NCBI GenBank assembly: GCA_030949405.1
Contig: JAUZSN010000002.1
Coordinates: 806,001-870,000 of the forward strand
Direction of reading: 5' to 3'
DNA from: Methylococcales bacterium
Lineage (GTDB): Bacteria > Pseudomonadota > Gammaproteobacteria > Methylococcales > Methylomonadaceae
Length of the DNA stretch: 64,000 nucleotides
In this document: piece by piece, positions 1-64,000 of the stretch
Layout: each line of letters starts with the position of its first letter
Position numbering within the stretch: the first letter of the stretch is position 1
Position numbers and translations under genes: made by a program
Notes under the pieces: generated by a model
What the model saw: only the letters and a program-made list of their open reading frames with translations
What the model was told of the DNA's origin: nothing
Database searches by the model: none

Positions 1-587
1 AGGGCTTGTAACGGCGCGTTTTGATCACCACTGGGGGCAGGGATTTCTTGAACCAGTTGCTCTAAAACCGCTTTAATGCCAATCCCTGTTTTAGCACTGA
101 TTTTAAGGGCATTATCCGCAGGAATACCAATAACATCCTCAATTTCGTGCATCACGCGTTCAGGTTCAGCCGAAGGCAAATCAATTTTATTTAAAACGGG
201 AATAACTTCTAAGCCTTGCTCAATGGCGGTATAACAATTAGCGACACTTTGGGCTTCAACCCCTTGGGCGGCATCCACAATCAATAACGCCCCTTCACAG
301 GCGGCTAGTGAGCGTGAGACTTCATAAGAAAAGTCAACATGACCGGGAGTGTCAATGAAATTGAGCTGATACGTGTGTCCATCATCGGATTTATACGCTA
401 ACGTAACACTCTGGGCTTTAATGGTAATGCCTCGCTCTCGTTCTATATCCATTGAATCTAAGACTTGAGCGGCCATTTCTCTGTCACTTAAACCGTCACA
501 CAACTGTATAAAGCGGTCAGCGAGGGTTGATTTTCCATGATCGATATGCGCGATAATGGAGAAATTTCGTATATATTTTAAATCCAC
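1..587 (-). CDS. lepA: Elongation factor 4 (LepA), N-terminal part
   Basis: Ribosomal GTPase that back-translocates stalled elongation complexes; the gene runs off the left edge, so only about the first 195 residues are present. Reverse translation begins [20 protein letters not shown], holding the P-loop AHIDHGKST. It continues with switch [11 protein letters not shown], the G3 motif DTPGHVDF and the G4 motif NKID, which is the LepA pattern. The start is a GTG at 585-587; a conventional ATG is absent at this position. LepA is usually about 600 residues, so roughly two thirds lie outside the window. Identity is secure; the exact start is inferred from the family N-terminus. Confidence 0.95.
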
Positions 588-623
588 TTAATTTTCAGTT
601 ATTTGTGAGGCGGTTACAAAGAA

Positions 624-827
624 ATGAAATTCAAGTTTCTAAAATTTAGTCAAACTATTAATTTAATAGACAGTTTAGGAAAAATTTCTCTGAATTTCAA
701 ACCTTTCATTGTAACAGAAATTAGTCTTAGACCAGGTTTCTATTTCATTTTGCGATACGAAAAAAATCGCCTCTTATTTTGGTTAATCAATGACGCTAAA
801 AATTTAAAAGACTCCCCTTTCTTATAA
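624..827 (+). CDS. Small ORF, doubtful
   Basis: A 67-residue ORF, basic and rich in Phe, Leu, Ile and Lys, in the 439-base gap between lepA and the aminotransferase gene. It starts MKFKFLKFSQ and has no convincing ribosome-binding site, signal peptide or known motif. The high AT content of the gap makes a chance ORF of this size plausible. I do not recognise it. The rest of the gap (828-1026) shows only a possible promoter near 962. Confidence 0.2.
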   Translation: MKFKFLKFSQTINLIDSLGKISLNFKPFIVTEISLRPGFYFILRYEKNRLLFWLINDAKNLKDSPFL

Positions 828-961
828 TTTCATCCTTTATTTAAAATTAATGATTCGATACCGTGTACTTTATTGAAATTTAAAGGGCAATCAGCGTGAT
901 TTTTTTAAGAAATAAGGGTTGATAACGGTTAAATAAAATCAGGATGAGGTCGTAATCCCCA

Positions 962-990
962 TTGACATAAATGTTTAACCCCCGTAGTTT
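962..990 (+). promoter_or_regulatory. Possible sigma-70 promoter for the aminotransferase gene
   Basis: A perfect -35 hexamer TTGACA at 962-967 is followed after 17 bases by TAGTTT at 985-990, a weak match to a -10 box. It lies about 35 bases upstream of the ATG at 1027. Spacing is ideal but the -10 element is poor. Confidence 0.3.
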
Positions 991-1026
991 AAATGGTTTT
1001 AGCTTCTAATCTGTCAAGAGTTACCA

Positions 1027-2211
1027 ATGGAAGAATTTCATCGAATCAGCCGTTTACCCCCTTATGTTTTTAATATTGTTAACGAATTAAAAGCAAAAGC
1101 GCGCGCCAATGGGGAGGATATTATTGATTTTGGCATGGGTAATCCCGATCAGCCAACACCTAAACATATTGTTGATAAAATGGTGGAAGCCGCACAGCGA
1201 GATGATACCCATCGCTATTCTGTCTCCAAAGGGATTCCTCGGTTAAGGCAAGCCATTTGTAACTGGTATAAAAAACGCTACGATGTTGATTTAGACCCTG
1301 AAACGGAGGCTATTGTCACCATTGGTTCAAAAGAGGGGCTTGCTCATCTTGCCTTAGCGACCTTAGGACCGGGTGATGTTGTTTTAGTCCCTAACCCCGC
1401 CTATCCCATTCATCCTTATGGGGTCGTCATTGCAGGCGCGGATTTACGTCATGTTTCGCTCGTCCCTGGTGTTGATTTTTTTGAAGAGCTGCACAAAGCC
1501 ATTATTGATTCATGGCCTAAGCCGAAAATGTTAATTCTAAATTTTCCAGGCAATCCAACCACGCAATGTATCGAACTGGATTTTTTTGAACGCATTATCA
1601 AAGTCGCAAAAGAGCATAATATTTGGATTGTTCATGATATTGCCTATGCGGATATTGTTTTTGATGGCTATAAAGCCCCTTCTATTTTAGAGGTGGAGGG
1701 CGCAAAAGACATTGCTGTTGAATTCTTTTCATTATCTAAAAGCTATAATATGCCAGGATGGCGTGTCGGGTTTATGTGTGGAAATCCTGATTTAGTCGCG
1801 GCCTTAACACGGATGAAATCTTATTTAGATTACGGAACCTTTACCCCGATTCAAGTCGCCGCGATTCATGCTTTAGAAGGCCCTCAAGACTGTGTTAAAG
1901 AAATTTGTGCCATGTATAAAAGTCGTCGAGATGCGTTGTGTGACGGCTTAAATGCGTTAGGGTGGGCCGTTGAAAAACCGAAAGCTACGATGTTTGTTTG
2001 GTCTCAGATTCCAAAAGCCTACCAAGCTATGGGGTCCTTGGAATTTTGTAAAAAAATGATTATTGATGCCAAGGTGGCCGTATCCCCTGGAATCGGGTTT
2101 GGGCAATATGGGGATGATCATGTTAGATTCAGTCTCATCGAAAACGAACACAGAATTCGTCAAGCCTTGAAAGGAATTCGATATATGTTAAAAAAAGACA
2201 ACGCGGTATAA
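1027..2211 (+). CDS. alaC: PLP-dependent aminotransferase, AlaC type
   Basis: Class I/II aminotransferase of the AlaC/YfdZ group, which in enterics makes alanine from pyruvate with glutamate as amino donor. The 394 residues are full length. Visible are the N-terminal [11 protein letters not shown], the cofactor region NPGNPTT-like [19 protein letters not shown], and the Schiff-base lysine in [15 protein letters not shown]. The gene is followed after 39 bases by homoserine dehydrogenase and then threonine synthase. In many proteobacteria this same order (alaC-hom-thrC) forms one operon linking aspartate-family amino acid synthesis. The exact amino acid substrate is inferred from the family. 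Confidence 0.9.
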
Positions 2212-2250
2212 TAGTCATAACCAATTAGTTTAAGCATTAAGGAGCTAGAG

Positions 2251-3561
2251 TTGAAACCAGTAAAAGTGGGTGTATTAGGATTGGGCGTTGTTGGCGGCGG
2301 CACAATTAATGTTTTAAAACGCAATGCCGCTGAAATTGCCCGTCGTGCAGGGCGCGAAATCATTGTTACGCGAGCCTGTGCTAGAAATTTAGAACGGGAA
2401 CGTATTTGTGACACGCAGGGGATTCAATTAACGACCGACCCGTTAGAAATTATTAATGATCCTGATATTGAGATTATTTTAGAGTTAATCGGTGGCGATA
2501 CACTGGCGAAAGACCTTGTTTTAATTGCTATTTCCAAAGGAAAGCATATTGTCACCGCCAATAAAGCCTTAATTGCCTTACATGGTAATGAGATTTTTGA
2601 ACAAGCCAGTGCTAAAGGCGTTGTGGTTGCTTTTGAAGCGGCGGTTGCGGGGGGAATTCCTATTATAAAAGCCTTACGAGAAGGCTTAAGCGGCAATCAA
2701 ATTGAATGGCTCGCAGGCATTATTAATGGCACAGGAAATTTCATTTTAACCGAAATGCGAGACAAAGGACGCAATTTTGAAGATGTCTTAGCCGAGGCAC
2801 AAGCCCTAGGTTATGCCGAAGCCGATCCTACGTTTGATGTCGAAGGAATTGATGCCGCGCATAAATTAACCATTTTAGCCGCCATTGCTTTTGGTATTCC
2901 ATTACAATTTGAAAAAATTTATATTGAAGGGATTACTCAAATTACCCGCGAAGATGTTAATTATGCCGAAGAGTTAGGCTATCGCATCAAACATTTAGGG
3001 ATTGCTCGCAAAACAAAAAAAGGCATTGAGTTACGCGTCCACCCCACGTTAATTCCACATCGACGTTTAATTGCGAATGTTGATGGCATCATGAATGCGA
3101 TTTTAGTTCAAGGGGATGCGGTTGGGCCAACACTTTATTATGGTGCGGGCGCAGGTGCAGAACCGACTGCATCGGCCGTTGTCGCGGATGTTATTGATGT
3201 CGTGCGAACCTTAACAACCGATCCCGAAAATCATGTTCCACATTTAGCCTTTCAAGCGAATTCTATTGCCAATATTCCTGTTTTAGATGCCGAGGAAATG
3301 GAAACGTCCTATTATTTACGCTTAGATGCCGATGATAAACCCGGTGTTATTGCCGAAGTAACGGGTATTTTTGCCGATCATCAGATCAGTATAGAGGCCA
3401 TGATTCAAAAAGAACCGCATCAAGGAACCACTAAAGTTCCTGTCATCATGCTGATGCAATCCACAATAGAAAAAGAAATGAATGCGGCGATTAAAAAAAT
3501 TGAAGCCTTAGACTCTATTAATGGCGATGTCGTTAAAATTAGAATGGAAATACTCAAATAA
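2251..3561 (+). CDS. hom: Homoserine dehydrogenase
   Basis: NAD(P)H-dependent reduction of aspartate semialdehyde to homoserine, the branch toward threonine and methionine. The 436 residues show the Rossmann motif GVLGLGVVGGGT at the N-terminus. TANKALIALHG, the catalytic-domain stretch GIINGTGNFILTEM and FDVEGIDAAHKL follow. A C-terminal ACT domain beginning near YYLRLDADDKPGVIAEV is the usual threonine feedback site. This is the monofunctional form, without a fused aspartate kinase. The start is TTG at 2251, supported by AAGGAG eight bases upstream. It lies between alaC and thrC in one orientation. Confidence 0.97.
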   Translation: MKPVKVGVLGLGVVGGGTINVLKRNAAEIARRAGREIIVTRACARNLERERICDTQGIQLTTDPLEIINDPDIEIILELIGGDTLAKDLVLIAISKGKHIVTANKALIALHGNEIFEQASAKGVVVAFEAAVAGGIPIIKALREGLSGNQIEWLAGIINGTGNFILTEMRDKGRNFEDVLAEAQALGYAEADPTFDVEGIDAAHKLTILAAIAFGIPLQFEKIYIEGITQITREDVNYAEELGYRIKHLGIARKTKKGIELRVHPTLIPHRRLIANVDGIMNAILVQGDAVGPTLYYGAGAGAEPTASAVVADVIDVVRTLTTDPENHVPHLAFQANSIANIPVLDAEEMETSYYLRLDADDKPGVIAEVTGIFADHQISIEAMIQKEPHQGTTKVPVIMLMQSTIEKEMNAAIKKIEALDSINGDVVKIRMEILK

Positions 3562-3612
3562 CCGCGTTGAAATTTTAATTTAACGCGTGCTTACAAAATA
3601 ACTGGAAATAAC

Positions 3613-4683
3613 ATGGCTCACTACACAGGACTCATTAATCGTTATCGGGATCGTTTACCAGTTAATGAGGGTACGCGCATTATCAGCTTGAGTGAAGGTA
3701 ATACGCCTCTCATTAAATTGGAAAATATTCCAAATTTAATAGGTAAAGATGTTGAAATTTATGTGAAATATGAAGGCCTCAATCCAACAGGATCCTTTAA
3801 AGATCGTGGAATGACGATGGCGGTAACCAAAGCGGTTGAAGAAGGAAGTCAAGCGATTATCTGTGCCTCAACAGGAAATACGTCAGCCTCAGCGGCGGCT
3901 TATGCGGTTCGCGCAGGGATTCGTGCTTTTGTTCTCATTCCTGATGGAAAAATTGCGTTAGGAAAACTTGCCCAAACCTTAATGTATGGCGCAGAAATTA
4001 TTCAAATTAACGGTAATTTTGATCAAGGGATGAGTTTGGTTAAAGAGGTTGCCGATCACGCGCCCGTGACGATTGTTAATTCAATTAACCCGTTTAGAAT
4101 TGACGGACAAAAAACGGCCGCCTTTGAAATTGTAGATGATTTAGGCGATGCTCCTGATTATCACTGTCTTCCCGTGGGCAATGCAGGTAATATCACCGCC
4201 TATTGGAAAGGCTATAGCGAATATGCAACGGATAACATAGCCACTAAACGGCCTATAATGTGTGGTTATCAAGCCGCAGGGGCCGCGCCTTTTGTTAAGG
4301 GTGAAATGATTGATAACCCCGAAACCGTCGCAACAGCCATTCGTATTGGTCGGCCACAATCATGGGACTTTGCATGGAAGACTCAAAAAGAATCAGGCGG
4401 CTGGTTTGATAAATTTACGGATAACCAAATTTTAGCCGCGCAAAAAATGCTTGCCCTTCATGAAGGTATTTTTTGTGAACCTGCCTCAGCGGCCTCGTTA
4501 GCGGGGGCATTGCATGACCTAAGTACGGGAAAAATAAAAGAAGGCTCTAAAATAGTGTGTACGTTAACAGGGAATGGATTAAAAGACCCTGATACCGCTA
4601 TAGCACAGTGTAAAGAGACTCATCCTGTGACCATTGAGGCCAATTTAGACGCGGTTAAAAAAGCAATTTTAGCGAACATGTAG
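3613..4683 (+). CDS. thrC: Threonine synthase
   Basis: PLP enzyme converting O-phosphohomoserine to threonine, the last step of the pathway started by the preceding hom gene, 51 bases away. The 356 residues fit the short ThrC class. The PLP lysine is in GLNPTGSFKDRGMT, and CASTGNTSASAAAYA binds the cofactor phosphate. Further family blocks are PVGNAGNITAYWKGY and the C-terminal LTGNGLKDPD. No separate homoserine kinase is seen here, so the thrB function must lie elsewhere. Confidence 0.97.
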   Translation: MAHYTGLINRYRDRLPVNEGTRIISLSEGNTPLIKLENIPNLIGKDVEIYVKYEGLNPTGSFKDRGMTMAVTKAVEEGSQAIICASTGNTSASAAAYAVRAGIRAFVLIPDGKIALGKLAQTLMYGAEIIQINGNFDQGMSLVKEVADHAPVTIVNSINPFRIDGQKTAAFEIVDDLGDAPDYHCLPVGNAGNITAYWKGYSEYATDNIATKRPIMCGYQAAGAAPFVKGEMIDNPETVATAIRIGRPQSWDFAWKTQKESGGWFDKFTDNQILAAQKMLALHEGIFCEPASAASLAGALHDLSTGKIKEGSKIVCTLTGNGLKDPDTAIAQCKETHPVTIEANLDAVKKAILANM

Positions 4684-4709
4684 TTTTTAAAAAACTTTTC
4701 ACACAATCG

Positions 4710-4733
4710 TAGGGAGGAATCATGGCCTCCCTA
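4710..4733 (+). terminator. Stem-loop after thrC
   Basis: Perfect 8-bp stem TAGGGAGG / CCTCCCTA with an 8-base loop, 27 bases after the thrC stop. No U-run follows, so it is a weak intrinsic terminator candidate or an mRNA 3'-end stabiliser. Confidence 0.4.
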
Positions 4734-4947
4734 TCTGATCGAATATCCCCCTGCTAAACAAAAATTAAGCAAACAGCCTCTTATCCATCAATAAGCTAAC
4801 GTTTACTTTAATATGTAAGGAATAGGCCGCTTAAACGACTAATTAATACCCATGCAATGAAATAAAGGCAGGGGTTATTAAATAGTATTTCGTTAGTTAT
4901 CATCTAACCGAATTATCAATAAACGTTTAAATTTCAGGTCATTTTTT

Positions 4948-5484
4948 ATGAAAAAAATAATTCTTTTTATCGCGCTGCCGTTTTCTTGTTTTATGCATCA
5001 AGCCGTTGCCATTGACCCTGTTTATGAGGGAGAAAATGGGATTCGCGCTCAAGTTTTTTTAACGAATTGTCTCGCTTGCCATTCCTCTGAGTTAACCGTA
5101 GAAAATCGTAATGGTGCGCCTACGGGGGCAGATTTTGATACCTATACTACCGCTTTATCACGGGGTACCGCAGCCGTTAATCGCGGGGTCATTCAAATGA
5201 ACATGCCGCCCTCCTTTAGCCCTCTTTCTCTCCTTAATGATGAACAAAAACAAGCCTTAAAAAACTGGCAAGCACTGGGATTTCCTGAAAAAACACTTCC
5301 CACTATTTATTCTATAAATTCGGCTAAATTATCATTGCCTACTATTTATTTAGAAGATGAAAAGGGCGATATTACGCTTAAATGGAAAGCTGAAATGACA
5401 CCGCTCTTAAATTCAGCCCCCTTAGCCTTTGAGCTTACACATATTGAAAACGTTAATACAACGAATAGTTCTGTAACGCCATAA
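4948..5484 (+). CDS. Exported c-type cytochrome domain protein
   Basis: A 178-residue protein with a signal peptide (MKKIILFIALPFSCFMHQAVA), so probably periplasmic. One heme c attachment motif, CLACH, sits near residue 38 in TNCLACHSSEL. NMPPSFSPLSLL may supply the distal methionine ligand. The region up to LKNWQALGFPE resembles a mono-heme cytochrome c domain, and the roughly 65 C-terminal residues have no motif I know. It precedes a DoxX-family membrane protein by 69 bases in the same direction, so the two may cooperate in electron transfer. The partner and pathway are unknown. Confidence 0.75.
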   Translation: MKKIILFIALPFSCFMHQAVAIDPVYEGENGIRAQVFLTNCLACHSSELTVENRNGAPTGADFDTYTTALSRGTAAVNRGVIQMNMPPSFSPLSLLNDEQKQALKNWQALGFPEKTLPTIYSINSAKLSLPTIYLEDEKGDITLKWKAEMTPLLNSAPLAFELTHIENVNTTNSSVTP

Positions 5485-5553
5485 AACACCTTAAATTACC
5501 CCCATCATGAGTGTACTGACCACGATGTTAAATTACAAATTTGGAGAATCATC

Positions 5554-6153
5554 ATGTTAACAATTTTTAACAACGGGCTGCGAATACTTAATTTAAGCAC
5601 GCGCGTTGATTTTTTAGCCCCCTTAATATTAAGACTGTATTTAGTCCCCATTATGTGGATGGCAGGCACTAAAAAATTTGCAAGCTTTGACAGTACGGTA
5701 CAATGGTTTGGAAATAGTGACTGGGGATTAGGCTTACCCTTTCCAACGCTACTGGCTTCATTAGTCACCAGTGTCGAAATACTGGGAGCTATTTTTTTAC
5801 TCTTTGGGTTTGCAGTTCGCTGGATTTCTATCCCTCTTTTTTTTACGATGATTGGGGCGGCCTTAACCGTTCATTGGAAAAATGGTTGGTTAGCTATCGC
5901 AGAACCCAGTGGTTTTTTTGCCAATGAACGAACCATTGAGGCGGCCACCCGATTAGCGAAAGCTAAAGAAATTTTACAAACCCATGGTAATTATGAATGG
6001 CTAACGGAACAGGGTAGTTTAGTCATTCTTAATAATGGAATTGAGTTTGCAGCCACTTATAGTCTTATGTTAATCGTATTATTCTTTATCGGAGCGGGAC
6101 GCTATGTTAGTGTGGATTACTGGTTAGCTCAAAAGTTTATAAAAAATGAGTAA
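5554..6153 (+). CDS. DoxX/HvfX-family membrane protein
   Basis: The 199-residue integral membrane protein has about four hydrophobic segments and the DoxX-type signature LRLYLVPIMWMAGTKKF near the N-terminus. SVEILGAIFLLFGFAVRW follows. DoxX relatives are subunits of quinone-linked oxidoreductases or partners in metal-binding peptide clusters (HvfX). No metallophore precursor is visible nearby. An insertion around residues 108-160 (GWLAIAEPSGFFANE and following) forms an extramembrane loop typical of the longer HvfX-like members. It is preceded by TTGGAGAATCATC, a good ribosome-binding site. The function is inferred at family level only. Confidence 0.75.
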   Translation: MLTIFNNGLRILNLSTRVDFLAPLILRLYLVPIMWMAGTKKFASFDSTVQWFGNSDWGLGLPFPTLLASLVTSVEILGAIFLLFGFAVRWISIPLFFTMIGAALTVHWKNGWLAIAEPSGFFANERTIEAATRLAKAKEILQTHGNYEWLTEQGSLVILNNGIEFAATYSLMLIVLFFIGAGRYVSVDYWLAQKFIKNE

Positions 6154-6211
6154 GACTATTATGATTATATCGCAGTAGAGTACGTATCTATTTCTGAAGT
6201 TAGGGGACAAA

Positions 6212-7609
6212 ATGATTACTAATAACCGAATTGCAACCTTAGTTACTGAGTTAAGCTTATCAAAAGACTATATCTTATTGGTTGATCACATTAGCCAACA
6301 ATTAGACGATGAAGCAATTGCCACAGGCATTGCTTTAGGTGAACAAGCCCCTGATTTCTCTTTAAAAAATCATCAAGGCGATGAGGTTAATTTAAACCAA
6401 CTATTACAAAAAGGCCCCGTTGTCTTATCCTTTTATAGGGGAGATTGGTGTCCTATTTGTAAAATTGAATTAAAAGCCCAACAGGAAGCATTAGAAGAAA
6501 TAACCGCGATGGGGGGATGCTTACTCGCTATTGCACCACAAACCTCGGAACAAGCCTTTCAGTTATATCAAGAAATGGGGTTAGATTTTGAATTATTAAG
6601 TGACCCTGAGCAAAAAGTCATTAAAAATTATCAGTTGCAATTTGAAGTTCCCCAAGATTGGCGACAAGTTCATCAGTATTTAACCCAACAAGATGATATT
6701 AATGGGTCTTGGAATTTACCGATTCCTGCTACCTTTGTCTTAAATCAACAGGGAACTGTTTGCGGACGCTATGTTTCTGCTGATTTTTTAACACGAATGG
6801 AGCCTCTTGAAATTATTGGAACCTTAGAACGATTACTCGGTAAAGATGAGGCACTTTCATCGTATTTGCACAGTAAAAATGAAATATTACGCAACACCTT
6901 AACTGAGCTTCGTCAAACGCAAGATCAATTATTACGTAAAGAAAAAAAAGCGATCATTGGTGATTTAACCGCAGGACTCGTTCATGAAATTAAAAATTTA
7001 TTAAACCCTATTAGCTTTTTGGATTTAATGACGGATGATCTTTCCAGTAAACATCAACAATATGCAGGCTACATCTATGATAGTCGCACACGAATTTTAG
7101 AATTAATTGACGAGGTTCGGTTATTAGCGAAAGAAGAAGAGGTTCATTACAAAACACGGCCTTATTCGTTGGTTTCAATAATGAATGAAGCGGTTAAATT
7201 ATCACAGTTAGATGCGGATGTTAAAAATAAATCGATTCATTTAGTCCTTGATTATCAAGGGGATGTCGAAATTAATAAAAATAAAATTATTCAAGTGTTG
7301 CTCAATTTAATTCGTAATGCTGCTCACGCATTAACTAACCGCGTAAATAAAGGAGAGATCACTCTTAAAACACAGTTAGATCATGATTCGGTAACGGTTT
7401 CCATTATTGATAATGGGATAGGAATGAAAAAAGAGGTTTTGGATCAAATATGGCGACCTTTTTTTACCACTAAGGGCGATGAGGGAACGGGATTAGGCTT
7501 AGATGTTTGTCGTAATATTATAGAAAATCATGGCGGAAAAATAGGCTGTAAGAGTGAAGAAAATCATGGCACTGAGTTTTATTTTTCATTACCTATTAGC
7601 AAAACGTAA
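6212..7609 (+). CDS. Peroxiredoxin-like domain fused to a histidine kinase
   Basis: A 465-residue two-part protein. Residues about 40-205 form a thioredoxin-fold AhpC/TSA-like domain (GEQAPDFSLKNHQGDEVNL) with paired cysteines in DWCPICK at 80 and 83. A short coiled coil follows at about 219-245. Then comes a kinase core: the phospho-acceptor histidine near 258 in LTAGLVHEIKNLL, N box NLIRNAAHAL, G1 DNGIGM, F box WRPFFTTK and G2 GTGLGLDVC. No transmembrane segment is seen, so it should be cytoplasmic. The obvious reading is a thiol or peroxide sensor signalling by phosphorylation, but no response regulator lies beside it. Both domains look intact. Confidence 0.88.
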   Translation: MITNNRIATLVTELSLSKDYILLVDHISQQLDDEAIATGIALGEQAPDFSLKNHQGDEVNLNQLLQKGPVVLSFYRGDWCPICKIELKAQQEALEEITAMGGCLLAIAPQTSEQAFQLYQEMGLDFELLSDPEQKVIKNYQLQFEVPQDWRQVHQYLTQQDDINGSWNLPIPATFVLNQQGTVCGRYVSADFLTRMEPLEIIGTLERLLGKDEALSSYLHSKNEILRNTLTELRQTQDQLLRKEKKAIIGDLTAGLVHEIKNLLNPISFLDLMTDDLSSKHQQYAGYIYDSRTRILELIDEVRLLAKEEEVHYKTRPYSLVSIMNEAVKLSQLDADVKNKSIHLVLDYQGDVEINKNKIIQVLLNLIRNAAHALTNRVNKGEITLKTQLDHDSVTVSIIDNGIGMKKEVLDQIWRPFFTTKGDEGTGLGLDVCRNIIENHGGKIGCKSEENHGTEFYFSLPISKT

Positions 7610-7780
7610 CGACCTCACAAAAAATGAGTAACGAATCGATCCATCCCCTCTAAAAGACGGTTTAAACGGGTCTCATTAGTTATAATTTATTCGCCTAATG
7701 ATGAGATACGCTGTGACTATTCATGACCTTATTTCGATGATAAAGTATCCATTTTAAGTTAACTCTAAAAAGGCTTTATT

Positions 7781-8428
7781 ATGGAAGGATTAGAACAACT
7801 CTCGGCAACTTTAGCATTAACAATGGGAGTTGCGTGGGCGAGTGGAATTAATTTATATGCCGCAATTGTAACCCTAGGGCTACTTTCTTATGGTGAGCAA
7901 ATTCACTTGCCGCCTAATTTAGATATTGTCGCGAATCCTTGGGTTATTGGAGCCGCTGGCTTAATGTATGTGATCGAATTTTTCGCCGATAAAATACCAG
8001 GGGTGGATACAGCTTGGGATGGAATACATACGTTTATTCGAATTCCTGCGGGGGCTTTATTAGCGGCGGCCGCTGTTGGCGATATAAGTCCTGCAATGGA
8101 AGTGGCGGCGGGAATTGTGGGTGGCGGATTAGCTACGGGTACTCATGCAACAAAGGCGGGGACGCGCGTTTTAATTAATACCTCCCCCGAACCCTTTACG
8201 AATTGGGGCGCATCAATAGGCGAAGATGTCACTGTTATTGGCGGAATTTGGCTGTGCTTAAATCAACCCGTCTTATTTTTAGCCCTGTTGGTTGTCTTTA
8301 TACTCTTCATGATCTGGTTATTACCTAAAATTTGGACAGGCATTAAAAAAGTGTTCCGATTTATTTTTAATCTTTTTGGTGGGCATTCAAGTGATGAAGA
8401 GCATTCGTCTACTCCCCCCCCTCGCTAA
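7781..8428 (+). CDS. DUF4126 membrane protein
   Basis: The 215-residue protein matches the DUF4126 pattern: LTMGVAWASGINLYAAIVTLGL at the N-terminus, FFADKIPGVDTAWDGIHTF, RIPAGALLAAAAVGD, GTHATKAGTRVLINTSPEP, and a long hydrophobic segment near residues 165-185. A Ser/Glu/Pro-rich tail ends the protein. Function is not known for this family; small-residue-rich helices suggest a channel-like or structural membrane role. A run of TTAACTCTAAAAAGG upstream gives a modest ribosome-binding site. It converges with the minus-strand M41-like gene four bases after its stop. Confidence 0.8.
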   Translation: MEGLEQLSATLALTMGVAWASGINLYAAIVTLGLLSYGEQIHLPPNLDIVANPWVIGAAGLMYVIEFFADKIPGVDTAWDGIHTFIRIPAGALLAAAAVGDISPAMEVAAGIVGGGLATGTHATKAGTRVLINTSPEPFTNWGASIGEDVTVIGGIWLCLNQPVLFLALLVVFILFMIWLLPKIWTGIKKVFRFIFNLFGGHSSDEEHSSTPPPR

Positions 8429-8432
8429 AATT

Positions 8433-9239
8433 TTAAACGGTAACGCGATCAATAACGTTAAAAATATCTTCACAGTGAACGTCTTTTTCTTGTGAATTTA
8501 ACAAGTAATAAGCAACGGCGGTAACCGATTTCCAGGTTTGTCGATCGGTAATAAATAAAAATGACTTTTTCAATAATTCAGTTAATTTTTCTTGTTGCTC
8601 GCGTGGGTCATCACTAAAAAATCGCAAATAATTATTAATTTTTTGCATATCTGAATAATTACCATAACGTCCTAAGTTTTTAATACTGATTAAATCAACA
8701 TCAATCACTTCGTTGTCACGCAAAATAAGGTAATGTTGTTCCGCAATCGACCCTGCTAATAAATTAATCACATCCGCATTTAACGCCCGATGATATTCTT
8801 CTTTTTCCTCGGGATAAATTTCACTGGAACCAACCGATAAATTAAGGGCTAAATTTTCTATGAGACACCCCCCTTCAATGGATGCTGCGACATAAGCCGT
8901 TTGTGAGTCATCGGTTGTCAACAAGGTCACGTCATCATAACTATTCAAATGAATTTGAAAAAATATTGAGGGTAACTGTTGTTGTTTATTATAAAGGTAA
9001 ATAGCAACGGCATGTCCCGCTTCATGGAAGGCAACCTGAGTGGCTAATTTTTTAAAATTCTGAGGATTTAAATCATTAATATAATAATTTCTTTTCATCG
9101 CAATCACTATTAAAAAAAATGCGGCCATAACGACCGCATAAAAAGGAAGGATTCTGCTTATCCCTAGAAAATGATCGTGCCGCGTATCTAAGAGATGCAG
9201 CAAGTGTAAAGACTTTTGTAGACTTTGAAAATGTGACAT
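8433..9239 (-). CDS. M41-like (FtsH-type) zinc peptidase domain protein
   Basis: The key motif is HEAGHAVAIYLYN, an HExxH zinc site in the exact AFHEAGHA setting of FtsH-family M41 peptidases. A later acidic segment contains DADVINLLAGSIAEQH. No AAA ATPase module is present, so this is a stand-alone peptidase-domain protein; substrate unknown. The start is uncertain. The frame opens at a TTG at 9269, has an ATG at 9239 (used here) and another ATG at 9098. The segment between the last two encodes one hydrophobic helix (PFYAVVMAAFFLIVIA), but the same DNA forms a terminator-like hairpin (see 9112-9139). None of the starts has a strong ribosome-binding site. Confidence 0.7.
   Translation of the reverse strand: MSHFQSLQKSLHLLHLLDTRHDHFLGISRILPFYAVVMAAFFLIVIAMKRNYYINDLNPQNFKKLATQVAFHEAGHAVAIYLYNKQQQLPSIFFQIHLNSYDDVTLLTTDDSQTAYVAASIEGGCLIENLALNLSVGSSEIYPEEKEEYHRALNADVINLLAGSIAEQHYLILRDNEVIDVDLISIKNLGRYGNYSDMQKINNYLRFFSDDPREQQEKLTELLKKSFLFITDRQTWKSVTAVAYYLLNSQEKDVHCEDIFNVIDRVTV
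9112..9139 (-). terminator. Terminator-like hairpin inside the 5' end of the M41-like gene
   Basis: Read on the minus strand, an 8-bp stem ATGCGGTC / GGCCGCAT with a 5-base loop is followed at once by eight T. This is a textbook intrinsic terminator shape. It lies between the alternative start codons at 9239 and 9098, so it could be an attenuator, the end of a small RNA, or proof that the true start is 9098. Confidence 0.55.
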
Positions 9240-9357
9240 ATTGCCGCGTGACAAAATGTCGCATGACAAAATCCCGCTAACACGGGAAAAGAAATTTCTT
9301 TGTAGAGTAGAGGGTACTATTGAATTAGGGGGATATTAATAGCGATAAATGCCTAAC

Positions 9358-9401
9358 ATAAGAGATATGCCTTAAACAAACAAGTCATATCCCTTATTTT
9401 T
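9358..9401 (+). terminator. Stem-loop between zwf and the M41-like gene
   Basis: Arms ATAAGAGATATG (9358-9369) and CATATCCCTTAT (9386-9397) pair over 11 of 12 positions with one mismatch, followed by TTTT on the plus strand. No plus-strand gene ends here, so it may instead act on the minus strand at the end of zwf. Confidence 0.35.
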
Positions 9402-9480
9402 AGAAAAATAGATAACGTGATAGCGAATGATAACCATCGGTCATTACACTATAATTGATGCCCTGTTACAAAATTTATTT

Positions 9481-10965
9481 TTATTTACACGGTGTAAGTG
9501 AACTACGCCAATACTGTTGATCGGTTTCAAATAAACGCTTACATTCTTGAGGCCCCCAAGAACCCGCAGGATACGTTGTAATAAAATCACGCTCAACGGC
9601 CCATTTTTGTAAAATAGGATCCACAATTTTCCATGCATATTCCACTTCATCAAAACGTAAAAATAAAGAGCGATCGCCTTCAATCACATCCAGTAATAAG
9701 TCTTCATACGCATCGGTATGACTTTCATTATCATTTCTAAAACTCGCATCCAAACTCCGCACACGGGTTCGCATTTCTAACCCCGGTTCTTTAACGGTCA
9801 TTTCCATACGAATACATTCTTCAGGTTGTATGCCTAATAATAACCAATTGGGGTTCATACTCTGCACTTGAGTGTCTTGAAAAAACTGTAACGGTGGCTG
9901 TTTAAAACAAATTGAGATGCTTGATTGACCTTTCGCCATCCGTTTACCTGTTCGCAAATAAAATGGAACATCACGCCAACGCCAATTATCCACATAAAGC
10001 TTCATTGCCGCATAGGTTTCCGTAACACTATCCGCGGGAACATTGTCCTCTTGCAAATAACTACTTAGCTTTTTACCGTCAACAACCCCTTCGGAATATT
10101 GTGCGCGAAAAGCACAGGCATTCACCGATTGTTTTGCAATAGGGCGAATAGATTTTAAGACTTTAACTTTTTCATCACGCAAGGATTCAGCATCCATTGA
10201 CGCAGGAGGCTCCATAGCGACAAGGGCCATTAGTTGCAATAAATGACTTTGCAACATATCACGCATCGCCCCTGCATCGTCATAATAACTGGCCCGACTC
10301 CCAATGCCCATTTCTTCTGAATGAGTAATTTGAATATGATCAATATAATGACGATTCCATAACGGTTCTAGCATGATATTGGCAAAACGAAAAACCAACA
10401 CATTTTGTACCGTTCCTTTACCTAAATAATGGTCGATACGATAAATCTGTTCCTCTTTTAAATAACGTGAAATTCGCTGCTGCAAGGCTTGAGAACTTTC
10501 CAAATCATAGCCAAAGGGTTTTTCAATAATCATTCGTCGCCAACCGCTGGATTCTTCTAGCAATTTAGCATGGCTCAATTTTTCAATGACGTTAGCAAAA
10601 TACTCAGGACTAATGGCCAAATAAAAAGCCATATTACTCGGATAGTGATGGCTATTATTTAATTCGTTTGCAAGCGTTACATAATCATCAGCGACATCAA
10701 TATTAACCTTAGCATAAGAAAGTCGTTCAGAAAAACGCTTAAAAACTATTTCATCTAAGCCCCCTCTTGCCTTCTCTTCAATCATTTCTCGTACTTCGGT
10801 AATCAAAACTTCATTATCCCAATCACGTCGCCCAATGGCGAGAATCTTGCTGTTCTCTGGCAAACGATTCTCCATCTCTAAGTGATAAAGAGCGGGCATT
10901 AATTTCACACGGGATAAATTTCCCGTTGCTCCAAAAATGACATAGGTACACGCTTTATTCGACAT
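9481..10965 (-). CDS. zwf: Glucose-6-phosphate 1-dehydrogenase
   Basis: Oxidises glucose-6-phosphate to 6-phosphogluconolactone with NAD(P)+, the entry to the oxidative pentose phosphate and Entner-Doudoroff routes. The 494 residues are full length. Seen are the nucleotide-binding [18 protein letters not shown] near the N-terminus, [13 protein letters not shown], the active-site [13 protein letters not shown], and [12 protein letters not shown]. The neighbouring pathway genes (pgl, edd, eda) are not present in the window. In methanotrophs this enzyme sits next to the ribulose monophosphate cycle, a context that is inferred here. The start [12 protein letters not shown] is conventional. Confidence 0.97.
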
Positions 10966-11013
10966 TCACAGCTCCACTAAAAAGTTTAAAAACAAGAGGA
11001 TTTTAACAGCTCA

Positions 11014-11400
11014 TTAGTTTTCAATCACCTCTATTGCATTACCATCGGGATCTCTAAAAAAAATAGCCTGCCGTCCTGATATACTTCGACTATAAAAAAT
11101 AGCATGTTTGTCTAATTGTGAAATTAAAGGTGAAAGATCATTAATCTTTAAAGCCACATGCCGATCATGACCCCCATGTTCAGGTCGCCCTTTAACAGGA
11201 TCATAATTAGGTAAGCACAAACAGTGAAGCGCGGTGTCTTCGGTTACTTTAAACCACGCACCATCATATTTTAATGGAGGTCGCTCTAAGTCTATTTCTA
11301 AGCCAATAATATTATGGTAAAAAAACTTTGATTTTTCAATGTCAGAAGAAATGACACTGTGATGATCTATTCTTAAAAAATTAATTGTAGTTGAGTGCAT
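11014..11400 (-). CDS. VOC-family (glyoxalase/dioxygenase fold) protein
   Basis: A 128-residue protein of the vicinal oxygen chelate fold. DHHSVISSDIEKSKFFYHNIIGLEID opens the first repeat, HVALKIND lies near residue 82, and the C-terminal FFRDPDGNAIEVIEN carries the usual metal-ligand glutamate. The first histidine of DHHSVI, the H of RHVALK and the E of IEVIEN would be the metal set. The substrate cannot be told; the family includes glyoxalase I, fosfomycin resistance enzymes and ring-cleavage dioxygenases. It lies 48 bases before zwf on the same strand. Confidence 0.8.
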   Translation of the reverse strand: MHSTTINFLRIDHHSVISSDIEKSKFFYHNIIGLEIDLERPPLKYDGAWFKVTEDTALHCLCLPNYDPVKGRPEHGGHDRHVALKINDLSPLISQLDKHAIFYSRSISGRQAIFFRDPDGNAIEVIEN

Positions 11401-11489
11401 ACGAAAATGAGGGGTAATGAAAGGAAATGAAATGAAATGAAAATGGAATTATTGATGTCAGAATTATACGTTATTATTTTTATGGTTAA

Positions 11490-12428
11490 TTATGACGGGG
11501 AATTAATGACGCGAATAAAATCACCTTTTGCTTCACGATCAGAACCCACAACGATTTGCTGATAACCCGTCTCTGATTTTTCCAGTTGTCCTGAGACTTC
11601 CACCCACTCACCTGCTTTAGCTTGACCACTGTAAGTGGCTGTAAAACAAATAATAGTACTGATTTCAAGGTGGTCTATTGAGTAACGAATGGGGTAATCA
11701 AACCCATGACTATCCTCTGTTATTTTGACCGTTAAAACAATCGGCCCTTGTTTAGAATAGGTTCGAGGATCATGGATTGCAGGTTGTGAAAGACTAATAT
11801 CAACCTTGCGATTATGGATGAGTACTTTATTATATTTACGTTTTTCATGCCAAAGATACTCATTAAAACTTAATTCACACCCCCGCCGTATAAAAGCGTG
11901 CTGCCAATCCGCCTGCGTTAAGGGCTGTAACTGATTACGTGCGATTAATTGGCGAGCGAGCTGACGTGCTTGATGAAAAATAGCCCGATCATGAAAGACT
12001 AAATCAATATCCGAGGTGGATTTTTGCGCCCCAATTAATAAAGAACCTGTTATGCCGAGTTGCGTTATATCCAACCCATTGTCTGAAAAAATAGTGCAAA
12101 CAGCGATTAAGTCATTAATCACCGCATTTTCGGTGGGTTGCTGCAACAGGGTTTGTAAGCAATCATGCGGTTGATAATGTTTAACAATCGCCTCAACAGG
12201 AAGGGCATGAACCTCCACATCAATAGACGGCGAATAATAAAGATAATCAGGGTAATTTTGTTGTAAAAATAAAGTTGCCGTTGCGGTTTCAAATTTTTCC
12301 CAACATCCACTTTGAAAAATATAGCGCAAACAAACTAAGACTCGCCCTTTCTCTACGCCTTCTTTGATAACGGCGAAATAAAGATTTTCAGCGGTTTTTA
12401 CATAATCTTTTACTTTAAAGGTCGTCAT
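11490..12428 (-). CDS. Nucleotidyltransferase-domain protein with archaeal-like architecture
   Basis: About 312 residues. The middle carries GITGSLLIGAQKSTSDIDLVFHD, the GS...DxD signature of the minimal polymerase-beta-like nucleotidyltransferase fold. The segment ELSFNEYLWHEKRKYNK then leads to VDISL, a plausible third acidic position. The C-terminal part (SGQAKAGEWVEVSGQLE) looks like a small OB-type nucleic-acid-binding fold, and an N-terminal 100-residue domain precedes the transferase. From memory this three-part layout resembles proteins common in archaea; that is a recollection, not a search. I chose the ATG at 12428 because AGGAAGG lies eight bases upstream; an in-frame GTG at 12452 lacks this. 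Substrate unknown. Confidence 0.65.
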   Translation of the reverse strand: MTTFKVKDYVKTAENLYFAVIKEGVEKGRVLVCLRYIFQSGCWEKFETATATLFLQQNYPDYLYYSPSIDVEVHALPVEAIVKHYQPHDCLQTLLQQPTENAVINDLIAVCTIFSDNGLDITQLGITGSLLIGAQKSTSDIDLVFHDRAIFHQARQLARQLIARNQLQPLTQADWQHAFIRRGCELSFNEYLWHEKRKYNKVLIHNRKVDISLSQPAIHDPRTYSKQGPIVLTVKITEDSHGFDYPIRYSIDHLEISTIICFTATYSGQAKAGEWVEVSGQLEKSETGYQQIVVGSDREAKGDFIRVINSPS

Positions 12429-12465
12429 CCTATTTTCCTTCCTGCGAAACACTCGCTATGAATAA

Positions 12466-14529
12466 TCAAAGAAGATGCTTAAAAAAACGTTCCAGCTTTT
12501 TAGGAAGTTTTTTATCTAAACGTTCTAAGGTTTCAATTATTTTCCCTGAGTTCTTTTCTAACAACATGGATGCGATATCAAGTTTATAACTCGGTTTTGA
12601 AAAATTGCCCGCTACCTTCATAACAATCGGCTGACTACTGATCACTTCAGGCGAGTCAGCGGTCGCTTGCTGCTTAATCCTTAAGAGTTTAATTTGATAG
12701 TCCAATTTTTCGGTCATTAAGTTTGCATAACCCCGTCCTGAGAGCTTAATTTTAGGTGAGATTCCAATTAAATCATTATTTTGGATTAACCCCTCACTGA
12801 TATAAGCGGTTGCGCTAATTTTAGAAAAGAGACGTTGCTCATCCTCTGTCGTATTTTCTATAGGGATAGATCCTTTTAATACGGCTTTACTTTGATTAAT
12901 AAATTTTTGAATATTGAAGCCATTAATAGCCCCATCTTTCAATAAAAAACTAATCTGACCTTTCAGTGAAGATTTGATGGCCTCTTTCGTATTCCCTCGC
13001 CCTGTTAATTGAGCATCCATATCAATCCAACCTTTGAGTGTTTCTTCACCGTTTATATCATTTAATAAGGCTGCAATTTGAACATGGCTAAACTGTTCAT
13101 TTAAAATAAAAACCGTTTCTAGTGCATTAACATTGAGATTAAATCCTCCCTTATAATCCCCCTGATAAAACGATTTAATCGTTTGATTACTTTGCACAAT
13201 TCCTTTTTCAGCATCAAGATTTAGGCTTACGCCCTGCATTTTTAGGTCATTCACTTTGAGCTGTTCAATTACAATTTTCCCTGACGCATCTAATTTTTTT
13301 AACAGCTCAACAGGAATAAGGGAAACCCCTATCGCCGCGATACTTGCAGGGGTCGCTATTTTATCTAACTTATGATTCGTATTAGGTGGTAAATAGCGAT
13401 CAATATTCACTCTATCAACGTTTAAATCAAATTGAACCGTAGGCTTATTAAAATTTGTTACGACAACAGAACCTTTTAGGGTTGTTTCATCCACTTTAAG
13501 CCTAAGCGCATCGACTTTAAGTTGCTGCTTATCAGCGTGTAATTTAAAATCGAACGCCAATGACGTGAGTGCATTTTCATCGGCCATTTTAGGTATTTCA
13601 AGATTCACTTTATGCAAAAAATCTATGAGATTCAGCGTTTCAACCGATGCGGTTAAGGCTATTTTTGAAGGCTCTTTAAAATGCCCCTCTACATCGGCAT
13701 GAAACTTAAATGCCCCACTGATTATTTTTAACTCAGGCAAATGTAACGTATTTTCAGCTTTATTAAACAAGGCATCAGTAAATAAATGAACCGTCAATGA
13801 TCCCGTCGGTAAGGCCGAACTCGTGGTTTCAACGTTCAATTTAGCGGATTTTAATTGAAATGTATCCAGTGCCGAATTAATCATTAAATCGCCTGAAAAA
13901 TCAATTATCTGGGAAAATAAAGGCTGTTGATTGCTTACGTTTAAAGAGGCTTTTAGAGGAACTTTTTGATCAAAGGCGAGCCTACCGAGTTTTATTTGGA
14001 GGTTTTTAATTTCGCTTTGTTGGTTTGCTTGTAAATCCTGCCACGTAATTTCAGCATCTTCAATGGACAGTCCCGCAACGGCTAATAAAGCCAAAGGGTT
14101 GACGGTTGTTGTATCACTTTGAGGCTGAGATTTAAAATCATCCCAATTATTAACCCCTTGCTTATTCTTACTTAATGCTAAACGCAAGCCTTTGATCGTA
14201 ATCTCACTGACATCAAGTTGCTTTGAAAACAAAGGGATCAGCTTAACGTTAATTTCACTTTGCTGTATTTGGGCAAAATAGGGCGTGTTAAATCCAGCGG
14301 CATTGCCCAAACTTATTTGTTCTGTTGAAATTCCTATCCACGGAAAAATAGATAATTTCAAATCTCCGTTAATCGTCAACGTTCGTCCCGTCTGTGCTTT
14401 AACTGCCGATTCTATCTGCGCTTTAAAATCATTGGGATTAACGATAAAAGGTAAACACAAAGCAGTTATAAGGGTTATTGTACCCAGCGCTGTAAAAACA
14501 TATAAGATGATTTTGAGCGATTTTTTCAT
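12466..14529 (-). CDS. AsmA-family protein
   Basis: A 687-residue protein with one N-terminal membrane anchor (IILYVFTALGTITLITALCLPF), then ANPNDF-type VNPNDFKAQIESAVKAQTGRTLTI and GDLKLSIFPWIGI, the AsmA opening. The C-terminal region has the DGAINGFNIQKF and YQIKLLRI segments of the AsmA C-domain. Such proteins are bridge-like lipid-transfer factors between inner and outer membranes or assembly factors for outer-membrane proteins. It is followed after 37 bases by the nucleotidyltransferase gene. The length is within the usual range for AsmA. The name asmA is withheld because several paralogues share this layout. Confidence 0.85.
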   Translation of the reverse strand: MKKSLKIILYVFTALGTITLITALCLPFIVNPNDFKAQIESAVKAQTGRTLTINGDLKLSIFPWIGISTEQISLGNAAGFNTPYFAQIQQSEINVKLIPLFSKQLDVSEITIKGLRLALSKNKQGVNNWDDFKSQPQSDTTTVNPLALLAVAGLSIEDAEITWQDLQANQQSEIKNLQIKLGRLAFDQKVPLKASLNVSNQQPLFSQIIDFSGDLMINSALDTFQLKSAKLNVETTSSALPTGSLTVHLFTDALFNKAENTLHLPELKIISGAFKFHADVEGHFKEPSKIALTASVETLNLIDFLHKVNLEIPKMADENALTSLAFDFKLHADKQQLKVDALRLKVDETTLKGSVVVTNFNKPTVQFDLNVDRVNIDRYLPPNTNHKLDKIATPASIAAIGVSLIPVELLKKLDASGKIVIEQLKVNDLKMQGVSLNLDAEKGIVQSNQTIKSFYQGDYKGGFNLNVNALETVFILNEQFSHVQIAALLNDINGEETLKGWIDMDAQLTGRGNTKEAIKSSLKGQISFLLKDGAINGFNIQKFINQSKAVLKGSIPIENTTEDEQRLFSKISATAYISEGLIQNNDLIGISPKIKLSGRGYANLMTEKLDYQIKLLRIKQQATADSPEVISSQPIVMKVAGNFSKPSYKLDIASMLLEKNSGKIIETLERLDKKLPKKLERFFKHLL

Positions 14530-14690
14530 CGTTATCTCAGGAATTTAGGTGCTATGAAGAAAAATATCGAATATGATTAGAACTTTATCACAATTTTTAA
14601 AATGATTCCGCTTATTATTACAGTTAGTGACCGTTAAACTATGGACTAACCTCAGCGTAACTTAAATCATTATAAATTAAGGACAAGACT

Positions 14691-14939
14691 ATGTTTATTT
14701 TGGCAAAAATGGTAGGTATTGCTGTGCTCGTATGGTTTGCAATGACGGCACAAGCAAAAAAAGAATATTGGCTTAGGTGGGCTCTTGTGGGGTTAATTGG
14801 TTATTGGCTTACTTGGTTTTTACTTTACTTCACCCTGTCAATCCCTGTTCTTCCTACATTTGCAGCATTAGCCGTCGCCTATTTAATTAGGAAAAAGTTA
14901 ATCTATGATTCTGAAAAAAAGAACAATAATAAGGCTTAA
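14691..14939 (+). CDS. Small membrane protein, unknown
   Basis: An 82-residue protein with two to three hydrophobic stretches: ILAKMVGIAVLVWFAM, LVGLIGYWLTWFLLYFTL and FAALAVAYLIRK. It ends in a very basic tail with EKKNNNKA. The ATG follows AAGGACAAG, a usable ribosome-binding site. No motif is recognised. It stands alone between the divergent AsmA gene and the convergent peroxiredoxin gene. Confidence 0.6.
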   Translation: MFILAKMVGIAVLVWFAMTAQAKKEYWLRWALVGLIGYWLTWFLLYFTLSIPVLPTFAALAVAYLIRKKLIYDSEKKNNNKA

Positions 14940-14941
14940 AT

Positions 14942-14974
14942 AAAAAGCGCGTCGTGTCAGGACACGACGTGCTC
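14942..14974 (-). terminator. Intrinsic terminator of the peroxiredoxin gene
   Basis: On the minus strand, a GC-rich stem built from GCACGTCGTGTC and GACACGACGCGC with a tight loop is followed by TTTTTATTT. It lies about 30 bases after the peroxiredoxin stop. The small plus-strand gene ends at 14939 just before it, so it may serve both directions. Confidence 0.8.
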
Positions 14975-15002
14975 TTAACTAAAATTAAGACTTGCTTAAC
15001 GC

Positions 15003-15608
15003 TTATAAATTATCCGCATTTTCATCAAGATATTTTGCAACGCCATCAGGACTTGCATTCATTCCTGTATCGCCTTTATTCCAACCAGCAGGACAAACTT
15101 CACCATGTTCTTCAAAAAATTGTAACGCATCAACCATACGTAACATTTCATCCATGTTACGACCTAAAGGCAAATCATTAACTACTTGATGACGAACAAT
15201 ACGATTTTTATCCATTAAAAAGCTACCGCGATAAGCGACCGCTGGGTTTTCAGCTTCAACATCATAATCTTGACAAATACTATGTGAAATATCAGCCGCC
15301 ATGGTATAGCGAACAGGACCAATTCCTCCGTCCTTGATAGCCGTATTGCGCCATGCGTTATGGGTAAAATGTGAATCAATAGAAACAGCAATAACTTCAA
15401 CACCCCGACTAGTAAATTCATCCATACGATGATCTAAAGCAATCAACTCACTCGGACATACAAAGGTAAAATCTAAAGGGTAAAACATAATGACCGTATA
15501 TTTGCCTTGTGTTGCCTGCGACAAACTAAATGAATCCACAATTTGGCCATCACCTAAAACAGCAGGCACGGTAAAATCAGGGGCTTGCTTACCTACTAAT
15601 ACACTCAT
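15003..15608 (-). CDS. 2-Cys peroxiredoxin (AhpC/Prx1 type)
   Basis: Thiol peroxidase that reduces hydrogen peroxide and organic peroxides. The 201 residues begin MSVLVGKQAPDFTVPAVLGD. The peroxidatic cysteine is in FYPLDFTFVCPSE and the resolving cysteine in the C-terminal GEVCPAGWNKG, so this is a typical dimeric 2-Cys enzyme. AAYRGSFLMDKNRIVRHQV-type sequence (VAYRGSFLMDKN) is also in place. The ATG at 15608 is preferred over an in-frame upstream ATG at 15638 because GGAGAT sits just before it and the family N-terminus matches. No OxyR gene or clear operator is visible alongside. Confidence 0.95.
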   Translation of the reverse strand: MSVLVGKQAPDFTVPAVLGDGQIVDSFSLSQATQGKYTVIMFYPLDFTFVCPSELIALDHRMDEFTSRGVEVIAVSIDSHFTHNAWRNTAIKDGGIGPVRYTMAADISHSICQDYDVEAENPAVAYRGSFLMDKNRIVRHQVVNDLPLGRNMDEMLRMVDALQFFEEHGEVCPAGWNKGDTGMNASPDGVAKYLDENADNL

Positions 15609-15894
15609 CTTATATCTCCAAAATTTGTTGTAAATCAAATATTTATTCGATTCAAAGTAAAACCACTTTGCAGCGGAGTTTCTTCATTCTACACTAAATT
15701 ACTCAGGATTTGTTTAATAATTATTAAATATTTTACTTGCTTTTCTAAAAATTGACGAGGATAATCTGTAGGCATTCGCTTACAAAAAATGTTGTAAGCT
15801 TTAGTATCTTTAACATCTGCGGTTTTTGAGGGTCTACCAGCCGCCTATTTTTGCTGTTAAAGAGGCTTTTTCTATTTTTTAAAGAGTAATTACA

Positions 15895-16404
15895 ATGGCT
15901 AAACATAAACACATCACCGAACCCGACACCTTTGGTTTTCAAGTTCGTATCGTCAGGCGCGGTAAAGAGACAAGCCGCTATTTTTCACATAAACTTTGGG
16001 GCAATAAATCTAAATCACTGCTAGCTGCTATTGCTTGGCGCGACCAAATGTTAGTGGTCTTAAAAGGGAGCCGAACACGGTTTCTTAAACCGCCTAAAAA
16101 CAAAACAACAACAGGGGTTACAGGCGTTTCAAGAACCATAAAATACGATCATCGTAAAGATAAAAGTTATTTATGCTACACCGTTTTTTGGGTCAAAGAT
16201 CGTAAGTCTAAAAACAAAACGTTTCAAGTAGGTAATGTTGATACGATTACGGCTAATGATGAGCTACATGCGTTTAGAACCGCAAAGATTTTTAGACATT
16301 GTTACGAGCATTCTATTGACCATGACATCCCTTTTTATGATACTAAGTTTGTCGGTTGGAAAAAGTTACGCCTCTATGAAAACCCAAATTTAAATGCAAC
16401 TTAG
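15895..16404 (+). CDS. AP2-domain-like DNA-binding protein
   Basis: A 169-residue basic protein that appears to contain two AP2/ERF-like units. The first is about residues 13-52: GFQVRIVRRGKETSRYF, then an A-A-rich helix LLAAIAWRDQML. The second is about 76-140: GVTGVSRTIKYDHRK, a three-strand region ending in FQVGNVDT, then a helix DELHAFRTAKIFRHCYEHS. In plants this fold binds DNA through the beta sheet. In bacteria such domains occur in homing endonucleases and in small stand-alone proteins. No HNH or other nuclease motif is visible here. The start MAKHKHITEPDTFG has only a weak ribosome-binding site. Confidence 0.6.
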   Translation: MAKHKHITEPDTFGFQVRIVRRGKETSRYFSHKLWGNKSKSLLAAIAWRDQMLVVLKGSRTRFLKPPKNKTTTGVTGVSRTIKYDHRKDKSYLCYTVFWVKDRKSKNKTFQVGNVDTITANDELHAFRTAKIFRHCYEHSIDHDIPFYDTKFVGWKKLRLYENPNLNAT

Positions 16405-16892
16405 GCTTCGCATTATAACGTAAAAAACAATATATTAAAGAGAAATTGCTCACACATTTAATTAATTCTAATTTTTTATATTACCTGCTACTGATTTTAG
16501 ATGCTTTCATTTTATTTTTGATAATTCACTTGGTATGGGATAAAAATAGCTAGAAATAAGGGGCTTATCTCTTATGGGTTGTGTTGTATAAAAATTAAAT
16601 GCGTTCGCTAGAGGTATAAAATAGTGTGTTCCCCATTAGTTACCGCTATTTTTCTTTAAGCGTAAGGTGGCTTTATTTTTAAGAAAACGTACGACAAATT
16701 GGCTACCCACTTAAGATCGGACACTATGAAGCGAGGCTTAGTGTCCTGTCTTATGTTGTGTCGCCAAAATGATTAAGTTTTTATGCCTTAATCATTCTTT
16801 ACACCCTATAAATTTACTCCCCCTATTGAATTTTAGTTTTATTAAAGTTAGGCTTCTTCTTTTAACTCCAAACTTACAGGAAATGAACTACC
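16405..16892 (+). other. 488-base gap between the AP2-like gene and pgk
   Basis: AT-rich region without a convincing ORF or RNA gene. It holds one copy of the GGCTACC inverted-repeat family at 16701-16765. The last 130 bases must contain the pgk promoter, but no clear -35/-10 pair is seen. Confidence 0.5.
16701..16765. repeat. Dispersed inverted-repeat element, family 1, copy A
   Basis: Begins GGCTACCCACTTAAGATCGG and ends with a diverged complementary arm TCTTATGTTGTGTCGCC; inner arms ACACTA / TAGTGT pair exactly. It shares GCGAGGCTTA with the copy at 60.2 kb. About 65 bases, non-coding, MITE- or REP-like. Confidence 0.7.
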
Positions 16893-18068
16893 ATGGCTAT
16901 TATAAAAATGACTGATTTAGACTTAACCAACAAACGAGTCTTAATTCGCCAAGATTTAAATGTCCCCGTTAAAAATGGTAAAGTGACCAGCGATTTACGC
17001 ATTAAAGCTAGCCTCCCAACGATTAAAAAAGCATTAGCATCTGGGGCAGCTGTTATGGTCATGTCTCACTTAGGCCGTCCTATTGAAGGCGAGTATGATG
17101 CTCAATTTAGTTTACAACCTGTGGCTGAGCGTTTAGCTGAATTACTTGACCAACCTGTTCGTTTAGAAAAATCTTGGTTAGCAGGCGTTGAAATTAATGC
17201 GGGTGAAGTGGTCTTGTGTGAAAATGTCCGCTTTAATATTGGTGAAAAAAATAATAACGCTGATTTAGGTAAAACAATAGCTAAACTGTGTGATATTTTT
17301 GTCATGGATGCTTTTGGAACAGCTCATAGAGCGCAAGCCTCTACCCATAGCGTCGGTGAACAAGCCGCCATTGCGTGTGCAGGGCCTTTATTAACCAATG
17401 AATTAGAAGCCCTTGCTAGTGCGTTAGATAACCCTGAAAAACCCTTAGTTGCGATTGTAGGGGGGTCTAAAGTATCAACTAAACTCACCGTTTTGGAAAC
17501 CTTATCATCTAAAGTTGACCAGCTTATTGTGGGCGGAGGCATTGCAAATACGTTTATTGCCGCCGCTGGGTTTCCTGTTGGGAAATCATTATATGAAGCT
17601 GATTTAGTGGATGAAGCGAAACGTTTAATGGCAGCGGCAAAAGAAAAAGGCGCGGATATTCCTGTACCTGTTGATGTTGTTTGCGCTAAAGAATTTTCTG
17701 ATACGGCGGTAGCCACGATTAAAAACGTAGCGGATGTTGAAGCGGATGACTTAATTTTAGATATAGGGCCTGAAACAGCAAAGCAACATGCTGAAATTTT
17801 AAGAACAGCCAAAACAATTGTTTGGAATGGACCTGTTGGCGTTTTTGAAATTGATCAATTTGCAGAAGGGACTAAATCCTTATCCGCTGCGATTGCAACG
17901 AGTAGTGCGTTCTCTATTGCAGGGGGCGGCGATACCTTGGCCGCTATTGATAAATATGCGATTAATGACCAAGTTTCTTACACCTCAACAGGCGGCGGAG
18001 CGTTCCTTGAATTTTTAGAAGGGAAAACGTTACCTGCGGTTGATATGCTTGAAAAACGCGGCGCGTAA
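16893..18068 (+). CDS. pgk: Phosphoglycerate kinase
   Basis: Glycolytic and gluconeogenic transfer of phosphate between 1,3-bisphosphoglycerate and ADP. The 391 residues are full length. Markers include [19 protein letters not shown] with the substrate-binding RxDxNVP motif, [30 protein letters not shown], and the C-terminal nucleotide loop [14 protein letters not shown]. The usual gap-pgk-pyk order is not seen; here pgk is preceded by a repeat-bearing gap and followed by cobD. Confidence 0.97.
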
Positions 18069-18078
18069 AAAATAACGT

Positions 18079-18105
18079 TAAAGTAGGCTTTTTTGACCTA
18101 CTTTA
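18079..18105 (+). terminator. Stem-loop after pgk
   Basis: A perfect 9-bp stem TAAAGTAGG / CCTACTTTA with a 9-base loop that itself contains six T. It starts 11 bases after the pgk stop. It overlaps the longest possible opening of cobD (TTG at 18093), which argues for the later cobD start. Confidence 0.5.
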
Positions 18106-18113
18106 ACTGCTTA

Positions 18114-19097
18114 ATGACTATGTTAGAACACGGCGGACAACTGCGCCAAGCAGTTAAACACTTTAAAATTCCCCTTGAAAACTGGATAGACCTTTCAACA
18201 GGTATTAATCCTAATGGTTTTCCTATCCCGACGATTCCATTGAGCTGTTGGCAGCGTTTACCCGAAAGTAATGATGGGCTACTAGAGGTTGCCCAGCACT
18301 ATTATCAAGCGGAAGATCTATTAGCGGTTGCAGGTTCTCAAGCGGCTATTCAAGGTTTACCCCTACTTTACCCGCCCTCAAAGGTCGGTGTTTTAGCGCC
18401 TGCTTATGCAGAACATGCGGCATGTTGGCAACAAGCTGGGCATCAACTGGTTAAACTTACTCCAACTACGATTGAGGCACAATTAGATCAATTAAAGGTG
18501 TTAATCCTTATTAACCCGAATAATCCGACGGGCCATTTATTTTCCCCGCAGCAATTATTAGAGTGGCATAAAAAATTGCAACGTCATCAAGGCGTTTTGA
18601 TTATTGACGAGGCTTTTATTGATACCTGCCCTGAGAATAGTTTATGCTCGCTGAGTCCACGATCTGGATTAATTATTTTACGCTCAATCGGAAAATTTTT
18701 TGGCTTGGCAGGGATTCGTTGTGGCTTTGTGATCGCCGAGCGGACTCTATTAACCGTATTGGAACAAAAATTAGGCGTATGGCCTCTGAGTCACCCGAGT
18801 CGTTATCTTGCGACTCAAGCCTTAATGGATAGTCACTGGCAACAACAAACGTTGATAGATCTTCCTCAACAAGGTGAGCGGTTACGACAATTATTACAGT
18901 CACACGGACTGATGATTAGTGGCGGTCATCCCTTGTTTCAATGGGTTAAAACCCCTAAAGCGAAACAACTTTATCAAATATTAGCCCAACAAGGTGTTTT
19001 AGTCCGATTATTTACGCAACCTGAAAGTTTGCGCGTGGGTTTGCCTAAAAATGACGCGGAATGGCAAAAATTAACACGGGCTTTATTGAAAATTTAA
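18114..19097 (+). CDS. cobD: Threonine-phosphate decarboxylase (CobD type)
   Basis: PLP enzyme that makes (R)-1-amino-2-propanol phosphate, the linker of the cobalamin nucleotide loop. The protein opens MLEHGGQLRQAVKHF, leads into WIDLSTGINPNGFP, and has LINPNNPTGHLF, the aspartate region IIDEAFIDTCPE and the PLP lysine in RSIGKFFGLAGIRCGF. These are the CobD-like aminotransferase-fold signatures. ATG codons at 18114 and 18120 both fit; the upstream TTG at 18093 falls inside a stem-loop. No other cobalamin gene is nearby, so the pathway must be elsewhere. Histidinol-phosphate aminotransferase is the main alternative, but the HGG opening favours CobD. Confidence 0.88.
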   Translation: MTMLEHGGQLRQAVKHFKIPLENWIDLSTGINPNGFPIPTIPLSCWQRLPESNDGLLEVAQHYYQAEDLLAVAGSQAAIQGLPLLYPPSKVGVLAPAYAEHAACWQQAGHQLVKLTPTTIEAQLDQLKVLILINPNNPTGHLFSPQQLLEWHKKLQRHQGVLIIDEAFIDTCPENSLCSLSPRSGLIILRSIGKFFGLAGIRCGFVIAERTLLTVLEQKLGVWPLSHPSRYLATQALMDSHWQQQTLIDLPQQGERLRQLLQSHGLMISGGHPLFQWVKTPKAKQLYQILAQQGVLVRLFTQPESLRVGLPKNDAEWQKLTRALLKI

Positions 19098-19121
19098 TAC
19101 TCGTATTTTTTTGATAAAAAT

Positions 19122-20216
19122 TTAATTTTTTAGAGAATATCTACGTTGTTGCCAAAGATTACAAAGCTCCGTAGAAATCGGCAATTCATTCAATAATGTT
19201 TTCATATTACAGGGTAAAATCGCATTTTTTGGCGAATTAATTGCCCAATAAAGTATCCCTTCAAATAATCCCGCCGCCTCAATAATACGTTGTCCTTCTC
19301 GCCAAACGGGGAAGATACGAACTTCAAATGTATATTTATCGGCGGTAAATTCAATCATATTTTTTAAGTTGAAATTACAATACTTAGTCACTTCAAATTG
19401 AGCCAGTGATTGCATTCCCTGTTCCCACGTGGATTCACTAAACTCAGGGGTTTGTACCCAATCATAAAGTTCTTGTGGCCATTTTCCCAGCCTTCGACAG
19501 CGCGGGTTCGTTTCAACCAATCGGTTTAAATCATCATTAAATGCCCATAATAAACGCATTAAATTGGCTAGCGTCGATGTTGATTGTAAGGGGGTTGCAT
19601 CAAAATGTAGATGCGTTGCCCCTTCGATAGGTGCTGTAAACCCTAATGTTCGAGCAATAGAAAGTAAGGATTCTAAGTAATCTAAATGATCTTTTTTTAT
19701 GGGGGCTGTAATCAATTCACAGGGACGTTCACGCTCACCGGGAAGTGGAGCCGCAATGGCAATCGAACGTCCTGTACGATCAATAACACGAACCATTTTA
19801 CCTTGACTGTGTTGAACTTCTGTTCCAAATAAATCAGCAATCGGGGTTAACACCTCTGAAATAGAATCACTAGGGTTGCTCTGTTGTAAAATTAACTGTA
19901 GAAGACGACCGTCATCACTGACAATACGATACCAGTCCATTTGAGGAGGATGAGATTTATCACAATCATCTTGAAGGGTTAAATCATCCACACAGTAAGC
20001 TATAACAACGCCATTGGAATCAACAACCTCAAAGGCTTGGGTCAAGTTATTAAATAAAGAGTGCCCTGAAACTTTACTCGGCTCAACTTGAGGATGAAAA
20101 AAAGGGCGAACAGATCCCCCTTTTTGTTTAGCAATCGCTTCGGCTAAATCTCGCCGACTCCGTCCTTTTGGCGCGATCAATTCAATTTCAACACCGATTT
20201 TCCAATTAAGTTGCAT
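19122..20216 (-). CDS. Putative amidoligase
   Basis: A 364-residue protein with the opening WKIGVEIELIAPKGRSRRDLA seen in the amidoligase family of the glutamine synthetase / ATP-grasp-like COOH-NH2 ligase fold. Other blocks are CELITAPIKKDHLDYLE, GATHLHFDATPL and KYCNFNLKNMIEFTADKYTFEVRIFP. They supply the conserved Glu, His and Arg of the fold. Family members are predicted to join amino groups to carboxyl groups of proteins or small molecules. The start codon overlaps the stop of the upstream repeat lipoprotein by one base (TAATG), so the two are translationally coupled. The substrate is unknown; the lipoprotein is an obvious candidate partner. Confidence 0.75.
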   Translation of the reverse strand: MQLNWKIGVEIELIAPKGRSRRDLAEAIAKQKGGSVRPFFHPQVEPSKVSGHSLFNNLTQAFEVVDSNGVVIAYCVDDLTLQDDCDKSHPPQMDWYRIVSDDGRLLQLILQQSNPSDSISEVLTPIADLFGTEVQHSQGKMVRVIDRTGRSIAIAAPLPGERERPCELITAPIKKDHLDYLESLLSIARTLGFTAPIEGATHLHFDATPLQSTSTLANLMRLLWAFNDDLNRLVETNPRCRRLGKWPQELYDWVQTPEFSESTWEQGMQSLAQFEVTKYCNFNLKNMIEFTADKYTFEVRIFPVWREGQRIIEAAGLFEGILYWAINSPKNAILPCNMKTLLNELPISTELCNLWQQRRYSLKN

Positions 20217-20968
20217 TAGCCTAAAAAGTGTTTTATCGCTTGATCAATGGTTTCGCGCTCATTATTGATGAGTAACCGACCTATTTTAAGTTTCGCTTCC
20301 CACGGTGATGATTTCCCCCAAAACTCCGCTAATAAAACGGCATCGTCATAGTTGTATGTACTCTGAATGTAAGCCTCTCTTTGTGCATCTTCATTTTTTT
20401 TAGCTTTCGTTAACGCGTCTTGAATGGCTGTATTCTTCTCTTTTATTAATAAATCACCTATTTTAAGTTTAGCTTCCCATGTCTCTTCTTCTCCCCAAAA
20501 AGTCGCTAATAAAACGGCATCTTTATAGGTATAGCGACTGTTATAAAAAGCATTTATTTGTTGTTCTTTTGGGGATTTTCTGACAACAATCGTTTGATTA
20601 TTACTGGCACTAGTGAGTGATTGTTGAATATATTGATTATTAGCCGCGATTAATAGGCTACCTATTTTAAGCTTGGCATCCCATGTATTTTCTTTTCCCC
20701 AAAAGGTCGCTAATAAAACCGCATCATCATAGGTATATTTGCTATTAGAATAAGCCTCTATGTGTTGTTCTTTAGCACTCTTTATGACTTGACGAGGTAA
20801 CGTATTCACTTGTTGCTCTTCTAGGGTTGGCAACTCATTCTGGCTTTCTATTTTTGGCTCTTCTTGAACGCTATTTGTATCAGAATCTTGACAAGCAGGC
20901 ACACTCAATAGGGCTGAAATAGCCAGTGTTAACGTTAGGTTTTCTTTTTTAATAAAGGTCATCCCCAT
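20216..20968 (-). CDS. Lipoprotein with three internal repeats
   Basis: A 250-residue protein with a signal sequence and a lipobox ending LSVPAC at Cys26, so likely membrane-anchored by lipid. After an acidic, Gln-rich spacer come three repeats at about 72-118, 137-188 and 197-245. Each has the core YxYxDAVLLAxFWG, then W(D/E)AKLKIGxLLI. The repeats are short helical pairs by appearance. I do not recognise the domain. A GGAG lies just upstream of the ATG; an alternative ATG two codons later has better spacing. It is coupled to the amidoligase gene downstream and separated from purD by a 172-base gap. Confidence 0.75.
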   Translation of the reverse strand: MGMTFIKKENLTLTLAISALLSVPACQDSDTNSVQEEPKIESQNELPTLEEQQVNTLPRQVIKSAKEQHIEAYSNSKYTYDDAVLLATFWGKENTWDAKLKIGSLLIAANNQYIQQSLTSASNNQTIVVRKSPKEQQINAFYNSRYTYKDAVLLATFWGEEETWEAKLKIGDLLIKEKNTAIQDALTKAKKNEDAQREAYIQSTYNYDDAVLLAEFWGKSSPWEAKLKIGRLLINNERETIDQAIKHFLG

Positions 20969-21026
20969 TACTCCAAAGTAAATAAATTTTTACGAATTAT
21001 AGTCATCACTAAAACAATAAAACCCA

Positions 21027-21080
21027 TAGGAGAACTCACTTTCAAGCGAGCTGTAAGCCAACAGAACAACGGTTCTCCTA
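21027..21080. repeat. Inverted repeat upstream of the lipoprotein gene
   Basis: Perfect 9-base arms TAGGAGAAC / GTTCTCCTA separated by 36 bases, about 60 bases upstream of the lipoprotein start and 60 bases after the purD stop. It has no U-run, so a regulatory hairpin or a small element remnant is possible. Confidence 0.4.
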
Positions 21081-21140
21081 ATGATTGTTTATGCGTTAAC
21101 CGTCCTATTTTTAATTAACTCCGATAAAAATAAATCGCAC

Positions 21141-22415
21141 TTAAGTAATCGCTTTAAAACCAATATCATCACGATAACAAACCCCATCCCATTTAATTTG
21201 ATGGGTGAGTTGATACGCTTTTGCCTGAGCCATTGCGATCGTATCCCCTAATGCGCAAGCACATAAAACACGCCCGCCAGCGGTAATAATTTCCCCCTCC
21301 TTTTGCGCGGTTCCTGCATGAAAAACTTTACTTTTTTTATCGTCTGCTGTCGGTAACCCTGTAATGGTATCCCCTTTTTTATACGCATCAGGATAGCCCC
21401 CTGCCGCTAAAACAACCCCTAACGCCACGCGCTGATCCCATTGTGTCGTTGATAAATGCAGACGCTTATTTAATGCCGCCTGACATAATTCAACTAAATC
21501 GCTTTGTAATCGCATCATAATCGGCTGGGTTTCAGGATCACCCAAACGACAGTTATATTCTAAAACCTTGAGAGAGCCCTCCTTATTAATCATCAGCCCT
21601 GCATATAAAAATCCCGTATAGTCATAACCTTCCGCTGCCATTCCTTTTAAGGTCGGATTAATAACGTCATCCATCACCCGCTGATGAATTTCAGGCGTTA
21701 CAATCGGTGCAGGTGAATACGCTCCCATGCCGCCTGTATTAGGCCCTTTATCACCATTATCACGTGCTTTATGATCTTGAGAACTCGCCATCGGTAACGC
21801 AGTTTGACCATCCGCAATGACAATAAAACTGGCCTCTTCTCCGTCTAAAAATTCTTCAATAACGACACGATGCCCTGCTTCGCCAAAACGATTACCCTCA
21901 AGCATCTCTTCAACAGCCTCAATCGCTTGTTGTTCAGATTCCGCAATAACCACCCCTTTTCCAGCCGCTAAACCATCGGCTTTAATCACAATGGGCATCC
22001 CTTGATTTTTAAGATAAGTAATCGCGGGTTCAATTTCAGTAAAGGTTTCATAAGCAGCCGTAGGGATATTATGTCGTGCCATAAAATCCTTACAAAATGT
22101 TTTCGAGCCTTCTAATTGAGAGGCTTTCGCACTTGGACCAAAACAAGCTAACCCAGCCGCTTCAAATTGATCGACAATCCCCATGACTAAAGGAACTTCA
22201 GGGCCAATAATCGTTAAGTCAATGGCCTGCTCGGTTGCAAATGCAATTAAACCCGTCAGATCATCAACCGCAATCGCAATATTTTCAACCGACTCTTCTA
22301 AGGCCGTTCCTGTATTCCCAGGTGCGACAAAAACTTGATTAACATCAGCCGATTGCTTTACTTTCCAAGCCAGCGCATGTTCACGCCCACCACTGCCTAC
22401 GATAAGAATTTTCAT
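21141..22415 (-). CDS. purD: Phosphoribosylamine-glycine ligase
   Basis: ATP-grasp enzyme of purine synthesis that joins glycine to phosphoribosylamine. The 424 residues are full length. MKILIVGSGGREHALAWK opens the N-domain, GPEVPLVMGIVDQFEA follows, and the ATP-grasp core shows KADGLAAGKGVVIA and SQDHKARDNGDKGPNTGGMG. LEYNCRLGDPETQP contributes metal ligands. It lies 27 bases after argC on the same strand. The purT gene of the same pathway is at 44.3 kb. Confidence 0.97.
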   Translation of the reverse strand: MKILIVGSGGREHALAWKVKQSADVNQVFVAPGNTGTALEESVENIAIAVDDLTGLIAFATEQAIDLTIIGPEVPLVMGIVDQFEAAGLACFGPSAKASQLEGSKTFCKDFMARHNIPTAAYETFTEIEPAITYLKNQGMPIVIKADGLAAGKGVVIAESEQQAIEAVEEMLEGNRFGEAGHRVVIEEFLDGEEASFIVIADGQTALPMASSQDHKARDNGDKGPNTGGMGAYSPAPIVTPEIHQRVMDDVINPTLKGMAAEGYDYTGFLYAGLMINKEGSLKVLEYNCRLGDPETQPIMMRLQSDLVELCQAALNKRLHLSTTQWDQRVALGVVLAAGGYPDAYKKGDTITGLPTADDKKSKVFHAGTAQKEGEIITAGGRVLCACALGDTIAMAQAKAYQLTHQIKWDGVCYRDDIGFKAIT

Positions 22416-22442
22416 AAATAATGCCTAATAAATAATAAAAAA

Positions 22443-23492
22443 TTAAGGGTATAGAGCAACGGTTTTTAAGCCCAGTGATTCGTCAAAATTATAAAGAATA
22501 TTTAACGCTTGTACCGCTTGCCCTGCTGCCCCTTTGACTAAATTATCAATCACCGATAAAACCACTAACGTATTTTCCCCTTGCGGTTTAAATAACCCGA
22601 TTTGACAGTGATTACTCCCTCGAACATTACGTGTATCAGGTGAAATACCCGTAGCCACGGCCTGTACAAAAGGCTCATTTTGATAACGCTGCTGATAAAG
22701 CGTTTCTATCTCCGTTAACGAGGCCTCGGTTTGGGTATATAAGGTGGCGTGAATTCCGCGTATCATCGGGACTAAATGAGGCACAAAGGTTAATCCAATC
22801 TCAGTCTCTTCGGTAGGATGTAATGTTTGTATTTTTTGTAAGCCTTGTTTGATTTCAGGCAAGTGGCGATGGCCTTCAACCGCATACGATTTAAAACTCT
22901 CGCCCGTCTCACTCATTAACGTCCCTAAAGCCGCTTTACGTCCTGCGCCACTGACTCCTGATTTAACATCGGCAATAATCGACTTTAAGTCAATCACCCC
23001 TGCTTCAACAAGCGGTAACAGCCCTAATTGAACCGCCGTTGGGTAGCAACCAGGACACGCAATTAAATCCGCATTTTTCATTTGCTCACGGTTCACTTCC
23101 GCTAACCCATAAACACTTTGAGCGATTAAATCGGGACACGCATGGGTCATTCCATACCACTTTTCCCAAACAGCAACGTCCTGTAAACGAAAATCCGCCG
23201 ATAAGTCGATAACCTTAACCCCTTTATCGAGTAATGCCCGTGCCATCGTCATTGCAATTCCATTGGGTGTGGCGAAAAAAACCAGATCACATTGCATCAA
23301 GGCGTTGACATCGGGCGCGGTGAACACAAGATCATAAATCCCCGTTAAGTTGGGGTAGACCGTATCAATCCGTTTATCCGTATCCGCGCGTGAGGTAACA
23401 ACAGTGACTTCAACCTGTGGGTGCAAAGCTAAAATTCTTAATAGCTCCACGCCTGTATACCCTGTTCCACCAACAATACCTATTTTAATCAT
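22443..23492 (-). CDS. argC: N-acetyl-gamma-glutamyl-phosphate reductase
   Basis: Third enzyme of arginine synthesis, reducing N-acetylglutamyl phosphate with NADPH. The 349 residues show the nucleotide loop [27 protein letters not shown], and the active-site cysteine in [26 protein letters not shown] and [12 protein letters not shown] are also in place. AGAGAGTTAACCC precedes the ATG. It sits between rsmD and purD, which is not a pathway grouping. Confidence 0.97.
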
Positions 23493-23527
23493 AGGGTTAA
23501 CTCTCCAAAATAAAATAGCGTCCTTAT

Positions 23528-24079
23528 TTATTGACGCTGAAATAAATAATAATCCAATTCACCTGCGGACTTGTTTTTTAAACAAACCCAATTCACTGGA
23601 ATCCCTTCAAGTGGCAATTGACGTTCCACCTCTAAATAAATTTTTGCATGGTCAGATAAGACCCCTTTATCTTCCAACCATTGACAGGTTTGAATCGCTA
23701 ATTTTTTGTCAAAAGGCGGATCAATAAAAACCAAATCAAACGTTTCAGTCGTAGAGGCTAAAAAACGAAAGACATCACTGCACACGAGTTTAATCTGTTT
23801 TGCCTTTAATTTTACTGTATTCGCGTGTAATTGTTGGCAAATTTGTGAGCTAAGTTCAACTTGTAATACGAATTTTGCCCCTCGTGAGGCGGCTTCAAAG
23901 CTCAAACCGCCACTGCCTGCGTATAAATCTAAACAGCGACTGCCGATGACATCATACTGTAACCAGTTAAATAAGGTTTCTCGAACTCTGACAGGCGTAG
24001 GGCGCAAGCCTTCATAGTCATCAAAGAGGATTTGACGACTTCGCCAATCGCCGCCAATAAGTCTAATTTTATTTTGCAT
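23528..24079 (-). CDS. rsmD: 16S rRNA (guanine-N2-)-methyltransferase RsmD
   Basis: SAM-dependent methylation of G966 in 16S rRNA. The 183 residues show [13 protein letters not shown], the RPT segment [19 protein letters not shown]-binding [19 protein letters not shown], and the catalytic DPPF in [11 protein letters not shown]. The length matches the family. It is the promoter-proximal member of rsmD-argC-purD on the minus strand. Confidence 0.95.
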
Positions 24080-24111
24080 GATTTTTTTAAGTTAATATTC
24101 TAAATTTAAGA

Positions 24112-25494
24112 TTAAAATTTAAACACCGCTTGGGTATAAGCATAAGTCGTTTCTTTTTTATCCGCCCCATCCATTAAATCCCCTGCAAAAACATGAGCAA
24201 TTCCAGCTTCTAAGCGAATATTTTTAGGTAAAATATCCCCGCGTAAACGAGCTTCAATTTGTGTTCCAATATAAGAATCAGCCCCCTTAATCCCCGCCCC
24301 TGTCCACGCATCCGCCGTTGAAGCCAACCAAAACCCACGCAAGGCAATCATCGTTGATACTTTTTTATAGGGCTTAAAGGTAAACCGTAGCGCGGGGGAA
24401 TTTAAGTTTCCACGCGCAAATGGCCCATAGGTACTGGTTGGACCAAAATCAAAACGACGCGCTCCATATAAGGTATCAAAACGATTATTTTCACCGTCAT
24501 TAGCATCGTCATCCCCACTGGCATAATCATATTGAACAATCAATCTTGGTGACCTGTGACTATCAAAACTGTAGCCTATTTCAGCATGATGAAAATGCGC
24601 CCAATGGTTTAAATTTTCAGTCGCCTTAGTGGAAATTCGAGAATGCCCTAATTGATAAGCGGCTTCTAGTTGATAGTCAAACTCTCCTTTTTTGCGTTAC
24701 GCCAAAATCGCATTCCAAAGGTATAAAGATGACGGTTTTTCGTTTTTCGTTCCTCAGAATCCTCTTCATCCAAGCCGAATAAAAAAGCCTCGGCCTTATC
24801 AAACTCACTCAATAAAGACTGGCTATAATAAACGCCCCAAAACCGAACGCTGGTATCTTCTCGATCAAGTTGTTGATGATTATCCTCATTATGCTGGCCA
24901 TTTAAACGTTGAATCGGTAACGTATAAAACGCCCGTAATTTACGATCTTTCGACTTTCATTGCCAATCAACCCCCGTAAACGCATTCAGTGTATTACGAA
25001 AACGATTCCGTGCGACAAAACGCCGACTGCCCACATCCATTGTTATTCATCCACCACGAAGAGCACTTTGACTGCCTTTTTCAAATAAATCATTCACAGG
25101 AATTTCAAAATACGCTTGCAGTAATTCCAATGAATTGACGATTGAAGTCGATAATTTATTGCTAGAACTTGCCGTTCCGCTATCGGATAATAAAATACGC
25201 GAATCCTCCATTTCAGCCCCGAAACGAATAAAGTCTAAATCAATTTTAGCGTGCAATAAGGTTCTAAAAACCAACGCTTGATCGCCGCCTTTCCCTGTTA
25301 TTCTATTGGTTTTTGCTCTAAATTGCTCATCTAAGGTTTCATAACGTAAGCGATGTTCCCCCTGAAATAGATAACCAAGCGGGTAAATTAAGGGCGTGAT
25401 TAAGTCGCCAAGGTTTTTCTTCCGCATTTACGGGGGCTGAAAGGGCGAAACAAATTATTATAAAACAGGACTTCAAAATGGAGTTAACGTACAT
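24112..25494 (-). pseudogene. Alginate-export-type outer membrane porin, decayed
   Basis: Translating the minus strand in pieces reconstructs an AlgE/alginate_exp-like beta-barrel. A signal peptide starts with the ATG at 25492-25494, then come LRYETLDEQFRA, MDVGSRRFVARNRFRNTL, DTSVRFWGVYYSQSL and the C-terminal YTQAVFKF. Four breaks interrupt it. An extra G in the G5 run is at 25358-25362. In-frame TGA codons lie at 25047-25049 and 24957-24959 (apparently a former Arg and Trp codon). A one-base shift is in the A6 run at 24688-24693. The two nonsense codons make pure sequencing error unlikely. The exported substrate of the ancestor is unknown; such porins occur widely outside alginate makers. 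Confidence 0.8.
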
Positions 25495-25663
25495 TTTTGT
25501 GGCTATTCATTGCTTATTAAATAAATATTATAAAGTCTCATTGCTTAGGTTAATAGCCATGAGGGAAAGAATAAAGCGAATAACGGATGAGGAACAGGTT
25601 TTAAAGCCTCTCGTTCTATTTTACAATGGTCTTTATTTTCGTTATTAACTTCCCTTAATTTAA

Positions 25664-27340
25664 ATGCGATTTTTATTAGCTCTACTCTTTTTATACAGCT
25701 CATTTTTAACAGCTGCCCCGATCAATGTCAGTGTTGACCGCACTTTAATAGCGGTGAATGAATCTTTTGAAATTAACTTTTCAACCACGGAAGACCCCGA
25801 TGCTAATCCCGACTTTAGTCCGCTAGAAAAAGACTTTGAAATTATCCATAAAAATCATGGGAGTAAATTATCATGGGTGAATGGAAAACGCTCAATGAAC
25901 ATTCAGTGGACCTTTACCGTTATCGCCAAAAAAGAGGGGGAATTACAAATTCCAGCCTTGCGTTTTGGCAGTGAAACCAGTCCCGCCGTTTCAATTACCG
26001 TTAATAAAATTAAACCACTGCCTGCGGAATCGTATGAAATTAACGCGCCGATATTTTTAGAGGTCGAAGCCACGCCGATTAATCCTTACCTACAATCCCA
26101 AGTAATTTATCGTTTACGGTTTTTTAGACGGGTCAATATTGTCGAAGCACGGTTGACTGACCCTGAATTAAACGATGCGGTAGTCGAAAAACTAGGAGAG
26201 GATAAAAATTATCAAACTGAACGCGGTGGCATGGTCTACGCTGTCACTGAACGTAACTATGCTATTTTCCCTCAAAAAAGCGGTAAAATGGTGATTAACC
26301 CCTTAAAACTCACGGCGGCCGTTTTAATGGGCAATAGCTCTCGAATGAATAGCCTTTTTGGCACACAAAGTACCAAACGTGAACGCGTCGAATCCAAAGC
26401 CATAACCTTAGATGTACGCCCTATCCCCGCTGACTTTACGGGAAAACATTGGTTAGTTGCCAAAAATGTCAATCTTACTCAACAATGGTCAGGTGATCCT
26501 CAAAAAATACAAGTCGGCGAACCGTTAACTCGAACCTTAACCTTAATGGTTAATGGGGCAACGATGAGTCAACTGCCGCAATTACAGCAACCCTTAATCA
26601 ATAAGGGATTAAAAAATTACCCCGATCAACCTAATTTAAAAGAAAATAAAACCCCCACGGGAGTGATTGCTTTTAGGGAAGAAAAAGTGGCGTTTATTCC
26701 GTCTAAAAACGGGACTTATACTTTACCTGAAATTAAAATTGATTGGTTTAATGTTGAAACAGGGAAAATGGAAGCCGCCCTTATCCCTGAAACAGTGGTA
26801 ACCGCAATCGGCGGAGTTGCCGAAACACAAACCGCAGTAATAACGCCTACCGCACAAGCCAATGTTTCAACGCCTGCGCCCGTGGCTCAAACAGTCGTAT
26901 CTGAAACAGCGAATGCAGGCTTATGGCAAGGGTTAACAATCTTCTTTGCAATGGCTTGGCTTGTTACCTTATATTTATTGTTCACTAAAAAAACCAACGT
27001 CATCGACGAACCTAAAGCCGATGATAAGGCTGTCAGCTTAAAAGCGTGTATCAAAACCTTAAAACATGCGTGTCAGGCGGACGAGGCTCAATCGGCCAAA
27101 GAAGCCTTATTAATCTGGGGGCAATTAACTTATGCAACCACCAGTTTAGGGGCGTTAGCGAATCATTGTGAGGCTCGATTACGCGATGAAATTTTAAACT
27201 TAAATCAACATTTATACAGTCAAGAAACAGGTGGGTGGCAGGGAAAATTATTATTTGAAGGCTTTAGTGAGCATAAAGCCCGTGAAAAAATACGTTCAAA
27301 AACAACCGATGACGCACTTGAACCGCTTTATCGTATTTAA
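25664..27340 (+). CDS. batD: BatD-family protein
   Basis: A 558-residue protein with a signal peptide (MRFLLALLFLYSSFLTAAPI) and a long beta-rich periplasmic region. It includes GSKLSWVNGKRSMNIQWTF and the YRLRFFRRVNIVEARLTDPE block typical of BatD (oxygen-tolerance protein). One transmembrane helix lies near residues 425-443, and a helical cytoplasmic tail follows. BatD works with MoxR ATPases and von Willebrand-domain proteins in envelope maturation or stress tolerance. Here only the MoxR gene follows, 23 bases on. The DUF58, BatA and BatB genes usually present are missing from the window. Confidence 0.88.
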   Translation: MRFLLALLFLYSSFLTAAPINVSVDRTLIAVNESFEINFSTTEDPDANPDFSPLEKDFEIIHKNHGSKLSWVNGKRSMNIQWTFTVIAKKEGELQIPALRFGSETSPAVSITVNKIKPLPAESYEINAPIFLEVEATPINPYLQSQVIYRLRFFRRVNIVEARLTDPELNDAVVEKLGEDKNYQTERGGMVYAVTERNYAIFPQKSGKMVINPLKLTAAVLMGNSSRMNSLFGTQSTKRERVESKAITLDVRPIPADFTGKHWLVAKNVNLTQQWSGDPQKIQVGEPLTRTLTLMVNGATMSQLPQLQQPLINKGLKNYPDQPNLKENKTPTGVIAFREEKVAFIPSKNGTYTLPEIKIDWFNVETGKMEAALIPETVVTAIGGVAETQTAVITPTAQANVSTPAPVAQTVVSETANAGLWQGLTIFFAMAWLVTLYLLFTKKTNVIDEPKADDKAVSLKACIKTLKHACQADEAQSAKEALLIWGQLTYATTSLGALANHCEARLRDEILNLNQHLYSQETGGWQGKLLFEGFSEHKAREKIRSKTTDDALEPLYRI

Positions 27341-27363
27341 GTAAACACTAATCTGGACGAGCG

Positions 27364-28308
27364 ATGACTGATTTTGCGACGGCACAACATATTTTTGAAA
27401 AACTTCATGCAAACTTAGCACAGGTCATGCTAGGGCAATCTCGAACCTTACAATGGTTATTAGCCGCGTTAAGCAGTGGCGGTCATGTGTTATTGGATGA
27501 TGTTCCAGGGACGGGAAAAACCACCTTAGCGAAAGCGTTGGCGATTTCCTGTGAAACTGAATTTCAGCGCATTCAATTTACACCTGATTTATTACCCTCG
27601 GATATTTTAGGGATTTCTATTTTCAACCCTCAAAAGCAAAGTTTTCGTTTTGAAAAAGGGGCTATTTTTTGTAATATTTTATTAGCGGATGAAATTAACC
27701 GCGCCTCACCGCGAACTCAATCGGCGTTATTAGAAGCGATGGCTGAAAATCAAGTGAGTATTGAGCGTCAAATTCGGTTATTACCCTCGCCCTTTTTTGT
27801 GATTGCCACTCAGAACCCTGTTGAGTTTCATGGAACTTATCCGCTTCCCGAAGCACAATTAGATCGTTTTGCGATGAAGTTTAATTTAGGTTATGTTTCT
27901 CATGCGGATGAAGTGGCTATTTTAAATTCACAAGGTCAAGATCACCCGTTAACTCATTTAAAGCCTTGTATTAATGCGGATGAATTGCAGTTTTTACAGC
28001 AGCAAGTTAAGCAGGTTCGCATTAGTGATGAGTTAAAACATTATATTGTCGATATTATTGCCACTACACGTAATCATCCCGAAATTAAATTAGGCGCAAG
28101 TCCACGGGCCTCCTTAGCCTTAATGAAATCAGCACAAGCCTTATCGTTATTGGATGGTTTTGAGTTTGTCACCCCTGATAGTATTAAAGAGCTGGCGGTT
28201 CCTGTGATTGCACATCGTTTGAGTTTGGAATCACAAAGTCAGTTTTCAGGGATTGAGGCGACGACCTTAGTGAAAGAGTTGGTGGATAAGTTGCCTATTC
28301 CGACGTGA
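27364..28308 (+). CDS. MoxR-family AAA+ ATPase
   Basis: A 314-residue chaperone-type ATPase. Walker A is DVPGTGKTTLAKA, Walker B is ILLADEINRASPRTQSALLEAM, sensor 1 is IATQNP, and sensor 2 lies in GASPRASLALMKSAQAL. MoxR proteins assemble metalloenzymes or envelope complexes; the family name comes from methanol dehydrogenase maturation. The gene follows batD closely and is probably in the same transcript, but order is reversed relative to the common moxR-first operons. The start MTDFATAQHIFEKLH is preceded by GGACGAGCG. Confidence 0.93.
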   Translation: MTDFATAQHIFEKLHANLAQVMLGQSRTLQWLLAALSSGGHVLLDDVPGTGKTTLAKALAISCETEFQRIQFTPDLLPSDILGISIFNPQKQSFRFEKGAIFCNILLADEINRASPRTQSALLEAMAENQVSIERQIRLLPSPFFVIATQNPVEFHGTYPLPEAQLDRFAMKFNLGYVSHADEVAILNSQGQDHPLTHLKPCINADELQFLQQQVKQVRISDELKHYIVDIIATTRNHPEIKLGASPRASLALMKSAQALSLLDGFEFVTPDSIKELAVPVIAHRLSLESQSQFSGIEATTLVKELVDKLPIPT

Positions 28309-28386
28309 TAACAGAGGTTATTATTTGTTGATATTTTTAAATTAGCGTTTAGAATGATTATTTAAATATGAAATATCTCACTTAAA

Positions 28387-28465
28387 GGCTACCAACTTAA
28401 GACGGGACAAGTTAAGGTTAAGCCTCGATCTGTAGTGTCCCATCTTAGGTTTTAGATTTGGTAGC
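28387..28465. repeat. Dispersed inverted-repeat element, family 1, copy B
   Basis: Begins GGCTACCAACTTAAGACGGG and ends near TTGGTAGC, with an inner TGTCCCATCTTA arm complementary to the opening. About 79 bases within the 314-base gap after the MoxR gene. The rest of that gap is AT-rich and shows nothing I can name. Confidence 0.75.
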
Positions 28466-28622
28466 TGTATTTTTAAAATCAAATGTAGCCCTATTTTCTT
28501 AAGCATTTTTACTGCGCATTGTTTCCTAACACGCCATCATAAAACTTGACTATCACAGTACTCGAGACCTATGAAAAAACTTATTTTTTTTCATTCAATA
28601 ATTATATGGGTCGCCTTATTTT

Positions 28623-29084
28623 TTAGCCGCTATGAATCATGTAATGCTCAAATAATAGATCTATTTTTAAAATAATTCGGGTTTCTTTATCCGTTACAAT
28701 CGTCCCCGAAAAAATAGGACTCTTATGTTTAAATTCATTGGCTAGCTGGACTTTATTGGGATCTATTTTAATAATGCCATTAATATTTTCAACAATAATC
28801 CCTAGATACTTTTGATGATGAGAACAAATAATTAAGGGGGTATCAAGTGAATAGTTAATTTCTTGTTCTAATCCTAGATAATTAGCTAAATCAATAACAA
28901 TGACGGATTTACCATATAAATTACAAAACCCTTTTATGTAAGTATCTGTTTGTGGAATGGGCTGTAAGCTAACAAAAGGTAATGTTCTAACAATAGAGTG
29001 CGCATCAATACAACAATAAATATTAGGTAAATCAACTTCTAGCATGTACGTTTCTTGGGTCTCTCTAGTTAATAATTTACTCAT
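28623..29084 (-). CDS. CheW-like domain protein
   Basis: A 153-residue single-domain protein. MLEVDLPNIYCCIDAHSIVRTLPF and GFCNLYGKSVIVIDLANYLGL fit the two beta-barrel halves of a CheW fold, and the segment IICSHHQKYLGIIVENINGIIKI is the usual central strand pair. CheW links chemoreceptors to the CheA kinase. No receptor, CheA or CheY lies nearby, so this could be an orphan adaptor, perhaps for a twitching or c-di-GMP type pathway. It follows the ATP-grasp gene by 69 bases. Divergence from classical CheW is substantial, so the call is by pattern. Confidence 0.7.
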   Translation of the reverse strand: MSKLLTRETQETYMLEVDLPNIYCCIDAHSIVRTLPFVSLQPIPQTDTYIKGFCNLYGKSVIVIDLANYLGLEQEINYSLDTPLIICSHHQKYLGIIVENINGIIKIDPNKVQLANEFKHKSPIFSGTIVTDKETRIILKIDLLFEHYMIHSG

Positions 29085-29153
29085 AGAATAGATGAAAAGT
29101 AGCTAAAAAATAATAATTATGGAGGTTACATCATGGCGTAAAAACATGTTTTT

Positions 29154-30002
29154 TCACGCCTTTAAATCATATCCGTTAATAAGTGACCTAATTATGATTA
29201 AATACATTTTCTTTAATTCACTCACGCCATTATCACGAATAAAAAAATCATAACTCGGTGAACTATTTGCTTCAATAAGCCAATAGTTTTGCTGTGAATC
29301 CACTAAAATATCAAGCCCACAATAAGGGATGGCTAATTTATCAAAGAGGGGATTAGAAAATAATTGAAGTGTATCAAGAATCGTCTGATCGGTTACAAGT
29401 TCTGCTTTTGAACCTTCCCAATGTAGCGGGCTTAAATTTTCTTTATAATCGGCATTCAAACAATTCTTTTCATAAGCAAAAACTAAGGTTGAATTTACAA
29501 AAATAGCCCGATATTCATGTTGGGCCATAATATACTGTTGAGCCAATGCAATGTAGTCATAAACTCTATGATTTTTATTAAAAATAACCGTTACGGCTTG
29601 AATAAATTCTTCTTGACGGGTTACTTTAAAAACCCCTTGACCGCCACAGCCTTTATTCGGCTTGACGATTAAAGGATAATTTAGGGAGGTTTCAATAGTA
29701 GAAATCATTGATTTTAGATTGTTATCTATCAAATAATGATGATAATTTTTATTACAATCAGGATCTAAAATAACTGCTGTTGTAGGTATTGAGATAATGG
29801 CGTTAAAAAATTCATAAAAATAGGCCTTATCTTGGCATAGCTGAGAACCAGACACATTATCAAGCGGGGTTGACCAATTAATAAAAAGATAATTTTTATG
29901 ATTAATTAATAAATTTATTAAATTCCCTGTCTTTGAGGCAATCTCATACTTAATAGCCAGCTCGTCACAGGCTTCAACTAAGGCGCGAATGTTTTTATTC
30001 AT
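29154..30002 (-). CDS. ATP-grasp ligase, RimK-like
   Basis: A 282-residue protein with an ATP-grasp core: YPLIVKPNKGCGGQGVFKV is the nucleotide-binding loop, and LIEANSSPSYDFFI near the C-terminus gives the Glu and Asn metal ligands. The segment YCGLDILVDSQQNYWLIEA between them matches RimK and related carboxylate-amine ligases. Substrates of the family include peptide tails, amino acids and cofactors, and cannot be told here. It sits between thioinosine phosphorylase (32 bases upstream) and the CheW-like gene, in what may be one five-gene minus-strand unit starting at nagZ. Confidence 0.75.
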   Translation of the reverse strand: MNKNIRALVEACDELAIKYEIASKTGNLINLLINHKNYLFINWSTPLDNVSGSQLCQDKAYFYEFFNAIISIPTTAVILDPDCNKNYHHYLIDNNLKSMISTIETSLNYPLIVKPNKGCGGQGVFKVTRQEEFIQAVTVIFNKNHRVYDYIALAQQYIMAQHEYRAIFVNSTLVFAYEKNCLNADYKENLSPLHWEGSKAELVTDQTILDTLQLFSNPLFDKLAIPYCGLDILVDSQQNYWLIEANSSPSYDFFIRDNGVSELKKMYLIIIRSLINGYDLKA

Positions 30003-30034
30003 TATCTATCTATAACGCGTTAAGGCTTTAAAGC

Positions 30035-30772
30035 TTATGTTTTTTTAATAAAGGCCGTGAGTAATTGCATCACATTACCCATTCCATTGTTTAAATGCTG
30101 ATGAATTTCTTCCATCGTAATTTCACCCGCTACTTTTCCCGCGCCCCAGTTGGCCACCACCGAAATGCCGACATAGGGTAGATTTAATTCTCTAGCCAGT
30201 CCCGCCTCTGGCATTCCTGTCATCCCCACAATATCACAGCCATCCTTCTCTAATCGTACTATTTCAGCGGCGGATTCTAATCGAGGCCCTTGAGTACAAC
30301 CATAGGTTGCAACCGAACTAATGGCTATTTTTTTTTCAGCCGCGATCGTAATAAGTCGTTGTCGAAGTTTTTGAGTGTAGGGGTAAGTGAAATCAATGTG
30401 AGTCACGTCGTCTAAATCATCGGCAAAAAAAGTATGCTCGCGACCATAACTATAATCAATAATTTGATCGGGAATGACTATGTGTGCGGGTTGCATTTTT
30501 TTTGTAATTCCCCCGACGGCGGTGATCGCAATAATATGCGTCACCCCTAGCTTTTGAAATCCCCAAATATTAGCGCGATAATTAACTTTATGCGGAGGAA
30601 TACAATGAGGATTGCCATGTCTGGCGAGAAAAATAACTTTTTTCTCTTTCAATTTACCGATTATATAATGGGCTGATGGCGATCCAAACGGGGTTTTTAA
30701 TTTTTTTTCAGCGATAATTTTTAAGCCTTTAATATCCGCCAACCCTGTCCCGCCTATAATTCCTATACTCAT
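30035..30772 (-). CDS. S-methyl-5'-thioinosine phosphorylase / MTA phosphorylase family
   Basis: Purine nucleoside phosphorylase of the MTAP group. The 245 residues show GIIGGTGLADI, the phosphate-binding LARHGNPHCIPPHKVNYRAN, AVGGI, TQGPRLESAAEI and the ribose-binding VGMTGMPEAGLARELNLPY. In gammaproteobacteria the common member acts on methylthioinosine, and the adjacent hypoxanthine phosphoribosyltransferase would salvage the hypoxanthine released. Start and the hpt stop overlap as ATGA. The specificity for inosine rather than adenosine is inferred from context and from the short length. Confidence 0.88.
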   Translation of the reverse strand: MSIGIIGGTGLADIKGLKIIAEKKLKTPFGSPSAHYIIGKLKEKKVIFLARHGNPHCIPPHKVNYRANIWGFQKLGVTHIIAITAVGGITKKMQPAHIVIPDQIIDYSYGREHTFFADDLDDVTHIDFTYPYTQKLRQRLITIAAEKKIAISSVATYGCTQGPRLESAAEIVRLEKDGCDIVGMTGMPEAGLARELNLPYVGISVVANWGAGKVAGEITMEEIHQHLNNGMGNVMQLLTAFIKKT

Positions 30773-31329
30773 AATTCCTCCTCATGACAGGCAAAAATAC
30801 CCGCTGCATTACGCAAATAGCCTTTGTAATCCATCCCATAGCCAAATAAATAATGGTTACCCGTTTCAAGCCCCGTAAAATCGGCAATAATGGGTTTTTT
30901 ATGGTCTAATTTTTTATTAACTAAAACAGCACTGTAAATAGAACGGGCCCCTTGTTCACGACAGTATTGATAAATCGCTTCTAAAGTGAATCCTTCATCT
31001 AAAATGTCATCAATAATTAACACGGTACGATCTTTCAGTGGGGTTGTTGGTTTCAATAACCATTTAATGTCGCCGCCTGATGTTTCGTTATGATAACGGC
31101 TTGCATTAATTCCATCAAATGTGAGCGGAAAATTTAAGCGGGTCAATAATTTCCCTGCAACCACCACGCCGCCATTCATAACGCATAGAATTAAGGGATC
31201 GCGATCCGAAAGTAACAACGTAATATTATGGGCCATTTGATTAATCGCGGCTTCAACTTCGGTTTCACTGTAAAGTAATTTAGCCGAGGATTTGACCTGT
31301 TCAATTTCATTAATCATGATTGAGTTCAT
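30769..31329 (-). CDS. hpt: Hypoxanthine-guanine phosphoribosyltransferase
   Basis: Converts hypoxanthine or guanine plus PRPP to IMP or GMP. The 186 residues contain the PRPP motif VLIIDDILDEGFTLEAI, CVMNGGVVVAGKL and the C-terminal GYGMDYKGYLRNAAGIF. The first ATG (31329) and a second four codons later (31317) are both possible; the gene overlaps the end of nagZ by up to 20 bases and the following phosphorylase by four. The coupling fits purine salvage with the next gene. Confidence 0.92.
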   Translation of the reverse strand: MNSIMINEIEQVKSSAKLLYSETEVEAAINQMAHNITLLLSDRDPLILCVMNGGVVVAGKLLTRLNFPLTFDGINASRYHNETSGGDIKWLLKPTTPLKDRTVLIIDDILDEGFTLEAIYQYCREQGARSIYSAVLVNKKLDHKKPIIADFTGLETGNHYLFGYGMDYKGYLRNAAGIFACHEEEL

Positions 31330-32398
31330 TAAGTTGTGAAGAAATTTTTTGCCAACGGGCTGAAGTTAATAAGTCGTTACGATTGATCTGTTTGGTGGCT
31401 ATCATGCTCGTCAATCGGCGTTGATTTTCCGTCGAGGGCGTTATCGTTAAGGTGTCTAATACGTCAGAGGCGGCACTTGGATTATTACAGACCAAAACCA
31501 TATCACAGCCTGCATCTAAAGCTTGCCGCGCTCTTTCGGTAAAACTCCCCACGCTTGCCGCACCTTCCATGCTTAAATCATCACTGAATATAACCCCGTC
31601 AAAGCCCAATTCATTACGTAAGATAGTCTGTAACCAGCGTGAGGAAAAACCAGCAGCGTTATCATCGACTTGGGGGTAAACAATATGAGCGGGCATGATC
31701 GCTTCAAGCCCTTGTTCAATAAGTTGTTTAAAGGGAATTAAATCGTGTTGGCGAATGGTTTCTAAATCACGGTTATCAATGGGTAATGCACGGTGTGAGT
31801 CTAATTTCACGGCCCCATGACCTGGAAAATGTTTCCCTGTTGAAGCCATTCCTGCTGTTCTCATGCCTCGACTAAAGGCTGCAGCTAACACGGCGGCTTG
31901 TTGAGCATCGGATGAAAAAGAACGGTCCCCAATAACTTCACTGACTCCGCAATCAACATCTAAAACAGGTGCAAAACTGAAATCAACCCCACAACTTAAT
32001 AATTCTGCGGCCATTAACCAACCTGCTTGTTCCGCTAATTCAGGTTGCGATTTAAAGTTTTCCGCAGGAGGCAGGCGGGTAAATCCTGTTTGAAAGCGTT
32101 GAACTCGTCCGCCTTCTTGATCGACGGCAATTAAAATTGGGCCGTTTCGAGACTGACGAATCTCTTTAATTAACGCGCTCACTTGTTCGGGAGATTCATA
32201 ATTTCGCGCAAATAAAATTACCGCGCCCGTATTCGGGTGTTGAATTTTTTCTTTTTCAAGCGCAGTTAAGGTTAAGCTCTGAACATCAATCATGACAGAA
32301 CCTAGGGGCATTTTTTGAAGCATCATTAAATTTTTAAAATCAAGGGTTATTTTATTAAGAATAGAAAAGTGTGATGGCACTCGCAACGGTTCTGTCAT
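31310..32398 (-). CDS. nagZ: Beta-N-acetylhexosaminidase NagZ
   Basis: Cytoplasmic glycosidase that removes N-acetylglucosamine from recycled muropeptides, glycoside hydrolase family 3. Markers are GAVILFARNYESPEQV, VDQEGGRVQRF, the catalytic-loop FSFAPVLDVDCG, GKHFPGHGAVKLDSHRALP and VIFSDDLSMEGA. The last segment holds the nucleophile aspartate. The frame opens at 32398, but family members usually begin close to MPLGSVMIDV (ATG at 32311), so about 29 N-terminal residues may not be real. Neither start has a strong ribosome-binding site. It leads the nagZ-hpt-phosphorylase unit. Confidence 0.92.
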   Translation of the reverse strand: MTEPLRVPSHFSILNKITLDFKNLMMLQKMPLGSVMIDVQSLTLTALEKEKIQHPNTGAVILFARNYESPEQVSALIKEIRQSRNGPILIAVDQEGGRVQRFQTGFTRLPPAENFKSQPELAEQAGWLMAAELLSCGVDFSFAPVLDVDCGVSEVIGDRSFSSDAQQAAVLAAAFSRGMRTAGMASTGKHFPGHGAVKLDSHRALPIDNRDLETIRQHDLIPFKQLIEQGLEAIMPAHIVYPQVDDNAAGFSSRWLQTILRNELGFDGVIFSDDLSMEGAASVGSFTERARQALDAGCDMVLVCNNPSAASDVLDTLTITPSTENQRRLTSMIATKQINRNDLLTSARWQKISSQLNELNHD

Positions 32399-32805
32399 TC
32401 TTATCGATCACTATGAATCAATCCCTTCGTTAAACGTAAAAAGTCAGTTTAAAACGTATTTTTTTTTATTAAAGTCTAACGTTAGGTTTTGAATAATTCT
32501 GACTCAAAATCCAAATTGGCGAAGGTATTGATGTATAATTAGTTAAAAGCATAACAAATAAAGGGGTTGAAAACTAGATTTTCATATAAATGTTCCTTGT
32601 CTTTCTTGCTTTTAAACCGTCGGTTCTACGGGGTTAGCTTATTGCCTTTTAAGCTCTGACTTAGTTTACTAAGTGAAACTAGAAACGGGATAAGACACCA
32701 CACTCAACTTATGTGAGTAAGTTTTAAAGAACAGTATCAGTTAATGTTGTATCAAACAAATTGAAAAATTAAAATTTTCAGTGTTTATAACAGAAGGAGA
32801 AGGTT
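32399..32805 (+). other. 407-base gap before the flavin reductase gene
   Basis: AT-rich, divergent promoter region between nagZ and the flavin reductase. It contains two small perfect hairpins, ACTTAGTT/ACTAAGT-type near 32660 and AACTTA/TAAGTT near 32715. No FMN-riboswitch core or ORF is recognised. The last bases carry a very good ribosome-binding site, AAGGAGAAGG, for an ATG at 32806. Confidence 0.4.
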
Positions 32806-32815
32806 ATGTCTGTCA

Positions 32816-33286
32816 ATGATGAAGAATTTAAAAAAAGCTCTAAAATTATGGGCAAGTGGTGTCACGGTCGTTACGACAAAAAGTGAAAAACTCGGTGTTC
32901 AAGGAATGACGGTCACTTCATTTAGCAGTGTTTCTTTAGAGCCTCATCAAATTTTAGTGTGCCTAAACCAAAATACAGAAACCCAAGCAGGCGTTTTTGA
33001 AGCGCAAGCCTTTGCTGTTAATGTTTTAACCATAAATCAAGAAACGGTCTCAAATCAATTTGCAGGGGGTGCGAGTCAGGAAGAGCGTTTTGCAAATGTT
33101 TCATGGCATGAAGGCAAAACAGGGATGCCCGTTTTTGATAAGGCACTGGTTTCTATTGAATGCACGGTGGCTGAAAAAATATTAGCAGGGACTCATTGGG
33201 TTATTATTGGTAATGTTGAACAAATAAAGTGTCATTCTGGGGATCCCTTACTTTATTATAATTCAGAGTACAGTCGTCTAGCTTAG
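32816..33286 (+). CDS. Flavin reductase domain protein, N-terminus out of frame
   Basis: NAD(P)H:flavin oxidoreductase-like protein, 156 residues in the open frame. LWASGVTVVTTKSEKLGVQGMTVTSFSSVS is split here as LWASGVTVVTTKSEK and GMTVTSFSSVSLEPHQI, the FMN-binding signature. FAVNVLTINQE and ADHWVI-type THWVIIGNVEQ follow. The expected N-terminus is MSVNDEEFKK, starting at the ATG at 32806 with a strong ribosome-binding site. That frame joins the main one only if one A is removed from the A7 run at 32830-32836. Initiation at 32816 would give an intact but poorly supported start. Whether this is slippage, error or recent damage is open. Confidence 0.75.
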   Translation: MMKNLKKALKLWASGVTVVTTKSEKLGVQGMTVTSFSSVSLEPHQILVCLNQNTETQAGVFEAQAFAVNVLTINQETVSNQFAGGASQEERFANVSWHEGKTGMPVFDKALVSIECTVAEKILAGTHWVIIGNVEQIKCHSGDPLLYYNSEYSRLA

Positions 33287-33374
33287 TGAGTAACGTGTTA
33301 CCTTAATCGTTATTTTTAGGTTAAGTCAATGGTTTCGTTTTAGTTTAAAATAGCATTTAGACATATTTTTACGG

Positions 33375-33445
33375 TCTGTACACGACAATTAATGCTCTTT
33401 AATCTCTCCTGATTTATCTTTTCCATTTAGTTTGTCGTGTACAGA
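33375..33445. promoter_or_regulatory. Perfect 14-base inverted repeat upstream of the dapB-like gene
   Basis: Arms TCTGTACACGACAA (33375-33388) and TTGTCGTGTACAGA (33432-33445) are exact complements separated by 43 AT-rich bases. The right arm lies 16 bases before the preferred start at 33462. It could be a pair of operator half-sites or a large mRNA hairpin. Confidence 0.55.
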
Positions 33446-33461
33446 ACAAAAAATAATTTAT

Positions 33462-34160
33462 ATGAAAAAATTTAAAATAGCTTTCTTAGGTCTAGGCAAA
33501 ACAGGTAAAGTAGTTGCTCAAAATATTCATTTAGATGACCGCTTTGAACTGGTTTTTGCTCTAAAAAATAAAGTCGATAAATCGGATAAATTTGATTTTA
33601 AAGTTAAATCAAAAAAACACCTTAACCGATTAATAGAAAAACACAGTCCCGATGTGGTTGTGGACTTTAGCACCGCCGAAGCCGTTCTTTCAACGATTGA
33701 AAAATTACCGCCCCAAACGCCTTATATTATTGCTACAACGGGGTTTACAGCGGATCAATTAGAAAAGTTAAAAGAGTACCCTGAGTTAACCGTTCTTTAC
33801 GCTCCGTGTATTTCTGATGGAATCAATCTTTTAATTGAAGCGTGTAAGGTCTTTAATAAATCATGGCATGATGCGGATGTTGAAATTATTGAACAGCATT
33901 CTAAACATAAAAAAGATTGGCCCAGTGGCACGGCGAAAAAAATAGCGACGACGTTTAATAAAGACATTCCTATTCATAGTGTCCGAGCGGGTGATATTGT
34001 GAGTTATCATGAGGTTGTTTTAGCGGTCAATAATCAAAAAATAACCTTAACACACGAATCGTTTAATAAAGAAGTTTTTGCTGAGGGCGTTAAGAAAGCC
34101 GTTTCATGGCTTGCTGATAAACCTTGTGGATATTATGAAGTTGATGAAGTTTACCGCTAA
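33462..34160 (+). CDS. dapB: 4-hydroxy-tetrahydrodipicolinate reductase-like protein
   Basis: Lysine and diaminopimelate pathway reductase by pattern. The protein has about 232 residues, shorter than the usual 265-275. The nucleotide loop reads FLGLGKTGKVV rather than the typical GxGGRMG. The catalytic block IIEQHSKHKKDWPSGTA keeps the first catalytic His and the Lys and the PSGTA loop, but the second His of the HH pair is Ser. FSTAEAV and ATTGFTADQLEKL also fit. An in-frame TTG at 33432 lies inside the inverted repeat, so ATG 33462 is preferred. It may be the cell's DapB or a divergent paralogue. Confidence 0.75.
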   Translation: MKKFKIAFLGLGKTGKVVAQNIHLDDRFELVFALKNKVDKSDKFDFKVKSKKHLNRLIEKHSPDVVVDFSTAEAVLSTIEKLPPQTPYIIATTGFTADQLEKLKEYPELTVLYAPCISDGINLLIEACKVFNKSWHDADVEIIEQHSKHKKDWPSGTAKKIATTFNKDIPIHSVRAGDIVSYHEVVLAVNNQKITLTHESFNKEVFAEGVKKAVSWLADKPCGYYEVDEVYR

Positions 34161-34235
34161 TTAACACCGACTATTGGAGTGAATTTTTTCACTCCAATAG
34201 GTTACATCCGTTACAGACGCGTCCTTAAACTTAAT

Positions 34236-35084
34236 TTAATCATCCGCTTCATGCGGCTTTTGTTCAGGAATGGGGAGCAAAGGAATCTGATAGCTTTTGA
34301 TGAGAGCATTAATTTCTGCTTGATTCTCCGTAATTAATTGAGTTAAAACCTCTTTACGCGCCTTATCGCCATAACGAACCCCCATCGCGATTGAAAAATC
34401 AAATTTTATCGCCTTTGTTGAAACCATCGGTAAGACGCTATAGGTATCGGCAGCGGCTTGTGATAAAACATAACCCGCCATTGGCCCCCAAAGAATCGCC
34501 ATATCTAATTTTTTGGCTTTTAAATCTTTAGAAATGGTCATTGCAAGATTATTCTTATCATCCCCAGTCATGGTTTGATAAGGAATTCCCTGATCTAATA
34601 ACCCTTGCTGTTGTAGCCATGTGGTCCCAGGACCTCGATCAAACATCGCTATTTTTAAGTGTTCTTGTTTAACCAAGGGTAATTTTGAAATGTCTTTAGG
34701 TTGAGTAATGGCATCAAAGCCTCGTCCTTTGGCAATTAATAACACATACTGGGAATGATAATAAGGTTGTGTGGTCATCGTCAGCTCATAACCTGCGGGA
34801 ACACCCATAACAACGTCACACTTATATTCACCACTGCCTTCTTTTAATTCAACTCTTAATGTATTTCTAATAAAACCAATCCGTTGTGGAAACCACATGT
34901 ACTCAATTTCTTGACCTAATTTTTTAGCAAATAAAGCGGCAATTTTATTTTCAAAACCTGTTTGTTTTTTGGTTGAATACGGAGGATTTAAAGGATCTGC
35001 ACAGACTTTAAATTTATCAGCGGCATTAAGCGTATAACTTGTTGCAGCTAACAATAAAGTCGTTATCAGTGTAAAGCGTTTCAT
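34236..35084 (-). CDS. MxaJ/XoxJ-type periplasmic binding protein
   Basis: A 282-residue exported protein with signal peptide MKRFTLITTLLLAATSYTLNA. FKVCADPLNPPYSTKKQTGFENKI is the opening typical of the quinoprotein-dehydrogenase-associated solute-binding proteins, quoted in part as VCADPLNPPYS and GFENKIAALFAKKLG. WFPQRIGFIRNTL and CDVVMGVPAGYE are further hallmarks. These proteins are encoded with methanol dehydrogenase (mxaFJG, xoxFJ) and are thought to help load or activate the enzyme. No dehydrogenase large subunit or cytochrome cL gene lies nearby, so this is an orphan copy. It is the best evidence in the window for methylotrophy. Confidence 0.85.
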   Translation of the reverse strand: MKRFTLITTLLLAATSYTLNAADKFKVCADPLNPPYSTKKQTGFENKIAALFAKKLGQEIEYMWFPQRIGFIRNTLRVELKEGSGEYKCDVVMGVPAGYELTMTTQPYYHSQYVLLIAKGRGFDAITQPKDISKLPLVKQEHLKIAMFDRGPGTTWLQQQGLLDQGIPYQTMTGDDKNNLAMTISKDLKAKKLDMAILWGPMAGYVLSQAAADTYSVLPMVSTKAIKFDFSIAMGVRYGDKARKEVLTQLITENQAEINALIKSYQIPLLPIPEQKPHEADD

Positions 35085-35267
35085 TTATTTTGTCCTAAAT
35101 TTAAAAACAGTGTTTGCTCAATTATGTCATCACCAAGCAATCAAGTGTGGCTAGTATTATAGCGTTCTCTGGGTTAAAAATAAGTATCCATTGCAAATTT
35201 ATTTTATCGTACTAAAGCCTGTTTACTATAAAATACTCACCTTATCTCTCAATTCAATTCTAATTCA

Positions 35268-37607
35268 ATGACAGACGATTCTCCACGCTCATTTTTTTTT
35301 AAATGGCTTAAACGCTCTATTGTTATTGCTATTTTAGGGTTAGCTTTTTTTTTAACGCCGTATCTTATAAAATTAAACACCGAAGTGGTGACCACCTTTA
35401 ATGGTAAACGCTGGGATATTCCAGCGCGTATTTATGCCAACCCTTTAGATCTCTATGTGGGACTCGCTTTAAAACAAACTGAATTGGAAGATTTATTACA
35501 GCAATTACATTATCGTCAAGAAATGAAATTAACTTCGGAAGGGGCGTATAAGTCGTTACCGAATAAAATTGAATTAAAAAGTCGTTATTTTGATTTTTGG
35601 GATGGGCCGCAACTGAGTCAGCATTTACAAATCCAATTTTCTAAGCACAGTATTACTCGAATTACCGATTTAACCCTGAAACAAAACGTTGCAATTACAC
35701 GATTAGATCCCGTGCAAATTGGTAGTTTTTATCCTCAGCGAAAAGAAGATCGAATTTTAATTAAACTGGATGATGCGCCTGATTTTTTAACTCAAGGTTT
35801 ACTTGCAACCGAAGATCGAAATTTTTATCAACATTATGGCGTTTCATTACGGGGCGTAGCGCGGGCGGTGTGGTCAAATTTGCGCGCAGGGGGATTGGTT
35901 CAGGGTGGCAGTACGCTAACGCAACAATTGGTTAAGAACTTTTATTTAACCTCCGAACGAAGTTTAAAGCGTAAAGTGAATGAAGCCTTTATGTCGTTAT
36001 TATTAGAATTTCATTATGAAAAATCTGAAATTTTAGAAGCGTATTTAAATGAAATTTATTTAGGGCAAGATGGGGCGAATGCGGTACATGGGTTTGGATT
36101 AGCCAGTCAATTTTATTTTGGTCGTCCATTAAAAGATTTACCACTGCATCAATCCGCTGCGTTAATTGCGCTGGTAAGAGGGCCTTCAATGTATGATTTA
36201 CGGCGACACCCTAAAGCAGGCTTAGATCGGCGCAATATGGTCTTAAGAGAAATGTTTGCTCAAGGCTATATTAAAAAACCAGTGATGACCGCTGCGATTG
36301 CTAAACCTCTGGAGGTTATTCAACATAAACATCGTTCTGTTAATCGTTACCCTGCCTTTTTAGATAAAGTTAAGCGTGAATTAGCGCAACAATATAAAGA
36401 AGCAGATTTAACTACGGAAGGGTTGAAAATTTTTACCACCTTGGATTCGCAAGTACAAAATAGCTTAGAAAAAACGGTGGCTAAAAAAATAGCGTCATTT
36501 GAAAAACGACCTAAAAGTAGTCAGTTAGAAACCGCAGTTATTGTAACGCGTCGTGAAAGTGGTGAAATTATTGCGTTAATGGGCGGGAAGAAATCAACAG
36601 AGGCGGGGTTTAACCGTGCTTTAGATGCGGTTAGACCGATTGGCTCTTTAGTCAAGCCTGCGGTGTTTTTAACCGCGTTAATGCAAACAGATCGGTTTAC
36701 GATGGTCACCCCTGTCAGTGATGCCGCGATTCATGTAAAAAGTGGGGGACAAGTGTGGTCACCTAAAAACTACGATCATAAAGAGCATGGTCTCGTTCCG
36801 TTGCATAACGCCTTAACCTATTCTTATAATTTAGCGACGGTTCGTGTTGGGATGGACGTGGGTTTAGAGGCGGTTGAAAGCACATTAAAAAAATTAGGGG
36901 TTAGTCGGAAAATTAATTTATTTCCATCCTTACTCCTTGGTGCGCTCCAATTAACACCGTTTGAAGTCAGCCAAATGTATCAAACCTTAGCGGGGGATGG
37001 TTTTATGACGGAATTAAAAACGATTCATACCGTCGTTGCGATGGATGGTAAACCGTTGCAACATGTTCCCTTTACGATTGAGCAACGTTTAGATCCTGCG
37101 GCCACTTATATTATTAACACGATACTACAAAAGGTCATGACGAAAGGAACAGGGCGTTCAGCGTATAAATATTTGCCTAAAAAATTAGCCTTGGCTGGAA
37201 AAACAGGCACGAGTAATGAATTAAAAGACAGTTGGTTTGCAGGCTTTAGTGGGGATTATTTATCCGTAGTTTGGATCGGTCGAGATGATAATAAACCATC
37301 AGGATTAAGTGGATCATCAGGGGCATTACAATTATGGATTAATTTAATGCGAAAAATTGCAACACAACCCGTTAATTTAATTGCTCCCGATGGGATTGAA
37401 ATGGCGTGGATAGACAACCAAGGTTTATTAGCCGATTATTATTGTCAAGGGGCTAAAAAATACCCCTTTATAAAAGGCTCTGTTCCAACCAAATTATCGC
37501 CGTGTATTGCGACCATGAAAGTCATTCAAGCGGAACCTTTGTATGATAAGGATGGGCAACCCCTTAATTCTAAGCCAGCTCTTCAAGATGATGATGCCTT
37601 ATTTTAA
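35268..37607 (+). CDS. mrcB: Penicillin-binding protein 1B
   Basis: Bifunctional peptidoglycan glycosyltransferase and transpeptidase. It has a cytoplasmic N-terminus and one membrane helix (SIVIAILGLAFFLTPYL). A UB2H-like region follows, then the transferase domain with ATEDRNFYQHYGVSLRG and QGGSTLTQQLVKNFYL. The transpeptidase has SLVK (catalytic Ser in RPIGSLVKPAVF), SYN and KTGTS. The 779 residues match PBP1B. A cognate LpoB activator is not evident in the neighbourhood. Confidence 0.95.
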   Translation: MTDDSPRSFFFKWLKRSIVIAILGLAFFLTPYLIKLNTEVVTTFNGKRWDIPARIYANPLDLYVGLALKQTELEDLLQQLHYRQEMKLTSEGAYKSLPNKIELKSRYFDFWDGPQLSQHLQIQFSKHSITRITDLTLKQNVAITRLDPVQIGSFYPQRKEDRILIKLDDAPDFLTQGLLATEDRNFYQHYGVSLRGVARAVWSNLRAGGLVQGGSTLTQQLVKNFYLTSERSLKRKVNEAFMSLLLEFHYEKSEILEAYLNEIYLGQDGANAVHGFGLASQFYFGRPLKDLPLHQSAALIALVRGPSMYDLRRHPKAGLDRRNMVLREMFAQGYIKKPVMTAAIAKPLEVIQHKHRSVNRYPAFLDKVKRELAQQYKEADLTTEGLKIFTTLDSQVQNSLEKTVAKKIASFEKRPKSSQLETAVIVTRRESGEIIALMGGKKSTEAGFNRALDAVRPIGSLVKPAVFLTALMQTDRFTMVTPVSDAAIHVKSGGQVWSPKNYDHKEHGLVPLHNALTYSYNLATVRVGMDVGLEAVESTLKKLGVSRKINLFPSLLLGALQLTPFEVSQMYQTLAGDGFMTELKTIHTVVAMDGKPLQHVPFTIEQRLDPAATYIINTILQKVMTKGTGRSAYKYLPKKLALAGKTGTSNELKDSWFAGFSGDYLSVVWIGRDDNKPSGLSGSSGALQLWINLMRKIATQPVNLIAPDGIEMAWIDNQGLLADYYCQGAKKYPFIKGSVPTKLSPCIATMKVIQAEPLYDKDGQPLNSKPALQDDDALF

Positions 37608-37709
37608 TTTTTTTTCCCCGAAAAAATAAACCGAATAACGATAGCGTCAAAAAATGAACTTTATACTCGATTTTAATCTCCAATTAGAAATTATCAAGGA
37701 TTATTTTTA

Positions 37710-39044
37710 GTGAATTTTTTACAATTTTTTGGAAGAAAAAAAACCTTTTCTCACGGGATTCATCCCCCTGAATATAAAGAAACCCATTACAAAGAAACGC
37801 GTCGATTACCCTTTCCGCCTCATGTGATCTTGTTGCTAGGGCAAAGCATTGGCAAACCTGCGGTGTCGATTGTTCATAAAGGTCAACACGTTGAACGGGG
37901 TGAGTTAATCGCCAAGGCCGATGGCTTTGTTTCTGTGCCTTTATATGCGTCAGTCACAGGAACGGTAAAGGGCATAGAATTGGTTTTAACCGCAAGAGGA
38001 ACGCGTGAACCTGCGATTATTATTGAAACCATGCTCAGTTCAGGGCAACGTCAATTAGATGGGGTTCAACGTGATCTTGACACCTTATCACGGCAAGATT
38101 TAATTAAAGCCGTTTGTACTATGGGAATGGTGGGCTTAGGAGGCGCGGCTTTTCCGACTCACGTCAAAATGAGTATTCCGAAAGACTGTAACATTCATAC
38201 GGTCTTAATTAATGGCTGTGAGTGCGAACCCTTTTTAACCACCGATCATCGAGTGATGTTAGAACAGGTTAATCATTTAATTCGAGGGATTAAAATTGCG
38301 ATGAAATCGGTGGATGCGCCGAAAGCAATCATCGGAATTGAAAGCAATAAACTCAACGTTTTAGAAGCCATTAAACCGCATCTACCTACGGATGGTTCAA
38401 TTACGATTGAGGCCGTTGTGACTAAGTACCCACAAGGTGCGGAAAAAATGTTAGCGACCGCGCTTTTAGGGGTTGAAATTCCATCGAAAGGACTGCCCTC
38501 TGAAATAGGCCTCGCTATTTTCAATGTGACCACCTTAGCTGAAATAGGGCGTTTATTACCTCAAGGGCAAGCGTTAATTGAGCGTATTGTGACGGTGACA
38601 GGGGATGATTTAGAAAAACCAGGAAATTACCAAGTCCCCATCGGCACGCCTTTAGGCCATATTCTTGAATATGCAGGATTCACAGGGGATGAAGCCGAGT
38701 TAATTTTAGGCGGGCCAATGATGGGCATGTCGGCGGCCTCGTTAGATGTCCCGACAACCAAAGGAACGGGCGGCTTATTAGTGCTGGATAAACGGGCAAC
38801 CAAAAATGATGACATTATGCCCTGTATTAAATGTTCCCGATGCTTACAAGCCTGCCCTATCAATTTAAACCCGTCTGAATTAGGATTGTTAGCGGCAAAA
38901 CGTCAATATGATGTCATGGAAGAAAAATATAACTTAAATGATTGCTTTGATTGTGGCTGTTGTAGTTACGTTTGCCCCTCAAACATTCCGCTTGTTCAGT
39001 ACTTTAGAATCGCAAAAACCCTCAATAGACAAAGGCATCAATAA
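37710..39044 (+). CDS. rnfC: Electron transport complex subunit RnfC
   Basis: Membrane-associated NADH-binding, iron-sulfur subunit of the Rnf complex, which couples ferredoxin:NAD+ electron transfer to ion movement. The start is GTG at 37710. FSHGIHPPEYKE, the FMN/NADH-binding GMVGLGGAAFPTHVK, and two 4Fe-4S motifs CIKCSRCLQACP and CFDCGCCSYVCP are visible. At 444 residues it is the short form, without the long Ala/Lys-rich tail of E. coli RsxC. rnfD begins two bases after its stop; the other rnf genes are not here. Confidence 0.95.
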   Translation: MNFLQFFGRKKTFSHGIHPPEYKETHYKETRRLPFPPHVILLLGQSIGKPAVSIVHKGQHVERGELIAKADGFVSVPLYASVTGTVKGIELVLTARGTREPAIIIETMLSSGQRQLDGVQRDLDTLSRQDLIKAVCTMGMVGLGGAAFPTHVKMSIPKDCNIHTVLINGCECEPFLTTDHRVMLEQVNHLIRGIKIAMKSVDAPKAIIGIESNKLNVLEAIKPHLPTDGSITIEAVVTKYPQGAEKMLATALLGVEIPSKGLPSEIGLAIFNVTTLAEIGRLLPQGQALIERIVTVTGDDLEKPGNYQVPIGTPLGHILEYAGFTGDEAELILGGPMMGMSAASLDVPTTKGTGGLLVLDKRATKNDDIMPCIKCSRCLQACPINLNPSELGLLAAKRQYDVMEEKYNLNDCFDCGCCSYVCPSNIPLVQYFRIAKTLNRQRHQ

Positions 39045-39045
39045 C

Positions 39046-40083
39046 ATGGCGATTAAACCCCCTAAAATAGATCTTCGTACTTCGCCCTATATTCGACGCG
39101 CCCCCTCTGTTCCCCAAATTATGCGGAATGTGGTTTATGCTTTAATTCCTTTAATTATATTTTCGGTGATTCATTTTGGAATCAGTGCGTTTGCCTTAAT
39201 TTTAGTCGTCCCCTTATCCTGTGTTGCGACAGAACATTTTTTTTGTAAAATGTCGGCTAAGAAAACAACCGTTACCGATTTTAGTGCAGTGATAACAGGA
39301 CTTTTATTAGCGATGACCTTACCGCCTGGATTTCCTTTATGGATGGGGGCGGTAGGTGGTTTTGTTGCCATTGCCATGGGGAAAACGCTCTTTGGGGGGA
39401 TTGGTTTTAATGTTTTTAATCCTGCTTTAGTCGGACGTGCTTTTTTACAAGCGGCGTTTCCTGTTTCGATTACAACATGGACACCCACACAGGTAGCTGA
39501 TCGGTTTGTTGACTTTATTCCATCGACCTTAGCTCTGCCTTTTATGCGCCCAGAAGAAACGGCACAATGGACCGCTCAAGTGGCAACCGATGGTTTTAGT
39601 GGCGCAACGCCATTAGCATTAATGAAGTTTCAACAGGTTATCACCGACAGTACCTCCTTATTTTTAGGTTCGGTAACTGGGTCTGCTGGCGAAACCTCCG
39701 CATTACTCATTCTATTGTGTGGTGGCTACTTAGTTTTTAGAAATATGCTGGATTGGCGAATCCCAGCGGCTGTTATTTTTGGAACCGCGATTTCAGCGGA
39801 ATTTTTTCACTTAATTGATCCTGATGCGCCCCGTGCCTTATTTATGATTTTATCAGGCGGTTTAATGTTTGCCGCCGTCTTTATGGCCAGTGACATGGTT
39901 GCCTCTCCCGTAACCCCAATGGGAATTTTTGTATTTGGCGTTTTAGTGGGATTTTTAACCGTTTTAATTCGATTATATGGGGCGATGACCGAAGCGGTGA
40001 TGTACGCTATTTTATTTGGTAATGCCGCAACCCCTCTAATTGAATCGTATACCCAACCTAAAATTTATGGGGCGCGTAAATAA
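39046..40083 (+). CDS. rnfD: Electron transport complex subunit RnfD
   Basis: Integral membrane subunit with covalently bound FMN. The ATG at 39046 starts MAIKPPKIDLRTSPYIRR, matching the family; a longer in-frame opening inside rnfC is a shadow. About ten hydrophobic helices are seen. DGFSGATPLALM holds the threonine that carries FMN by phosphoester bond. NVFNPALVGRAFLQAAFP and ASDMVASPVTPMG are also conserved. It forms a two-gene unit with rnfC, with rnfG absent downstream, so the operon is split in this genome or the complex genes lie elsewhere. Confidence 0.95.
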   Translation: MAIKPPKIDLRTSPYIRRAPSVPQIMRNVVYALIPLIIFSVIHFGISAFALILVVPLSCVATEHFFCKMSAKKTTVTDFSAVITGLLLAMTLPPGFPLWMGAVGGFVAIAMGKTLFGGIGFNVFNPALVGRAFLQAAFPVSITTWTPTQVADRFVDFIPSTLALPFMRPEETAQWTAQVATDGFSGATPLALMKFQQVITDSTSLFLGSVTGSAGETSALLILLCGGYLVFRNMLDWRIPAAVIFGTAISAEFFHLIDPDAPRALFMILSGGLMFAAVFMASDMVASPVTPMGIFVFGVLVGFLTVLIRLYGAMTEAVMYAILFGNAATPLIESYTQPKIYGARK

Positions 40084-40108
40084 TCAGCCGTTAGATACCG
40101 AAAACTTT

Positions 40109-40582
40109 TTACTCACGATTTTTTGATCTAATAGAATATACTGGCATCATGATTAAAACTAACACAGGCAACCAGCCTGGGACGGCTAGCCAAAAGCTCC
40201 ATGGGTTTGTCGATGTAAAAGGATTGTCTTGCGCGTTTGTTATCAACCAAAATCCATAATGATTGGCTATTGTTTTTGGCTGAGGAGGACGTGGCTTTTT
40301 AAAAAATGCCCCTGCTAGATCAAAAGATTCTATTATAGAAGATGACAATGATCGAAATCGGCCACTTCCTCCGACCCAAACACTACCATCACCAGGATAA
40401 CGAAGACGAACGAATAAATGTAAAAAGTGATTTTTTTGACGAATATCATGGTCAACACCAAAACTCGTATATTGATGTTGACCCATAAAGTGCATTAGTA
40501 ACAATGCTATAGCAAGCAATGCGTAACAAAAAGAAATTTTTTTTGACCGTAACCCTCCAAAAATTTTACTTTTTATCATCAT
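40109..40582 (-). CDS. Small membrane protein, unknown
   Basis: A 157-residue protein with an N-terminal helix (FCYALLAIALLLMHFM) and a C-terminal helix (AVPGWLPVLVLIMMPVY), leaving about 80 residues between them outside the membrane plane. The central part has HDIRQKNHFLHLFVRLRYPGD split by acidic and Gly-rich turns and a PRPPQP motif. No family is recognised. Its ATG overlaps the stop of the M20 hydrolase gene as ATGA, so it is co-translated with it. Confidence 0.6.
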   Translation of the reverse strand: MMIKSKIFGGLRSKKISFCYALLAIALLLMHFMGQHQYTSFGVDHDIRQKNHFLHLFVRLRYPGDGSVWVGGSGRFRSLSSSIIESFDLAGAFFKKPRPPQPKTIANHYGFWLITNAQDNPFTSTNPWSFWLAVPGWLPVLVLIMMPVYSIRSKNRE

Positions 40583-41751
40583 ACCGCCAATATCTTTTGC
40601 ACTAATTTAACCCAATAACTCGCCCCCAGTATTAAATTATCATCATTAAAATCATAATGTGGGTTGTGTAATAAACAGCCGCCTTCGGTTGATCCATTCC
40701 CGATCCACGCATAACAGCCTGGTTTTTGTTGTAACATAAAGGCAAAATCTTCCGACCCCATACTTGGTGTGGGTTGAAAAACTTTATCTTTTCCAATTAA
40801 TTCTTCAGCGACTGTTTTTGCAATCGCGGTCTCTTCAGCGGTATTAATCGTAACGGGGTAACCCACATTATCGGGATTAAACACAACCTCAACGCTGAGT
40901 TTTTGAGCCAAAGCCATTGCATCGCTTATTTGAGTAATTTGTTCACGGATAAGGTTTTGCAAAGACGGGGTGAAGCATCGAAAAGTCCCCCGAATAACCG
41001 CGTTATCTGGCAACGCATTCCAAGTATCCCCTGCATGAATTTGAGTAATACTGACAACAGCCGCCTGTGTCGGGTCAACTTGACGACTTACAATGGTTTG
41101 TAAGGCACCGACCAATTGACTCGCAGCGACAATTAGATCATCCCCTAAATGTGGCATGGCCGCATGGGTTCCCTGTCCTGTTAGTGTAATTTCAAAGCAA
41201 TCGAACGAAGCCATTACCGCTCCTTTTTTGAACCCAAAATGTCCTTGTGGAAAACCTGGAAAATTATGTAATCCATAAACACTATCCGCTGGAAAAAGAT
41301 CAAAGAGGCCCTCATCAATCATCGCTTTCGCTCCTGCATGTGCTTCTTCGGCAGGTTGAAAAATAAAATAAACCGTGCCGTTAAAATCTCCTTCGTTGAC
41401 CAAATAAGCCGCAGCCCCTAAAAGCATCGCCGTATGTCCATCGTGTCCACAGGCGTGCATTTTTCCCGAATGTTGGGATTTGTAAGGGAGTGTATTTTTT
41501 TCATTAATAGGGAGAGCATCTATATCGGCTCGTAATGCAATTTTTTGAGTACTCTCTCCCCTTGATAAACAAGCCACCAGTCCTGTTTTTCCTAACCCTG
41601 AATGTACCTGTAAACCTAAGTCATTTAAAATTTGTTTCACATAAGCCGCTGTTTTTACTTCTTGATAAGCGGTTTCAGGAAACTGATGTAAATGATGCCG
41701 CCATTGACGCATTTGCGGATCTAATCGTGTCATTTTTTCTGGAATACTCAT
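40579..41751 (-). CDS. M20-family amidohydrolase
   Basis: Zinc-dependent hydrolase of the N-acyl amino acid / hippurate class. The 390 residues show LRADIDALPI, the metal-binding MHACGHDGHTAMLLGAA, QPAEEAHAGAKAMIDEG, GLHNFPGFPQG and the C-terminal PSMGSEDFAFMLQQKPG. The set of His, Asp and Glu ligands appears complete. It releases an amino acid or its indole or benzoyl relatives from an acyl group; the exact substrate is not clear. No signal peptide is seen, so it is cytoplasmic. Confidence 0.9.
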   Translation of the reverse strand: MSIPEKMTRLDPQMRQWRHHLHQFPETAYQEVKTAAYVKQILNDLGLQVHSGLGKTGLVACLSRGESTQKIALRADIDALPINEKNTLPYKSQHSGKMHACGHDGHTAMLLGAAAYLVNEGDFNGTVYFIFQPAEEAHAGAKAMIDEGLFDLFPADSVYGLHNFPGFPQGHFGFKKGAVMASFDCFEITLTGQGTHAAMPHLGDDLIVAASQLVGALQTIVSRQVDPTQAAVVSITQIHAGDTWNALPDNAVIRGTFRCFTPSLQNLIREQITQISDAMALAQKLSVEVVFNPDNVGYPVTINTAEETAIAKTVAEELIGKDKVFQPTPSMGSEDFAFMLQQKPGCYAWIGNGSTEGGCLLHNPHYDFNDDNLILGASYWVKLVQKILAV

Positions 41752-41787
41752 GAATACAATGCCTATCGGTAATGAGAAAAATTTAGC

Positions 41788-42393
41788 TTAGCATTTTCTT
41801 GAAAAACATCCCGTGTAACATTTTTTTTCAGTTAAAACAAAATTCATGTAAACATCATGTGGATTCATTTCAAGCACTTTAACGACTTGGGATTCATAAG
41901 CGATGGCCATTAAAATACAATCCGTTCGTACCTGATTAAGTAAACGATCATAATACCCCGCACCATTGCCTAAACGCGCCCCTTGTTGAGTAAAAGCAAC
42001 ACCAGGAACCATGATTAGATCAAGTTGTTGCGGATTAATCGTTTTTAATGGATTTAACCAGTGTTCTTTTGGGGGTTCTAAAATTCCCCATGTTCCTGCG
42101 ACCAATTCATTTAAGTCAGTTAATCGCCATAATCCCAATTTAGGATGCCCGTGTTCATCGTGAGTGCAATAAGGAATAATTATTTTTTTATCATTTTTAA
42201 GCTGTGTTTTTACAAACTCAAGCGTTCTTACTTCCGAACGACAATGCAAATAAACCAAAAGAGTCGTCGCGTGTTGATAAGCCGCGTGTTGAGAAAATTG
42301 CTGGCAAATAACTCGACTTAATTCATCTTTATGGCATTGCGCCTTTCTACGGGCATAAGCCTGTTGACGTTGCGACTTTTTAATCAATGACAT
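41788..42393 (-). CDS. 5-formyltetrahydrofolate cyclo-ligase
   Basis: Returns 5-formyl-THF to the active folate pool as 5,10-methenyl-THF with ATP. The 201 residues show LVYLHCRSEVRT, the GLWRLTDLNELVAGTWGILEP block and the active-site loop QQGARLGNGAGYYDRLL. The start overlaps the stop of folA by one base, so it is coupled to dihydrofolate reductase, a sensible folate pair. The family-typical VPGVAFT is present. Confidence 0.93.
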   Translation of the reverse strand: MSLIKKSQRQQAYARRKAQCHKDELSRVICQQFSQHAAYQHATTLLVYLHCRSEVRTLEFVKTQLKNDKKIIIPYCTHDEHGHPKLGLWRLTDLNELVAGTWGILEPPKEHWLNPLKTINPQQLDLIMVPGVAFTQQGARLGNGAGYYDRLLNQVRTDCILMAIAYESQVVKVLEMNPHDVYMNFVLTEKKCYTGCFSRKC

Positions 42394-42881
42394 TACGTTA
42401 TGCGTTGTAATTTAACAAAACTATAAGAAAAATTAACCTTGGGATCATTATTAATCGTTTCGCGTTCAACTTCCTGCCATTCAAGGGGATTAATCTTAGG
42501 AAAATAAGTATCCCCTTCAAATGTTTGATGAATCTCAGTTAAATAAATAACATCCGCTTGATCGAGGGTTGACTCATAAAAACTCGCCCCGCCAATAATA
42601 AATAATTCTTGAGCCTCAGAACAGCTTTCCATCGCGGTGGTGAATTCATTAAAAACTTCACACCCTTGTTGCTGGTAATCGAGGTTACGGCTAATAATAA
42701 TATTTTTTCGACCGGGGAGGGGTTTACCAATGGATTCATAGGTTTTTCGTCCCATTAAAATAGGGTGCCCAAGCGTAATTTGTTTAAATCGTTTTAAATC
42801 CGCCGATAAATGCCACGGTATTTGTTGATTAAGACCAATTACACGATTCGTTGCCATTGCAACAATGAGAGAGAGAGTCAT
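42393..42881 (-). CDS. folA: Dihydrofolate reductase
   Basis: NADPH-dependent reduction of dihydrofolate, needed for thymidylate and C1 metabolism. The 162 residues match bacterial DHFR. VAMATNRVIGLNQQIPWHLSADLKRFK has the substrate-binding region with the active-site Asp. MGRKTYESIGKPLPGRKNIIISR and FIIGGASFYE are the cofactor loops. It precedes the cyclo-ligase in a two-gene operon. Confidence 0.96.
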   Translation of the reverse strand: MTLSLIVAMATNRVIGLNQQIPWHLSADLKRFKQITLGHPILMGRKTYESIGKPLPGRKNIIISRNLDYQQQGCEVFNEFTTAMESCSEAQELFIIGGASFYESTLDQADVIYLTEIHQTFEGDTYFPKINPLEWQEVERETINNDPKVNFSYSFVKLQRIT

Positions 42882-42911
42882 TGATTAAATAAAAATAAGA
42901 AAGTTAAAAAT

Positions 42912-43059
42912 GGCATCTTTCATTTTTCGGTTTGCAGTTTAAATTGGAGTCCAATAGCTTTAGCTATTGGCGAGTCACGAAAATAGCTTGAGCTATTTTA
43001 CGCCACATTATTTTGTAAGAATAAAGTGTAAACTACTTTTTAGCTAAATGAAGGATGCC
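42912..43059. repeat. Dispersed inverted-repeat element, family 2, copy 1
   Basis: Ends GGCATCTTTCATTT and AAATGAAGGATGCC are complementary at 13 of 14 positions. Inside are two hairpins, CCAATAGC-TTTA-GCTATTGG (42951-42970) and AAAATAGC-TTGA-GCTATTTT (42980-42999), and AAAGTGTAAACTAC near the right end. A second copy in reverse orientation lies at 44135. It has the look of a MITE. Confidence 0.7.
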
Positions 43060-43068
43060 TTAAAAATA

Positions 43069-43797
43069 TCAATAATAGCCGTCTAAGCCAATATTAACAA
43101 TACGCGTATGGCCGTTAATAATAAGGGATAAACGTAAGGTTTGTGCCGACTCGGCTTCATCTAATCCAGGAAAAAACAAATAACCGTGAGCTAATGACCC
43201 TGGTGTGATCTGTTGATTATGTAAGGATTTATCGGCCAGATTATAAGCAATATCCCCTTCTATTTCATCGTGCTTGGCCGCCCCGCCATAAATAGCCCCG
43301 ACCGCCCCGCCTAAAACCGCGCCTTTCATTGCTGCCGTGCCTAAATTATCTCCGGTTAAAACCCCAATCGCTAACCCTGCAATTGCCCCCGCTGTCCCCA
43401 TTAATATACTGGGAACGCCTGCTCCTAATGCGGTTTCGGTGATTTGAACTTCATCACTCGCGCGTTCATTCGCTTGACGTGCGCTTAATAATGGCCACGC
43501 TTGTCCTTTTTGATCGAGCAAAAAAGTTTGTTGCCCCACTAAACTCACCACATGGTTACTTTGATTATCAATAACCACTTTAATCGGTAATAAACCCGCC
43601 CCACGAATATCAAAACCAAAGGCCGTTTCTGCTTTATCTTCATCAACAAAAGACTGCGCGACTAATAAAACACCCTCAACATCAATGGCATCATTTTGTA
43701 AACTCGGTAACAGAACAGGGGTTACCCGTTCGTTATAGGTACTACAGGCAAATAAAGATAAACTGATAGAGACGATAACGATTAATTTTTTTAACAT
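43069..43797 (-). CDS. Lipoprotein with a glycine-zipper segment
   Basis: A 242-residue exported protein with lipobox SLFAC at Cys18. A beta-rich domain contains VVIDNQSNHVVSLVGQQTFL. A Gly/Ala-rich hydrophobic stretch, AGAIAGLAIGVLTGDNLG through AVLGGAVGAIYGGAA, resembles glycine zippers that insert in membranes. The C-terminal part has a HGYLFFPGLDEAESAQ block. No enzymatic motif is seen. It stands alone, with family-2 repeat copies on both sides. Confidence 0.7.
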   Translation of the reverse strand: MLKKLIVIVSISLSLFACSTYNERVTPVLLPSLQNDAIDVEGVLLVAQSFVDEDKAETAFGFDIRGAGLLPIKVVIDNQSNHVVSLVGQQTFLLDQKGQAWPLLSARQANERASDEVQITETALGAGVPSILMGTAGAIAGLAIGVLTGDNLGTAAMKGAVLGGAVGAIYGGAAKHDEIEGDIAYNLADKSLHNQQITPGSLAHGYLFFPGLDEAESAQTLRLSLIINGHTRIVNIGLDGYY

Positions 43798-44097
43798 GGT
43801 TTTCCCCCTGATTGATAACGCTGGAAAGTCGCATTTTTAGCTAAGATTTAAAAAATAATGGCTATTTTCTAAGTCATAATTCAAGTTTTTAAGGGTTGAT
43901 TTTAGAATACTTTGAAATACTTAAGCAATGGCTAACCTTAATTAATGTGGGTTCTATTACGAACTATTGGGACGCTAGTCGTGAAGAATAGCCGTTTTAT
44001 AATTAATTATTTTAATAAATAGCGGAGAAAACAAAAACAAGGTTACACAACTCAAGTAACAGCACTATAATTGATTATATTTAACGACTTATAATCC

Positions 44098-44127
44098 CCG
44101 ATGGAATAATAAAACATCGGTTTTTTT
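44098..44127 (+). terminator. Orphan intrinsic terminator
   Basis: Stem CCGATG / CATCGG with an 11-base loop followed by seven T. No plus-strand gene lies in the 300 bases upstream, so it may end a small RNA or very short peptide gene. The surrounding gap (43798-44303) also holds a repeat copy at 44135. Confidence 0.6.
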
Positions 44128-44134
44128 AAAATCT

Positions 44135-44275
44135 GACGCATTCTTTATTGAGTTTTAACGGTAGTTTACACTTTTCTAAAAAAATTGTGAGCAATGAAAT
44201 TATTTTCATAACGCCCAAAAATAGAACAGTCGTCAAAACGAGTGAACTTTAAATTTAAAAAATGAAGAATGCGAC
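44135..44275. repeat. Dispersed inverted-repeat element, family 2, copy 2
   Basis: Starts GACGCATTCTTTATT and ends AATGAAGAATGCGAC. Read on the minus strand it aligns with copy 1: GCATTCTTCATTTTT at the start, and AAAGTGTAAACTAC near the end. The interior is more diverged and lacks the double hairpin. It lies just upstream of purT. Confidence 0.6.
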
Positions 44276-44303
44276 GTATTAATTATTATTTATAAAATTT
44301 GAT

Positions 44304-45503
44304 ATGAAAATAGGAACGGCATTAACGAACAACGCGACGAGAGCCTTACTTTTAGGGAGTGGGGAGTTAGGTAAGGAACTAACTATTTCTTTACAACGCT
44401 ATGGTGTTGAAGTGATTGCGGTGGATCGCTATCCGAATGCACCCGCTCATCAAGTCGCCCATCGAGCGCATGTGATTGATATGACCGATGCCGAGGCGAT
44501 TAAAAAATTAGTGCGCGACGAAAATCCCGATTTTATTATCCCTGAAATTGAGGCGATTGCTACCGATGCTCTAGCTGAAATTGAAGCGGAAGGGCAGCAT
44601 AAGGTTATTCCTAATGCAAAAGCCGTGCAATTAACTATGAATCGTGAAGGCATTAGAACGGTCGCCGCAGAAAAACTTGGATTACCCACATCCGCTTATG
44701 CGTTTGCAACGCAGTTTGATGAATTAAAAGCCGCGATTGATAATGGAATCGGTTACCCTTGTTTTATTAAGCCAACGATGTCATCATCAGGAAAAGGCCA
44801 ATCAAGAGTAACGAAAGAGGCTGAATTAGACGCGGCATGGGGGGTTGCAAAAGAAGGCGGTCGAGCGAAAACAGGTAAAGTCATTGTTGAAGCAAGCATT
44901 GATTTTGAGTTTGAAATTACCTTATTAACCGTTCGTGCCTTAAATAGCGAAGGTCAAGTCGAAACCTCTTTTTGTGAACCGATTGGTCATCGACAAGAAG
45001 ACGGAGACTATCGTGAAAGTTGGCAGCCTCAACGAATGAGTGAAAAGGCGATTCAATTATCACATGAAATTGCACAAAAAATAACCGATGAAATGGGGGG
45101 CTTAGGTCTTTTTGGAGTCGAATTATTTATCCAAGCGGATAATGTTTGGTTTAGTGAAGTAAGTCCCAGACCTCATGATACGGGAATGGTTACACTATTA
45201 AGTCAACGACAAAGTGAATTTGATTTACATGCCCGTGCTATTTTAGGACTGCCTATTTCAACCACCTTGCAAACAGCAGGGGCGAGTGCGGTGATTTTAG
45301 GGGGAATAGACAGCCAATCTGTGGTTTATGAGGGATTAGATAAAGCCCTTAGTATTCCTGAAACCGAAGTCCGTTTATTTGGAAAGCCTGAAGCCTTTGT
45401 CTCCCGACGAATGGGGGTCGCGATTAGTGTGGCAGAAAATACGGAGGATGCAAAAGCCAATGCCATCAAAGCGGCTCAGTTAATAAAAATTATCAACGAA
45501 TAA
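44304..45503 (+). CDS. purT: Formate-dependent phosphoribosylglycinamide formyltransferase
   Basis: Third step of purine synthesis using formate and ATP rather than formyl-THF. The 399 residues are full length. [28 protein letters not shown] opens the N-domain. The ATP-grasp part has [15 protein letters not shown] and [19 protein letters not shown], and [16 protein letters not shown] follows. Use of formate fits a C1-metabolising cell, in which formate is produced during methanol oxidation; that link is inference. A family-2 repeat copy ends 28 bases upstream, so its promoter may lie in or near the repeat. Confidence 0.97.
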
Positions 45504-45514
45504 GGGGAGGATAT

Positions 45515-46186
45515 ATGATCAAACTTCTAATGGTTTTTTTAGTCGCTTTTATTTTTTCAGAATTTGCGAATGCTGATGTTTATAAGTATAAAGATAAGAG
45601 TGGTAAAATTCACTATACCGACAGCCCGCCTAATAAAAACTATAAACGCATTATTCGGACTAAAGTGGTAGTTCGACTTAGAAATAATGATAACACGCTA
45701 GGACGTTTAAGTAGTTTTTCAAAAAAAGGGTTTTCAAAAAAAGGCAGCTTAAGTCGTAAAGAAAAAGCACGGTACAGCCGAATATCACATTCAGCAAAAG
45801 CCAATAGAAAAAAATATTCCCATTTTATTGCGAATGCGGCTAAAAAATACAATGTTGATCAGAAATTGGTTCACGCGGTTATTTTAGCTGAATCCGCTTA
45901 TAACCCTAATGCGGTTTCACCCGTTGGGGCAGTGGGATTGATGCAATTAATGCCTGCCACAGCAAGACGCTTTGGCGTGACGAATCGAAATGATCCACAA
46001 CAAAGTATTGATGGAGGAACGCATTATTTAAAAATATTATTGAAAATGTTTAATTCAAATATGCGCCTCGCCGTTGCGGGTTATAACGCAGGGGAAGGAG
46101 CGGTTAGAAAATACAATAATACCATTCCACCTTATAAAGAAACCCGTAATTATGTCAAAAAGGTCTTGGCTTATTATCAAGGGTAA
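45515..46186 (+). CDS. Lytic transglycosylase with DUF4124 domain
   Basis: A 223-residue exported protein. It has a signal peptide (MIKLLMVFLVAFIFSEFANA), then a DUF4124 unit VYKYKDKSGKIHYTDSPP, a basic linker with KKGFSKKGSLSRK-like repeats, and an SLT domain. The catalytic glutamate is in AVILAESAYNPNAVSPVGAVG. LMQLMPATARRFGV and GYNAGEGAV complete the goose-lysozyme-like core. It cleaves glycan strands with formation of anhydromuramic ends. It follows purT by 11 bases with GGGGAGGA upstream, so it may be co-transcribed. Confidence 0.9.
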   Translation: MIKLLMVFLVAFIFSEFANADVYKYKDKSGKIHYTDSPPNKNYKRIIRTKVVVRLRNNDNTLGRLSSFSKKGFSKKGSLSRKEKARYSRISHSAKANRKKYSHFIANAAKKYNVDQKLVHAVILAESAYNPNAVSPVGAVGLMQLMPATARRFGVTNRNDPQQSIDGGTHYLKILLKMFNSNMRLAVAGYNAGEGAVRKYNNTIPPYKETRNYVKKVLAYYQG

Positions 46187-46211
46187 TATTTTATAATGGA
46201 ATAACACACGA

Positions 46212-46237
46212 TAGAGGCGTGATGCTTCGCGCCTCTA
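46212..46237 (+). terminator. Stem-loop after the lytic transglycosylase
   Basis: Perfect 8-bp stem TAGAGGCG / CGCCTCTA with a 10-base loop, 26 bases after the stop. It is followed by CCCCCTTT rather than a clean U-run. Confidence 0.5.
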
Positions 46238-46330
46238 CCCCCTTTAATAGGTATTTTTTACCCTAAGAACGTCAATGAATTAAGCTTTCCAAAGGAATCT
46301 GTAGATTTTTATGTAAGGCTCGAATCATGG

Positions 46331-46621
46331 TTAACGATAAATCTCTTTTTTAGAAAATATTTCAGAAATTCTTCCTCTTGAGCCTAAAAAAGGTTCTAAA
46401 TCTTTACGGGTTAATCCCGACTGCTCCATTCTAAACTTTATGGCGTCTACTGGGTCAGGCAGTGCAATAGGATAGTGCTTGGTTTCATACGCTTCAACAA
46501 GTACTAAAAGAATATCAAGTTCATCCCCTTCTACTGAATTTTCAGGACTTCCCCATAATTGTTCTATTCTATGAAGACTATTTTCATAATCCTGTTCGGT
46601 TTTTATTGGTTGAATATCCAT
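46331..46621 (-). CDS. higA: HigA-type antitoxin, frameshifted C-terminus
   Basis: Antitoxin with a C-terminal helix-turn-helix (FRMEQSGLTRKDLEPFLGSRGRISEIFS). The start MDIQPIKTEQDYENSLHRI at 46621 matches the family. After SKK the frame ends EIYR, but adding one A to the run of six A just there restores RDLSLTMIRALHKNLQIP and a stop at 46272-46274, the usual HigA ending of about 116 residues. So the gene is either damaged, corrected by slippage, or misread. The DNA-recognition helix is before the break, but part of the following domain would be lost. Confidence 0.75.
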   Translation of the reverse strand: MDIQPIKTEQDYENSLHRIEQLWGSPENSVEGDELDILLVLVEAYETKHYPIALPDPVDAIKFRMEQSGLTRKDLEPFLGSRGRISEIFSKKEIYR

Positions 46622-46922
46622 TATAAATCTCTGCGTCAATAAGGTCGTATTGCTTGTGTGTTCCAACGAATTTTATAAAACAAACTTGTCTATTGTAATC
46701 AATTGCAACAATAAGTCGGTATTTGTTTCCTGCAATATTGAACACAACTCGACTGTTTTTCAATATACTTGCTGAACGAAATTTCGCTTTTATTTCTTGT
46801 GGTTTTTTCCAGTTTGCCTTTAGAGTTTCTAAGTACCATACTTCAAGAGGAACTTTTGAATCTTTATATTCAGAATTTAGTTCATAAAAATTTTTAAGTG
46901 TTTTGTTAGATATTATCCTCAT
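46584..46922 (-). CDS. higB: HigB-type mRNA interferase toxin
   Basis: A 112-residue toxin of the HigB/RelE superfamily that cuts mRNA on the ribosome. MRIISNKTLKNFYE, the LKANWKKPQEIKAKFRSASIL core, RVVFNIAGNKYRLIVAID and FIKFVGTHKQYDLID are all diagnostic. The normal family ending is a few residues after YDxID. Here an extra tail YNGYSTNKNRTGL overlaps the antitoxin gene by 38 bases, so the 3' end may be altered. Order toxin-then-antitoxin is the standard higBA arrangement. Confidence 0.9.
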   Translation of the reverse strand: MRIISNKTLKNFYELNSEYKDSKVPLEVWYLETLKANWKKPQEIKAKFRSASILKNSRVVFNIAGNKYRLIVAIDYNRQVCFIKFVGTHKQYDLIDAEIYNGYSTNKNRTGL

Positions 46923-47077
46923 ATAAAGTCTCTTTTCTTAGAAGAATAAAGTATATCACACATTAGTTACCAAAATGGAAACAATGATTTTTTTTAATAT
47001 TCTACATAATTTATAGTTGCCTGTTAAAATAATTCGTAACTGATTTTTTCTCTTTTTACACCTTTTAAATACCCATC

Positions 47078-49903
47078 ATGGATTACAAAAAAACGCTCAA
47101 CTTACCCAAAACCGCTTTCCCGATGAAAGGCAATCTAGCCCAACGCGAACCGATGCGTTTAAAGCAATGGAATCAAGCGGATTTATACCAACAAATTAGA
47201 GACCTGACCGCAGATCGCCCTAAATTTATTTTGCATGACGGCCCTCCTTATGCCAATGGTGAAATTCATATTGGTCATGCGGTAAATAAAATTCTCAAAG
47301 ATATTATTCTTAAATCCAAAACCTTATCGGGCTTTAATGCGCCTTATGTTCCTGGTTGGGATTGTCATGGCTTACCGATTGAGTTACAAGTCGAGAAAAA
47401 AATTGGTAAAGCAGGGGTTAAAGTTTCCCCTGAAATTTTTCGTAAAGAATGTCGAAAATACGCAGCCAAGCAAGTCAAACTCCAAAAAGAAGCCTTTATT
47501 CGTTTAGGAATTTTAGGGGAATGGGATCAGCCTTATTTAACGATGGATTATCAATTTGAAGCCGATATTGTGCGTTCATTAGGTAAAATTCATGCCAATA
47601 ATCACGTTGAAAAAGGCGCGAAGCCTGTTCATTGGTGTACAGATTGTGGTTCTGCATTAGCCGAGGCAGAGGTCGAATATGAAGATAAACATTCACCTGC
47701 CATTGATGTGCGTTTTAAAGTTTCAAACCCTAAAGCATTCATTGAAAGCTGTCATCATGTGAAAGATCATGAAGGCGAAGGCCCTTTATCAGTGGTTATT
47801 TGGACAACCACCCCGTGGACACTCCCCGCTAATCAAGCAGTTGCGGTTAATCCTGAATTAGAATATGCCCTCGTTCAAGTTGAAAATGAAGGCGTTAAAG
47901 AACGTTTAGTGATTGGCGAAGCCTTATTAAAAGACGTGATGTCGCGCTACAGCATTGATGATTATCATGTATTCGCATATTGTAAAGGCGATGCGTTAGA
48001 AAATCAGTTATTACAGCATCCTTTTTATGATCGCCAAGTTCCGATTATTTTAGGCGATCATGTGACTACGGACGCAGGAACAGGCGCAGTACATACCGCA
48101 CCCGGTCACGGTCAAGACGATTATATTGTGGGTCAACGTTATGGATTACCCGTGGATAATCCAGTCGGAAATAATGGCGTATTTTTACCGAATACCGAAT
48201 TTTTTGCTGGTGAGCATGTTTTTAATGCGAATGCCCATGTGGTCGAGGTATTAAAAGAAAAAGGCGCGTTAATTCATCACCATGCGTTATTACACAGTTA
48301 TCCACATTGTTGGCGACATAAAACCCCAATTATTTTTAGAGCCACCCCGCAATGGTTTATTGCTATGGATAAAAATAAACTGCGTGAACAAGCCTTAGCC
48401 GAAGCGAAAAAAGTCCAATGGATTCCTGACTGGGGCATGGCACGCATTGAGTCCATGTTAGAAGGTCGTCCTGATTGGTGTATTTCTCGACAACGAACTT
48501 GGGGCGTGCCGATACCGTTTTTTGTACATAAAGAAACAGGGGAATTACACCCACGGACTCATGAATTAGTTGAAGAAATCGCATTAAAAATTGAAGAAAA
48601 AGGTATTGAAGCGTGGTTTTCATTAGACATCGCCGATTTCTTAGGGGACGACGCTGAACACTACGATAAAATGAGCGATACCTTAGATGTCTGGTTTGAT
48701 TCAGGTGTGACGCATGAAGCTGTCGTTAATCGTCGTGAGCAATTAACCTTTCCTGCTGATTTATATTTAGAAGGCTCAGATCAACATCGGGGTTGGTTTC
48801 AATCCTCATTATTAACCTCAACCGCGATAAATGGCGTTGCCCCGTATAAACAAGTGTTAACGCATGGATTTACCGTGGATGCGGAAGGCAAAAAAATGTC
48901 TAAATCCGCAGGTAATGTGATTGCACCGCAAACGGTGATGAAAGACTTAGGCGCGGATGTGTTACGTTTATGGGTAGCGGCTACGGATTATCGCGGTGAA
49001 ATGAATGTATCACTGGATATTCTCAAACAAACCACCGATGGCTATCGGCGTTTACGCAATACGGCACGATTTTTATTATCCAATTTAACGGATTTTGATC
49101 CCACCACCGATAAAGTCGCACCGAATGATTTATTAGCCCTTGACCGTTGGGTGATTGATAAAACCTATCACTTACAAGAAGAAATTAAAGCCGATTATGA
49201 GACTTATCAATTCCAACATATTTATCAAAAAGTTCATCATTTTTGTGCAATGGAATTAGGTGGTTTTTATTTAGATATTATTAAAGATCGTCAATATACC
49301 GCTAAAGCTGATGGATTAGCTCGCCGTTCAGCACAAACGGCCATTTATCATATCATCGAAGCCTTATCACGTTGGCTAGCTCCAATCATTAGTTATACGG
49401 CTGATGAAATTTGGAACTATATTCCAGGTGAGCGTCGTGATTCTATCTTTTTAGAAACATGGTATGAGGGGTTATTTACCTTAGATTCAGATACACCTTT
49501 AACCACAGAGTTTTGGGATCAATTGATTGTCACTCGAACCATCCTGAGTAAAGAATTAGAAACCTTACGTTCAGATGGAAAAATTGGTTCATCTTTAAAT
49601 GCGGAAGTAGAGCTTTATTGTGATGATGCAATGCTTTCAAGTTTAAAACCGATTGAATCGGAATTACATTTTATTTTTATTACTTCCAGTGCGATTATCA
49701 AACCACTAAATGATGCCCCTGAAGAGGCGATGCAGACTGATTTAGCGGGTTTGAAATTAAAAGCCGTGGCTTCAAATCATGAAAAATGTGTTCGTTGTTG
49801 GCATCATCAAGAAACGGTCGGTTCACATACAGAACATCCTGAACTGTGTGGTCGTTGTGTAGAAAATATTGCAGGAGAAGGTGAGGTTCGGCACTATGCT
49901 TAA
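47078..49903 (+). CDS. ileS: Isoleucine-tRNA ligase
   Basis: Class I aminoacyl-tRNA synthetase charging tRNA-Ile, with an editing domain. The 941 residues are full length. The HIGH motif is in [17 protein letters not shown], the editing core is [16 protein letters not shown], and the KMSKS motif is in [16 protein letters not shown]-terminal zinc finger has CVRCWHH and CGRC. The last eight bases overlap lspA, the classic ileS-lspA pair. This is the eubacterial type with the C-terminal zinc-binding region. Confidence 0.97.
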
Positions 49904-50369
49904 ATGGTTTGGATTATCTATACTGATTATAATTTTAGATCAATGGAGTAAGTTGTCGGTGACAGCGACAATGCAGCTCTATGAGTCGATTCAAATTATG
50001 CCCTATTTTAATTTAACCTACGTGCGTAATGAAGGCGCGGCCTTTAGTTTTTTAAGTGAGGCAGGGGGTTGGCAACGTTGGTTATTTGCAGGACTCGCTT
50101 TTGCTATGAGCATTCTGATTACAGCTTGGATTGTGCGTTTAAAACAGCAAGAATTATTATCAGCGGTGGCCTTGTCTCTGGTTTTAGGGGGCGCGGTGGG
50201 TAATTTAATAGATCGTGTCGCGTATGGTTATGTGATTGATTTTTTAGATGTTTATTATCAGGATAAACATTGGCCCGCGTTTAATGTGGCTGATTCTGCA
50301 ATTTGTGTGGGGGTGTTTTTAATGCTGTTAGAAAATTTTGGTATTGGACGGCCTAAAGAAGAAACGTAA
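49896..50369 (+). CDS. lspA: Lipoprotein signal peptidase
   Basis: Inner-membrane aspartic peptidase that removes signal peptides of prolipoproteins. The start ATG at 49896 lies within the end of ileS. Four hydrophobic helices are visible. IILDQWSKL and [12 protein letters not shown] are family motifs, and the catalytic aspartates are in [16 protein letters not shown] and [11 protein letters not shown]. The longer frame from 49869 lacks support. The lipoproteins encoded nearby (43.1 and 20.2 kb) would be its substrates in general terms. Confidence 0.96.
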
Positions 50370-50431
50370 TGATGGTCGGGTGGGCATCGCTCACCCGAGT
50401 ATCTACTTTAAATTTCAGGGTAAAACAAATA

Positions 50432-51406
50432 TCAGACCTGCAAACTTTGCGCTTTTTGAGCGATAAGATTCGCCATAGACGGCATTTTGAATTCACCACT
50501 AACTCGGTCATAAACATAATCATAAAAACTCACGGCTAGTTTTTTAGCCGTTTCAGCAAGACTCATAAAACTGTCTTTGATTTTCGTGCCTTTCTCATTT
50601 CGAGTCTGGAAGCTTATGTCTCGCGCACGCGCTTGTCTTCTTGATTCATCACTGTATTAACAGGTATTTGAGCATCAACTTTTACCCGCGCTTTATCAGC
50701 TAACTTGAACTCGTCAAGCAAGGATTGAGCTTGTTGATTGTAGATATAATGGCGTGGCGCATAATCGGTCAGCACGTCCAGAACCGATAAACGGTTTTTG
50801 TGTTTGGTGGTGAAATAAGCGGTAAACAAGTCATTGCAGACCACCTGACAATAGTGGTTATCACCGTTGACTCGCGCACTGGTATCATCAATATGACCGT
50901 ATCACTGTTGAGAATACCGCTGCGATAAAGCTCGCTTTTTTCCTGAGACTTAAGCATGGGAATTAAGCTACGAAAAAGCCTTTAGATACTAAGTCGCTAG
51001 GCAAGCCAGTTTTGTCGAGTAGGCATTTTAGCGTTTGGTCGATTTTAACTCGTGGGATCTTGGGTTTACGGCGGCGTTTTTTCTTATCCGAGTCCGTATT
51101 TTCAGTGTCGTTATTAGTTTCTTTTTGCGCGTCAACTTGTGCTTTTTTACGTTCGTCTTCGGATGAAATATCATCACCCTTATTATTTTTATTGGGTTTG
51201 ATATCAGGCTTTCCCTGCTCACCTTTCAAGCGATTAACCTCGTCACGAAGTTGCTGTAATTCAGTTTCTAAAGACAATTTATCACTGGCTAAGCGTTCAA
51301 TAAGATTGAATATTTTTTTGACAATATCCTGCGCTTCGCTACTTTCAATTTGAGCGATTTCTTGATAAATGGCGTTAGTTTCAGCCTGTAGGTCGTGGAT
51401 ATTCAA
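50432..51406 (-). pseudogene. IS66-like transposase remnant
   Basis: Minus-strand pieces of one transposase. The N-terminal ORF (51406 to 50963) has a coiled-coil with LETELQQLRDEVNRLKGEQGK, the PKIPRVKIDQTLK segment and LPSDLVSKG, as in IS66-type TnpC. It then stops, and the middle catalytic region is missing. Fragments with NHYCQVVCND-like and HIDDTSARVNGD-like reading (around 50.9 kb), DLFTAYFTTKHKNRLSVLDVL, and the C-terminal SFYDYVYDRVSGEFKMPS follow in shifted frames. It cannot encode a working enzyme. Element ends could not be fixed. Confidence 0.7.
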
Positions 51407-51411
51407 AGTAT

Positions 51412-52050
51412 GTAAATGTTCGTTCTTTTATGATATGTTGTCAAATCTATTTTAGAAATTTTATCTTTACCCTGAGATTTAAAGTAGATACCATTATTGA
51501 TAATTTCTTGTGTGTAAAGCGTACCTGCACGAAAGAAATTACCGATTAATTCTTTTTTTTAACATCCATACTCAAAACAGGATCTCCCTGTGTTGTATAT
51601 TCCTGCTTGAGGCGTTCAATATTCTTAAATTGTTCGTCTCGATAAGGGATATTAGACTTTCCTGCCTCGGCTTTAAAAGCTTGCCGTGGACGAAAATTAT
51701 GTTTTTTCAACAGTCTATCAACAACCGTTACACTCATTGGAAAGCCTTGTTCCCCAAGCTTTTTCGCGATAGCAGGGCGCGATAAATTTGTCCATTTTAT
51801 CGTTTCATCCATGGGAGATCCCGCCGTGTTATTTTTCAATACGTCTAAAAATACCTCATCTATTCCATCAAGGGTTGGCAGTAAAAAGTTACGTCCTCCT
51901 CCTGATTTGCGAATGCGTTGCTTTTCATTAGATAGGTCGGTTTTTAATTCCTGTTGACCGCGAGTAACGGCGACGGTCTTTTTCCGATAAGCTATTATAA
52001 AAATTGCGCATTTGCGCTTCAATGTTTACTGGATAATTTTGTATTTTCAT
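51412..52050 (-). pseudogene. ISAzo13-family transposase remnant
   Basis: The ATG at 52048-52050 opens MKIQNYPVNIEAQMRNFY, then SLSEKDRRRYS, matching the N-terminus of ISAzo13 transposases. An internal deletion joins this out of frame to GQQELKTDLSNEKQRIRKSGGGR. WTNLSRPAIAKKLGEQGF, VVDRLLKKHNFRPRQA and DPVLSMDVKKK follow. Then an A8 run at 51553-51560 shifts the frame; one more A would restore ELIGNFFRAGTLY. The catalytic C-terminal half is cut off where the IS66-like remnant begins. Two or more breaks make it dead. Confidence 0.75.
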
Positions 52051-52107
52051 AACAATAGAGCATACTTGATTCAAAGCTTGTTACCAACTAATATAATTTA
52101 TTAATTT

Positions 52108-52449
52108 TTGGGTTTTATTAAATCCGCATTCCATAATACGCTGAAGAATAAAGGTTATAACTTTGAACATAATTATGGTCATGGAAAAATTCATTTAGCA
52201 ACAGTATTTTCAATGCTAATGATGTTAGCTTTTCTAATTGATCAAGTACAAGAAGAATGTTGTGAATTATTTCAAAACGCTAGAAAAAAATTTAGAACAA
52301 AAACTTATTTATGGCATAAAATGACAGCTTTATTCCTGTCTTATTTTATTCCAGATTGGGAAATTTTTTATTTATCAATTATAAATAAACATAAGCCGTA
52401 TATATTAGAACCTAATATTGATATAAAAGAGGGTTTTGATAGCTCATAA
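52108..52449 (+). pseudogene. C-terminal fragment of a transposase
   Basis: A 113-residue frame from a TTG. NKGYNFEHNYGHGKIHLATVFSMLMMLAFLIDQ is the signature end of a DDE transposase group I know mainly as NHNYGHG-HLATVF-type elements, quoted here as FEHNYGHGKIHLATVF and LMMLAFLIDQVQEE. The N-terminal and central parts are absent, so it is a remnant, not a gene. It abuts the ISAzo13 piece and lies just before the possible intron remnant. Confidence 0.65.
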
Positions 52450-52589
52450 AATAATTAAAGGTTATATAATTTCTTCTTCTTGCGTATTAATATAAAATAG
52501 TTTACCTAGTAAATTTAGTCGGTTTATCTTGCCGAAGGGTGACTTATTCATAAAATTTTGTACTCATTTTAAAATAAAAAAATAATACC

Positions 52590-52830
52590 TGGGGCGGGAG
52601 TTGCTGGAAGTGTTGTGAGAAGGAAACCTAAGCGCAAAACGACAAGCCTACGAACAGAAATATCATATTAGGCGTAGTCTCTGAGGTGAGTTGGCACAAG
52701 ACAACGAAACCCAAGGTTTGTGAGATAACGTAAATGATGAGGTTGTGGCGTGACAGTTCATGTTCTTATCTGGGGAGGTCTGCTTAACAGGCAGTCGATA
52801 AGAAACCTGTATAGACCCCTTGTTTTTCTT
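52590..52830 (+). other. Possible group II intron remnant (5' ribozyme part)
   Basis: Within the 594-base gap before the restriction gene lies a GC-richer non-coding segment. Phrases such as GAAACCTAAGCG, GACAACGAAACCCAAGG and CTGGGGAGGTCTGC followed by GGCAGTCGATAAG recall the domain I region of bacterial group II introns. No intron-encoded reverse transcriptase and no clear domain V/VI are visible. The rest of the gap (52450-53043) is AT-rich and unremarkable. The call rests on remembered motif resemblance only. Confidence 0.35.
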
Positions 52831-53043
52831 GTTTCCTTGTTTAAAGGTCGAAAAATCAAGCTGGCTGACCCCTTGTTTTGCTCTTAAACTGGCTGCCTCC
52901 TCTCCATCAAATAACGCTACTTAATTTCATTCAATGAGTGACTGATTTTATAAAGACAATGAATTTAGATTTTATAATAAATAAACAAAAATAACACATG
53001 GATTTTTTTGATTTGAAACTAACCTATAAACGTATCTTGTATT

Positions 53044-55839
53044 ATGACCTTAACGATTGAAACCTTAAGAAAACGCGCGACGAAGTTTGTTAAAAATTAC
53101 GCAAACTCTCATTATGAAATGGGTGAGGCACAAAATTTTATCCGTGATTTATGTGAAATATTTAACTTAAATTATCGCCGTTCGGTTCGTTTTGAAGCAC
53201 GGGTTAAAAAGTTAAAGGGCAGTGGTCGTATAGATGCTTTTTTTCCTAGCTTATTGTTAGTTGAAATGAAATCAGAGGGGAAAGATTTAGATAAAGCCTA
53301 CCTTCAAGCAACCGATTATTTTCATGGTTTAAAAAATGAGGAGTTGCCGCGCTGTGTTTTGGTCAGTGATTTTCAAAACCTGCATTTATATAACCAAGAA
53401 AATAAAGGCGAAGTCTTAAAAATCAAGTTAGCAGAATTACCGCAATATATTGAGAGTTTTCGTTTTATAACAGGCTATGAAAAGTTATTTAATGAACGTC
53501 AAGAGCGGATTAATAAGGATGCGGCGGAAAAAATGGCAGGCTTACATGATGTCATTAAAGCCACAGGTTATAACAGTAAAGATTTAGAAACCTATTTAGT
53601 ACGTTTGTTATTTTGCTTGTTTGCGGATAATACCAATCTGTTTGGTGAAAACACTGTTTTTTTGGATTATTTAAAAAATTATACGCAGGTTGACGGTGAA
53701 AATTTACACGAACGCTTACAAACGTTATTTAAGGTACTCAATCAACCGACTAAGAAACGCTTAAAAAACTTGCCCGAACATTTAGCCGCTTTTCCTTATA
53801 TTAACGGTTCTTTGTTTGAGGGCGCATTGGAGGATTGTTATTTTGATGAGGAAGTGCGGACTATTTTAATTGAGTGTTGTGAACTGGATTGGAGCGAGAT
53901 TAGCCCCGCGATTTTCGGTTCTTTATTTCAAGCGATTATGCACTTTGATGATGAGAAAGCGGGCGGAAAGACTAAGAAACGTCGTGAATTTGGGGCGCAT
54001 TACACCAGTGAAGAGAATATTTTAAAAACGATTGATCCTTTATTTATGGATGCTTTACGGGCTGAATTTGAGCATATTAGTCCTAAAGGTAGTCGTGTTG
54101 GTAAGGTTAAGACGGCTAAGTTGGCGGTGTTTCATCAAAAGTTAGCGGCTTTGAATTTTTTTGATCCTGCCTGTGGTTGTGGTAACTTTTTGATTGTTGC
54201 TTATCGGGAGTTACGGTTATTAGAATTGGACGTTATTCATGCACAGTTTAGTAAGGCGAAATCGGCACAATTATCGGTTGAAACTTTAATTAAATGTGAT
54301 GTTGACCAGTTTCATGGGATTGATATTGATGGCAGTGCGGTAAATATTGCGACGGTGGCAATGTGGTTGACGGATCATCAAATGAATTTAAAAGTGCAGG
54401 AATTGGGTAATTATTTTAATCGGATTCCGTTGGTTAAAAAGGCGAATATTGTTCATGCGAATGCTTTACAAATTGATTGGAAAACAGTGATTGCGCCTGA
54501 AAAGTGTAGTTTTATTATGGGTAATCCGCCGTTTGTGGGTTATAAATATCAAACTAAAGCACAAAAAGCGGATTGCGCCAAAATTTTTAAAGGAATGAAA
54601 GGGGCGGGTGTTTTAGATTTGGTGACCGCATGGCATGTTAAAGCGGCACGTTATATTCAAACAAATAATAATACTGCTGTTGCTTTTGTTTCAACGAATA
54701 GTTTAACGCAAGGTGAACAAGTCGCTATTTTATGGACAGAATTATTAAGATTAAATATTCGGCTTTATTTTGCTCATCGTACTTTTCGTTGGAGTAATGA
54801 AGGTAAAGGCGTTGCGGCTGTCCATTGCGTCATTATGGGTTTTGGGTTGCAAGAATTAGAGTCTTATCGCTTATTTGATTATGGGGATAATATTAGTGGT
54901 GAGCCAATTGAAATAAAAGCACAACAAATTAACCCTTATTTAGTGGATGCTTCGACTATTTTTATTGAAAAACGTCGAACCCCTTTAATCTCTGACACAC
55001 CAAAAATGACAAAAGGAACACCTCCTTCTGATGATGGAAATTTTTTGTTATCTCAAGAAGAAGCTAAGTTTATCAAACAAAATGATAGCATTGCTAGTAA
55101 ATATATTCGCCAGTTTTTAGGGGCTGCTGAATTTATTAATAATTTACCTCGTTATTGTTTATGGTTAAAAGAAAGCACTGTAAATGACCGACTTAAGTCA
55201 CCCGAAATAAAACAACGTACTGAATTGGTTAAAAAATGGCGATTAGAAAGCAATCGCATAGTAACAAATAAGTTAGCTGAGACACCCTATTTATTTGGTG
55301 AAATTCGTCAAACTGACCAACCGTATTTATTAATTCCAGTTGTCTCTTCTGAAACACGCCGATTTATACCGATTGGCTATATTAATGCCGATGTAATTTG
55401 CGGATATGCCAATTTTATGATGCCTAATGCCAGTCTATATAATTTTGGCTTACTTTGCTCAACTTTTCATAATGCTTGGATGAGAGCTGTATGTGGAAGA
55501 TTAGAAAGTCGTTATCGTTATTCAAACACCGTTGTTTATAACAATTATCCTTTTCCTGAAAACCTAAAATCGGCACAAATAAAAAAAATAGAAACCGCCG
55601 CACAACAAATTTTAGATGCCCGAAAAGCTGAAGAAGATTTATGTGCAGAACAAAATCAAAAATGCTCATTAGCGATGTTATACGCTAAAGAGGGAATGCC
55701 CGCCGATTTAGTCAAAGCCCACAACGCTCTAGATAAAGTAGTCGATGCCGCTTATGGATATAAAGGCAAAAAAGACGATGCCGCACGGGTTGCCTTTTTG
55801 TTTGAACGTTATCAAGAATTGATTGATGGGTTAGAATAG
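53044..55839 (+). CDS. MmeI-type (type IIG/IIL) restriction-methylation enzyme
   Basis: A 931-residue single-chain enzyme. The N-terminal nuclease has SGRIDAFFPSLLLVEMKSEG, fitting a PD-(D/E)xK site with the Asp and the ExK, followed by LDKAYLQATDYF as in MmeI. The helical linker leads to a methyltransferase with motif I FFDPACGCGNFLIVAYREL, and motif IV MGNPPFVGY typical of adenine-N6 methylation. The C-terminal third should hold the target recognition domain. All key residues are present, so it may be active. The stop codon TAG takes its last base from the IS5-like element; the ancestral stop would have been TAA at the same place, so the protein is not truncated. Confidence 0.88.
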   Translation: MTLTIETLRKRATKFVKNYANSHYEMGEAQNFIRDLCEIFNLNYRRSVRFEARVKKLKGSGRIDAFFPSLLLVEMKSEGKDLDKAYLQATDYFHGLKNEELPRCVLVSDFQNLHLYNQENKGEVLKIKLAELPQYIESFRFITGYEKLFNERQERINKDAAEKMAGLHDVIKATGYNSKDLETYLVRLLFCLFADNTNLFGENTVFLDYLKNYTQVDGENLHERLQTLFKVLNQPTKKRLKNLPEHLAAFPYINGSLFEGALEDCYFDEEVRTILIECCELDWSEISPAIFGSLFQAIMHFDDEKAGGKTKKRREFGAHYTSEENILKTIDPLFMDALRAEFEHISPKGSRVGKVKTAKLAVFHQKLAALNFFDPACGCGNFLIVAYRELRLLELDVIHAQFSKAKSAQLSVETLIKCDVDQFHGIDIDGSAVNIATVAMWLTDHQMNLKVQELGNYFNRIPLVKKANIVHANALQIDWKTVIAPEKCSFIMGNPPFVGYKYQTKAQKADCAKIFKGMKGAGVLDLVTAWHVKAARYIQTNNNTAVAFVSTNSLTQGEQVAILWTELLRLNIRLYFAHRTFRWSNEGKGVAAVHCVIMGFGLQELESYRLFDYGDNISGEPIEIKAQQINPYLVDASTIFIEKRRTPLISDTPKMTKGTPPSDDGNFLLSQEEAKFIKQNDSIASKYIRQFLGAAEFINNLPRYCLWLKESTVNDRLKSPEIKQRTELVKKWRLESNRIVTNKLAETPYLFGEIRQTDQPYLLIPVVSSETRRFIPIGYINADVICGYANFMMPNASLYNFGLLCSTFHNAWMRAVCGRLESRYRYSNTVVYNNYPFPENLKSAQIKKIETAAQQILDARKAEEDLCAEQNQKCSLAMLYAKEGMPADLVKAHNALDKVVDAAYGYKGKKDDAARVAFLFERYQELIDGLE

Positions 55840-56954
55840 ACTTGTTCTTCTAAATAAAATATATTAAAATCAATTGCTTATATATAATTGATAACATTCA
55901 CAATCAGTTGATACAGCCTAATAAATAAACTTTAAATTAAATTATTAAAAATAATAAATAAGCTTTATAATAAATTTCTATAAAAAATAAAAATCAAAGT
56001 ATAACATGAAAATAAAAGAAATTTTACCAAGAATTTATGATGATAGACAGTTAAGAGCTTTAACAGGATTAAAAACAGAACATTTTATTTTACTATTATC
56101 TCTATTTGAAAAGACCCTTATTGAAGATCAAAAAGAAAAACATGAAAATAAAGAAAGAAAATACGGTAGTGGTTTAGATAGCACATTAAAAACACCCGCA
56201 GACAAATTATTATTTATATTAAATTATATGAAGTGCTATTCTACTTTCGATCACTTAGGGTTTTCTTTTAATATGAATAAATCATGCGCCCATACTCATG
56301 TATACAAATTATTTCCAATTTTAATAAAGACGTTAGATATATTTAATGTTTTACCTGCAACAAGTTTTTCAACCCCTGAAGAAATGCAGCAGGCTTTTGG
56401 CGGAGTTCAAACATTGATAATAGATGCTACAGAGCGTGCTGTACAACGCCCTAGTGACTATGAAGAACAAAATGAATTTTACAGTGGTAAAAAAACAGCA
56501 TACAATTAAAAATACCACTATAGCTTCTTTAGGTCATTTAATTTTATATATTGGGGTTAGTTTTCCGGGTAAAAATCATGATTATGGAATGTTTAAAAAA
56601 GAATTTAATCCAGAATTAAATTGGTTTAGTAATTTTAATATATTTATTGATTTAGGTTATTTGGGGTTTAATAATGAATATAAAACTAATTCGGTAAATA
56701 TTCCTCATAAAAAACCAAATAAATCTAAGCATAATCCAAACCCAACATTAACAGAAAATAAAAAAAAAGAAAACAAAGATATGAGTCGTGAAAGAGTCAT
56801 TGTTGAGCATGTAATCGGTGGAATGAAAAGATATAGATGCCTAGTTGACAAGTTTAGAAATAAAAAAGAAGGTGTAAAAGATTTATTTTCTTTTTTAGCG
56901 GCTATCCTATGGAATTTTAACATGATATATTAACTTCTTCTTAAAGAACAAGTC
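55839..56954 (+). mobile_element. IS5-like insertion sequence with TA target duplication
   Basis: A 1116-base element. Left end GACTTGTTCTT (55839-55849) and right end AAGAACAAGTC (56944-56954) are perfect 11-base inverted repeats. TA at 55837-55838 and 56955-56956 is the apparent target duplication. It carries one transposase gene split over two frames. It was inserted exactly at the end of the upstream restriction gene. Confidence 0.85.
56006..56933 (+). CDS. IS5-family (DDE_Tnp_4-type) transposase in two overlapping frames
   Basis: The first frame (56006-56509) has an N-terminal HTH-like region and QTLIIDATERAVQRP with the first catalytic Asp. The second (read in through 56933) has the ribbon IFIDLGYLGF with the second Asp and RVIVEHVIGGMKRYRCL with the Glu, so a full DDE triad exists across frames. 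They meet at the A7 run 56489-56495 in YSGKK / KQHTIKN; dropping one A or adding two joins them. Some IS5 members use frameshifting, so this may be normal rather than damage. Confidence 0.78.
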
Positions 56955-57056
56955 TAATAAAAAATTTACAACCTTTCCCCTCAATCATTTAACGCATTTG
57001 CCCTTATTTGCTATCATGGAACCCATTTTCAAACCTATTTTTGATTTAAAATTACA

Positions 57057-57677
57057 ATGACCCAAGGTAAACTTTATATTATTTCCGCCCCTTCTGGCGC
57101 GGGGAAAACCAGTTTAGTGAAACGGCTTCTCAACGAAATAAACGATCTTAATGTTTCTGTTTCCCACACCACACGCGCTATGCGAGAAGGTGAGCAACAA
57201 GGCATTGATTATTTTTTTGTCTCCATTGAGCAGTTTAAACAGATGCAAGCACACCCTGATTTTCTGGAATCTGCACAAGTGTTCGATCATTTTTATGGAA
57301 CCTCTCAACAAGGTGTTGTCGATAATCTCACACAAGGAAAGGATGTTATCTTAGAAATTGATTGGCAAGGGGCGCAACAAATTAGAAAAATGTTACCTGA
57401 TTGCCATTCTATTTTTATTTTACCGCCATCTATTGATGTATTAGAGCAACGGTTAAAAAATCGGGGGCAAGATAGTCAAGAAATTATTACGCGGCGAATG
57501 CAAGATGCGGTGATTGAAATTAGCCATCATCATGAATTTGACTATCTCATTGTTAATGATGACTTTGAACAGGCGTTATCGGCGTTAAAAAGTATTATTT
57601 TAAGTCAACGTTTACTTAGGTCGCGCCAGCAGTCGAAACTAAAACCATTATTAGATCAGTTAGGTTATCGTCCTTAA
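57057..57677 (+). CDS. gmk: Guanylate kinase
   Basis: Phosphorylates GMP to GDP with ATP. The 206 residues show P-loop SAPSGAGKTSLVKRLL, the GMP-binding SVSHTTRAMREGEQQGIDY, and VILEIDWQGAQQIRK, plus the IFILPPS segment. The usual partner rpoZ is not present next to it. It is the first conserved gene after the accessory island. Confidence 0.97.
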   Translation: MTQGKLYIISAPSGAGKTSLVKRLLNEINDLNVSVSHTTRAMREGEQQGIDYFFVSIEQFKQMQAHPDFLESAQVFDHFYGTSQQGVVDNLTQGKDVILEIDWQGAQQIRKMLPDCHSIFILPPSIDVLEQRLKNRGQDSQEIITRRMQDAVIEISHHHEFDYLIVNDDFEQALSALKSIILSQRLLRSRQQSKLKPLLDQLGYRP

Positions 57678-57739
57678 CAGCCTTGTTATGATTTTCGCTT
57701 AACATTGATTACTCTCTTACTTTTACTTCATTTTTACCT

Positions 57740-59089
57740 ATGACTCATTCCTCCTTTTCAGAACGCGATCTTTCTGTACTTTGGCATCCGTGTACTCAAA
57801 TGAAAGACCATGAAAACAGTCCTGTTATTGCAATTAAACGCGGTGAGGGCGTTTTTCTTGAAGATTTTAAAGGCAATTGTTATCTTGATGCGATTAGCTC
57901 TTGGTGGGTTAATTTATTTGGTCATTGTAACCCGATTATTACCAACGCTCTTAAGGAACAATTAGATACGCTAGAGCATGTGATGATGGGCGGATTTACC
58001 CATGAAGCGGCGGTTGTTTTATCTGAAAAATTAGTCGCCGTTTCTCCCGAAGGTTTAAATAAATGTTTTTATTCCGATAACGGCTCATCAGCGGTTGAAA
58101 TTGCTTTAAAAATGAGCTTTCAAAGTTGGCGTAATCAAGGAAATCTCAAAAAAACTAAATTTGTTTCCTTGGCTAATAGTTATCATGGTGAAACGTTGGG
58201 GGCATTAGCGGTCAGTAATGTCGCGTTATACAAACAAACCTTCGCGCCTTTATTGATGGATGTTATTACTGCCCCCAGTCCTGATTGTTATTATCGTGAA
58301 CAGGGCGAAACATGGAAAGATTATTCTATTCGTCAATTTGAAGGAATGGAAAAAATACTAAGCGAACAAGCCGATGAATTATGTGCCGTTATTATTGAGC
58401 CTTTAATTCAATGTGCGGGTAATATGCGAATGTATCACCCCATTTATTTAACGTTATTAAGAGCAGCATGTGATAAATATGAGGTTCATTTAATCGCGGA
58501 TGAAGTGGCGGTCGGCTTTGGACGAACAGGGACTTTATTTGCGTGTGAACAAGGCAATATAACCCCCGATTTTTTATGTGTCGCTAAAGGCTTAACAGGA
58601 GGATATTTACCCTTGGCCGCGACTTTAACAACCGATGCAATTTACCAAAGTTTTTATGATGATTATGAAAAATTAACGGGGTTTTTTCATTCTCATAGCT
58701 ATACGGGGAATGCTTTAGGGTGTCGTGCTGGGATTGCAACGTTAGGTATTTTTCAACAGCAGGGGATTATTGAAAAAAATAAACAGTTGGCTAAGGTGAT
58801 GAAACAAGCAACGGCGCATTTTATTGACCATCCTAATGTTAGTGAAGTGAGGCAAACAGGCATGGTGTTAGCGATTGAACTGGTTAAAAATAAACAAACG
58901 CGAGAAGCCTTTCCTTGGCAAGAACGCCGAGGTTTAAAAATCTATCACTATGCACTGACACAAGGTATTTTAATGCGACCGATTGGGAATGTGGTTTATT
59001 TTATTCCACCTTATGTGATTACAGCGGAACAAATTCAACAACTAGCGGATGTTGCGTGGCAAGGGATTCAATTAGCGGTGGCCAACTAA
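57740..59089 (+). CDS. bioA: Adenosylmethionine-8-amino-7-oxononanoate aminotransferase
   Basis: Biotin synthesis step that uses SAM as amino donor to make diaminopelargonate. The 449 residues are full length. LWHPCTQMKDHE is the distinctive BioA opening; ISSWWVNLFGH, FYSDNGSSAVEIALKM and IADEVAVGFGRTG follow. CVAKGLTGGYLPLAAT carries the PLP lysine. It ends in a TAATG overlap with rsmE, so the two are coupled, although functionally unrelated. Confidence 0.95.
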   Translation: MTHSSFSERDLSVLWHPCTQMKDHENSPVIAIKRGEGVFLEDFKGNCYLDAISSWWVNLFGHCNPIITNALKEQLDTLEHVMMGGFTHEAAVVLSEKLVAVSPEGLNKCFYSDNGSSAVEIALKMSFQSWRNQGNLKKTKFVSLANSYHGETLGALAVSNVALYKQTFAPLLMDVITAPSPDCYYREQGETWKDYSIRQFEGMEKILSEQADELCAVIIEPLIQCAGNMRMYHPIYLTLLRAACDKYEVHLIADEVAVGFGRTGTLFACEQGNITPDFLCVAKGLTGGYLPLAATLTTDAIYQSFYDDYEKLTGFFHSHSYTGNALGCRAGIATLGIFQQQGIIEKNKQLAKVMKQATAHFIDHPNVSEVRQTGMVLAIELVKNKQTREAFPWQERRGLKIYHYALTQGILMRPIGNVVYFIPPYVITAEQIQQLADVAWQGIQLAVAN

Positions 59090-59826
59090 TGCGCGTTTCA
59101 CGATTATTTGTTGATCTGCCTTTAAACACAGGACAGACACTGGAATTGAACGAAGAAAGCGGCCATTATTTAAGAACGGTTTTACGTTTAAAAAAAGACG
59201 CTCAGGTAATTCTATTCAATGGCCAAGGGGGGGAATATACGGCGATTTTATTAGAGGTGAGTCGGAAAAGAGTCCGTGTACATATAGATAAAAAAATAGC
59301 ACGTTCGGTTGAATCTCCGCTTCATGTTTCAATGGGTATGGGAATTTCACGGGGGGATCGCATGGATATGGCGGTACAAAAATCAGTGGAACTCGGCGTT
59401 AATCGCATTAACCCGATTATTACTCAGCGTTGTAATGTCGTTATAAAAGCCGATAAAGCCGAACATAAACGTCAACACTGGCAAAAAATAGCTCAACAAG
59501 CCGCTGAACAATGTGGGCGAACGCAGGTTCCCGACGTTGAACCGATTGTTTCGTATTCATCGTGGGTTGAACGCTCGTTTGATGCAACTTTAAAATTATT
59601 TTTAGACCCGTTTTCTGAACAACCGTTGACACAGGTTAAAAATACGCCTACTCAGGTGGTTTTATTAACGGGTCCAGAAGGAGGATTTTGTGAACAAGAA
59701 AAACAACACGCCATCACGCATGGTTTTATTCCCATTCGTTTAGGGGCAAGAATCTTACGAACAGAAACCGCATCCTTAGCCGCGCTTTCGGCCGTGCAAT
59801 TGTTATGGGGTGATTTGGGGGAATAG
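59089..59826 (+). CDS. rsmE: 16S rRNA (uracil-N3-)-methyltransferase RsmE
   Basis: Methylates U1498 of 16S rRNA; SPOUT-fold knotted enzyme. The ATG at 59089 overlaps the bioA stop and gives the family start MRVSRLFVDLPL. A PUA-like N-terminal part with LRTVLRLKKDAQVILFNGQGGEY precedes the SPOUT core: GISRGDRMDMAVQKSVELGV, LLTGPEGGFCEQE, and IRLGARILRTETASLAAL. About 245 residues, usual length. A longer in-frame opening within bioA is a shadow. Confidence 0.95.
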   Translation: MRVSRLFVDLPLNTGQTLELNEESGHYLRTVLRLKKDAQVILFNGQGGEYTAILLEVSRKRVRVHIDKKIARSVESPLHVSMGMGISRGDRMDMAVQKSVELGVNRINPIITQRCNVVIKADKAEHKRQHWQKIAQQAAEQCGRTQVPDVEPIVSYSSWVERSFDATLKLFLDPFSEQPLTQVKNTPTQVVLLTGPEGGFCEQEKQHAITHGFIPIRLGARILRTETASLAALSAVQLLWGDLGE

Positions 59827-59863
59827 GTTACGATTACTCTTATTTATCAAGAAGGTGAGTTAG

Positions 59864-60184
59864 ATGCCAATAGATCAAAAATATACCCTCGGATTCAAGT
59901 TTTTTTTCTGGATTTTTTGGTTAATAGGACTGATATTAAGTTTCGTTTATATTGGTTTTTTTATAGAGATTATGACCGATACAGCCTATATTATCGGCAG
60001 CCTTTTAATTTTACTGGTTGTGATAACACAGGTTATCACTTTGTATTTAAGCCTAAATCACTTTATCCAAAAAACAGAAGAAGAGAGTCATCTATTATGG
60101 TCATTGGCTCGTGTTACGTTAGGGATGCCCTTTGTACTCATTATAGGCTGTGTGTTTTTACTTACTCAGACGGGTTATCACTAG
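59864..60184 (+). CDS. Small membrane protein, unknown
   Basis: A 106-residue protein with three hydrophobic helices: FFFWIFWLIGLILSFVYIGFF, IIGSLLILLVVITQVITLYL and MPFVLIIGCVFLLTQ. No family recognised. AAGGTGAG upstream of the ATG is a good ribosome-binding site, and it lies 37 bases after rsmE, so it may be the last gene of that transcript. An overlapping frame in the same region is rejected. Confidence 0.55.
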   Translation: MPIDQKYTLGFKFFFWIFWLIGLILSFVYIGFFIEIMTDTAYIIGSLLILLVVITQVITLYLSLNHFIQKTEEESHLLWSLARVTLGMPFVLIIGCVFLLTQTGYH

Positions 60185-60202
60185 TATCACTTTATTGAAA
60201 TG

Positions 60203-60348
60203 GGCTACCAACTTAAGATGGGACACTACGGGGCGAGGCTTAACCGTTCGTGAGAGCCTGTCAAAGGGCAAACGGTTAAGCCGTTCAACTTCGACAAGCT
60301 CAGTACGAACGACTTAACCTCAACGTGTCCCGTCTTAAATTAGTAGCC
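60203..60348. repeat. Dispersed inverted-repeat element, family 1, copy C, with an inner repeat
   Basis: Outer arms GGCTACCAACTTAAGATGGG and CCCGTCTTAAATTAGTAGCC mark the family. Between them is a second palindromic block (about 60246-60311) with CGTTCGT at one end and ACGAACG at the other and containing TTCGACAAGCTCAGTACG. That motif recalls a short repeat I have seen in many proteobacterial genomes. About 146 bases, the longest of the three copies. Confidence 0.75.
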
Positions 60349-60433
60349 AAACTATATTTCATATTCTAACGCTTTTTATAAACTAGTTAAGAGTCCTGAT
60401 ACTAGGAAAATTTATATTTAAATACGCCTAATT

Positions 60434-61534
60434 TTATAAACGCATCGGCATAACAATAAACTTAAAGGTTGCATCACTAGGATCTTCAATAAAACAACTA
60501 CTCGCATTTTTAGCAATCGTTAATTGTGCCTGCTCCGACCCTAAATTACCAATTGCATCTAATAAGTATTGAGCATTAAAGGCAATCGACAGCGGTTCTC
60601 CCTGATAATCAATGCTTAACTCTTCTTCCGCTTCATCATGCTCAGGATTATGGGTTGAAATTTTTAAAAGATCTTCATTAATATCAAAACTAACCCCTTT
60701 AAATTTTTCATTCGCTAAAATAGACACTCGGTTTAACGATTCTTTAAAACGCTGTTTAGGGATTTGAATCGCCTCAAAAAAATCTTGATCAAATACTTTG
60801 CTAAAGTCAGGGTATTTAGCATCCACTAATTTTGCTGAAAAAATTAGATTTTTAATAATAATACGAATATTACTGGTTGAAAATTCAATGTCTAATTCCG
60901 CGTCAGGATCATCAAGTAAACGGTTTAATTCAATCACCCCTTTTCTAGGAATAATAATACGTTCTTCAAAGCCTGTTTCCGTGCCTATTTCACCTTTATA
61001 AATGGCTAAACGATGCCCATCCGAGGCAACCAGTTTTAACTTGCTATTTGAAATATTTAACATTAAACCATTCAAATAATAGCGCACATCTTGATTGGCC
61101 ATACAAAACAAGGTTTTATTTAATGCTTTCTTAAAATTGCCTGCATTGATGACAAAACGATGGGCTAATTTTGCTTCTGAAAATTCAGGATAGTCTTCAG
61201 CATCTAACGATGAAAGTGAAAAACGGCTTTTTCCTGAGACCACTTTAACTTTATCTTCTTTCAGCTCAACCCTAATTTCTGATTCCGAAGGTAATAACCG
61301 ACAAATATCAAGAAATTTTCTAGCGGGAACCGTAATTTCACCCTCTTCAAAAGTATCTAAAGGGAGTTTAGCAACAATTTGAATTTCAAGATCTGTTCCT
61401 GTAAGCATCAATTGGTTATTCGTTACCCCAATGAGTACATTGGACAAAATCGGTAAGGTTTGTCTTTTTTCAATGACGCTGACAATTTGCTGTAACGGGG
61501 TTAGAATTTGTTCGCGGTTGATAGTAAATTTCAT
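60434..61534 (-). CDS. dnaN: DNA polymerase III beta subunit (sliding clamp)
   Basis: Ring-shaped processivity factor. The 366 residues show MKFTINREQILTPLQQIVSVIEKRQTLPIL at the start, quoted in part, GTDLEIQIVAKL, VRYYLNGLMLN, and the C-terminal FIVMPMRL. It follows dnaA on the minus strand with a 76-base gap. recF and gyrB, which often come next, are not seen; instead a repeat and small gene follow. Confidence 0.97.
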   Translation of the reverse strand: MKFTINREQILTPLQQIVSVIEKRQTLPILSNVLIGVTNNQLMLTGTDLEIQIVAKLPLDTFEEGEITVPARKFLDICRLLPSESEIRVELKEDKVKVVSGKSRFSLSSLDAEDYPEFSEAKLAHRFVINAGNFKKALNKTLFCMANQDVRYYLNGLMLNISNSKLKLVASDGHRLAIYKGEIGTETGFEERIIIPRKGVIELNRLLDDPDAELDIEFSTSNIRIIIKNLIFSAKLVDAKYPDFSKVFDQDFFEAIQIPKQRFKESLNRVSILANEKFKGVSFDINEDLLKISTHNPEHDEAEEELSIDYQGEPLSIAFNAQYLLDAIGNLGSEQAQLTIAKNASSCFIEDPSDATFKFIVMPMRL

Positions 61535-61610
61535 AAGAAATAGTAAGATAGAAGGTAGGTAATAAAAAATTAAAAATAAATGAAGAAGGGTGGCTGTTTT
61601 TACGTTTAAA

Positions 61611-62936
61611 TCAATGGGAAAGTGTTCGGAGTAAATTCATATAATCTTCATTAAACTTGATGTTACTGGCCTTAAGTTCATTAACCCGTTTACACGCGCT
61701 AATCACCGTTGTATGGTCACGACCACCAAAAGCATGACCAATTTCTGGGTAACTGTGGGTGGTTAATTCGCGGGCTAAGGCCATTGCAATTTGTCTAGGT
61801 CGGGCAATCGTTTGTTTTCGGGCTTTAGAACATAAGTCAATCACCTTAAGTTTAAAATATTCTGAAACCGTTTTTTGAATGTTATCAATGTTAACACGCC
61901 GCTCTTGCAAAGAGATTAAATCCTGAAGCGACTCCTTGGTAAACTCTAGGGTAATGGATTGGCCTGTAAATTGAGCATTCGCTAGAACGCGACGTAACGC
62001 GCCTTCTAAATCTCTGACATTAGACGGCACCCGTTTACTAATAAAAAAAGCAACTTCTTGAGATAAATCCACCCCAATAATACTGGCTTTTTTCATTAAA
62101 ATCGCCGTTCGAGTTTCCAAATCAGGAGGTTCGATGGCAACAGGTAAGCCCCAGCCAAAACGAGATTTTAAACGGTCTTCAAGTCCTGCAATTTCTTTTG
62201 GGTATTTATCACAGGTCAAAACAATTTGATGCTTTTTATCTAAAAGCGTATTGAAGGTATGAAAAAACTCTTCCTGAGACCGTTCTTTACCCGCTAAAAA
62301 TTGAATATCATCGACTAATAAAACATCAATGCTACGGTAATAATCTTTAAATTTTGCAAAGCTATTTTGTTGCAGGGCTTTTACCATATCTCCAACAAAT
62401 TTTTCAGAATGTAAATAGACTACATTTAATTGGGGCTTATCCTCAGCAATGGCATTACCGATAGCGTGCATTAAATGTGTTTTCCCCAAACCTGAATTAC
62501 CATAAATAAATAAAGGGTTATAAGATTTCCCCATATTTTCAGCCACTTGAAAGGCTGCGGCTTTAGCTAATTGATTCGATTGACCCTCAACAAAACGGTC
62601 AAAAGTAAACGCTTTATTTAAAAAACTGGGGTGTTTTTTTTGTACCGCCTTCGCAGCCAAACTTTTTTTAGTTTTTTGAGTGAAAATAGATTTTTGAGAT
62701 TTAGAGCCAATTTCAAGCGAAAGCTCTAACGTACCATTAGAAAACTCATAAATAACATCTTCAAATTTATTAAAATAATGTTGCTTAACCCAGTCAAGAA
62801 CAAAACGATTGGGGGCAAGTAATTTTACCCGCTCATTATTTTCTTCTGCCTGCAAAGGTCTAACCCAAGTACTAAAATCAGACGATGGGATTTCGTTCTC
62901 AAGTCGGGAAAGGCAATTATTCCAAGTCATACTCAT
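61611..62936 (-). CDS. dnaA: Chromosomal replication initiator DnaA
   Basis: AAA+ protein that opens the replication origin. The 441 residues have domain I ([11 protein letters not shown]), Walker [18 protein letters not shown], Walker [22 protein letters not shown], and the C-terminal DNA-binding helix-turn-helix [25 protein letters not shown]. It is divergent from rpmH, a classic gammaproteobacterial arrangement, with a 227-base gap between them. Confidence 0.97.
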
Positions 62937-63163
62937 AGTTTTCTAGGACTATAAGTCGCGCAAAAAGTAAAAATCAACAGCATTAGCTTTTTATCTATAA
63001 AATTGTGGGGCATTAAAAATCGAAGAGGGCTTTTAATCATTATCAACACAGATTAAAAGCAGTGTTTAATCAATAACATTGACAGATAGACATGCTTTAT
63101 CATATCATCCTTCGTCTTTTTTATCCGTTTTTTATTAAACATAACTTTTAGGTCTCAAGACTC
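62937..63163. other. dnaA-rpmH intergenic region, weak origin candidate
   Basis: 227 bases, AT-rich. It holds a perfect 10-base inverted repeat GCTTTTAATC / GATTAAAAGC (63029-63038 and 63051-63060). Its loop contains TTATCAACA (63040-63048), one mismatch from a DnaA box. No cluster of good DnaA boxes is visible, so an origin here is only a possibility based on synteny. The rpmH promoter lies to the right. Confidence 0.35.
63079..63108 (+). promoter_or_regulatory. Sigma-70 promoter of the rpmH operon
   Basis: Perfect -35 TTGACA at 63079-63084, then 18 bases, then -10 TATCAT at 63103-63108. The rpmH ATG lies 55 bases further on. Confidence 0.55.
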
Positions 63164-63298
63164 ATGAAAAGAACTTACCAACCCAGTAAAATCAAACGCG
63201 TTCGTACTCACGGATTTCGTGCAAGAATGGCGACTAAAGCGGGTCGTAATGTGATCAAAGCGCGTCGTGCTAAGGGCCGTGCTAAATTAACCGTGTAG
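63164..63298 (+). CDS. rpmH: 50S ribosomal protein L34
   Basis: A 44-residue protein of typical sequence: [20 protein letters not shown] at the start, then [20 protein letters not shown], ending AKLTV. It binds 23S rRNA. Too short for most ORF filters but unmistakable. It begins the rpmH-rnpA-yidD-yidC operon, divergent from dnaA. Confidence 0.98.
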
Positions 63299-63305
63299 TT
63301 GACCG

Positions 63306-63671
63306 TTGACAAGTCAACATTTTAACTTTCCTCCGGCTTCACGCTTAAAAACCCCAGCTGAGTTTAAACATGTTTTTACCTGCCCTGTAAAATCCACCGA
63401 TCGGTATTTTACCTTGTTAGCAATAAAAAATCCGCTTGAACATTCTCGGCTGGGGCTTGCGATTGCAAAAAAAAATATAAAACGGGCTGTTGATCGAAAT
63501 AAAATCAAGCGAGTAGCCAGAGAAAGTTTTAGATTACAACCGCATCAGCGCATAGCAATCGATATTGTCGTGTTAGCGCGCAGAGATGCGGCTAATGCCA
63601 CATCCACTCAATTAGCAACATCACTCGAAAGGCATTGGCAAAAATTGGTCAAGAAATGCGACAATTGCTGA
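63306..63671 (+). CDS. rnpA: Ribonuclease P protein component
   Basis: Protein subunit assisting the RNase P ribozyme in tRNA 5' maturation. The frame opens at TTG 63306, seven bases after the rpmH stop. The 121 residues show [46 protein letters not shown] with the RNR-type basic signature, and IVVLARRDA. The last 16 bases overlap yidD. The close or overlapping rpmH-rnpA arrangement is typical. Confidence 0.93.
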
Positions 63672-63889
63672 TAGCCATTATAAAATTCTATGGAATTTTT
63701 ATAAGTCCTTTGTTGGGGAATCATTGTCGATTTCATCCAAGTTGTTCAGGTTATGCCCTAGAAGCCATTCAACTGCATGGTGCTTTTAAGGGGTCTTATC
63801 TCACACTTAAACGCTTATTAAAATGCCACCCCTTTCACCCAGGGGGGCTAGACCCTGTTCCCGAAAAAATTGGTAAAAAAAATGGATAA
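63656..63889 (+). CDS. yidD: Membrane protein insertion efficiency factor YidD
   Basis: Small membrane-associated protein that aids YidC-dependent insertion. From the ATG at 63656 it has 77 residues: [38 protein letters not shown], and [13 protein letters not shown], the conserved cysteine-proline signature. It overlaps rnpA upstream and yidC downstream by eight bases. The longer frame from 63635 is not supported. Confidence 0.95.
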
Positions 63890-64000
63890 TATTAGATTTA
63901 TACTAATGCTTGCTTTAGCAATGATTGGTTACATGATGTGGGAATCATGGCAGATAGATTATGTTTACCCAAAACCCGATATTAACGCAATAGAATTACC
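63882..64000 (+). CDS. yidC: Membrane protein insertase YidC, N-terminal part
   Basis: The first 39 or so residues: [20 protein letters not shown] is the N-terminal membrane helix, then [13 protein letters not shown] begins the periplasmic domain. Position after yidD and the start of the sequence fit YidC (Oxa1 family). The gene continues past the right edge. Confidence 0.9.

Follow-up and report, generated by a model that had tools for sequence, protein, structure and literature searches.

An Amidoligase_2 gene is paired with a gene for an apparently exported repeat protein in two bacterial classes

A gene for a protein built of small repeats was found directly upstream of an amidoligase gene in four genomes that span two bacterial classes, represented by the family of Methylobacter and by the Mariprofundaceae. 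We are almost certain that this pair is a real module. It joins a known enzyme family to a repeat partner that appears to be undescribed in the libraries searched, and it is rare (4/311 genomes). Finding the same pair in another bacterial class points to the repeat protein as either a target or a partner of the enzyme, and the reading that we favor, at a probability of roughly 0.4 and from sequence comparison, is that a cytoplasmic ligase modifies the repeat protein before export, as part of a self-contained two-gene module. To our knowledge, no physiological protein substrate has been established for any bacterial Amidoligase_2 enzyme, and a related pairing may be present in the founding analysis (Iyer et al. 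2009). The two-gene unit offers a concrete candidate for such a substrate, a dedicated, repeated and apparently exported partner in which specific residues can be named, and the substrate idea can be tested with just two genes.

The two-gene locus

Coordinates refer to the window, the 64,000-nucleotide stretch of a Methylococcales bacterium genome that was analyzed, unless another locus is named. Both genes of the pair lie on its minus strand, the repeat-protein gene being the upstream partner and the amidoligase gene the second.

20216-20968, minus strand: repeat-protein ORF, 250 aa, with an N-terminal export-like segment and three repeats; homologues in loci L082, L083 and L084
20891-20968, minus strand: N-terminal hydrophobic segment leading to a lipobox-like VPAC (Cys26), by pattern scan; VPAC only in the window protein
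20606-20776, minus strand: repeat 1 (residues 65-121), by sequence alignment
20402-20572, minus strand: repeat 2 (residues 133-189), by sequence alignment
20225-20395, minus strand: repeat 3 (residues 192-248), by sequence alignment
20214-20218, minus strand: TAATG junction, with the TAA stop (20216-20218) and the ATG (20214-20216) having one base in common
19122-20216, minus strand: amidoligase ORF, 364 aa, Amidoligase_2 (PF12224), Pfam E 5.5e-16

The window genome holds a single copy of each gene, on a 2.97-Mb contig, and the pair is flanked there by purD and an aminotransferase gene. The ORF coordinates bear out that the stop codon of the repeat-protein gene overlaps the start of the amidoligase gene by one base. 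No terminator-like site was found at the window pair, and promoter-like sites occur at chance level. Between purD and the repeat-protein gene lies a perfect 9-base inverted repeat (TAGGAGAAC/GTTCTCCTA, spacing 36 bases, 21027-21080), and the folding energy of this stretch is ordinary (z -1.1). In 11 relatives, the surroundings of purD showed no copy of the pair and no clean empty site.

Distribution and conservation of the pair

When 311 genomes were searched with profiles of both proteins, the repeat profile matched 2/237 genomes of the window's family and 2/74 Mariprofundaceae genomes, and the enzyme profile matched 3/237 and 3/74, respectively. One of the three Mariprofundaceae enzyme matches (G722) was set aside, being a short match inside an Amidase_3 (N-acetylmuramoyl-alanine amidase) ORF. 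The amidoligase gene lies directly downstream in all four genomes with a repeat gene, and the co-occurrence of repeat and enzyme gives a Fisher P of 1.3e-8, uncorrected for kinship. The original prediction of a shared process came with a proposed neighborhood analysis of whether the two genes co-occur, and as to the pairing it was upheld: every repeat gene found (4/4) precedes an amidoligase gene.

The members outside the window's class came from a search of 349 genomes of the phylum with a three-repeat profile. At an E value of 0.5 this search retrieved 27 genomes, of which the window genome and two others (G604 and G714) were accepted, the latter two holding three-repeat homologues; we took the other 24 (E 0.006 to 0.47) for chance matches without inspecting their loci. 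An enzyme search of the loci collected at that stage gave nothing better than E 0.6 other than at the window, G604 and G714. The two enzymes from outside the window's class were compared with that of the window over 280 and 222 residues, all that is present of them, and are 67 and 70% identical to it, respectively. A scan of genome contigs with an enzyme alignment yielded three loci, one in a Methylobacter sp. MAG (JADHTX010000004.1) and the others in G604 and G714, which are Mariprofundaceae MAGs (JAUZQM010000108.1 and JAUZRG010000020.1), and at the Methylobacter locus a two-repeat protein is encoded 193 bases upstream of the enzyme.

Several narrower searches returned only the window genome or nothing: the class-level repeat search (1/274 genomes), a family-level search using the full-length repeat protein (1/101) and a single-sequence amidoligase search of 151 genomes of the order each found the window copy alone, and the genome-contig scan with the window enzyme alone gave no match. 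Because such single-sequence and sampled searches miss members (a profile later found the Methylobacter copy and a remnant in genome G077), our member counts are lower bounds. Searches of plasmids, phages and viral contigs with either protein found no copy of the pair (one plasmid row was returned at E 5), and two hand-made repeat patterns had no match in viral contigs. A pattern from the enzyme did hit a single viral contig, but the site lies in a phage ORF of 1691 codons that has no amidoligase match, and it was rejected. Among the literature matches listed, no amidoligase was mentioned alongside Mariprofund- or Methylobacter; in the portions of text retrieved from PMC8939145 and PMC12419801, the term appears solely in the reference lists.

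The genes adjacent to the pair differ among all four loci. The Methylobacter pair is flanked by mnmE and a sigma-54 activator gene, the G604 pair has an unassigned 191-codon ORF upstream, and the G714 pair has a 110-codon ORF and a class-V aminotransferase gene upstream; both Mariprofundaceae contigs stop at or just past the enzyme, so that the upstream flank alone is visible there. Since the pair recurs in four genomes and two classes beside different genes, it behaves as one module. The one-base overlap, from which translational coupling had been proposed, did not hold as a general trait, as the relatives show gaps of 53 (G604), 65 (G714) and 193 bases (Methylobacter). This lack of conservation is what would be expected if the two genes were unrelated neighbors that overlap by chance in the window genome, but that explanation is strongly disfavored by the co-occurrence and by a gene order that is kept in all four genomes, across two classes and next to different flanking genes, and we consider it very improbable.

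The repeat protein

The original prediction of three near-identical units stands as to three homologous copies, but not as to their likeness: the units of about 57 residues share pairwise amino-acid identities of only 66, 52 and 48%, with 61-71% identity at the DNA level and 24/56 columns invariant. Repeat number varies, with three in the window protein and the two Mariprofundaceae homologues and two in the Methylobacter protein. Its description as a lipoprotein is plausible for the window protein, which has one VPAC/Cys26 site, but the lipobox is absent in all three relatives; these have a similar hydrophobic stretch followed, per pattern scan, by A-x-A sites instead of the lipobox Cys. Judging by this N-terminal hydrophobic segment, the repeat protein is apparently exported. 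Neither lipid anchoring nor translational coupling is essential to the pair, since neither the lipobox nor the overlap is conserved.

The domain had been called unfamiliar, and the searches agree. The whole window protein has no convincing known family in Pfam, NCBIfam, PHROGs or PADLOC, all of its Pfam matches falling under the Pfam cut-offs and its best PHROG match spanning 20 residues. The three repeats against Pfam and NCBIfam, and ten repeats against PHROGs and Pfam, likewise gave no convincing family; TPR and SEL1, the known unrelated domains named beforehand as possible matches, were absent from the hmmscan of ten repeats against Pfam at E values up to 1. Against PDB sequences, a three-repeat profile retrieved four rows, the best at E 0.23, and a ten-repeat profile retrieved none. 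PHROG 17398 was considered as a candidate (E 0.0018 for the window protein) and rejected, as it matched just 1/10 repeats (E 0.25) and its genome matches had E values of 0.6 and 1.9.

The predicted structure of the window repeat protein has four helices per unit. Averaged over ten-residue blocks, pLDDT lies at 81-95 over the repeats, the exceptions being the start (70) and one linker (62). The arrangement of the units relative to each other is uncertain in the model (pTM 0.47). Foldseek and VIA-align found no convincing match for this model, which does not imply a new fold.

Ten repeats were aligned, an eleventh (G714 repeat 2) being omitted because of a stop codon. Fifteen positions do not vary. 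Among these are D18, K35 and K37, which show synonymous codon differences between the ten repeats. Residue 33 is Asp in eight and Glu in two. The decayed eleventh repeat keeps D18, K35 and K37 and has Asn33, Gly34 and Ser39. Invariant charged residues next to freely varying ones are the pattern expected of a modification or recognition site, and may equally reflect packing or salt bridges.

The amidoligase

The identity of the second gene as an amidoligase, given in the original prediction, was confirmed by PF12224 (59.6 bits, where the Pfam cut-off is 22). PF12224 is the sole Pfam family listed for the enzyme, with no match to an ATP-grasp family, and all four enzymes of the pair match Amidoligase_2 at E 0.01 or better. 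No export signal is evident in the enzyme, whose N-terminal hydropathy is low. We compared it with the enzymes of 19 ordinary amidoligase loci; about four rows of this alignment probably represent a wrong ORF choice or misalignment, and these were kept in the counts given below.

20181-20195, minus strand: GVEIE motif (Glu10, Glu12); E at both positions in 15/19 aligned relatives
19605-19613, minus strand: H202-x-H204 motif; invariant in the four members of the pair, with H204 in 11/19 relatives and H202 in 0/19
19317-19325, minus strand: E298-V-R300 motif near the C-terminus; R300 in 16/19 relatives, with 3 gaps

The majority residue in the 19 relatives equals that of the window enzyme at Glu10 (15), Glu12 (15), Glu167 (16) and Arg300 (16), which we take to be active-site residues, the GVEIE motif being the presumed counterpart of the metal-binding E-x-E of glutamine synthetases. 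The window enzyme departs from its relatives at column 202, with His202 where 16/19 have G, and at column 298, where the relatives have H (15), E (1) or a gap (3), giving E-x-R versus H-x-R. It is further set apart by additional sequence between its N-terminal G-x-E-x-E motif and its P-x-E-L-I motif. The window enzyme is a divergent subtype of Amidoligase_2.

The AlphaFold model of the enzyme is of low confidence (mean pLDDT 57.2, pTM 0.57), and Foldseek found no match for it at E 0.001. With the same weak model, VIA-align placed glutamine synthetases in 13 of the 14 top rows (Z 6.2-7.5), with YbdK at Z 5.1. At Z values under 8, this ranking may be taken as supporting evidence alone for the fold.

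A separate architecture was seen in another genome of the class (L021, 1-2442), in which a single ORF joins a ResIII/Helicase_C helicase to a downstream Amidoligase_2 domain (residues 501-734). The next ORF reads to us like a retropepsin-type protease.

Comparison with known amidoligase systems

Amidoligase_2 enzymes of the same class that are encoded beside a Peptidase_C26/GATase protein share the G-x-E-x-E, P-x-E and C-terminal R motifs with the window enzyme. Ten ORFs beside these ordinary amidoligases all matched Peptidase_C26/GATase, where 10/10 is not a frequency, as the ten were chosen by eye as GATase-like from the 19 loci. In contrast to such pairs, the partner here is an export-like repeat protein, and the enzyme carries the added segment and E-x-R in place of H-x-R (15/19). 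No GATase gene lies beside the pair, as judged from both flanks in the window and at the Methylobacter locus (L082) and from the upstream flank alone in the Mariprofundaceae (L080 and L081), and no amidotransferase or cyclotransferase was recognized among the ORFs beside the pair.

The phage search returned four rows, all ordinary phage amidoligases (E 0.04 to 0.1). Amidoligases of Blautia, Faecalimonas and OM43 phages are weakly similar to the Methylobacter enzyme within its residues 159-302 (28% identity, with a best E of 0.04), and in the one phage record examined a gamma-glutamyl cyclotransferase is annotated adjacent, with no repeat protein. In OM43 phages a GATase gene accompanies the amidoligase, and a phage amidoligase together with GATase has been suggested to modify the cell wall (PMC10580990).

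The pair also resembles graspetide loci in its logic, in that one amide-forming ligase accompanies a precursor with repeats. It differs from them in that the ligase is an Amidoligase_2 enzyme rather than an ATP-grasp, and in that the repeats are predicted folded helical domains rather than short cores. Proteins with a lipoprotein attachment site are described among the commonest associates of graspetide loci (PMC8939145), so a lipoprotein near an amide-forming ligase has precedent.

Proposed mechanism and alternatives

We propose that the product of the first gene would be exported and consist of two or three small domains, each of four short predicted helices, and that the second gene would yield a cytoplasmic glutamine-synthetase-like amidoligase, an ATP-dependent carboxylate-amine ligase. 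The ligase would form an amide on conserved side chains in each repeat, for which Asp18, acidic residue 33, Lys35 and Lys37 are candidates, and the modified repeat protein would then function in the periplasm or at the surface. Modification would have to precede export, since the proposed substrate has a signal and the ligase has none, a point that counts against this reading. A substrate role is the best single mechanism because the repeat protein is the sole constant companion of the enzyme that was found, because a GATase-like hydrolase was not recognized, and because each repeat carries the acid and lysine pattern. Also counter to the substrate reading, the invariant repeat residues may be structural instead, and the decayed eleventh repeat departs from the pattern with Asn33. 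A more specific version, in which an isopeptide staple within each repeat (from acidic residue 33 to Lys37, i to i+4, or from Asp18) would harden the exported protein, is in our view improbable; if true, it would be the equivalent of graspetide maturation for an enzyme of glutamine-synthetase fold whose targets are folded domains.

A second reading, which we hold to be possible though less so than a substrate role, is that the repeat protein serves in the envelope as a partner or targeting factor, while the amidoligase has another target: peptidoglycan peptides, a surface polymer or a small metabolite, the product of which would be bound by the repeat protein. An export-like N-terminus on the repeat protein only would be consistent with this, as would the cell-wall suggestion made for phage amidoligase and GATase (PMC10580990) and the Peptidase_C26/GATase protein beside ordinary relatives. 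Envelope-related clusters are also found near, though not adjacent to, two of the four pairs, a MoxR-like ATPase recurring in both at a distance. In G714 (L081, 220-4030), the genes for a MoxR-like AAA_3 ATPase and a TgpA-type transglutaminase-like protein lie upstream of the pair at a distance of about 3.5-7 kb. The window has BatD together with a MoxR-like AAA_3 ATPase at 25664-28308, about 5-7 kb upstream. We read the proximity in the window as ancestral gene order rather than linkage, since BatD adjoins purD in two loci of the same genus (L041 and L042) that lack the pair. The envelope reading is weakened by the different compartments in which the ligase and its partner would act, and by the lack of a recognized wall or polymer gene among the immediate neighbors of the pair in the window, L082, L080 and L081 (for the Mariprofundaceae, on the upstream flank).

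Probable horizontal transfer, and decay

The pair enzymes are 67-72% identical across classes, and the window and Methylobacter enzymes are 70% identical. For comparison, two core genes (presumably dnaA and dnaN) are 73 and 72% identical between the window and Methylobacter genomes, and the MoxR-like ATPase is 42% identical across classes. Because the neighbors differ and the enzyme is as similar across classes as within the family, horizontal transfer of the pair is probably the simplest reading, by a tree-free comparison of few genes.

Between the Mariprofundaceae copies, the enzyme has a dN of 0.04 and a dS of 0.41 over 222 codons, indicating purifying selection, whereas the repeat protein has a dN of 0.17 at a similar dS. 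The G714 copy is decayed, with a TAG stop in the second repeat and an enzyme that ends early, near codon 286, and the G604 enzyme continues past the contig end; both genes are therefore complete only in the window and Methylobacter genomes. In G077, a genome of the window's genus, about the last 110 enzyme residues remain (L090, 1489-1818), flanked by ORFs for a PIN-domain protein and a phosphoglucose isomerase and with no repeat match, which suggests that the module was lost there. We would like to note that the genomes with the pair are mostly MAGs, in which assembly error in single copies is possible. With just five genomes holding any part of the pair and two copies broken, its function may be dispensable.

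Gain and loss of this kind could also maintain a conflict module, in which the repeat protein is an exported effector or bacteriocin-like product and the ligase its maturase or self-protection. The patchy distribution, the decay in G714 and G077, the varying repeat number and the faster change of the repeat protein between the Mariprofundaceae copies (dN as above) all fit such a role. The faster change is partly decay, however, as one copy has a stop codon; moreover, no immunity, transport or mobility gene was recognized in the adjacent ORFs, PADLOC gave no match for the repeat protein, and no phage or plasmid copy was found. We regard this third reading as unlikely, and a substrate role for the repeat protein remains our preferred one.

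Other features of the window

A group II intron RNA (RF02001, 104.6 bits) was detected at 52600-52764 on the plus strand, followed by a 931-codon ORF at 53044-55839. On the minus strand, the ORF at 24112-24543 matches Alginate_exp (PF13372) at positions 257-392 of 395, toward the C-terminal end of the family profile, and together with the ORF at 25047-25427, also on the minus strand, it may represent a broken outer-membrane gene.
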